From Gemmatimonadaceae bacterium (lineage in GTDB: Bacteria; Gemmatimonadota; Gemmatimonadetes; Gemmatimonadales; Gemmatimonadaceae): a stretch of DNA of 33,650 bases. The stretch lies in contig JAICKA010000020.1 of the NCBI GenBank assembly GCA_025928185.1, forward strand, positions 1 through 33,650, written 5' to 3'. Made by a program: the position numbers and the translations under genes. Below, piece by piece: positions 1-33,650 of the stretch (position 1 is the first letter of the stretch; each line of letters opens with the position of its first letter). The notes beneath the pieces were generated by a model, which was not told where the DNA came from, made no database searches, and saw nothing but the letters and a program-made list of their open reading frames with translations.

Positions 1-1762
1 CGGGCAGCTGAACGGCGAACGCCATCACGCCCTTGTCCTCGGTGGGAATGAAGGCGGTCGGAATCGAGCGCCAGAGCACGCCGGCGAGCACCAGCACCAC
101 CGCGAACGCGCCGAGCCACGCCGCCGGACGGCGAAGCACGGAGCCCACCGCGCCGGTGTAGCCGCGCGTGGCGCGCGCCATCATCCGGTTGAACCAGCCG
201 AAGAAGCCGCTGGTGTGCGCTTCGTTTGACTCGGTGAGCAGCAGCGCGCACAGTGCGGGTGTGAGCGTGAGCGCAACGATGCCCGACAGCACGACCGCGA
301 TGACGATCGTGACCGCGAACTGCTTGAAGAACGCGCCCGTCACGCCGCCGATGAACGCGACGGGCACGAAGACGGAGCAGAGCACCAGCACGATGGCGAT
401 CAAGGCGCTGGCGACCTGACGGATGGCATGGTCGGCCGCGACGCGCGGCGGCAGCTTCTCCGTCGCCATGATGCGTTCGACGTTCTCGATCACCACGATC
501 GCATCGTCGACGACGATGCCGATCGCCAGCACGAGGCCGAACAACGTCAGCACGTTGATCGACATTCCGAACGCGAGCAGCCCGAGGAACGTGCCGATGA
601 CGCTCACCGGTATGGCGAGCATCGGAATCAGCGTCGCACGCCAGCTCTGGAGAAACAGGAAGACGACGAGTGTCACCAGGATCATGGCCTCGAACAACGT
701 GATCGCCACTTCCTTGATCGATGCGCTGACGAACGGCGTCGTGTCGAACGGCACGAGATAGCGCACGCCGGCGGGGAAGCCCTTCTGCAACTGGTCCATG
801 CGCGTCACGACCGCCTGCTTGACCGCGAGCGCGTTTGCACCCGGACGCGAATACAGCAGCAGCAGCGCCGTGGGCTGGCCGTTCAGTCGCCCGATCAGGT
901 CGTAGCTCTGCGCGCCGAGCATGGCCTGGCCGATATCGCCGAAGCGCACGAGCGAACCGTCCGGTCGCGCGCGCACGACGATGCTGTCGAATTGCGCGGG
1001 CGATTGCAGTCGGCCGATGGTGGTGATCGGCAGGGTGAGCTGCGTGCCTGGCGGCGAGGGCTCCGCCCCAAGGCGACCCGCTGGATTCGTTGCGTTCTGC
1101 TCGCGCACGGCCGCGGTCACGTCGCTCACGGTGATCCCGAGCTGCGCCATCTTGTCGGGATCGAGCTGCAGGCGCATCGAGAAATCGCGATTCGGGAACG
1201 GCGTCGCGTCGCCCACGCCGGGCACGCGCTTCAGCTCGTCCACGATGTACAGCTTCATGTAATTCGCGAGATACGTCGCGTCGTACCGCGTATCCGTCGA
1301 CTGCAGCGCAACGATCGCGAGAATGTCCGTGTTCGCCTTCGTGATCGTCACGCCGTTGGTGCGCACCGCTTCGGGTAGTTGTGGCTCGGCCAGCTTGACG
1401 GCGTTCTGTACGTCGACCGCCGCGAGATCCTGGTTGCGCGACACGTCGAACGTGACGGTGATGTTCGTCGTGCCGTCGCTCGCGTTTGACGACGAGTAGT
1501 AGAGCATCCCCTGCAAGCCGGCGAGTTGCTCCTCGATCGGCGCGGCGACGGCCTGGGCGGCATCCTCGGCGGATGCGCCGGGGTAATTCGTCGTGATGCG
1601 GACCGCCGGCGGCGTGATCTGTGGATAGCGCGCGACCGGAAGCAGCTGGATCGCGAACAAGCCGAGCAGCGTGATGACGATCGAGATCACCGCCGCCATC
1701 ACGGGGCGGCGAATGAAGAAGTAGCGAATCTCCGGTTCGCCGTCCCGAGTCGGCGTACTCAT
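1..1762 (-). CDS. RND multidrug efflux permease (AcrB/MexB-like, HAE-1), C-terminus cut by the window edge
   Basis: Inner-membrane proton/drug antiporter subunit of a tripartite RND pump. About 587 N-terminal residues are visible; the family is usually 1,030-1,060 residues, so a bit over half is present. Reading from ATG at 1762 gives a short cytoplasmic start, then FFIRRPVMAAVISIVI entering TM1 and LPVARYPQITPP, the classic HAE-1 opening. A periplasmic porter domain follows. TM4 contains GIVVDDAIVVIENVE; the paired aspartates fall near residues 419-420 and match the proton-relay pair of AcrB (D407/D408). The ATG overlaps the stop of the adaptor gene as ATGA, so the two are probably translationally coupled. 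No clear Shine-Dalgarno precedes it. Substrate cannot be told. An outer-membrane channel gene may lie beyond the left edge. Confidence 0.95.
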   Translation of the reverse strand, partial: MSTPTRDGEPEIRYFFIRRPVMAAVISIVITLLGLFAIQLLPVARYPQITPPAVRITTNYPGASAEDAAQAVAAPIEEQLAGLQGMLYYSSSNASDGTTNITVTFDVSRNQDLAAVDVQNAVKLAEPQLPEAVRTNGVTITKANTDILAIVALQSTDTRYDATYLANYMKLYIVDELKRVPGVGDATPFPNRDFSMRLQLDPDKMAQLGITVSDVTAAVREQNATNPAGRLGAEPSPPGTQLTLPITTIGRLQSPAQFDSIVVRARPDGSLVRFGDIGQAMLGAQSYDLIGRLNGQPTALLLLYSRPGANALAVKQAVVTRMDQLQKGFPAGVRYLVPFDTTPFVSASIKEVAITLFEAMILVTLVVFLFLQSWRATLIPMLAIPVSVIGTFLGLLAFGMSINVLTLFGLVLAIGIVVDDAIVVIENVERIMATEKLPPRVAADHAIRQVASALIAIVLVLCSVFVPVAFIGGVTGAFFKQFAVTIVIAVVLSGIVALTLTPALCALLLTESNEAHTSGFFGWFNRMMARATRGYTGAVGSVLRRPAAWLGAFAVVLVLAGVLWRSIPTAFIPTEDKGVMAFAVQLP

Positions 1763-2853
1763 GGCGCGGCGGGTGTCGGCTTGACGACGCGACCCGGCGC
1801 AACCTTCTGCACGCCGTCGACGATCACGCGATCGCCGGCGACGAGCCCGGAGTCGATCAACCAGAGATTGCCGCTCCACGGCCCGGGCTTCACGTCACGC
1901 GCCACGACCGTATCGCCGGCGCCGACGAGATACACGAACTGCCGTCCGAGTCCCTGCTGCACGGCGCGCTGCGGCACGGCGAGCGCGCTTGGCCGCGCGA
2001 AGCCTTCGAGACGCACTCGGACGAACTGGCCCGGCAGCAGGCGGTGATCAGGATTCTGGAATAAGGCTCGGAATTCCTGCGTGCCGCTCGCCGAATCCAG
2101 CGACGGCGCCATGAAGTTGAGATGTCCGGTTCGCGGCAGCACCGTGCCATCGGGAAGCACGACGCGAATCGCCGGTCCGCTGCCGCCTGGCTGCAGCAAC
2201 TGGCGCGCGTGCGGATCCTGCTGCCAGGCGAGCAACTGTTGCGACGACGGATGGAAGGTGACGTACACCGGGTCCAGCTCATCGATCGTCGTCAACAGAT
2301 CGGCGGGTCCGGTGACGCGTGCGCCGAGATCGAGTCGCGCACGGCCGACGAGGCCGGCGATTTCGGCCCGGATCACCGTGTCGTCCAGATCCTTCTTTGC
2401 TTCGTCGAGCTGCGCCTGCGACAGCTCCAGCTCCGAGCGCGCGTTGTCGACGTCCTGCTGTGCGACGGCGTGTTGCGGCAACAGCGGCTCGAGGCGGGCC
2501 AACGTTCGCTTCGCATTGTTGTAGCGCGCGAGCGTCGTGCGATACGCCGCTTCGTAGCGCACCGTGTCGAGGCGGTAGAGCACCTGCCCCTTCTGCACGA
2601 CGCTGCCTTCGGTGAACGGACGGTCGACGATGATGCCATCGACGCGCGATCGAACCTCGACGCGGCGAAAGGGCTGTACCTGGCCGGCGAACTCGTACGC
2701 TTCGGCCACGCGAGCCGGCGCAACCGTGACGACGCCGACGGGAGTCGGCGGCATCGTGAACGCCTGCGCGCCAGGCGGCGTACTCTTGCCGCAACCGGCG
2801 GCGATGACGAACAGCGCGGCGGCGGCCGCGGGGTGGGTATTCAGAATACTCAT
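1759..2853 (-). CDS. RND efflux periplasmic adaptor (membrane fusion protein), lipoprotein
   Basis: Periplasmic adaptor linking the RND permease to an outer-membrane channel. The reading frame is open further upstream, but ATG at 2853 gives a lipoprotein signal: a hydrophobic stretch ending IAAGCGKS, with the lipobox Cys near residue 22. The 364-residue length fits the AcrA/MexA family. Visible parts are the first lipoyl half (VEVRSRVDGIIVDRPFTEGS), a helical hairpin (LARLEPLLPQHAVAQQDVDNAR), the second lipoyl half (DTVIRAEIAGLVGRARLDLG) and a beta-barrel region with LLPGQFVRVRLEG. The stop overlaps the permease start by 4 bp, making a clear two-gene operon. It is transcribed divergently from the SPW-repeat gene; a 17-bp dyad at 2891-2907 lies between them. 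Confidence 0.95.
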   Translation of the reverse strand: MSILNTHPAAAAALFVIAAGCGKSTPPGAQAFTMPPTPVGVVTVAPARVAEAYEFAGQVQPFRRVEVRSRVDGIIVDRPFTEGSVVQKGQVLYRLDTVRYEAAYRTTLARYNNAKRTLARLEPLLPQHAVAQQDVDNARSELELSQAQLDEAKKDLDDTVIRAEIAGLVGRARLDLGARVTGPADLLTTIDELDPVYVTFHPSSQQLLAWQQDPHARQLLQPGGSGPAIRVVLPDGTVLPRTGHLNFMAPSLDSASGTQEFRALFQNPDHRLLPGQFVRVRLEGFARPSALAVPQRAVQQGLGRQFVYLVGAGDTVVARDVKPGPWSGNLWLIDSGLVAGDRVIVDGVQKVAPGRVVKPTPAAP

Positions 2854-2890
2854 ACGATGGGAGACCTGCGAGCGAACGGGAGAGCGGGCG

Positions 2891-2907
2891 GTGAGAGCAA
2901 ATCTCAC
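2891..2907. promoter_or_regulatory. Perfect dyad in the divergent region of the efflux operon
   Basis: GTGAGA (2891-2896) and TCTCAC (2902-2907) are perfect inverted arms around GCAAA. The dyad sits 38 bp upstream of the adaptor ATG, within the 175-bp gap between the efflux operon and the divergent SPW gene. Size and position suit a dimeric repressor such as a TetR or MarR protein, but no regulator gene is adjacent, so the operator role is inferred. Confidence 0.4.
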
Positions 2908-3028
2908 TCGGCGTGCAAGAGCCCGGCGCCACAATGCACTTCCGGTCTGACCTTTGCTGCGATGTAAGGAGTGCATGGAGGCAAACGCACCGACACTGGT
3001 GCACGCCGCAGAAGCAGGGAGGTGCTTC

Positions 3029-3421
3029 ATGACACATGCTGCCCATACGGAGCAATTTCATCCACACTCGCACGCCGGCCAGCGCCGGCTCGCCAGCGGT
3101 CTGAACTTCCTCGTCGCGATCTATCTGATCATTTCCGGATGGGTCGACGGCATCACCTCGGGGAACACCGCGAACGCCATCATTCTGGGGATTGTCGTCG
3201 CCATTCTCGCGGCCACGCGCTTCAGCGGCGCCACGAGGCCGTGGGCGAGCTGGGTCGACGCAATCATCGGCGTGTGGCTCATCATCTCGCCGTGGGTCTA
3301 CGGCTTTGCCGGCCAGAACTTCATGTGGAACTACATCATCGTCGGCATCATCATGGTCGTGCTCAGCGTCTGGAGCGCAACCGCTTCGGAAACGAGCGGC
3401 ACGACTACGACCCAGCCATAA
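3029..3421 (+). CDS. SPW-repeat small membrane protein
   Basis: A 130-residue integral membrane protein with two copies of the SPW repeat: IISGWVDG near residues 35-41 and IISPWVYGF near 85-93. In this family each repeat contributes a pair of transmembrane helices, and four hydrophobic segments are visible. The molecular function of SPW proteins is unknown. The start was set at ATG 3029 because GGGAGG lies 6 nt before it; an upstream ATG at 2954 would add 25 hydrophilic residues without a good ribosome site. The N-terminus is His-rich (HTEQFHPHSH). The gene is divergent from the efflux operon and convergent with the kinase gene, so it is probably monocistronic. Confidence 0.85.
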   Translation: MTHAAHTEQFHPHSHAGQRRLASGLNFLVAIYLIISGWVDGITSGNTANAIILGIVVAILAATRFSGATRPWASWVDAIIGVWLIISPWVYGFAGQNFMWNYIIVGIIMVVLSVWSATASETSGTTTTQP

Positions 3422-3432
3422 TCCTCGACGAG

Positions 3433-3458
3433 CCGCCAGGCGCTGCGGCGCCTGGCGG
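3433..3458. terminator. Bidirectional terminator-like hairpin
   Basis: A perfect 11-bp stem: CCGCCAGGCGC (3433-3443) pairs with GCGCCTGGCGG (3448-3458) across the loop TGCG. It fills the 54-bp gap between the convergent SPW and kinase genes. There is no strong T-run on either side, so intrinsic termination is plausible but not certain. Confidence 0.6.
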
Positions 3459-3475
3459 GTTCAATTGGGCTCGCC

Positions 3476-5431
3476 TCAGTCCCCGACGGCCGAAGCGCGC
3501 TCGAGTCGGAGGGTGAACGTCGACCCCTCGCCTTCGACGCTCTCGACGCTGATATCGCCGGCCATGCCGCGCGCCAGATCGCGGCTGATCGCCAGGCCCA
3601 GGCCAACGCCGTCGCGGGTTCGGGTGTAGTGCGCGTTGATCTGCACGAACGGATCAAAGATCGCCTGCAGCTTCCCGGCGGCAATGCCGATCCCAGTGTC
3701 GCGCACGCGCACCAGCACGGGATTGTCACCCTCCACATCGACCGCGATCGCGCCGCCGCGCTCGGTGAACTTGAGCGCGTTCGTCAACAGGTTGAGCAGA
3801 ATCTGCTGCAGTTTCTCCGCGTCCGCGCGGACGATGAGCTGCGGTGCGCAACCCGAGTACTGGTACTGCAGTCCCTTGGCGCGGAGCTGCGGTTGCAGCA
3901 GCGCCTCCGATGACCGGATCACCTCGTCCAGCGCGACGTTGGTGACATCGTATCGAACGTTGCCGCTCTCGATGCGGGCGTAGTTCAACACCTGGTTGAT
4001 CAGCCCGAGCAGCACCTGCTGGCTTCGCTGAATGCGCTCGAGTGCCTCGCGCTGTTCCGGCGACACGGTGCCGTGAATGCCGAGCTCCATGAGCTCCGCA
4101 TAACCGCCGATCGCATTGAGCGGCGTGCGCAGCTCGTGACTCATCACCGCGAGGAAATCGCTCTTGGCGCGATTCGCCTGCTCGGCAAGCAGCCGTGCGC
4201 GGTCCGCCTCGATGCGGGCGCGTTCGGCATCGGCGCGCGCTGCACGCTCACGCTCGAGCGCCAGCTCGCGCTCCAGCGTCGCCTGTCGCTGTTCGGTCAC
4301 GTCGCGCGAAAAGCAGCGCGTGTGCTGGAACCTGCCCTCGCGCCACCGCACGTTCGAGCTGACGATGACGTGCCGAATCGAGCCGTCCTTGCAGCGCAGC
4401 CGCGCTTCGTAGCTCCGGAGCGTCTCGCCACGGCCGAGCCGCGCGAGCATGTCGTTGATCACGGGCCGATCGGCGTGAATTTCGGCGATGTTCCGGCCGA
4501 TGTATTCCTCAGCCGTGTACCCGAGCATGTTCAGCTCGGCCGCGTTCGCCCACTGGATGGTGCCGTCCGCCGCGACGAGATGGATTCCCTCAACGGCGTT
4601 CTCGAGCACGTCGCGCAGATCCTCCTCGCGCTCCTGCACGGCGATGAGCGTTTCGCGAAGCCGCTGCTCGAGCAGCTCCCGCTGCACGATTTCCGATTCC
4701 AGCGCGCGCGAGCGCTGCTGGAGCAGGCTGATCTCGACGAGCCGCGATTCGTCGCCGTCGTTCACGTACGACTCGGCCGGCGCGACATGCGAGTGCTGCC
4801 CGCAGATCCGCCGGAACAGATCGGCGTCGGAGGCGCGATAGAAGTTCCCCATCGCGTAGGCGCAGAGCAGCGAGAAGTGGTAGCGGTTCGACAATTCGTT
4901 CCACAGCTCCTCGAGCTGGATCGCGCCTTCGGTGTTGCCGTCCTTCCACAGCAGATCGACCATCTCGCCGTACGCACGCACCAACGCTGCGCGGTTCGTC
5001 CGCGATGTGCGGGTGAAGACGCGCGACATCGTGCGGTGGAAGCGCTCTCGATCCGGCACCCCACCGCTCATGAAGCGATCGAGGCAGTTTCTCGCATCGA
5101 GCAGGAGCAGCAGGCCGTCGCGTCGCGCGGGCCCGACTTTCACGCCCGCGCCGCGCAGTCCGCTCACGAATGCCGCACGATGGTTTGGCGTCGCGATGAC
5201 GACGCAGGGCTCGCGGCGACGAATCCCGTCGGCGAGAAACTCCGTGACGACCGACGACAGGAACGACTCGCTGTCGTAGAACTGAACGGCGTGATTGTGC
5301 CCATGCCCGTGGGCGTGAGTAGTGGCGCCGCTATCGGCTGCGCCGTGCTCGCCGGCATGGTGCGACTTCGTCCCGGATTCTTCGTGTTGTACCAGCGACG
5401 GACCAAAATTCTGGTTCGTGTTCGAGCGCAT
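3476..5431 (-). CDS. MEDS-PAS sensor histidine kinase with His-rich N-terminus
   Basis: A soluble 651-residue histidine kinase with no predicted membrane segment. Order: a His-rich leader (eight His between residues 24 and 47, including HAHGHGHNH); a MEDS domain at about 46-205 (starts HAVQFYDSESFL, contains RAYGEMVDLLW and ELWNEL), the sensory module of methanogen/methylotroph regulators such as DcmR; a coiled coil at 230-275; a PAS domain at 275-380 (ENAVEGIHLVAADG); a second coiled coil; HisKA at 422-490 with phospho-acceptor His432 in SHELRTPLNA; and HATPase_c at 535-645 with N-box NLLTNALKF and G-boxes DTGIGI and GVGLGLAI. ATG at 5431 has GGAGG 6 nt upstream. No response regulator is adjacent, so this is an orphan kinase. 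The ligand is unknown; the His cluster could bind metal. Confidence 0.93.
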   Translation of the reverse strand: MRSNTNQNFGPSLVQHEESGTKSHHAGEHGAADSGATTHAHGHGHNHAVQFYDSESFLSSVVTEFLADGIRRREPCVVIATPNHRAAFVSGLRGAGVKVGPARRDGLLLLLDARNCLDRFMSGGVPDRERFHRTMSRVFTRTSRTNRAALVRAYGEMVDLLWKDGNTEGAIQLEELWNELSNRYHFSLLCAYAMGNFYRASDADLFRRICGQHSHVAPAESYVNDGDESRLVEISLLQQRSRALESEIVQRELLEQRLRETLIAVQEREEDLRDVLENAVEGIHLVAADGTIQWANAAELNMLGYTAEEYIGRNIAEIHADRPVINDMLARLGRGETLRSYEARLRCKDGSIRHVIVSSNVRWREGRFQHTRCFSRDVTEQRQATLERELALERERAARADAERARIEADRARLLAEQANRAKSDFLAVMSHELRTPLNAIGGYAELMELGIHGTVSPEQREALERIQRSQQVLLGLINQVLNYARIESGNVRYDVTNVALDEVIRSSEALLQPQLRAKGLQYQYSGCAPQLIVRADAEKLQQILLNLLTNALKFTERGGAIAVDVEGDNPVLVRVRDTGIGIAAGKLQAIFDPFVQINAHYTRTRDGVGLGLAISRDLARGMAGDISVESVEGEGSTFTLRLERASAVGD

Positions 5432-5544
5432 GATCGGCCTCCATTGGCCTCTCGGGCAGGGCGCCGCCGTTCGGCTGCGATGCGGCTCCGGGGTCGGTGG
5501 GAAAAGACCCTAACGGGGACGACGATGCAAGATTGACACCTTTG

Positions 5545-5689
5545 CCCTCGTCCATGGTCCACGGTTGTCGCGCGGGGTGAGTCTGGCGCGCCGAATTGGG
5601 TTGGACTGAATCGGGGACGCGGACGAGGGCTGAAGCTGGCGGACGAGGCACGGACTGCCGGCCATTGGCGCACCGAGTCTCTCGCGCCA
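5545..5689 (-). repeat. Dispersed element, copy 1 (inverted relative to copy 2)
   Basis: Read on the minus strand this is clearly related to 6143-6278. The best-conserved block is GGCGCGCCAGACTCACCCC followed by GCGCGACAA; copy 2 differs there by one base. Both copies also share a block reading GTCCGCGTCCCC or ATCCGCGTCCCC and end in GGACGAGGG. The outer parts have diverged. It has no coding potential and is probably an old duplicated intergenic element. Confidence 0.6.
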
Positions 5690-5803
5690 CACGCCAAAAG
5701 CATTTGGTTTTTGATTCGTTCGATCCGTCGCCTCCGTTTCATTCGTGTTCAAACCTGTTGTGGCCGGGTCGGCATCATTACTTCGGAGAGAGTCGCGAAG
5801 CGT

Positions 5804-5985
5804 CGGAGAACGGCGGAGAGAACTTCAATTCTTAGGGGTTGAGAAGCCAACGCCGACAATGATTGCACTTCCGAGAACGCGCCGAGAATCTCGAGGTCCG
5901 TGTGCGCTGCGGTCGTTCATCATGCATCAACACCTCCGGCAACGCCCCTCCGCGCCTGTCCGCAGTTCTCCGCAGTTCTCCGCAG
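5804..5985. repeat. Short tandem repeat CGCAGTTCTC with an inverted partner
   Basis: Two and a half direct copies of CGCAGTTCTC lie at 5961-5985. The segment 5804-5824 (CGGAGAACGGCGGAGAGAACT, split here as CGGAGAACGG then CGGAGAGAACT) is close to the reverse complement of that array, so the two could pair across about 140 bp. No gene is involved. Confidence 0.55.
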
Positions 5986-6142
5986 CCCATTTCCTATCCC
6001 TGCGATGTAGCCTGCAGCGCCACCTCTGTGCCGCGACAGCCCATCACACAGCACTCAACAGGGCTGCGGAGTGGCCGGAGGGAACGGACCGGGGAATTGA
6101 TCGAGACACCACCACCACAGAAATCATTTTTTGTTTCTCAGC

Positions 6143-6278
6143 TGGCGCGCGGAGCCCCATGCGCCACACCGAGCAATTCGCGCCTCGTTCGCCAGTTTCC
6201 GCACAATCCGCGTCCCCAACTCAGTACAACCGGATTCGGCGCGCCACACTCACCCCGCGCGACAATGACGGACGAGGG
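6143..6278 (+). repeat. Dispersed element, copy 2
   Basis: Plus-strand partner of the element at 5545-5689, ending 11 bp before the stop of the convergently oriented antiporter gene. The core GGCGCGCCACACTCACCCC is followed by GCGCGACAA. Similarity extends in pieces over about 135 bp, including TCCGCGTCCCC and GGACGAGGG. Confidence 0.6.
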
Positions 6279-6288
6279 ACGACGGATC

Positions 6289-7494
6289 TTACTCCCCCGG
6301 CCCCGCGCCCACCGAGGCCAGCGGCCGAACCAGTGCCGGCATTGTCAGCCCCTGAAGCAGGAGCGAGATCAGCACCACGCCAAACGTCATGTCGACGAGC
6401 AGCGCACGATGCGGAAAGTCGGCGGGAAGGGCGAGCGCCAGCACCATCGACAGCGCGCCGCGCAATCCGCCCCACGTGAGCAGCGTCGCCCACCTCGACG
6501 AAAAGCGTTCGCTCGTCGATCGAAACAGCGCCAGCACACCGAACACGATCCCGGCGCGCGACAACACGACCGAGACGAACGCGATCAGGATCGGCAGCGT
6601 CGACGCGATCAGGCCCGATGGCCGCACCTCGAAGCCGATCAGCAGGAAGACGATCGAGTTCAGCGCGAAAGCCACGTACTCCCAGAAGACGTCGACGCTC
6701 ACGCGCGTCGTCGGCGACATCGCGACTTCGCGGCCGTAGGTGCCGAGCACGAGACCCGCGGAGACGGTGGCGATCACGCCGGACAGCTGCAGCCGGTCGG
6801 CCGCGACGAACGAGCCGTATGCCGCGACCGTGGTCAGCGTGATCTCGATCATCGGATCGTCGATCCGCTTGGTCAGTCGCGCGATCCCAAACCCCAGCAG
6901 CGTTCCGACGACTGCACCGCCGCAGATCACGGCGAGAAAGCGCAGCACGAGCACGGCCACGCTGGACGAATCGCCCGTCACGTATGCCAGCACCAGCGAC
7001 AGCACGACGATCGACGTGCCGTCGTTGAACAGACTCTCGGCCTCGATCATCGTCGTGAGCCGCGGCGGCACGCCAAGTTGGCGAAACATGCTGACGACGG
7101 CGATCGGATCCGTTGCCGCTACCAGCGCCGCGAACACGAGCGCATACGAGCGGGTGATCTCAGGTGCAACGCCGAACAGATGGAAACCGCCGAGCATGAT
7201 CGCCGCCGTCAGCGCAACCGCGGCCATGACGCCTGGCGCGGCGAGCGTGCTGATGGTGCGCCAGTTCGCGCGCAGCTCGGACACGTGCAGGTTGTACGCG
7301 GCCTCGAACACCAGCCCGGGCAGGAACAGGGCGAACAGCAAGTCCTTCGTGAGATGCGGCGGCTCGATGACGTGCAACGCGCCCACCACGAGCCCGACGA
7401 CCACGAGTGCCACCGTGTACGGCACGTGCACGCGCCGCGCGGCAATCGCGACGAGCGATGCGATCGAGAACAGGATGACGAACGCGGATTCCAT
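6289..7494 (-). CDS. Na+/H+ antiporter, CPA1/NhaP family
   Basis: A 401-residue polytopic membrane protein exchanging Na+ (or K+) for H+. It has about twelve hydrophobic segments from residue 2 on. Family signatures: AATDPIAVVSMFRQLG, with the essential Asp-Pro pair near 129-130; ESLFNDGTSIVVLS at about 153-166; and, near the C-terminus, TWGGLRGALSMVLALALP, a typical CPA1 arginine-containing motif. The start is ATG at 7494; the frame is open for 41 more codons upstream, but those are Arg/Ser-rich and overlap the trehalose gene. It is the last gene of a minus-strand run mscS-otsA-antiporter, 73 bp after otsA, which suggests a role in salt or pH homeostasis. It lacks the long cytosolic tail seen in some CPA1 members. 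Confidence 0.93.
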   Translation of the reverse strand: MESAFVILFSIASLVAIAARRVHVPYTVALVVVGLVVGALHVIEPPHLTKDLLFALFLPGLVFEAAYNLHVSELRANWRTISTLAAPGVMAAVALTAAIMLGGFHLFGVAPEITRSYALVFAALVAATDPIAVVSMFRQLGVPPRLTTMIEAESLFNDGTSIVVLSLVLAYVTGDSSSVAVLVLRFLAVICGGAVVGTLLGFGIARLTKRIDDPMIEITLTTVAAYGSFVAADRLQLSGVIATVSAGLVLGTYGREVAMSPTTRVSVDVFWEYVAFALNSIVFLLIGFEVRPSGLIASTLPILIAFVSVVLSRAGIVFGVLALFRSTSERFSSRWATLLTWGGLRGALSMVLALALPADFPHRALLVDMTFGVVLISLLLQGLTMPALVRPLASVGAGPGE

Positions 7495-7567
7495 GCACCG
7501 GCGGCTCGAGGTGGAAAAAGTCCAGCGGCCCGCGGGCGAATATAGCGGATTGTACTCGGCGCGTTGG

Positions 7568-9007
7568 CTATGCCGCGGCGAGCGCCGCGAGGAACTCCTC
7601 CGCCCAGCGGCGAACATCGTGCTCGAACACCTGCGCGCGCAGCCGCCGCATGCGCGTGCGCCGTTCCGTGCCGCTCATCGTCAGCGCCGTGTGAATCGTC
7701 TCGGCCACGCCGGCGATGTCGTAGGGATTGACGATGCAGGCGTCCGTCAGCTCGTCCACCGCGCCGGCGAACTCGCTCAGCACCAGCACGCCGTCCTCGT
7801 CGCTGCGGCAGGCGGCGAATTCCTTCGCGACGAGATTCATGCCGTCGCGCACCGGCGTCACGAGCATCACGTCGGCGGCCCGGTAGAGCGCCACCAGCGT
7901 CGCCGGTGACACCGCGCGGTGAATGTAGTGAATCGGCGTCCAGGCGGGCGTGGCGAATTCGCCGTTGATGCGGCTGATAAGAGATTCCACATCGTGCCGA
8001 AAGCGCTTGTACGCGCCCACACGCCCACGCGACGGAACGGCCACCTGCACGAGCCGCACGCGCTCGCGCCACTCCGGATGATCGATCAGCAGTTGCTGCA
8101 GCGCGAGCACGCGGCGCTGAATGCCCTTGCTGTAATCGAGGCGGTCGATGCCGACGAGCAGGCGACTGGCCGGCTGCTTCAGCTCCAGCGTCAGCACGTT
8201 CACGTCGCGCGAGACGGCGCGTTCGGCGAACGACGCCGCGTCGATGCCCATTGGAAAGATCCCGAGCGTCACGCGCCGCTCGTTCCAGGCGACGGTGCTC
8301 GTCGGCACGTCCATCTCGATGCCGAACAGCCGCCGCAGCGCCGCGGTGAAATGGCCGCGGTACCGGCGCGTGTGAAAGCCGATGAGATCCGCGCCCAGCA
8401 TACCCTCCACCAGCCAGCGGCGCACCGGCAGCGTGAAGAAGATCTCCGGATTCGGAAACGGGACGTGGAGAAAGAACCCGATCTTCGCGTGCGGCAGCCG
8501 GCGGCGGATCAGCAGCGGCACGCGCATCAACTGGTAATCGTGCACCCAGATCGTGTCGCCCGGCTGCCAGGCGTCGACGACCGCGTCGGCGTAGCGCTGA
8601 TTGACCGTCTCGTACACGTCCCAACCCTCGATGCGCAGCGGCAGCCGGTCGATGCGGTCGTGGCAGAGCGGCCAAAGCACGCCATTCGAGACTTCTTCAT
8701 AGAAGATCTCGACTTCGTGGTCTGACAGATTCACCGGCGCGGTGCCGAGGTCGGCGAGCTGTCGCACGATGCGGTGCCGCTGCGCTTCGCTCAACTCGCC
8801 GAGCTGCCCCGGCCAGCCGATCCACACGCCGCGATCGCCGCTCAGCACGCGCCGCAGTCCCGTCGCCAGGCCGCCGCTGCTCCGCTTGATCGCCACCTGA
8901 CCGTTCTCCATCGTCACCGTCACCGGAAGCCGGTTGGAGACGCTGATCAGGCGGCCTGCGGCACGACGCGGCGCACTGTCGCTGAGAACCTGCGTGGATT
9001 CAGCCAC
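7568..9007 (-). CDS. otsA: Trehalose-6-phosphate synthase (GT20)
   Basis: Cytosolic glycosyltransferase making trehalose-6-phosphate from UDP-glucose and glucose-6-phosphate, the first step of compatible-solute synthesis. The 479 residues carry the GT20 signatures in order: SNRLP (24-28), GGLATGL (45-51), [14 protein letters not shown] (103-116), WVHDYQLM (154-161), [13 protein letters not shown] (178-190), [10 protein letters not shown] (286-295, the Arg and Lys that bind phosphates), then [14 protein letters not shown] and [14 protein letters not shown] at 9007 is chosen because GGAGG lies 6 nt upstream; the frame continues further up but is Arg-rich and lies inside mscS. The start overlaps the mscS stop by 8 bp, indicating translational coupling. 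No trehalose-6-phosphate phosphatase (otsB) is in the window. Confidence 0.97.
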
Positions 9008-10694
9008 GTCGCGCCTCCGCGACGTGCTCGCGCATCGGCGATGGGAGCGCCGGCATCGACGCGAGGTGCACCGTCGACGTCGGGAACGCGAACGATGTCC
9101 CCGCGCGCTCCACCACATCCATGAATTGCAGCAGCACGTCCTGCCGGATCGTCTGAAACTCTCCCCAGTCCGACGTTTGGAACCAGGCCATCACGTCGAT
9201 GTTGAGCGACGACGGCGCGAGCTCGCCGAAGCGCACGACCACCGCGTCGGGCCAGATGAGCGGATGGCTGCGGAGCACGCGCTCGAGTCCCTGGAGCACA
9301 GTTCGCATTTGCGCCGCCGTGGTCTCGTATACGAGGCCGACGGTGAGCGCGAGGCGCAGGCGATCGCGCACGGCGAACGACTCCAGCCGCATGTCCGCAA
9401 GCCGGCCGTTCGGCAAGGTGATCAGCGTCCGGTCGAGCGTCCGGAAGCGCGTCGAGCGAAGCCCGATGGCTTCAACCGTTCCGACAAAATCATCGACGTG
9501 CACGAAGTCGCCCTCGCGGAATGGCTGATCGATGCCGATCGAGAACGCGCCAAACAGATTCTCTACAGTCTTCTGCGCGGCGAGCGCGAGCGCCAGCCCG
9601 CCGATGCCGAGCCCCGCGATCAGGCTCGTTACCGGGTAGCCGAGGATCGACAGCATCGACATCAGCGCGAGCACGCCGACCAGTACCTTGATCGTGCGAG
9701 CGCCGAGCGGAATCAGCGAGCGCGATGCGGGCGTCGTGGTTGCCCAGCGCGTGTGCGTGGCGAATTGGCGGCCGACGTCGATCGCGCGCCAGAGCGCCCA
9801 GAAGAAGACGACGGCGTACGCCGCCTTGATCGCGCGGAACGCCGCCGCCCGCCCCGGTGCGTACAGCTCGAGCAGCGGAAGCAGCGCCGCGAGCACCGCC
9901 AGCGCCGTCGCCGCGGTGAGCGGCCGCGCCAGGCGCGACACGATCATGTCGTCGACATCCGAACGCGAGCGGCGCGTCAGCCATCGAAGGAGTTGGCGCA
10001 GCAGGCGAGCCGCGGCGATTCCGAGCACGAGCGCGACGATGAGCAGCGGCACGATCGCCAGCCATTGCCATACCGCCACGTCGAGCGGTCCGGCGCGCAG
10101 CAGCGCACTCGGCAAGTGGTCGACGAGCCAGCGATTGCCGAGCGTCGCGTACCACACGGGAATACGTTCGACCGTCGCGCGCGAAAAGCGCCACGAGGGC
10201 GCCGTCGAGTCGGCGGTTGCGACAGTCGACGATCGGCGGAGACGAACTGGTTCGCGGCCGATTCCTGGTGCGTCGATCGCGGCGACCTGATCGACGCCGC
10301 GCGGCAGTCCGTCCGCGGTATCGCCCTGGGCCGCGGGCGACACGGTGGTCAGATCGAGCCAGGCATACTGATCGAGCACGAGCTTGAGCTGCCGCGCGAG
10401 ATCGGCGGCGCGATCGATCCCGGTTGCCGGCGCATCCAGGAAACGAGCGGCATGGGCAAAGTCACCGGACCCGGCGGCGTCGAAGAAGTCGCGCAGGGCG
10501 GCCCGTGGCGAATCGGGTGTGACGGTGGTGTCGGGCGCGACCACGCGCGCGGCCGCGGCCGGCGTCGTGCTCGGTTGCTGCGCGGAGCCCGTCCGCGCGC
10601 CGCCCACGGAAAACGCCGCGACCAGGGCGGCCGTTCGGCTAAACGAGGACGGGGAGAGGCGTCGCAGTATCGATGTAAGTAGTTGATAGATCAC
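9000..10694 (-). CDS. Mechanosensitive ion channel, MscS family, with N-terminal periplasmic domain
   Basis: Inner-membrane channel that opens under membrane tension and releases solutes on hypo-osmotic shock. From GTG 10694 it is 564 residues: a signal peptide ending ARTGSAQ (to about residue 39), a periplasmic domain of about 160 residues, two TM pairs at about 205-300, TM2/3 at about 330-385 with the pore helix GLGIGGLALALAAQKTVENL, and the MscS beta domain beginning QPFREGDFVHVDDFVGTVEA, with LDRTLITLPNG. The C-terminal domain is short. An in-frame ATG at 10778 would add 28 residues and push the signal peptide inward; GTG 10694 lies just behind a TATATT -10-like box, so the message may be leaderless. 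Overlap with otsA supports an osmotic-stress operon. Confidence 0.92.
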   Translation of the reverse strand: MIYQLLTSILRRLSPSSFSRTAALVAAFSVGGARTGSAQQPSTTPAAAARVVAPDTTVTPDSPRAALRDFFDAAGSGDFAHAARFLDAPATGIDRAADLARQLKLVLDQYAWLDLTTVSPAAQGDTADGLPRGVDQVAAIDAPGIGREPVRLRRSSTVATADSTAPSWRFSRATVERIPVWYATLGNRWLVDHLPSALLRAGPLDVAVWQWLAIVPLLIVALVLGIAAARLLRQLLRWLTRRSRSDVDDMIVSRLARPLTAATALAVLAALLPLLELYAPGRAAAFRAIKAAYAVVFFWALWRAIDVGRQFATHTRWATTTPASRSLIPLGARTIKVLVGVLALMSMLSILGYPVTSLIAGLGIGGLALALAAQKTVENLFGAFSIGIDQPFREGDFVHVDDFVGTVEAIGLRSTRFRTLDRTLITLPNGRLADMRLESFAVRDRLRLALTVGLVYETTAAQMRTVLQGLERVLRSHPLIWPDAVVVRFGELAPSSLNIDVMAWFQTSDWGEFQTIRQDVLLQFMDVVERAGTSFAFPTSTVHLASMPALPSPMREHVAEARRG

Positions 10695-10711
10695 TACTTG
10701 ACAATATATTG
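10677..10711 (-). promoter_or_regulatory. AT-rich promoter and dyad at the mscS start
   Basis: On the minus strand TATATT (10708-10703) is a good -10 box, with TTGCGG 16 bp upstream as a possible -35. It would place the transcription start within a few bases of GTG 10694. The arms AAGTAGT (10677-10683) and ACTACTT (10693-10699) are perfect inverted repeats 9 bp apart across that start. The self-complementary CAATATATTG lies at 10702-10711. Confidence 0.4.
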
Positions 10712-10803
10712 ATCCCAAATGATCCCGCAACCGCGCGCCCGGTCCTCGAGCGCTTCGGTCGACTACGGGTTGCGCCAACAGCCCGGATTGGCGAACCTTC
10801 GAT

Positions 10804-10828
10804 AATTCCGATGGTATTCATCGGAATT
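10804..10828 (+). promoter_or_regulatory. Perfect 25-bp dyad upstream of the FTR1-Rrf2 operon
   Basis: AATTCCGATG (10804-10813) and CATCGGAATT (10819-10828) are perfect 10-bp inverted arms around GTATT. GATAAT at 10801-10806 is a fair -10 box overlapping the left arm, so a bound protein would block initiation. The dyad lies 56 bp before the permease ATG. The obvious candidate ligand is the Rrf2 regulator encoded in the same operon, but that is inferred. Confidence 0.6.
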
Positions 10829-10884
10829 GACGCTCACGCGCCGTCGATGCCGACGGCGGACCCGCCGTTCTGCCGTTCTCACGA

Positions 10885-11874
10885 ATGACCCATATCGCAG
10901 TCGCTCGAAGTCGGTCGTTTCAGATCCCCCGCGCCGCCGTGCTCGCCGGCGCCGCGCTCGTGCTCGCGCTGCTCATCTGGCAAGCGATCGCGCAATCCGG
11001 CGCACCGGACCCGACGCTCGCCCGCACGACCACGCCCGCGGCGGTGCTCGACATTGCGGTGCTCGTCTTCCGCGAAGGGCTCGAGTGTATTCTCGTGCTC
11101 TCGGCGATCACCGCCGGTATGCGCGGCCGGCAGACGCAGCATCGAGAACCGATCGCGTGGGGTGCGCTCGCCGCGGCGGGCGCCACGATCATGACCTGGA
11201 TCATCGCGATTCGCGCGATCGACGCGCTGAGCCGGAACGTGTCGGCACTGCACATCCAGGCGGTGACGGGCCTGCTCGCGATCGTCGTGCTGCTCGTCGT
11301 CATGAACTGGTTCTTCCATCGCATCTACTGGACGGGCTGGATCGGGGCGCACAATCGGCGCAAGCGCGACCTGCTTGAATCCGCGGGCTCGAGCGAACAT
11401 TCGCACCGGCAGCTGCTGCTCGGCCTCGGCATGCTCGGCTTCACGTCGGTGTATCGCGAAGGCTTCGAGGTCGTGCTGTTCCTCCAGAGCTACCGCTTGC
11501 AGCTCGGCGGCGCGGTGGTGCTCGGCGGCGTCGTGATCGGGACCGCCCTGGCGGCCATCGTCGCGGTGCTGACGTTCGTGCTGCGGCGCAAGCTGCCCTA
11601 TAAGAAAATGCTCGTGGTCACCGGCCTGATGCTCGCCGTCGTGCTGTTCGTGATGGTCGGCGAGCAGGCGCAGGAGATGCAGCTCGCGCACTGGCTGCCC
11701 ACCACGCCGATTCACGCGCTCACCGGCCGCATTCCCGACTGGGCTGGCCTGTGGTTCTCGGTGTTTCCGACGGTGGAGACGCTGCTCGCCCAGGCCGCCG
11801 CGGCGGTGTTGATCTTCGGCTCCTACGCCCTCGCCCGGGCTCGTACGCTTCGTGCCGCGGGAGGCGCCGCATGA
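10885..11874 (+). CDS. FTR1-family high-affinity iron permease
   Basis: A 329-residue polytopic membrane protein of the FTR1/EfeU family, which moves Fe(III) or Fe(II) inward. Both diagnostic REXXE iron-binding motifs are present: REGLE at 63-67 (LVFREGLECILVLSA) and REGFE at 191-195 (SVYREGFEVVLFLQS). About seven or eight hydrophobic segments are visible, the first at 16-36 acting as signal anchor. There is no fused cupredoxin or ferroxidase and no EfeO/EfeB-like gene beside it. Its TGA overlaps the ATG of the Rrf2 gene as ATGA, so the two form an operon, and a perfect dyad lies upstream. Iron transport fits the motifs; the redox partner, if any, is elsewhere. Confidence 0.92.
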   Translation: MTHIAVARSRSFQIPRAAVLAGAALVLALLIWQAIAQSGAPDPTLARTTTPAAVLDIAVLVFREGLECILVLSAITAGMRGRQTQHREPIAWGALAAAGATIMTWIIAIRAIDALSRNVSALHIQAVTGLLAIVVLLVVMNWFFHRIYWTGWIGAHNRRKRDLLESAGSSEHSHRQLLLGLGMLGFTSVYREGFEVVLFLQSYRLQLGGAVVLGGVVIGTALAAIVAVLTFVLRRKLPYKKMLVVTGLMLAVVLFVMVGEQAQEMQLAHWLPTTPIHALTGRIPDWAGLWFSVFPTVETLLAQAAAAVLIFGSYALARARTLRAAGGAA

Positions 11875-12356
11875 GAGTCACCAACGTCGCCGAGTACGGA
11901 ATGATCTGCGCGCTGCACCTGGCGCGCCGCGACGGCGCACTCGTGTCCGGCCGCGAGATCGCGGCGTCCGAACGGCTGCCGGCGGACTCCGTTGAGCAAA
12001 TTCTCATTCGCCTGCGGCGGGCGGGCATCGCGCGGAGCACGCGCGGTGCGCACGGCGGCTACCGTCTCGCGCGGCCCGCGGGCGAGATCTCCGTGCGCGA
12101 CGTGGTCCAGGCGGCGGAGGAGTCGGTGTTCGAGCTGAATTGCGAGTCGCATCCGGTCGACTCGTCGCGGTGCGCGCCGTCGCATGCGTGCAGCATCCGT
12201 CCCGTCTGGTTGCTGTTGCAGACGCGGATCAACGACGTGCTCGCCGGCGTGTCGCTCGCCGATCTGCTCGCCCTCGAGAGCGATCTCGGGCACGCGCAGG
12301 CCGCCGGCGATGTGGTGACGTCGCTCACACGACTGCTGCCCGTCCTGGCCGGCTAG
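11871..12356 (+). CDS. Rrf2-family transcription regulator, probably Fe-S
   Basis: A 161-residue winged-helix repressor of the Rrf2 family (IscR, NsrR, RirA, CymR). The N-terminal half has the family pattern: MRVTNVAEYGMICALHLAR, a helix-turn-helix around SGREIAASERLPADSVEQIL, and the wing GAHGGYRLARPAGEIS. The cysteines C91, C101 and C107 lie in the loop where IscR, NsrR and RirA bind an Fe-S cluster; the C-X9-C-X5-C spacing is closest to RirA (C91, C99, C105). This suggests iron or redox sensing. ATG at 11871 overlaps the permease stop and has GGGAGG upstream, within the permease gene. Being downstream of an FTR1 permease with a dyad in front of the operon, it probably controls that operon. 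Confidence 0.92.
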   Translation: MRVTNVAEYGMICALHLARRDGALVSGREIAASERLPADSVEQILIRLRRAGIARSTRGAHGGYRLARPAGEISVRDVVQAAEESVFELNCESHPVDSSRCAPSHACSIRPVWLLLQTRINDVLAGVSLADLLALESDLGHAQAAGDVVTSLTRLLPVLAG

Positions 12357-12449
12357 ACGTTCGCGCACGCGAAGGGCACGACACGTGCGACTTCCTCCCG
12401 CGTCCGGTGCCGCATGGAGCGGCCCGGAAAGTTCCAGGAGGATTCTGTC

Positions 12450-12980
12450 ATGCGTAAATACGAAACGGGAGCGGCGCTCCGCTCCGGCGCGCTCGTGCTC
12501 TGTCTGAGCGCGGCGCCGCTGATGTTCGCGGGCGCCCAGACCGGGGCGACGATCGGCAGCACCAGCCCGACGCCGGCCACGAGTGCAACGGCCAGCAGCA
12601 CGAACCCGGCGCCGAACACGAGTGCCGCGACGAGCAGCACCAATCCGTCGCCGAACACGAGCGCGACGGGCGTTGCCGGTACGGCCGGCACGCAAGGCTC
12701 CGCGCTCGGAACGTCCAGTCCGACGATACCGGCGCCCACGCCTGAGACGTATGGCACCGGCGCGAATGCCGCCACGCCCGCCGCGACCGGTGTGAACGGC
12801 GGCACGGCGGCGGGCACGTACGATCAACAGTACTCGAACGGCGGCAGCAGTGGCGCGTGGGGCTGGCTCGGATTGATCGGGCTGTTCGGTCTATTCGGTC
12901 TGCGTCGCCACACCAACGACCTCGGCACGCCGACCACGACGACCGCCTACGAAACGCGCGATACCGTTGGCCGTCCGTAG
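12450..12980 (+). CDS. Secreted low-complexity protein with WGxxGxxG C-terminal segment
   Basis: A 176-residue exported protein of unknown function. It has a signal peptide ending near AGAQ (residues 1-30), a long Thr/Ser/Pro/Ala/Asn-rich linker at 31-125 with imperfect repeats of the type SSTNPAPNTSA, then GAWGWLGLIGLFGLFGLRR near 134-152, matching the WGxxGxxG tail found on surface proteins of several phyla. A polar stretch of about 25 residues follows. The start is ATG 12450 with AGGAGG 8 nt upstream. It lies 93 bp after the Rrf2 gene on the same strand and could be cotranscribed. Its last 34 bp overlap the end of the oppositely oriented oxidoreductase gene. The linker is probably an extended cell-surface spacer. 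Confidence 0.8.
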   Translation: MRKYETGAALRSGALVLCLSAAPLMFAGAQTGATIGSTSPTPATSATASSTNPAPNTSAATSSTNPSPNTSATGVAGTAGTQGSALGTSSPTIPAPTPETYGTGANAATPAATGVNGGTAAGTYDQQYSNGGSSGAWGWLGLIGLFGLFGLRRHTNDLGTPTTTTAYETRDTVGRP

Positions 12981-14422
12981 TACGCTTCGCGGCTCGGCGA
13001 TACGCCAAAGCGATCGCCGAGCACCGCGACGGCGGCGTGATAGCCGCACATGCCGTGCACTCCGCCGCCGGGCGGCGTAGACGCGGAGCAGAGGTAGAGT
13101 CCAGGGACCGGCGTCGAGTACGGATTCCAGCGGATCGTCGGCCGGAATATGAGTTGACGCAGCGTGTTCGCGCCCGCGCCGATGTCGCCGCCCACCATGT
13201 TCGGATTCTTCGCCTGCAGCTCGACGCTGCTGATCGTGTGCCGCGCCAATATGAGATCGCGAAAGCCTGGCGCGAACCGCTCGATCTGCGCCTCGATGCG
13301 CGGCGTCATGTCGACCGTCGAGCCCGCGGGCACGTGGCAGTACGCCCACAGCGTGTGCTGGCCCGCCGGCGCGCGCGATGCGTCGAACCGGCTCTGCTGC
13401 GCCACGAGCACGAACGGTCGCTCGGCGTGCCTGCCGCGCGTTACCGCCTCTTCGCTCGCCGCGACCTCCTCGATGGTGCCGCCGAGGTGTACCGTACCGG
13501 CAAGGTTGCACTCGGGTGCGGTCCACGGCACCGGCCCGGACAACGCCCAGTCGACCTTGAAGATCCCGGGCCCATACTCGAACTCCAATAGCTGCTTGCT
13601 GTATCGCGCCGGCAGCCACTCGCCGGCGACGCGCAGCACCTGCCGCGGCGTGAGATCGAGCAGTACCGCGCGCGCCGGCGGCAGCTCGTTCAGGCGGCGG
13701 ATCGGCGTGCCGGTCACGATGCGTCCACCGAGACTCGTGAGATACGCCGCCATCGCGTTGGTGATGGTGGCCGAACCGCCGCGCGCGATCGGCCAGCCGG
13801 CGACATGTCCCGTAACGCCGAGCAGGATCGCCGCCGCCGCGGTGCCGGATGCGCTGAGCGGCTGAATCGAATGCGCGGCAATGCCGGCGAGCATCGCGCG
13901 GGTTTCCGGCCGCGCGAACCGTTCGGCGAGCGACGTGCAGCTTTGAATGCCGGTCAGTCCGAAGCGCGCCATCAGCAGCGGATGCGACGGAATGCGCACC
14001 GGCGCGAGCACGTCGTGCGCGAGCGCGGACCAATGCGTCGTGAACGGCTCCATCAGGCGCCGATACGCTGGTCCGTCGCTGCCCAGCTCCGCCGCCGTCT
14101 CGGCGAGATCGTGTGCGTACCGCGCGGCGCGGCCACCGTCGAGCGCATGCGCCATCGCGATCGTCGGCTGAATCCACTCCACGCCGTACGTCTCGAGCGG
14201 CAGCGAGGCCATGAGCGGCGACGCGACGCCGAGCGGATGGATCGCCGAACAGACGTCGTGCGAAAACCCGGGAAGCGTCAGCGCTTCGGTGCGCGTGCCG
14301 CCGCCGATCGTCGGCGCGCCTTCGACCACGACCACCGACACGCCCGCGCGGGCAAGCACGATCGCCGCGGCAAGTCCGTTCGGACCGGAACCGACGACGA
14401 TCGCGTCCGCGTCGCCCGTCAC
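12947..14422 (-). CDS. FAD-dependent oxidoreductase, phytoene desaturase-like (COG1233)
   Basis: A flavoprotein of the COG1233/PYROXD2 group, related to carotenoid desaturases. From GTG 14422 it has 491 residues. The N-terminal dinucleotide fold is clear: AIVVGSGPNGLAAAIVLARA followed by an acidic residue (VVVVEGAP). Next come TLPGFSHDVCSAIHPLG, the middle substrate domain, and the C-terminal FAD signature LCSASTPPGGGVHGMCGYHA. The substrate is not known; no other carotenoid gene is nearby, so a role in pigment synthesis is not supported. A longer open frame to 15553 runs through the phosphoesterase gene in another frame and was rejected. The GTG has only a weak ribosome site. It lies 26 bp behind the phosphoesterase gene, likely in the same operon, and overlaps the end of the WGxxGxxG gene by 34 bp. 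Confidence 0.88.
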   Translation of the reverse strand: MTGDADAIVVGSGPNGLAAAIVLARAGVSVVVVEGAPTIGGGTRTEALTLPGFSHDVCSAIHPLGVASPLMASLPLETYGVEWIQPTIAMAHALDGGRAARYAHDLAETAAELGSDGPAYRRLMEPFTTHWSALAHDVLAPVRIPSHPLLMARFGLTGIQSCTSLAERFARPETRAMLAGIAAHSIQPLSASGTAAAAILLGVTGHVAGWPIARGGSATITNAMAAYLTSLGGRIVTGTPIRRLNELPPARAVLLDLTPRQVLRVAGEWLPARYSKQLLEFEYGPGIFKVDWALSGPVPWTAPECNLAGTVHLGGTIEEVAASEEAVTRGRHAERPFVLVAQQSRFDASRAPAGQHTLWAYCHVPAGSTVDMTPRIEAQIERFAPGFRDLILARHTISSVELQAKNPNMVGGDIGAGANTLRQLIFRPTIRWNPYSTPVPGLYLCSASTPPGGGVHGMCGYHAAVAVLGDRFGVSPSREAYYGRPTVSRVS

Positions 14423-14448
14423 GAAACGCTCATGGCGCGTGTGCGCGC

Positions 14449-15582
14449 TCAGGGCGTCGACCGCGTGTACACGTCGCCGCCGAATGGCGCGAGCCCGTGT
14501 TGGCCGGCGTAGCCGATGTGCGACAGGCCGAAGATGTCTTCGACGCTGCGCAGCAACGAGTAATGATTGTATGCCTTGTCCGAGACCGTTCCCGGGGCGA
14601 TGAACCGGGAGAGCAGCACGGCCCCGATGCGTCCTCCGCCCGGGCCATTCACGCCGGGACGCTGAACGTTTGGTCCGGACGGTTCGCCGCAGCAGGCCGT
14701 CGCGTCGATGCTCAACGCTTCGTCGAACGTCACGATCAGCAGCCCGTCGTTCACGAAGGCGGGTGAGCTGGTGATGCGCGGTACCCAGGTTGAAAGAAAT
14801 TCGTTGGCCGACACGAGGCCGCCCGGGTCGCCGTTCTTGCACGGCCGGTCGTGCCCGTCGTGGCAGAGATTGGGTACGATGAGCGAGTAGTTGGGAGTCT
14901 GGGCGGACGATCCAAGGTCGCTTTCGAGCATCGTGAGTGGCACGACGTTGCTCTGGCAGGAGGCGGAATCCACCACCGCGTGGAAATACACGAACGGGTC
15001 GTGCTTCGCCGCGTACATGTCGGTGGCCGTCGCGCTCTCGGTCACGTCGACGGCGCCGATCACGCCGTGGCCGCAGCGCGCCGACTCGCGCGTTGGATCG
15101 TTGCCCATGTCCTCCATGTATCCTTTCCAGGTGAGGCCTTTGGCCATCAGCTGGTTGGCGATCGTCTGCACGCTGGCGGGATAGATGCAACCGGTGCCGA
15201 TAGGTTGTCCGTCCGCGGCGGTGCCGGTTTGCAAGAAGTCGTCGTAGTGCGGGCAATCCTGCTGCGTCGCGAGCGTCGGCGGCACGCCGCCGATCAACGC
15301 GATGTAGTTGTCGAGACTGAAGTGTCCGATTCCATAGTACTGGCGCAGCAGCGCGCCCTCGCTCACCATCGTGTTCGCCAGATACGGCGCTTGCGTCGTC
15401 GCGCCAAAGGTGGTGTCGTACCCTTTGTTCTCGAGCATGATGATGAACACGTGGCGAATCGGCGGCACGTGCTGAGCCGGTGGCGAGACGGGCGATTGCG
15501 CGCAACCGGCGAGCGCGGCGCTCGCGAGGACGGCGAGCGTGAGCGTACCGCACTGGAGCAATCGTTGACCCGGAATGGACAT
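14449..15582 (-). CDS. Phosphoesterase family lipoprotein (acid phosphatase/phospholipase C-like)
   Basis: A 377-residue exported lipoprotein of the alkaline-phosphatase-like phosphoesterase family (relatives: AcpA, bacterial phospholipase C). The signal peptide ends ALAGCAQS with lipobox Cys27. Family motifs are HVFIIMLENKGYDTTFG near 43-60 (the metal-binding Glu-Asn of this family), GIGHFSLDNYIALIGG near 83-98, VPNLCHDGHD, LLIVTFDEA, and YNHYSLLRSVEDIFGL near the C-terminus, which carries the terminal His. It would hydrolyse phosphomonoesters or phosphodiesters at the outer or inner membrane surface; the substrate is unknown. ATG 15582 gives the lipobox at the right place, though no Shine-Dalgarno is evident. 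It is divergent from the acyl-CoA dehydrogenase gene (46-bp gap) and upstream of the FAD oxidoreductase. Confidence 0.9.
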   Translation of the reverse strand: MSIPGQRLLQCGTLTLAVLASAALAGCAQSPVSPPAQHVPPIRHVFIIMLENKGYDTTFGATTQAPYLANTMVSEGALLRQYYGIGHFSLDNYIALIGGVPPTLATQQDCPHYDDFLQTGTAADGQPIGTGCIYPASVQTIANQLMAKGLTWKGYMEDMGNDPTRESARCGHGVIGAVDVTESATATDMYAAKHDPFVYFHAVVDSASCQSNVVPLTMLESDLGSSAQTPNYSLIVPNLCHDGHDRPCKNGDPGGLVSANEFLSTWVPRITSSPAFVNDGLLIVTFDEALSIDATACCGEPSGPNVQRPGVNGPGGGRIGAVLLSRFIAPGTVSDKAYNHYSLLRSVEDIFGLSHIGYAGQHGLAPFGGDVYTRSTP

Positions 15583-15628
15583 GAGACGGGAGAAAGGGGA
15601 AAATGGGCGGCGTGAGCTCGGGCGTCTG

Positions 15629-17284
15629 ATGCCGGCGTCAGAATTCTATCAACCAGCGCCACGTCTCGACAATCAGTACGAGGCGGATTCGTTGCTGCGG
15701 GGCTACCTGGCCTGGCGCTTGCCGGCGCCGATGCTCCGCGACGTCGATTCGGAGCTCGCCCGGTTCGGCGAACGCGTGGTGACGGACATCGCCGCGCTGG
15801 GCCGGGCGGCCGAAGCGCAGCCGCCGCGGCTCGTGCCGTACGATCCCTGGGGCCGGCGCATCGACGACATCGTCGTGAGCGACGCCTGGCGGGAGCTCGA
15901 CCGCATCTCCGCCGTCGAAGGACTGGTCGCCATCGCATACGAGCGCGCCAACGGTGATCTCTCGCGCCTGCATCAGATGGCCAAGCTGTATCTCTTCCAT
16001 CCGTCATCGTCCACGTACAGTTGTCCGCTGGCGATGGGCGACGGCGCGGCGCGATTTCTCGAAGTTTATGGCGCTGACGATCGCACGCGGGCCGCGTTCG
16101 AGCATCTCACCACGCGCGATCCGGCGGAGTTCTGGACCTCCGGCCAGTGGATGACCGAGCGAACGGGCGGCTCCGACGTGTCGGCCACGTCGACGACCGC
16201 GCGACCCCAGGAACCGACTGACGCAGTGAGCGGCGTCGACTGCTACCAGCTGTTCGGCACGAAGTGGTTCACGTCGGCAACGACATCGCAGATGGCGATC
16301 GCGCTCGCCAGAATCGACGGCGCGCCGGCGGGCGGCCGCGGATTGAGCGCCTTTCTCATCGAGCTTCGCGATGAGAACGGCGCGCTGCGTGGCATTCGCG
16401 TCAATCGACTGAAGGACAAGCTTGGAACGCGCGCGCTGCCCACGGCCGAGCTGACGCTCGATGGCGCCCCGGGCACGCTCGTCGGCGGCGCCGGCGACGG
16501 CGTCCGCAAGATCGCGTCGATGTTCAACGTGACCCGCGTATACAATGCCGTCGCCGCGGTGGCGGGCATGCGGCGCGCGCTCGCGCTCGCGCGGGACTAC
16601 GCGACGAAGCGCATCGCATTCGGAAAGCCGCTGATCGAGCAACCGCTGCACCGCGAGACGCTCGCCGATCTCGATGCAGTCGCGCGAGGCTGCTTCCTGC
16701 TCGCCTTCCACGCCGTCGAGCTGCTCGGCAAGGAGGAATGCGGCACGGCGACCGAGCGCGATCTGGGCGTCCTGCGATTGCTCACGCCGGTGGTCAAGCT
16801 GTACACGGCAAAGCATGCCGTGCGCGTGGCCAGCGAAGCGCTCGAAGCGTTCGGCGGCGCCGGCTACATCGAGGACACCGGCATCCCGCAACTGCTGCGC
16901 GACGCGCAAGTGCTCCCGATCTGGGAAGGAACGACGAACGTGCTCAGCCTCGACGTGCTGCGCGCCATCGAGCGCACGGACGCCTGGACCGCGTGGCGCA
17001 CCGACATCGAGTCGCGCCTCGATGCGATCGACGAATCGTCATTGGCCGGCGCCGTCGAGCAGATCAGAGCGCGCATCGAAGCGCTCGCTCGATCGATGCA
17101 GGCGGCGCGCGATGGGTCAACGCTCGAGACGAACGCACGCCGCATCGCGTTCGCGATCGCGCACATCAGCGCATCGGCCCGGCTCGCGGAATATGCGCTC
17201 TGGTCCACGACACATCCCGCCGGCGCTCACGATTCGGCGGCGGCAGCCGACTCGCTCACCCGCTGGCTCGCGAGCTCGAGCTAA
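15629..17284 (+). CDS. Acyl-CoA dehydrogenase, AidB-like group
   Basis: A 551-residue FAD enzyme, longer than the ~380 residues of classical acyl-CoA dehydrogenases and like the AidB group in having an extended N-terminus and C-terminal helices. Visible motifs: FWTSGQWMTERTGGSDVSAT near 169-188 (flavin-binding loop), QLFGTKWFTSA near 207-217, RIAFGKPLIEQPLHRETLAD near 328-347, EAFGGAGYIEDTGIPQLLRD near 406-425 and IWEGTTNVLSLD near 431-442. Glu433 sits where medium-chain enzymes have the catalytic base, so dehydrogenase activity is plausible. ATG 15629 is used because the family pattern begins right after it; ATG 15575 would overlap the divergent phosphoesterase. It is monocistronic and convergent with pepT. 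Whether it acts on fatty or branched-chain acyl-CoA, or in DNA-damage response as proposed for AidB, cannot be decided. Confidence 0.9.
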   Translation: MPASEFYQPAPRLDNQYEADSLLRGYLAWRLPAPMLRDVDSELARFGERVVTDIAALGRAAEAQPPRLVPYDPWGRRIDDIVVSDAWRELDRISAVEGLVAIAYERANGDLSRLHQMAKLYLFHPSSSTYSCPLAMGDGAARFLEVYGADDRTRAAFEHLTTRDPAEFWTSGQWMTERTGGSDVSATSTTARPQEPTDAVSGVDCYQLFGTKWFTSATTSQMAIALARIDGAPAGGRGLSAFLIELRDENGALRGIRVNRLKDKLGTRALPTAELTLDGAPGTLVGGAGDGVRKIASMFNVTRVYNAVAAVAGMRRALALARDYATKRIAFGKPLIEQPLHRETLADLDAVARGCFLLAFHAVELLGKEECGTATERDLGVLRLLTPVVKLYTAKHAVRVASEALEAFGGAGYIEDTGIPQLLRDAQVLPIWEGTTNVLSLDVLRAIERTDAWTAWRTDIESRLDAIDESSLAGAVEQIRARIEALARSMQAARDGSTLETNARRIAFAIAHISASARLAEYALWSTTHPAGAHDSAAAADSLTRWLASSS

Positions 17285-17306
17285 CGAGCTGGCACCTCAA
17301 GCAGCT

Positions 17307-17360
17307 CCACCGTTCCACCGTTCCACCGTTCCACCGTTCCACCGTTCTAGCGTTCTAGCG
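17307..17360. repeat. Octanucleotide tandem repeat (CCACCGTT)
   Basis: Five exact copies of CCACCGTT (17307-17346) are followed by one variant unit CTAGCGTT and a partial CTAGCG. The array fills the gap between two convergent genes; the variant units encode the last residues and the TAG stop of pepT. Such a run is prone to slippage and copy-number change. Confidence 0.9.
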
Positions 17361-18621
17361 CCTTTCCCGCAAACACCTGCACCAGCTGCACCAGCATCTC
17401 CGTCGTTCCCTCGAGGCCGCGCCGCGAATTGAATTCGAGCTTGCTGTGAAACTCGTGGCCGCCGGTGAACAGGTTGGGGCAGGGCAGGCCGCGGAACGTG
17501 AGCTTGGACCCGTCGGTGCCGCCGCGAATCGGTTTGGTGAACGGCGAAATACCTGCCCGGCGCGATGCCTCGAATGCGTTCTCGATCAGCTCCGGATGGT
17601 GCCGCAGCACCTCTTTCATGTTCTTGTAATTCTCCTTCACGTCGATCTGGATCGAGACGCCCGGAAATTTCCGCTCGGTCGCCTCCGCTCGCTCGCGGAG
17701 CAGCTGCTCCTTCGTTTCGAGTCCGCTCATCTCGAAATCGCGCAGCAGGATCTTGAGGCTGGATTCCTCCACGTCTGCCGCGCCGACGTACGGATGCACG
17801 AACCCCTCGCGGTCCTCCGTCGTCTCCGGCAGCATGTCGCGCGGCAGCAGCGTGAGAAAGTGCCCGAGGGCATGGATCGAGTTGACCATCACGCCCTTGG
17901 CCGTGCCCGGGTGCGTGCTCTTGCCGCGGAACGTGACCGTGGCGAGCCGCGCGCTCCACGTTTCTTCGCCGATTTCTCCGAGCGTGCCGCCGTCGACGGT
18001 GTAGGCGAACTTCGCGCCAAACGCGTCGACGTCGAACTTCTGAATGCCCGCCCCGATCTCCTCGTCGGCGGTGAACCCGATCGCGATCGTGCCGTGCGGA
18101 ATCGCCGGGTCGCCGGTCAGGATGTCGACGAGCGTCATGATCGCCGCCACGCCGGCCTTGTCGTCAGAGCCGAGCAGCGTGGTGCCGTCCGTCGTGATGA
18201 CGTCGTCGCCGATCATCGACTCCAACACCGGATGCTGCGCGACGGTGATTACCTGCGACGTGTCGCCGGGCAGCACGATGTCTCCGCCGCGGTAGTTGCG
18301 GTGGACGATCGGCTTGACGTTCGCGCCGCTCACGGCCGGCGATGTGTCGACGTGCGCCAGCAATCCGATCACCGGCACCTCCGCGGCATCGGGCACGGTC
18401 GCCCGGAGGTTCGCGTACACCATGCAATGCTCGCTCACGCGCACGTCGCACGCGCCGAGCTGCCGCAGCTCGTCGGCAAGCAAGTTGGCCAGCGTCCACT
18501 GCTTCGCCGTGCTCGGCGTGGTGGGCTGGTCCTCGGCCGATTGCGTGTCGATGCGGACGTAGCGGAGAAAACGATCGACGACGCCCTCGCGGGGCGTCCG
18601 GTTCACTTTCGAGTTGGGCAT
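17347..18621 (-). CDS. pepT: Peptidase T (tripeptide aminopeptidase, M20B)
   Basis: Cytosolic zinc aminopeptidase that removes the N-terminal residue of tripeptides. The 424 residues match PepT throughout. Metal-ligand motifs: GLLAHVDTSP (His90, Asp92), LGSDDKAG (Asp153/154), TADEEIGAG (catalytic Glu187 and ligand Glu188), YTVDGG (Asp210), and near the C-terminus IRGGTDGSKLTFRG and NLFTGGHEFHSKLEF, supplying the last His. The start is ATG 18621; upstream codons belong to the preceding gene in another frame. The prolyl oligopeptidase stop and this start are separated by one base (TAAGATG), so the two are surely cotranscribed and probably coupled, as expected for peptide scavenging. The final codons lie in variant units of the octamer repeat. 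Confidence 0.97.
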   Translation of the reverse strand: MPNSKVNRTPREGVVDRFLRYVRIDTQSAEDQPTTPSTAKQWTLANLLADELRQLGACDVRVSEHCMVYANLRATVPDAAEVPVIGLLAHVDTSPAVSGANVKPIVHRNYRGGDIVLPGDTSQVITVAQHPVLESMIGDDVITTDGTTLLGSDDKAGVAAIMTLVDILTGDPAIPHGTIAIGFTADEEIGAGIQKFDVDAFGAKFAYTVDGGTLGEIGEETWSARLATVTFRGKSTHPGTAKGVMVNSIHALGHFLTLLPRDMLPETTEDREGFVHPYVGAADVEESSLKILLRDFEMSGLETKEQLLRERAEATERKFPGVSIQIDVKENYKNMKEVLRHHPELIENAFEASRRAGISPFTKPIRGGTDGSKLTFRGLPCPNLFTGGHEFHSKLEFNSRRGLEGTTEMLVQLVQVFAGKALER

Positions 18622-18622
18622 C

Positions 18623-20770
18623 TTACTGTCGCATTCCGGTGTTCCATGCGGTGAACGCCCAGACGTCGGCCGTCTGGGCAATGGACTTGTCGGTGGGCAT
18701 GTAGCCGTGGCTCGTGTTCGTCTCGACGCGAATGAGCGTCGGCCGCCTGCAGCCCTGCGCCGCCTGCAGCGCGGCGATGAACTTGTACGAATGGCCAGGC
18801 ACCACGCGATCATCGTGGTCCGCCGTCGTGACGATCGTCGCGGGATAGCAGGTGCCCGGCTTCACGTTGTGCACTGGCGAATACTTATAGATGGTCTTGA
18901 ACTGCGCCGGGTTGCTCGACGAGCCGTACTCGGGCACCCAGCCTATGCCGGCGCTGAACTTGTCATAGCGCAGCATGTCCATCACGCCCGCGCCGGGATA
19001 GGCGGCGGCGAACAGGTCCGGCCGCTGCTCCTCCACCGCGCCGACGAGCAGCCCGCCGTTCGAGTAGCCGTGGATCGCCAGGTGCGCCGGCGACGTATAG
19101 TGTTCTCTAATCAGATACTCTGCCGCGGCGATGAAGTCGTCGAACACGTTCTGCTTCTCGTCGAGCATGCCGGCGCGGTGCCAGGCATCGCCGTACTCGC
19201 CGCCGCCGCGGATGTTGGCTTCCGCGTACACGCCGCCGTGCTCGAGCCACACGGCGACGCTCGGGCTGAACGACGGCGTGGTGCTGATGTCGAAGCCGCC
19301 GTACGCGTACAGGATCGTTGGATGCGAGCCGTCGAGCGTCAGCCCTTTCTTCGCGGTGATGAACATCGGTACGCGCGTGCCGTCTTTCGACGTGTAGAAC
19401 ACCTGGCGCGTCTCGTACGCGCTGGCATCGAACGGCACGTGCGGCGCCTGGAACGGCGTGCTCGCGTTCGTCGCGAAATCGTATCGATACACCGTATTCG
19501 GCGCGAGGTACGACGCGAACGAGTAGAACAGCTCCGGCGTGTCGTTGCGCGCCGACATTGTCCCCACCGCGCCGATGCCCGGCAGCGCGATGTCGCGCAC
19601 GAGCGCGCCGCGCGTCGAATACATCCGCAGCCGGCTCTTCACGTCCTCCAGCGTCTGCGTCACCACACGTCCGCCGGCGAGGGTCGATGCTTCGATGACG
19701 TTCGCGCCCTGCGGCACCACGCTATGCCAGTGCGTGCGCGCCGTATCCGTGACGACGAACGACACGATGCGCCGCTTCGGCGCGTTCGCCGTCGTCTGCA
19801 TGATGATGGTGTCACCGACATTGCCCAGCGGTACGTACTCGGCGTCGTTGCCTCCGTAGAGCACGTGGATCGGCGCGCCGATCGCCGGCCGCGCGCCGTG
19901 TCCGAGATCGGCCACGAGCAGGAGATTGTTCGGCTCCGTGCCGTGATTCATCGTGATGAACAGGAATCGGCCGTCTTCCGTCACGTCGGCATTGAGGTAC
20001 CAGTCCGGCCGATCGGGACGCGAGTAGATCAGCCGGTCGTCGCGATCGGGCGTTCCGATCACGTGATAGTAGATCTTGCCGTTGATCGCTTTTGCCGTGA
20101 GCACCGAGTCTCGCGCCGGCGCGGGATAGCGCGTGTAGAAGAAGCCGCGTCCATCGCGCGTCCATGCCGGCCCGGAGAATTTCACCCAGTGCACCGTATC
20201 GGCGAGCGGATGCATGTCGCTCAGGCGCCGCACGTGGATTTCGCGCCAATCCGAGCCGCCGACGGAGAGCGCGTAGGCGAGATACTTGCCGTCGGGGGAC
20301 GGGTCGTACCCGGCGAGCGCCGTCGAGCCGTCCGGCGACAGCGTATTCGGGTCGATGAGCTGGCGCGGCGCGCCGGTCAGCGTCGACTGCTCGTACACAA
20401 CGGATTGATTCTGCAGACCGCGGTTCTTGCTGTAGTAGAGCTTCCCGGCGACGCGGCGCGGCGTGGTGACGCGCGGCACGTTGGTCAGGCGCGTCAGCTC
20501 GCGCTGGAACGTCGATCGCAGCGGAATCGTCGCGAGGTAGTCGAACGTAACCTTGTTCTCCGCCGCCACCCAGCGCGCGGTCTCGGGCGAATGTTGATCC
20601 TCGAGCCAGCGGTACGGGTCGGGCACTTTCGTGCCGAAGTAATCGTCGACGACGGCGTCGCGGCGCGTGTGCGGATACGCGATCGGCGACTGGGCGACGG
20701 CGCCGCTCGGCACGGCAGTCGCGCAGACGGTGGCGAGCAGAATGATACGAGATGCGGCGGCGAGGGACAT
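18623..20770 (-). CDS. Prolyl oligopeptidase, S9A, secreted
   Basis: Serine peptidase cutting after proline in short peptides. The 715 residues include a signal peptide (1-27, ending SGAVAQS), so it acts in the periplasm or outside. After the entry segment [18 protein letters not shown] comes the seven-bladed propeller (about 100-450), then the alpha/beta-hydrolase domain with [24 protein letters not shown] (oxyanion region), and the nucleophile Ser570 in [13 protein letters not shown]. The usual S9A motif is GGSNGG; here the second Gly is Tyr. The Asp is in [13 protein letters not shown] (Asp653, with Arg655 for substrate binding) and the His is His688 in NTSHG. ATG 20770 fits the signal peptide, although no Shine-Dalgarno precedes it. 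It is followed one base later by pepT. Confidence 0.96.
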
Positions 20771-20789
20771 GTCGCGCTCGGGAGGTGAC

Positions 20790-20909
20790 GTGAAGAATGT
20801 CGGCAGCGAGCTCGCCGCGCGCCAGCGGCGGCGGCCCGACCGATTGACCTCGCATTATTGTGTATCGAGAGTTCGTCAGGACCAGGGTGGCGCGGGCGCA
20901 CGGAGGTGA
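20790..20909 (+). CDS. Possible short upstream ORF, 39 codons
   Basis: A GTG at 20790 lies 4 nt after GGGAGG (20780-20785) and opens a 39-codon Arg-rich frame whose TGA (20907-20909) falls inside the Shine-Dalgarno of the following kinase gene. It has no recognisable family or signal peptide. Ribosome spacing is on the short side. It may be a leader ORF affecting kinase translation, or chance in GC-rich DNA. Confidence 0.2.
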   Translation: MKNVGSELAARQRRRPDRLTSHYCVSRVRQDQGGAGARR

Positions 20910-20913
20910 ATGG

Positions 20914-23900
20914 TTGCCGGTGGCCTTACGATTGTCGCAAAAGCTGACCGCCGCGATCACCGTCGCCGGCCTGATCCTCGTCGTTGGCGCACTCTCGGTC
21001 GGAACGCTCGAAGTGCTCATCCGCGCGACCACGCGCGTCGATCGCACGGATGCGACCATTCAGCAACTCCAGTCGGTGCGCACCGCGTTGCAGGATGGTG
21101 AAACCGGGCAGCGCGGCTACCTGCTGACGAGCGATTCGGCGTATCTCGGGCCGTACCACACGGCAGAACGCCGGGCGGACAGCGCCCTCGCGATGCTCCG
21201 CGGCATGCCGGCGGTGACGCCCCGCTGGCCACGGTTGCTCGATTCGCTGAGCAGCGACGTGCACGCCAAGATCCGCGTGCTGGACGAGACGATCGCGCTG
21301 CACGACACCGCCGGCGCCGCCGCCGCGATCCGACTCGTGCGCTCGAACCGCGGCCGCCGCCTGATGGACCAGGCGCGCGACCAGGTCAACGCGATGGAAC
21401 TGGTTGCGCGAAACCAGCGGAGGGCCGAAGCCGCGATGCGCGCCCGGGCCGCGTCCCTCGCGCTGCTCGTCATCGTGCTCGCCAGCATCGTCGCCTTCCT
21501 GCTGTCGCTGCTCGTCAATCGCGCGGTGCGCCGCGATGTGCAGTTGCACATCGAGTCCGAGGAGCGGTTGCGCGAGAGCGCGGACACCCTCGCGGCCCAG
21601 ACCACCGCGCTCGAGGAACAGATCGAGGAGTCGCACGCGCTCACCGAGGAGCTGACGCGGACGAGCGATCAATTGCAGGAGGCGCTCGTCGATGCCGAAG
21701 CGGGCCGGACGGCCGCGCAGACCGCTGAACGCAACACACTCACGATTCTCTCGAGCGTGCCCGATGCGATCACCGTGTTCGACCGCGACGGCCGCTGGCG
21801 CTACGTGAACTCCCAGGCGGCGGCGCTGCTGACCGCGATGGGCAAGGACGCGGATCGTCTCATCGGCCGCAGCATCTGGGAGGAAATGCCGCAGCTCGAG
21901 CAGAGTCGGTTCGGGCAGGAAACGAGGCGCGCGCTCGCGACGAACGAAGTCGTCGAGTTCGAGGAGTGGGTGCCAAAGCTCGATGCGTGGCTCGAGCAGC
22001 GTGTCATTCCCACCGGCAAAACGCTCGTCACCATCTCACGCGACGTGACGGAGCGAATGCGCGCGCAGGAGTCGGCCCAGTTCGAGGCCGATCTCAACGC
22101 CGCGCTTGCCGCGGTGCCGCTCGACTATGCCGACTTGCCGGGCGCCATCGCGCGCGTCGCCGTGCCGCGCCTCGCCGACTCGTGCACGGTGGAGATTCAC
22201 GATGCCGACGGCCTGCAGCGGCAAACCACCGTGCATCGCGATCCCGAATCGCAGCAGATCGTGAGCGGCAGCGCGCCGGACGATGCGTCCAATCCCGACG
22301 CGACCCTCGCCGTCCCGATTCCCGGCGCCGTCGCCCCGCTCGGCACGATCACACTGGTGATGTTCGACCTGCGCCGGCGCATGACGCCGCGCGTTCGTGC
22401 GCTCGCCGCCACGCTCGCCAACCGCGCCGGCGTGGTCGTGGAACGCGCGACATCCCTGCGCCAAACGCAGCTCGCTCGCGACGCCGCCAAGAGCAGCGCG
22501 ACGCGATTCGAATTCCTGTCAAAGGCCAGTCAGGTGCTCGGCGCGTCGCTCGACTACGAGTCCACGCTGCAGCATCTCGCGCAACTCTGCATTGGCGAGC
22601 TGGCCGACTGGTGCTCGATCGACGTGGTCGATCGCGACGGTGTGCCGCGACAACTCTCGGCCGCCAGCGGCGATGCGGACACCGGTCGCCGCGCGCGCGA
22701 AGTACGGCATCGCTTCCCGATCGATCTCGACGCGCGTACCGGCGTGGCCGAGGTAATCCGCACGGGCCGCTCGGCGTTGTATCCCGACGTGTCCGAGGAC
22801 ACGCTTCACTCGCTCGCCCGCGGCGACGCGCATCTCCAGGCGATGCGCGCGCTCCGCATGACGTCCTTGATCGTCGTGCCGATCTCCGCGCGCGAGCGCG
22901 TGTTCGGCGCGATCACGCTGATCGCCACCGAGTCCGGCCGCCACTACACCGCGGACGATCTCGCGCTCGCCGAAGAGCTGGCGCGCCGCGCCGGCGCCGC
23001 GATCGACAACGCGCGGCTGTATCGCGAAGCGGAGCGCTCGCGCGCCGAAGCCATCTCGGCCAACCGCGCGAAATCCGATTTCCTTGCGACGATGAGCCAC
23101 GAGATCCGCACGCCGATCAACGCCGTGATCGGCTACACGCAGCTCATGCAGATGGGACTCTCGGGTCCGCTCACGCCGAGCCAGCGTACGCAGATCGAAC
23201 GCATCTCGGCGAGCACCAACCATCTGCTCGGGCTCGTCAACGAGGTGCTCGATCTGGCAAAGGTCGAATCCGGCACGCTCAACGTGGAGCGTGAACGCGC
23301 CATCATCGGTGAAACCGTGGACGACGCGCTCGCGCTCGTGCGGCCGCAGGCCGCGTCGCGCTCGGTGAGTCTGTCCGAGACGTGCGAAGGCGAGCGCGCG
23401 AGCGAGTACGTCGGCGACGCGCATCGCGTCCGGCAGGTGCTGACGAATCTCGTCGCCAATGCGGTGAAGTTCACGCCGTCCGGCGGCAGCGTGGTGGTCA
23501 GCTGCGAATGCGTCGACACGCCGCCGGAACGTCCGTCGCTGCGACAGGAAACGCCGTACGTCGCCATTCGCGTGCGCGACACCGGGCCGGGCATTGCGCC
23601 CGATCAGCTCGACCGCATCTTCGAGCCATTCACTCAGGCAGAAACGGGCTACACGCGCGCGTCGTCCGGCACCGGGCTCGGACTCACGATCAGCCGGCGC
23701 CTCGCGCGATTGATGGGCGGCGAGATCACCGTGCAGAGCGCGCTGCACAAGGGCTCGACGTTCACGCTCTGGCTGCCGCGGCCTGGTATGCGCGACGTGG
23801 CTTCTGCTTCGGTGCCGGAAATCAAACCGCCGTCCCGCCCGCGATCACAGGCCAGCTTCGAGCCGATCGCGGTACGTTTCGTTCAGCGCATTCCCGACAT

Positions 23901-24324
23901 TCTGCTGCAGTGGCGCACGCAGATGCGCTCGCCGCACGGCATCGCCGAGGCCGTGCCGCTCGACGACGAACAGATCGACGACCACACCGCGACGTTCCTC
24001 ATGGAGATCGCGACGACCATTCGGGTCCTTGGCACCGATCGCGCGGGCGATCACGGCTGGTTGATTCGCGACAGCATGGTGATCATCCGCGCCGTCGCCG
24101 ACAAGCACGGCGCGCAGCGTTCCAGTCTCGGCTGGAGCGAGGCATCGATCGAGCGGGAGACCCAGATGCTCTCGGACATCGCGGCCGGCGTGCTGTCGAG
24201 CGATCAGAAATCGTCGCCGGCGGATGTGGCGGAAGCGGTGACCGTGATGCGCGAGCTGATGGCCCAGGCGTCGCGCGTGTCGCGTGCGTCGTTGCGCCTC
24301 GCGACATCGGAGCGGCTCGCATGA
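20914..24324 (+). CDS. CHASE3-PAS-GAF-GAF membrane histidine kinase with RsbRD_N-like C-terminal domain
   Basis: A 1,136-residue sensor kinase. TTG 20914 is chosen because GGAGG (20902-20906) lies 7 nt before it; GTG 20920 and GTG 20860 are alternatives. Order from TTG: TM1 (about 10-33); a CHASE3-like extracytoplasmic domain (35-180, with ALQDGETGQRGYLLTSD, typical of CHASE3); TM2 (183-202); a coiled coil; PAS (275-382); a degenerate GAF (390-515); a second GAF (530-705); HisKA with His729 in SHEIRTPINAVIGY; HATPase_c (830-955) with NLVANAVKF, DTGPGI and GTGLGLTI; then about 170 extra residues. That tail (RFVQRIPDILLQWR, DDHTATFLMEIATTIRVLG) resembles RsbRD_N, a domain of stressosome-type regulators. 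No receiver domain or response-regulator gene is nearby. The stop overlaps the NADH dehydrogenase start by 4 bp. Confidence 0.93.
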   Translation: MPVALRLSQKLTAAITVAGLILVVGALSVGTLEVLIRATTRVDRTDATIQQLQSVRTALQDGETGQRGYLLTSDSAYLGPYHTAERRADSALAMLRGMPAVTPRWPRLLDSLSSDVHAKIRVLDETIALHDTAGAAAAIRLVRSNRGRRLMDQARDQVNAMELVARNQRRAEAAMRARAASLALLVIVLASIVAFLLSLLVNRAVRRDVQLHIESEERLRESADTLAAQTTALEEQIEESHALTEELTRTSDQLQEALVDAEAGRTAAQTAERNTLTILSSVPDAITVFDRDGRWRYVNSQAAALLTAMGKDADRLIGRSIWEEMPQLEQSRFGQETRRALATNEVVEFEEWVPKLDAWLEQRVIPTGKTLVTISRDVTERMRAQESAQFEADLNAALAAVPLDYADLPGAIARVAVPRLADSCTVEIHDADGLQRQTTVHRDPESQQIVSGSAPDDASNPDATLAVPIPGAVAPLGTITLVMFDLRRRMTPRVRALAATLANRAGVVVERATSLRQTQLARDAAKSSATRFEFLSKASQVLGASLDYESTLQHLAQLCIGELADWCSIDVVDRDGVPRQLSAASGDADTGRRAREVRHRFPIDLDARTGVAEVIRTGRSALYPDVSEDTLHSLARGDAHLQAMRALRMTSLIVVPISARERVFGAITLIATESGRHYTADDLALAEELARRAGAAIDNARLYREAERSRAEAISANRAKSDFLATMSHEIRTPINAVIGYTQLMQMGLSGPLTPSQRTQIERISASTNHLLGLVNEVLDLAKVESGTLNVERERAIIGETVDDALALVRPQAASRSVSLSETCEGERASEYVGDAHRVRQVLTNLVANAVKFTPSGGSVVVSCECVDTPPERPSLRQETPYVAIRVRDTGPGIAPDQLDRIFEPFTQAETGYTRASSGTGLGLTISRRLARLMGGEITVQSALHKGSTFTLWLPRPGMRDVASASVPEIKPPSRPRSQASFEPIAVRFVQRIPDILLQWRTQMRSPHGIAEAVPLDDEQIDDHTATFLMEIATTIRVLGTDRAGDHGWLIRDSMVIIRAVADKHGAQRSSLGWSEASIERETQMLSDIAAGVLSSDQKSSPADVAEAVTVMRELMAQASRVSRASLRLATSERLA

Positions 24325-25649
24325 CCTCCGCGCGGCCGCGTGTCGTGATCGTCGGCGCCGGATTCGGCGGGCTCCATGCCGCGCGTCACCTGCGTCGCGC
24401 GCCGGTCGACGTGACGGTGATCGATCGCACGAACCATCACGTCTTCCAGCCGCTGCTCTATCAGGCGGCGATGGCGACGCTCGCGCCCAGCGAGATCGCC
24501 GCGCCCATTCGCTACGTGCTGCGCCGGCAGCAGAACACGACGGTGCTGCTCGGCGACGTGCGCGCGATCGATGTCGATGCGCGCGTCGTGCATTGTCGCG
24601 GCGACTGGAGCGTGCCGTACGATTATTTGATTCTCGGCGCCGGTACGCGCCATTCGTATTTCGGGCATCCCGAGTGGGAGGCGCTCGCGCCCGGCCTCAA
24701 GTCGATCGAGGACGCGATCGAGATTCGGCGCCGCTTTCTGCTCGCCTTCGAGCGCGCCGAGCTGGCGGAGGCGCTCGACGAGCGGTCGGCGCATTTGACT
24801 TTCGTCATCGTCGGCGGCGGTCCGACCGGATGCGAGCTCGCCGGCGTGATGCAGGAGATCGCCGGCCGCGCGATGCGCTCCGATTTTCGGCGCATCGACA
24901 CCGGCCAGACGCGCGTGCTGCTCATCGAAGCAGGGCCGCGCGTGCTGCCGTCGTTTCCCGCCGCACTCGCGGAGCGCGCCGCGGCCGAGCTGCGCGAGCT
25001 CGGGGTGGAGGTGCGCACCGGGATTCCCGTAACGCGCATCGAGGCGGATGCCGTGTACATGGGTGACACGCGCATCCCGACGCACAACGTGTTCTGGGCG
25101 GCGGGCAACACTGCGTCGCCGCTCGCCCGTTCGCTCGGCGTTCCGTTGACGCGGAGCGGTCTCGTCATCGTCGAACGGGATCTGTCCATTCCAGGACATC
25201 CGGAAGTGTTCGTCGTCGGCGATCTCGCGTTCACCACGAAGGAGGACGGGCGCCCCAACCCCGGCGTGGCGCAGGTTGCGTTGCAGGCGGGCCGCGCCGC
25301 CGCGGAGAACGTGAAGCGCATTCTGCGCCATCAGGCCACTCGGCCGTTTCACTATTTCGACAAAGGCGATCTCGCGACGATCGGCCGCGACAAGGCGATC
25401 GCGAACCTGTTCGGCGGGCGCATGCAGGTGTCGGGGCGGCCGGCGTGGTGGCTGTGGCTGTTCATCCACATCATGTATCTCGTCGGCTTCCGCAATCGTA
25501 TCAGCGTTCTCATACAATGGGCGTATGCGTACTTCACATATCAGCGCGGCGTCCGTCTTATCACCGGCCGAGAGCGATACGGCGGCGAAGTGACGTACGA
25601 GCCCGTGCCGTACGCCGAGAACGCACCGCTGAGCGGCGAGCTGCATTGA
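24321..25649 (+). CDS. Type II NADH dehydrogenase (NDH-2 family)
   Basis: A non-proton-pumping NADH:quinone oxidoreductase on the inner face of the membrane. The 442 residues have the FAD motif VVIVGAGFGGLHAARHL (GAGFGG at 12-17), the family segment NHHVFQPLLYQAAMATL near 39-53, the NAD motif VIVGGGPTGCELAG (GGGPTG at 165-170), a second FAD motif VFVVGDLAF, and GVAQVALQAGRAAAENV. The C-terminus has the membrane-association region WLFIHIMYLVGFRNR, typical of NDH-2. ATG 24321 overlaps the kinase TGA as ATGA, so translation is probably coupled to the kinase. This pairing is unusual and suggests respiratory or redox signalling. The related sulfide:quinone reductases are less likely, as the HVFQPLLYQ segment and C-terminal amphipathic region fit NDH-2 better. 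Confidence 0.94.
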   Translation: MTSARPRVVIVGAGFGGLHAARHLRRAPVDVTVIDRTNHHVFQPLLYQAAMATLAPSEIAAPIRYVLRRQQNTTVLLGDVRAIDVDARVVHCRGDWSVPYDYLILGAGTRHSYFGHPEWEALAPGLKSIEDAIEIRRRFLLAFERAELAEALDERSAHLTFVIVGGGPTGCELAGVMQEIAGRAMRSDFRRIDTGQTRVLLIEAGPRVLPSFPAALAERAAAELRELGVEVRTGIPVTRIEADAVYMGDTRIPTHNVFWAAGNTASPLARSLGVPLTRSGLVIVERDLSIPGHPEVFVVGDLAFTTKEDGRPNPGVAQVALQAGRAAAENVKRILRHQATRPFHYFDKGDLATIGRDKAIANLFGGRMQVSGRPAWWLWLFIHIMYLVGFRNRISVLIQWAYAYFTYQRGVRLITGRERYGGEVTYEPVPYAENAPLSGELH

Positions 25650-25675
25650 CGTTTTTGGATTGACTTCGCCCGGTA

Positions 25676-25719
25676 CGGACCGGATCTTTCAGGGGTAGCT
25701 CCCACCTCTGGCCGGTCCG
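25676..25719 (+). promoter_or_regulatory. Stem-loop abutting the GTG of the DUF2339 gene
   Basis: CGGACCGG (25676-25683) and CCGGTCCG (25712-25719) pair perfectly across 28 nt, within which AGGGG and CTCCC can form a small inner hairpin. The right arm ends 2 nt before GTG 25722, and no usable Shine-Dalgarno is seen. It could terminate the NDH-2 message or control translation of the next gene. Confidence 0.45.
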
Positions 25720-25721
25720 GT

Positions 25722-27698
25722 GTGACGACGCCTACTCCGATCGAAGCACGGCTCGCGGCGCTCGAACAGAACCTGCGCGCCATCTCCGCGGAACTGACCG
25801 CGCTCCGCGCCGAAGTCGGCGGCGCCTCGACGAGCGTGCACGACGACGCGCAGGCGTCGGCGTCGAATGCGAGTACCGCGGCCGATGCGACGCCGCCGCG
25901 CGTCCGCCGCGGCCCGGACCGGCGCGCCGGCAACAGAACGCACGACCTCGAGAGCGTGCTCGGACGCTACGGCATGCTCGCGATCGCCGTGCTCGCCGCC
26001 GTCGCCGCCGTCGGAACGTTCCTGAGCTGGGCCGTCACCCGCGGTCTGTTCACGCTGTCGCCGGCGGTCCGCGTGCTCGCCGGTCTCGCGTTCGCCGGGG
26101 CGATCGCCGTGTGGGGCGTGCGGCTGCGTCGCACCGAGCGCTCGTTCGGCTCGAGCATTCTTGGATTGTCGCTCGCGATCGAACAGGTCTGCGCGTACGC
26201 CGCCAGCTCGGCATTCCACCTCGTGCCGGCGTGGGTGGCGTTCGTCGGCGCGGCCGTGGCATCGTGGGCGCTGGCGGTGTTCGCGCATGGCGAGGGCGAC
26301 GAACCGCTGTGGTGCGTCGGCTTCGGCGGCGCGGCGCTCGCGCCGTTCGTCACGAGCGACGGCCGCGGCAGCGTGTACGTGCTCGCGCTGTACGCCGCGG
26401 TCGTCATGCTGCCGGCGTGCTTCGCGATCAGTCACCGCGACTGGCCGGTCGGCTGGCGCGTGTTCTATCTCGTCGCGGCACTGTTCGTCGGCGGCGTGGC
26501 GGAGCTCGCGAACACCGGCGGCACGCTCGCGTTCGCCGTCGCGCTCGCGCTGCCGTTCGTCATCGCCGGCGCCGGCATCATGCCGTTCGCGCCGGCCACG
26601 AGAAAGCGCGGCGCGCTGCGCTGGCTCACGTTGCTCGCGATCGCCGCGCTGTTGATCGCGCATTCCTCGCACGACGTCGCCTGGATCGTGGCGAGCCTCA
26701 CCGGCGCGGCGCTCGTCGCGTGGCTCGTGCTGCTCGACCACAGCGCCAACGTGCCGACGTCGAGCGTGCTGGCCAGTGCGCGCAGCCGCGCCGATCTGCT
26801 CGACTGGGTCGACGCCGCGTTCATGCCGTTGATGTTCAGCGCCTACCTGCTGCGCGTGCTCGAGCTGGGCGTCGGCACGGTGCACGCCGCTGTTCCGGGC
26901 TTCGCGCTCGCCATCGTGATCGGCGCGTTCGCCTGGCGACGCTCGGTCGGCGCACTGCGCGACGCGGCCGCGTTCGCGTCGGTACTGCTCGCCATTGGCG
27001 CGACGTTCGCCTTGCCGCTCGAGCAGCCGACGGGTCGCATCGCGCTCTTCGCGGCGCTCGGCATCGCCGTGCTGAACCTGCATCGCGCGCGTCCGAGCCG
27101 CGCCTGGCTCGGCATGGGTGCCGGATGCCTGGCGCTGGCGGCGCTCGGCAGTCTCGGCGCGCTGCTCGGCCGCGTGTCGTATCAGTTCACGCCATTTGCG
27201 ACGGAGCCGGTCGGTACGGCGATCATCGTAACGATCGCCCTGGCGATCGTCACCCGCTTCTGGCCGACGCTCCGCGTTGCGACACGAGTGTCGCTCGGCG
27301 AACGCCAGGAATGGACGTACGCCGCGCAGTTGCGCCGCATCATTCGCGTCGCCGTGCTCGCGCCGTGGGTGTGGACGTTCGTGTGGGTGCTCGTCGAGCT
27401 GTCGATGTCATACAGCCCGAGCACGTCGACGCTGCTGATGGTGATCTACTTCGCCGGCACGGGCGTGGCGTGCGTGGCCGCCGGTCGCATGCGCCGCTCG
27501 GCCTCGCTGCGCCAGACCGGCCTCGGTCTCGCCGTGATCGCGGCCGTGACCGCCTTCTACGGCGCGACGACGTACTTCGATTTCATCGCGCGCATCGAAG
27601 CGTATCTCGTCACGAGCGCATTTTTGCTGGGAATTGCGTACTGGTATCGGCGCGCCGGAAGCGACGAGCGGCTGAGCGGGCAGGAACTCAAGAGCTGA
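25722..27698 (+). CDS. DUF2339 polytopic membrane protein
   Basis: A 658-residue predicted membrane protein of family DUF2339; its function is unknown. The N-terminal 35 residues form a short coiled coil (EARLAALEQNLRAISAELTA), followed by a polar Ala/Ser/Arg linker to about residue 72. The conserved DUF2339 opening is SVLGRYGMLAIAVLAAVAAV near 78-97. About eighteen hydrophobic segments follow to the C-terminus, which ends in a short polar tail. The start is GTG 25722; no nearer start keeps the coiled coil, but there is no Shine-Dalgarno, and a stem-loop lies directly upstream. It follows NDH-2 by 72 bp on the same strand. A second long frame overlaps most of the gene but is Arg-rich and is a shadow. 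Confidence 0.85.
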   Translation: MTTPTPIEARLAALEQNLRAISAELTALRAEVGGASTSVHDDAQASASNASTAADATPPRVRRGPDRRAGNRTHDLESVLGRYGMLAIAVLAAVAAVGTFLSWAVTRGLFTLSPAVRVLAGLAFAGAIAVWGVRLRRTERSFGSSILGLSLAIEQVCAYAASSAFHLVPAWVAFVGAAVASWALAVFAHGEGDEPLWCVGFGGAALAPFVTSDGRGSVYVLALYAAVVMLPACFAISHRDWPVGWRVFYLVAALFVGGVAELANTGGTLAFAVALALPFVIAGAGIMPFAPATRKRGALRWLTLLAIAALLIAHSSHDVAWIVASLTGAALVAWLVLLDHSANVPTSSVLASARSRADLLDWVDAAFMPLMFSAYLLRVLELGVGTVHAAVPGFALAIVIGAFAWRRSVGALRDAAAFASVLLAIGATFALPLEQPTGRIALFAALGIAVLNLHRARPSRAWLGMGAGCLALAALGSLGALLGRVSYQFTPFATEPVGTAIIVTIALAIVTRFWPTLRVATRVSLGERQEWTYAAQLRRIIRVAVLAPWVWTFVWVLVELSMSYSPSTSTLLMVIYFAGTGVACVAAGRMRRSASLRQTGLGLAVIAAVTAFYGATTYFDFIARIEAYLVTSAFLLGIAYWYRRAGSDERLSGQELKS

Positions 27699-28016
27699 AA
27701 AACTGACGCTCGGTCAGACACGGACCGCGATTCGGACGACTCGCGGCTACACGGCGAGACCAAGGTGTAAGCCGCGAGTCGTGAGTCTCGAGCAGCGAGT
27801 CCGAGCCATTGGATTGCGGGCGCGAGATGACCTGTACAAGCTCGGGCTGAGCGCCGCCCGCAGCTCGGGACTCGGTTCTAGCCTCGCTCAGGACTCGGTT
27901 CAAGACACGCAGCTCACGACTCACGACTCGCAGCTTACAGCTTGGTCTCGGCCGTCATCTCATCAGAATTCTCATGCGGCTACGGGCCAGCCCGCGTGGC
28001 ATTTGCGCTCGACCGC
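27699..28016. other. Gene-free stretch of 318 bp between convergent genes
   Basis: It contains no credible coding frame. It opens with a small hairpin (CTGAC at 27703-27707 with GTCAG at 27713-27717), then holds the three-copy inverted element at 27736-27951. Because both flanking genes point into it, it can carry terminators but not their promoters. Confidence 0.6.
27736..27951. repeat. Three copies of an inverted element, REP-like
   Basis: Copy A (27736-27752, minus), copy B (27754-27796, plus) and copy C (27909-27951, minus) share the core GTGTAAGCCGCGAGTCGT or close variants. A and B form a near-perfect hairpin (17-nt and 18-nt arms, one bulged base, 12-nt loop). B and C match in about 37 of 43 positions as long inverted arms. 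Copy C contains the heptamer CACGACT twice in a row. A and C compete for B, so two alternative folds are possible. Confidence 0.75.
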
Positions 28017-28517
28017 TCACGGTCTGATCCACGGCATCTTCGAGAACACTTCCGCTTCCGTGCTGTACACGCCCGCCTGACGGCCCTTCGGCGTCACGGG
28101 TTGCGCGAGCGGCGCGGGTTCACGCGCTGGTGCGGGCGCCTCGACCTTCGGAGCCGGAGCGGGCGCGGCCTGCGCCTCGACAATCTGCGGCTGCGGCAGC
28201 GTCTTCGGCGTTGGAGCCTTGGCGACCTGCTGCACGCGCCGCGGTGAGGCCACGCGCGGCGCCGGCTTGGTCGTCGGCTTCGTCACCTTCTTCGGCGCCG
28301 CCGCTTTGGGCGCGGATTCCGGACCAGCTTCGATGGCTGAAACGGTCACCTGCGCTTGCGTCGTCTGCGGCGCGAGCTCGAGCGAGCTGGGCGCGGCCGC
28401 CGCGAGATCCTGCTTGAGGCCCGAATCCATGCTCGGGCTCGTCTTGCTGCATGCCGCCGCCCCGATCAGAACGGCGGATGCCGCGATCAGGCCAGCGCGA
28501 GTGGTGCCTGGTCTCAT
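28017..28517 (-). CDS. Pro/Ala-rich lipoprotein of unknown function
   Basis: A 166-residue predicted lipoprotein: the signal peptide ends VLIGAAACSK (lipobox Cys23). The rest is low-complexity Pro/Ala/Lys/Gln sequence, with runs such as PKKVTKPTTKPAPRVASPRR near 80-98 and QAAPAPAPKVEAPAPARE, resembling the stiff periplasm-spanning linker of TonB-type proteins but without a TonB domain. The last 20 residues (VYSTEAEVFSKMPWIRP) look less biased and may be the functional end. ATG 28517 has a G-rich run (GGGGGGA) just upstream. It is divergent from the PEBP gene. The family is not recognised; an extended anchor or spacer is the most that can be inferred. Confidence 0.65.
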   Translation of the reverse strand: MRPGTTRAGLIAASAVLIGAAACSKTSPSMDSGLKQDLAAAAPSSLELAPQTTQAQVTVSAIEAGPESAPKAAAPKKVTKPTTKPAPRVASPRRVQQVAKAPTPKTLPQPQIVEAQAAPAPAPKVEAPAPAREPAPLAQPVTPKGRQAGVYSTEAEVFSKMPWIRP

Positions 28518-28578
28518 GAAATCCCCCCGGTGTTTCACGGTTGTAGGACGTGTACCCGGGAGCAGAGTTAACGGTCCC

Positions 28579-28683
28579 AACCAGGTGCTAGTTCCTGGTT
28601 GCTGGGAACTAGCCGGCGTGCAGTCCAGGTTGCCTACGTACCCTGCGCGAAGCAGAGTACCGTGACCGCGGCTGGAGCAGCCG
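28579..28683. promoter_or_regulatory. Hairpin-dense leader, with two mutually exclusive stems
   Basis: Four stems lie in 105 bp. A: AACCAGG (28579-28585) with CCTGGTT (28594-28600). B: GCTAGTTCC (28587-28595) with GGAACTAGC (28605-28613); A and B share bases and cannot coexist. C: GTACCCTGC (28638-28646) with GCAGAGTAC (28652-28660), one mismatch. D: CGGCTG (28669-28674) with CAGCCG (28678-28683). GGTGCTAG (28584-28591) can also pair with CTAGCACC further on (28706-28713). The region lies between the divergent lipoprotein and PEBP genes, so the strand of any RNA is not decided. Confidence 0.5.
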
Positions 28684-28771
28684 GCACCTGCCGACCGGCA
28701 TCCCGCTAGCACCAGTACCCAGCCACTCTGACCATGCCCCAAGCCCAAACCCGCGCAGTGTGCGCCCCCGA

Positions 28772-28788
28772 CGCCGCCAGGAGCGGCG
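28772..28788 (+). promoter_or_regulatory. Hairpin presenting the PEBP ribosome-binding site
   Basis: CGCCGC (28772-28777) and GCGGCG (28783-28788) form a perfect 6-bp stem whose loop contains most of AGGAG (28779-28783). The TTG start of the PEBP gene is 10 nt after AGGAG. Folding could hide or display the site. Confidence 0.35.
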
Positions 28789-28793
28789 CCACA

Positions 28794-29267
28794 TTGAAAG
28801 TCACGAGCCGCACGTTCAGCGATGGCGCCATGCTCCAGAGCGAGCAGGTGTTCCAGATGTGCGGCGGCAAGAATGTGTCGCCGCAGCTCTCGTGGTCTGG
28901 GGCGCCGCAGGGCACGAAGAGCTATGCGATCACCTGCTTCGATCCGGACGCGCCGACGGGCTGCGGCTACTGGCACTGGCTCGTGTTCAACATTCCCTCA
29001 TCGGTCACGAGTCTGGACGCCGGCGCCGGCAAGAGCGACTCGCCAGCCGGCGGCGAGAGCGGCTACAGTGATTTCGGCATGAACAGCTACGGCGGTCCAT
29101 GCCCGCCGAAGGGCCACGGCAACCACCACTACATCTTCACCGTCTACGCGCTCGACGTCGACAAGATTCCCGGCGTGAGCAACAAGACCACCGGCGCCAC
29201 GCTCGTCTTCTCGATGCGCGGTCACGTGCTCGCCAGCGGGAGCATCACGGGACTGTTCGGCCACTAG
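28794..29267 (+). CDS. PEBP family protein (YbhB/Raf kinase inhibitor-like)
   Basis: A small cytosolic protein of the phosphatidylethanolamine-binding family, whose bacterial role is poorly known. From TTG 28794 it has 157 residues, as usual for YbhB-type members, and begins KVTSRTFSDGAML, aligning with the family's normal N-terminus. AGGAG lies 10 nt upstream. ATG at 28734 would add 20 residues that do not look like a signal peptide and has no ribosome site. Ligand-pocket motifs: FDPDAPTGCGYWHWLVFNIP (DPDxP and the conserved His) and GPCPPKGHGNHHYIFTVYAL (the GxxHHY/HRY motif). The gene stands alone, divergent from the lipoprotein, with a hairpin-rich leader. Confidence 0.88.
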   Translation: MKVTSRTFSDGAMLQSEQVFQMCGGKNVSPQLSWSGAPQGTKSYAITCFDPDAPTGCGYWHWLVFNIPSSVTSLDAGAGKSDSPAGGESGYSDFGMNSYGGPCPPKGHGNHHYIFTVYALDVDKIPGVSNKTTGATLVFSMRGHVLASGSITGLFGH

Positions 29268-29277
29268 TCAACGGCAG

Positions 29278-29305
29278 CCCGGGTGATCGGCATCCGCCAC
29301 CCGGG
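29278..29305 (+). terminator. Terminator-like hairpin after the PEBP gene
   Basis: CCCGGGTG (29278-29285) pairs with CACCCGGG (29298-29305) over a 12-nt loop, 11 nt after the PEBP stop. No T-run follows, so termination is inferred from position only. Confidence 0.45.
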
Positions 29306-29353
29306 TGATGAGACGCAGGAGACTCGTCGGCCGGCGCCCGCGCCGTCGATCTC

Positions 29354-29405
29354 CTGTTGACTTCCGACAGAACGCCCCATACTCTGATGTCGACTTCCGA
29401 CAGAA
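29354..29405 (+). promoter_or_regulatory. Two tandem operator-like dyads before padR
   Basis: GACTTCCGACAGAA occurs at 29359-29372 and again at 29392-29405, exactly 33 bp apart, about three helical turns. Each is part of an inverted repeat: CTGTTG-ACTTC-CGACAG in the first (one mismatch) and TGTCG-ACTTC-CGACA in the second (perfect). The second ends 5 nt before the padR ATG. Autoregulation by PadR is the natural reading. Confidence 0.6.
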
Positions 29406-29410
29406 GACGC

Positions 29411-29740
29411 ATGGGCGACCAATCCGACGTCCTCCGCGGCACCCTCGATCTGCTCATTCTGAAAACGCTCACGCTCGCGCCGATGCACGGGTGGGGCATC
29501 AGCCAGCGCATCCAGCAGGTGTCGCGCGGGCTGCTCGAGGTCAATCAGGGCTCGCTCTATCCCGCGCTCCAGCGGCTCGAGCAGCGGGGTCTGATCGACA
29601 ACGAATGGCTGACCACCGAAAACAATCGCCGCGCGAAGTACTATCGCCTCACCGCGGCCGGACGCCGCGCGGTGAGTGCCGAGACCGCGCAGTGGAAGCG
29701 CTACGTCAAAGCCGTCGAGCTGATTCTCGACATGACCTGA
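29411..29740 (+). CDS. PadR-family regulator of the ADOP permease type
   Basis: A 109-residue winged-helix repressor. The sequence DVLRGTLDLLILKTLTLAPM, followed by HGWGISQRIQQ, with LLEVNQGSLYPALQRLEQRG as the recognition-helix region and YYRLTAAGRRAVSAE as the wing and dimer start, is typical of the PadR subgroup found next to ADOP permeases in Acidobacteria and Gemmatimonadetes. ATG 29411 gives the standard N-terminus; ATG 29387 and TTG 29357 would run through the operator-like dyads. The ribosome site is weak. The permease gene starts 16 bp after its stop, so they form a two-gene operon. It probably represses the operon and responds to a small, perhaps lipophilic, molecule, but the ligand is unknown. 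Confidence 0.93.
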   Translation: MGDQSDVLRGTLDLLILKTLTLAPMHGWGISQRIQQVSRGLLEVNQGSLYPALQRLEQRGLIDNEWLTTENNRRAKYYRLTAAGRRAVSAETAQWKRYVKAVELILDMT

Positions 29741-29756
29741 GCGAACGAGGCGAACG

Positions 29757-32411
29757 ATGTCGCTGGTCCAGAGAGCTCGCGCGCGCCTGCGCGCCTTGCT
29801 GCGCCGCACGGCCGCCGACCGCGAGCTGACGGAGGAGATCCGCTTTCACATCGATCAGGAAACCGAAAAGAACGTTCGATCGGGTATGTCGCGCGCCGAG
29901 GCGCGCCGCGTTGCCCTCGCGCACTTCGGCGGCGTCGAGCGCGTGCGGGAGGAGCATCGGGATGTCCGCGGACTGCCGTTGCTCGAGGATGCGGCGTCCG
30001 ACGCGCGGTTCGCGCTCCGGTCGATGCGCCGTACACCGGCGCTTGCCGCGGCTGCGATCATCACCTTGGCGCTCGGCATCGGGGCGAACGTCGCCATCTT
30101 CTCGGCGGTGAATGCGGTCGTGTTGCGCCCGCTGCCGTTTCCGGCACCGGATCGCTTGATGGTGATCGGTGAGGACAATCCGGAAAAGCAGTGGCACATG
30201 CAGTTCGCCGCGCCGGCTAACCTGCTCGACTGGCGCGCCGGCGTCGCCGACTTTCAGGACGTCAGTGGCTACTTCGAAGGGGTCGGCCGCAGCACACTCA
30301 CCGGCCGCGGCGATCCGCAGGTGCTCCACACCTCCACCGTTATCGGCAATCTCTTCTCGACCCTTGGCGTTCGCGCCGCGCTCGGACGCACCTTCACGTT
30401 CGAGGAGAGCTTTGCGCGCGGCACGCACGTCACGGTGCTGAGCGATCGTGCATGGCGGCAGATGTTCGGCGCGGATCCATCGATCGTCGGCAAGAGCATC
30501 GTGCTCGACGGCACATCTATGCAGGTGATCGGCGTGATGCCGCCTGGCTTCTCGTACCCGGCGGACGGCATCGACGCCTGGCAGACGATGGAGTGGACGG
30601 CAAAGGAGCGCGCCGACATCGGCTTCCGCCGCGCACATGGCGTGCGTGCCGTGGCGCGCCTCAAGCCCGGCGTGACGATCGCCGCGGCGAACGCGCAGTT
30701 GCAGACGGTCGTCGAGCGGCTGCAGCATCAATATCCCATCACCAATCGGGTGATGGGCGCGTCGATGCTGCCGCTGCACCGTTTTCTCGTCGGCGACACG
30801 CGGCTTCCGCTGCTCGTGCTGCTCACGTCCGTCGCGTTCCTGCTGCTCATTGCCTGTGCCAACGTCGGCAACTTGCTGCTCGTGCAGGCCTCGGGTCGCG
30901 AGCGCGAAGCAGCATTGCGCCTTGCGCTTGGCGCCGGTCGCGGGCGGCTCGTCCGTCAGGCCCTCGTCGAGAGTCTCGTGTTGTCGCTCGCCGGTGGCGC
31001 CTGCGGGCTCGCGCTCGGCTGCCTCGGTACGCGGCTGCTCGTCCGGTTGCAGCCCGAGCGCATGCTCCGCGTGCACGACTTCGGCGTCGACACCTCGGTG
31101 CTGCTCTACGTCGTGGGCATCACGCTGGTGAGTGGACTCATCTTCGGCATCGCGCCGGCACTCTGGTTCCGGCGTCGCGATCCGGCGGCGTCGCTCAAGG
31201 AGGGCGGCCGCGGCGCGGCGCTCGGCCGCACGGCCAGACGCTGGGGCGAACTGCTCGTCGTGTGCGAAGTCGCGCTCGCACTGGTGATGACGGTGGGCGC
31301 CGGCCTGCTCGTGCGCAGTCTCCTGCAACTCCGGCAGGTCAATCCGGGCTTCGACCCGCACAACGTGCTCGTCGCCGCGGTGGGTCTCAACAACAAGTAC
31401 GACACGGACGCGAAGCAGGACGCGTTCATGCGTCAAATCCAGGCCCGGGTCGCCGCGCTGCCGGGTGTGGTGAGCGTTGGAACGGCGATGAACGTGCCGT
31501 TCACAGGAGTCTCATGGACGACCGAGTTCATCGCGTACGGCCGTCCCGCCAACGACTTCGTGCCGGAGATCGGCATGTCGATCGTTTCGCCATCGTACTT
31601 CGCGACGATGAAGGAACCGCTCCTCCGCGGACGCGTATTCAGCGATGACGATCGCCCCTCCACGACTCACGTCGTCGTGATCAACGAGGCACTCGCCAAG
31701 GACTACTTCAAGGACCAGAACCCGATCGGTCAGCGCATCGCGTTCGACAAGGCGCCGACGGCGACCACGAGGTGGCTCACCGTCATTGGCGTCGTCGGTG
31801 ACGAGCACTCGGATGGCCTGGACGTCACCCCTCGCGTCGAGTCGTTCCAGTCGTCGACGCAACAGATCGCCGGCTACGCAAATCTCGTCGTGCGCACGCG
31901 TGGCGAGCCGACGGCCATGACCGCCGGCGTTCGCGCGGTGCTGCACGACATGGATCCGACGATCGCATTGCTCCAGGTCACGACGATGGAAGCGCTGCGG
32001 AGCCGCTCGCTGGCGCGCACCCGCTTTCTCACGGTCTTGCTGCTCGCCTTCGCGGTAATCGGCGTGACGCTCGCCGTGGTTGGCGTGTACGGCGTCCTCG
32101 CGCAGGTCGCGCGCAATCGCACGCGCGAGATGGGCATTCGTCTCGCGCTCGGCGCGCAGGCCGCTCAAGTGCGTTGGCTCGTCGTGTCGCAGGGCGTCCG
32201 GCTCGCGCTGGTCGGCCTGGTGCTCGGCGCGGTCTCCGCGCTCGCCGGCATGCGAGTCATGGGCGCGCTGCTCTTCCATGTCGCCCCGAACGATCCGCTC
32301 ACGCTGATCGCGGTCGCGGTACTGCTCGCGCTGACGAGCCTCGCGGCATCGTGGATGCCGGCGCTCAAGGCCAGTCGCGCGGATCCGGCGCTGACGATGA
32401 AAGCCGAATGA
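29757..32411 (+). CDS. ADOP-type ABC transporter permease (MacB/FtsX duplicated)
   Basis: An 884-residue inner-membrane protein of the acidobacterial duplicated orphan permease type. An N-terminal prefix at about 1-75 (ELTEEIRFHIDQETEKNVRS, then SRAEARRVALAHFGGVERV) is specific to the group. TM1 (about 94-118, ITLALGIGANVAIFSAVNAV) leads into a MacB-like periplasmic domain, then a first FtsX block of three helices near 340-460. A second periplasmic domain follows (LLQLRQVNPGFDPHNVLVAA), then a second FtsX block near 755-875 that ends SWMPALKASRADPALTMKAE. Both FtsX blocks contain EAALRLALGAGRG or EMGIRLALGAQAA coupling helices. GAGG precedes ATG 29757. No ATPase gene is adjacent, as the name orphan implies; the partner must be elsewhere. 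The substrate is unknown. Confidence 0.94.
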   Translation: MSLVQRARARLRALLRRTAADRELTEEIRFHIDQETEKNVRSGMSRAEARRVALAHFGGVERVREEHRDVRGLPLLEDAASDARFALRSMRRTPALAAAAIITLALGIGANVAIFSAVNAVVLRPLPFPAPDRLMVIGEDNPEKQWHMQFAAPANLLDWRAGVADFQDVSGYFEGVGRSTLTGRGDPQVLHTSTVIGNLFSTLGVRAALGRTFTFEESFARGTHVTVLSDRAWRQMFGADPSIVGKSIVLDGTSMQVIGVMPPGFSYPADGIDAWQTMEWTAKERADIGFRRAHGVRAVARLKPGVTIAAANAQLQTVVERLQHQYPITNRVMGASMLPLHRFLVGDTRLPLLVLLTSVAFLLLIACANVGNLLLVQASGREREAALRLALGAGRGRLVRQALVESLVLSLAGGACGLALGCLGTRLLVRLQPERMLRVHDFGVDTSVLLYVVGITLVSGLIFGIAPALWFRRRDPAASLKEGGRGAALGRTARRWGELLVVCEVALALVMTVGAGLLVRSLLQLRQVNPGFDPHNVLVAAVGLNNKYDTDAKQDAFMRQIQARVAALPGVVSVGTAMNVPFTGVSWTTEFIAYGRPANDFVPEIGMSIVSPSYFATMKEPLLRGRVFSDDDRPSTTHVVVINEALAKDYFKDQNPIGQRIAFDKAPTATTRWLTVIGVVGDEHSDGLDVTPRVESFQSSTQQIAGYANLVVRTRGEPTAMTAGVRAVLHDMDPTIALLQVTTMEALRSRSLARTRFLTVLLLAFAVIGVTLAVVGVYGVLAQVARNRTREMGIRLALGAQAAQVRWLVVSQGVRLALVGLVLGAVSALAGMRVMGALLFHVAPNDPLTLIAVAVLLALTSLAASWMPALKASRADPALTMKAE

Positions 32412-32448
32412 AAGTGAGCTGTACGGCTCTCGGCCACGCGTCGTCCGA

Positions 32449-32476
32449 AGCCAGCCGGTGAGCCGTCAAGCTGGCT
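32449..32476. terminator. Hairpin between convergent genes
   Basis: AGCCAGC (32449-32455) and GCTGGCT (32470-32476) pair over 14 nt in the 71-bp gap between the permease and rhomboid stops. There is no T-run; a modest bidirectional terminator candidate. Confidence 0.35.
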
Positions 32477-32482
32477 CCAACC

Positions 32483-33253
32483 TCAACTCACCGGCGGCAC
32501 CCGATCATCCGGCGGCACGAAGTTGGACAAGAACAACCGCTCCTGCGGCGTCAGACTCATGAGCCCAGACCGGCTGATCTTGTCGAGTATCCGATTCACT
32601 TCGTCGCGATTGATTTCGTGCACGCGCGAGGAATCGACCCGTTGCCAGTTCGCCAGCATGTCGCGGCCGATCTTCGGCGTCGTCTTCGCGCGGAACTTCC
32701 GCGCGCCATGCTGCCGGTCGACCCACATGATGTAGAACCAGCCGGCGACGATGCCGCCCAGGTGCGCGAAGTCCGCCACGCCGCCGCGCGATCCGTTGAA
32801 CCCGCTCCACAACGTCCACAGCACCGCCAGCACGATCAGCAGCCGCGCCTCGATCGGCAGCACGCCCCAGATGTAGATCCGCTCGCGTGGCCAGTAGCGC
32901 GCGAACGCGACCAGCACGCCAAAGATCGCGCCCGACGCGCCGACGATCGCGGCGTACGGCGCGAACACGAACGAGAGGATCGCCCCCGTGATTCCGCTCA
33001 GGAAATAGAGCACGAGAAACCGATTCGCCCCGAGCCGCTCCTCCACCCGCGGGCCGAAGAAGTACAGCGCGATCATGTTGAACAGGATGTGCGTGATGCT
33101 CGCGTGGACGAACATGTACGTGATCACCGTCCACGGGCGCGCCAGAACCAGCGCCGGCACGAACGCCAGCGTCCCGGTGAGCCCACGAACCGTGTTCTGG
33201 AGGAAGAACACGACGACATTGGCGGCGATCAGACGTTTGACCCACGGGGTCAC
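32483..33253 (-). CDS. Rhomboid family intramembrane serine protease
   Basis: A 256-residue polytopic membrane protease that cuts within or near transmembrane segments. Six hydrophobic segments are visible. The catalytic dyad is intact: Ser107 in [14 protein letters not shown] and His164 in [31 protein letters not shown] near 55-74 is the usual His-Asn region and L1/TM2 motif. The cytosolic C-terminus (about 185-256) contains [20 protein letters not shown] and [11 protein letters not shown], a tail common in environmental rhomboids. GTG 33253 has AGGAG 8 nt upstream. It is divergent from prfC and convergent with the ADOP permease, hence probably monocistronic. The substrate is unknown. Confidence 0.94.
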
Positions 33254-33301
33254 GGCACACTCCTGAGCGGCGGGATGGTTCGTTACCTTACGAGAGATGT
33301 C

Positions 33302-33332
33302 CGAGGGCCAGATCCTGCGGGATCGGCCCTCG
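33302..33332 (+). promoter_or_regulatory. Strong hairpin in the prfC leader
   Basis: CGAGGGCC (33302-33309) with GGCCCTCG (33325-33332) and GATCC (33311-33315) with GGATC (33320-33324) make a 13-bp stem with one bulged A and loop TGCG. It is followed on the plus strand by a pyrimidine-rich run and lies 43 nt before the prfC GTG. It may be an attenuator, or a terminator of leader transcripts; it could also serve the divergent rhomboid promoter region. Confidence 0.5.
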
Positions 33333-33375
33333 CTGCGTTCCTGCTCCTCTCTTCACTGAATCTAGGCAATTCGTC

Positions 33376-33650
33376 GTGTCGCTCGAGCTCGACCACCGCT
33401 TGCGTGATGCCGTGCAGACGCGGCGCACGTTCGCGATCATCAGCCATCCGGACGCCGGCAAGACCACGCTCACCGAGAAGCTGCTTCTCTACGGTGGCGC
33501 GATCCATCTTGCCGGTTCCGTCAAATCGCGTCGTGCCGCACGACATGCCACGTCCGACTGGATGAAGCTCGAGCAGGAGCGCGGCATCTCGGTCACGTCC
33601 AGCGTGATGCAGTTCCAATATGAAGGATACCACATCAATCTGCTCGACAC
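33376..33650 (+). CDS. prfC: Peptide chain release factor 3, N-terminal part (cut by the window edge)
   Basis: GTPase that recycles RF1/RF2 from the ribosome after termination. Only about 91 of the usual ~530 residues are present. From GTG 33376: an RF3-like start ([20 protein letters not shown]), the P-loop PDAGKTT near 25-31, [20 protein letters not shown], then the RF3-type switch [21 protein letters not shown] followed by [12 protein letters not shown], just before the DTPGH box. [14 protein letters not shown] separates RF3 from EF-G and TypA. No strong Shine-Dalgarno precedes the GTG, and no in-frame ATG lies near. A strong hairpin lies in the leader. It is divergent from the rhomboid gene. 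Confidence 0.93.

Follow-up and report, generated by a model that had tools for sequence, protein, structure and literature searches.

A family-wide operator before iron-uptake genes and a probable change from Fur to an Fe-S Rrf2 repressor in Gemmatimonadaceae

In Gemmatimonadaceae, the repression of iron uptake appears to have passed from Fur to an Fe-S Rrf2 protein resembling RirA and RisR, a reading that is drawn from sequence comparison and to which a probability of roughly 70% is given here. The locus under study lies in a 33,650-nucleotide stretch of DNA (contig JAICKA010000020.1 of assembly GCA_025928185.1; hereafter the window) from a genome of 3.71 Mb in 288 contigs (90% complete), and comprises a perfect inverted repeat, an FTR1-type iron permease gene and an overlapping gene for an Rrf2-family regulator (Table 1). 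The original prediction took these elements for a self-contained iron-responsive module with a possibly new Rrf2 subgroup. Comparison with relatives bore out that the dyad is real and is conserved as an operator before genes of iron uptake, while the self-contained module and the new subgroup were not upheld. The finding is larger than first noted, namely a probable change from Fur to Rrf2, of which the window is a duplicated, operon-linked case.

The permease belongs to the FTR1/EfeU type by its Pfam match above the cut-off and by two REXXE motifs, REGLE (from residue 63) and REGFE (from residue 191), both of which had been recognized from the start, while its scores stay under the cut-offs of TIGR00145 (79.4 bits versus 303.8) and of the EfeU equivalog NF041756 (49.5 versus 255). 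The predicted 4-bp overlap with the Rrf2 gene is likewise correct, as the last base of FTR1 is 11874 while the start codon of Rrf2 lies at 11871 (ATGA). A leftward gene for an MscS-type channel forms a divergent pair with FTR1, the gap being 106 bp if the channel begins at its first TTG (10778) and larger if it begins later; the intergenic stretch used for the tests of the dyad was 10683-10884. Behind the Rrf2 gene, positions 12450-12977 (+) encode a protein with a WGxxGxxG-CTERM sorting motif (NCBIfam NF038039, above cut-off), which also holds a repetitive stretch rich in Thr, Ser, Asn and Pro.

Table 1. Features of the FTR1-Rrf2 locus, in positions of the window.
Feature	Position	Strand	Basis
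Sigma-70-like match TTGATA-16-TATATT, upstream of dyad	10683..10710	+	promoter scan
GATAAT, -10-like hexamer, weak	10801..10806	+	read from sequence; missed by promoter scan
25-bp dyad, predicted operator	10804..10828; arms 10804-10813, 10819-10828	.	fits family motif AATYCCGA-N9-TCGGRATT
FTR1-type iron permease, 329 aa	10885..11874	+	Pfam PF03239 49.6 bits, cut-off 25.3
First REXXE motif, REGLE, residues 63-67	11071..11085	+	FTR1 translation
Second REXXE motif, REGFE, residues 191-195	11455..11469	+	FTR1 translation
Rrf2-family regulator, 161 aa, overlaps FTR1 by ATGA	11871..12356	+	Pfam PF02082 107.2 bits, cut-off 30
Glu8 codon, candidate fourth cluster ligand (ScNsrR Asp8 position)	11892..11894	+	invariant in 36/36 aligned relatives
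Predicted cluster loop Cys91 to Cys107, C-X9-C-X5-C	12141..12191	+	translation and alignment

The dyad, AATTCCGATG-GTATT-CATCGGAATT, is present at 10804-10828 with arms free of mismatches, as first described, and its 3' end lies 56 bp upstream of the FTR1 start. The perfect repeat alone was rejected as proof, since chance yields such dyads across the GC-rich window: perfect repeats of this form (arms of 10 bp, spacer of 3-9) number 3 in the whole window against a mean of 1.9 and a maximum of 6 in 30 shuffles. Within the stretch 10683-10884, however, such a dyad arose in only 7 of 2000 shuffled versions. Its significance derives from conservation in relatives. The window dyad scores 30.1 bits against a matrix trained without FTR1 sites, and the only other FTR1-Rrf2 pair found, an operon in a genome of the same genus (G116, JAQBQB010000022.1, seen as L013 and L042), has the dyad upstream, as the original prediction expected of related pairs, with AATCCCGATACGATACGTCGGGATT at the matching position, in register, and a compensating change in both arms (AATTCCGA/TCGGAATT versus AATCCCGA/TCGGGATT). 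The reported overlap of GATAAT with the dyad amounts to 3 bp of the left arm, and no -35 fitting this hexamer was seen on inspection by eye. The sigma-70-like match is the sole one in 10600-12500 (mean of 0.2 in shuffles) and could be the FTR1 promoter or a chance match.

A conserved FTR1-Rrf2 pairing was considered and rejected, as an Rrf2 frame adjoins a close FTR1 only in the window genome and G116 among 19 family loci and 80 further listed loci on genome contigs, some of them duplicates and some ended by contig edges. Close homologues of the permease (about 56-65% identity) stand in records titled Acidobacteria, Verrucomicrobia, Ktedonobacteria and others (loci L043-L121), a scatter which suggests that the permease spread horizontally without its regulator. 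An operator travelling with the permease was also discarded, since only 2/72 non-Gemmatimonad FTR1 loci reach at least 12 bits (12.4 and 13.3), while a site is found in 6/8 Gemmatimonad loci of the same comparison, the split being made by record title; a Fur box with up to three mismatches precedes 7 of the 72.

Within the family, the exact motif AATYCCGA-N9-TCGGRATT occurs at 29 sites in 26 of 179 genomes and, with one mismatch allowed, in 63 genomes, while the reversed-pattern control gave none in either search. With two mismatches allowed, a site precedes the long FTR1-fusion gene in all six genomes of the window genus, other matches of that search being probably chance in part. The window genome has its second site (C57:22128-22152) before its second FTR1 gene, a fusion, and no Rrf2 gene was found on that contig. 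The operator precedes genes for TonB receptors, PepSY_TM proteins, HmuY and FTR1, mostly without an Rrf2 gene close by, and the module is hence not self-contained. In a hand-picked subset of site-bearing loci, 20 site-adjacent proteins scanned with Pfam comprise ten TonB receptors, three PepSY_TM proteins, two HmuY proteins, one FeoA+DtxR-C protein and one CbiX protein, besides one PD40 protein, one phytase-like protein and one lacking any Pfam match, so that 16 belong to the uptake, iron or haem type, with CbiX as a 17th. Among the 19 close FTR1 loci of the family, eight have no site, including Fur-less members of genera g8 and g20.

The regulator reaches the Rrf2 superfamily model TIGR00738 (101.4, cut-off 73.3) and stays below the equivalog models for IscR (73.8 versus 207.55; 53 versus 275), RirA (53.8 versus 193) and NsrR (35.7 versus 182) as well as the model of the Xanthomonas-type SUF regulator (TIGR02944; 86.2 versus 110.65). 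Its cysteines are Cys13, Cys91, Cys101 and Cys107, the last three spaced C-X9-C-X5-C on the translation, as had been read initially, in a loop before the long helix, as expected of the Fe-S branch of the family. Cys91, Cys101, Cys107, Glu8, His94-Pro95 and Arg58 are invariant in 36/36 aligned copies, and the string C-X9-C-X5-CSIRPVW occurs in 35 of them, with CSIRPIW in the remaining one (G041).

In Rhizobium and relatives, Fur lost its role as the repressor of iron uptake. The window regulator is proposed to work like RirA of these bacteria, although the cysteine loop of RirA is X7/X5 and that of the window protein X9/X5, and although the operator of RirA is the IRO box instead of AATYCCGA-N9-TCGGRATT. 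RirA is an Rrf2 protein with no relation to Fur or DtxR; it represses the genes of iron uptake in the [4Fe-4S] state and dissociates once its cluster decays at low iron (PMC6748827, partial text). The spacing that had been taken as the sign of a new subgroup is already known from RisR of Myxococcus xanthus (group IS6; C92-X9-C102-X5-C108), which represses in its holo Fe-S form and has a GAC-N7-GTC core with the same half-site spacing as the operator (PMC9973013, partial text). However, RisR controls isc and suf, while the sites here precede iron uptake genes. The same text states that IscR residues S40, E43 and Q44 are not conserved in RisR; in the present proteins, by contrast, E42 and Q43 are invariant and align by eye with IscR E43 and Q44. 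The type-1 site of IscR also measures 25 bp, with site A of Pseudomonas aeruginosa, AATCCTGAGTAATTTGATCGGTCTT, very near to the operator, but the loop of IscR is X5/X5 (C92, C98, C104; PMC3899308, partial text), and the window copy sits with FTR1, not with isc genes. The cluster of Streptomyces NsrR (ScNsrR) is bound by three cysteines and Asp8 of the partner subunit (PMC5411485, partial text), to which the carboxylate at residue 8 and the three cysteines of the window protein are alike.

An Rrf2 relative (E up to 0.001) is found in 170/179 family genomes, a number of them with weak matches only, and the strong ones are 56-70% identical among the matches listed. In 19/21 neighbourhoods, fumC (Lyase_1 + FumaraseC_C) lies directly upstream of the Rrf2 gene; in the other two, it lies about 2.1 kb upstream (G041) or is absent from the stretch (G141). 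The window genome itself carries, directly after fumC, another Rrf2 gene of this type, which again speaks against the self-contained module. The FTR1-linked copies of the window genome and G116 cluster with each other and apart from their fumC-linked copies (one branch, support 100/97 in a midpoint-rooted tree). The window Rrf2 is thus the FTR1-linked paralogue, found in two genomes, of an orthologue that nearly all members of the family have and that usually adjoins fumC. Autoregulation of the fumC-linked copy was considered and dropped, since a first matrix gave no site in 21 loci, and a softer one gave a 12-14-bit match in 3/21 fumC-rrf2 stretches, two of which are fumC coding sequence (L148, L189); with no convincing site before the pair, that copy is probably not autoregulated in this way.

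Fur itself is unevenly distributed. A PF01475 match above the cut-off exists in 114/179 family genomes, the marginal match of the window genome counted in, while in the genus of the window genome and in genera g2 to g5 it is absent or weak only. The marginal match (24.3 bits) is the sole one in the window genome and belongs to a PadR protein, with 71.5 bits to PadR and 23.6 to FUR in a second search made for this match alone; with the PF01475 profile, no Fur was thus found in this genome. The window operator read as a Fur box was therefore rejected, its sequence also being unrelated to that of the Fur box.

The relation between the two elements was followed at the promoters of FTR1-fusion genes, with Fur classed by PF01475 E-value as strong (<1e-20), "short" (1e-20 to 1e-10) or otherwise absent. 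DNA before 80 loci was taken, five of which were too short (n = 75), with G034, G165, G167-G176 and a few fragments left out of the sample, and a fixed stretch was scanned, at a threshold of 12 bits, with a matrix built from 25 sites that do not precede FTR1 genes. The operator was found at 38/41 promoters without Fur, 12/12 with "short" Fur and 7/22 with strong Fur (9/22 once two unfused g15 genes, which the scanned stretch misses, are added), that is, in 50/53 genomes without strong Fur versus 7/22 with it, counts that take no account of kinship. The canonical Fur box (up to three mismatches) shows the opposite distribution (2/41, 1/12 and 16/22, or 3/53 versus 16/22, again without correction for kinship). 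Shuffled stretches reached at least 12 bits in 18/1500 and held a Fur box in 24/1500; an earlier count, in which some start codons were misjudged, had given a site at 49/74 promoters, in 0.5% of shuffles and in 3/72 coding stretches. In the Fur-less lineages, the operator hence stands where relatives have Fur boxes, although the two sequences are unrelated.

By genus, the site is present in 15/17 genera with members lacking strong Fur, and among the 12 strong-Fur genera the Fur box is present in ten and the site also in seven. Within genus g7, the operator was found in 5/5 genomes without strong Fur, all of them "short", and in 0/8 with strong Fur, five of which have a Fur box; counter to this pattern, a site of 21.8 bits precedes the short FTR1 gene of G037, which belongs to g7 and has strong Fur. 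Seven promoters carry both elements (G079, G083, G113, G138, G157, G158, G159) and four carry neither (G021, G025, G029, G039). A Fur box without strong Fur occurs in G159, whose PF01475 match is 2.8e-20, and in G129 and G143, whose genera mostly bear Fur, so that the Fur gene may be missing from these two assemblies. Slightly more likely than not is a handover from Fur to Rrf2 that was independent of RirA in Rhizobiales and of which living relatives would still show every stage, from Fur box through both elements at one promoter to the dyad, with the window as the next step, in which a duplicated, autoregulated Rrf2 became tied to one permease.

As to which protein reads the operator, a cluster-binding Rrf2 is the most likely candidate, since the size and centre of the site match both the IscR type 1 site and the RisR core. 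In a sample of the phylum, 20 of the 197 genomes that carry an Rrf2 orthologue at E up to 1e-30 contain the exact motif, against 1 of the 198 in which none was detected, and the Rrf2 gene itself stands behind dyad and FTR1 in the window and in G116. The site adjoins Rrf2 in these two genomes only, and no Rrf2 was found in 19 stretches round other sites. In three genomes, G009, G160 and the 96% complete G131, the FTR1 fusion is preceded by a site but no Rrf2 orthologue was found in the assembly, which speaks against Rrf2 as the reader, G131 most of all. Separately, the distant class member G410 has two very similar exact sites (C10:50681-50705, C22:36040-36064) and no detected Rrf2 orthologue. 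Rrf2 is also present in many Fur-positive genomes, hence its older role may differ.

If an Rrf2 protein is the reader, the fumC-linked copy might work all sites, with the FTR1-linked copy as a drifting duplicate or local antagonist. This is conceivable but rather doubtful: the FTR1-linked copy occurs in two genomes only, that of the window sits on a long branch (1.22), and sites are conserved in genomes without such a copy, but the window copy retains its three loop cysteines and Glu8, as well as almost every column that at least 35 of 36 copies share (Tyr40, which is Ser here, being an exception), and the order operator-FTR1-Rrf2 is common to both genomes.

That another metal regulator, most plausibly of DtxR type, binds the operator, with the FTR1-linked Rrf2 as a passenger or directed at another target, is improbable. 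PF02742 is found in 165/179 family genomes, Fur-less ones among them, one site precedes a FeoA+Fe_dep_repr_C gene, and G131 combines a site and DtxR with no Rrf2 found. However, the presence of DtxR does not follow that of the site, since six genomes (G021, G025, G029, G094, G095, G108) with DtxR and without an Rrf2 orthologue have no site, and in two genomes it is Rrf2 itself that stands behind the site. In its 25-bp CCGA-N9-TCGG geometry, the operator matches the IscR type 1 site (PMC3899308, partial text). The DtxR box, in contrast, comprises 19 bp.

Similarly little weight is given to a dyad-binding Rrf2 protein whose signal would be NO, O2 or redox stress, in the manner of NsrR or RsrR, iron uptake then being tuned within a stress response. 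None of the 20 scanned proteins behind sites, most of which are uptake proteins, has an NO- or oxygen-detoxification domain, a further difference from NsrR, and operator and Fur box replace each other at the same promoter. The linkage of Rrf2 to fumC, whose product is an oxidant-stable fumarase, points the other way, as does the combination of three cysteines with a carboxylate at residue 8, which resembles ScNsrR (PMC5411485, partial text).

Returning to an iron-sensing Rrf2 repressor, its cluster would probably be of [4Fe-4S] type, with Cys91, Cys101 and Cys107 as ligands and possibly also Glu8 from the partner subunit. With plentiful iron, the holo dimer would occupy AATYCCGA-N9-TCGGRATT and block RNA polymerase; with iron short, the cluster would be lost, and Rrf2 would leave the DNA, which would allow the production of FTR1 permeases, TonB receptors, PepSY_TM proteins and haem-binding proteins. 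Since the window Rrf2 gene overlaps FTR1 behind the same operator, both are probably co-transcribed and Rrf2 autoregulated, so that in iron-replete cells holo-Rrf2 would repress FTR1 and its own gene. Repression is expected by analogy with RirA and RisR, and the placement of the sites is consistent with a blocking of RNA polymerase: the -35-like TTGAC lies in the spacer and points to the gene in 9/26 site loci (L127-L132, L137, L138 and L142 among L122-L147), and the site end coincides with the ATG in 42/57 FTR1-fusion promoters having a site. The operator is hardly likely to be an activator site instead, for although its position varies, from about 47-137 bp before the start of short FTR1 genes to the ATG of these 42 fusions, its overlap with TTGAC or the start codon fits occlusion, and RirA and RisR are repressors (PMC6748827, PMC9973013, partial texts). 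At FTR1-fusion promoters, a -10-like GATAnATT stretch often falls within the operator spacer (e.g., L245 and the C57 site of the window genome, 22128-22152), and with the site ending on the ATG the transcripts may be leaderless, operator, -10 and start codon overlapping.

In a literature search whose scope left aside preprints and most subscription papers, no paper naming both Gemmatimonad and Rrf2 was found, nor, judged by titles and abstract beginnings, one on an iron regulator of the phylum. The present analysis predicts a testable iron regulon with its operator for a soil phylum, and provides a DNA target ready for biochemistry on Rrf2 proteins of the C-X9-C-X5-C, Glu8 type. If true, the reading would give a second case, reached by convergence, in which a cluster-sensing repressor took the place of a metal-binding one. 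As intermediates may survive among living relatives, the order of the rewiring steps could then be read directly.

Two arrangements of sites stand apart from the single operators. At L338 (3895-6128), the operator lies between divergent genes for an HmuY haem binder and a Fe_dep_repr_C + FeoA protein, so that a DtxR-type regulator may itself be under operator control there. Before TonB receptors at L330 (5633-5706) and L331 (5125-5197), near-operators form pairs 48-49 bp apart, one site of each pair having an altered arm, CCGTCAA; such variants occur singly in other genera and may constitute a second class of site.
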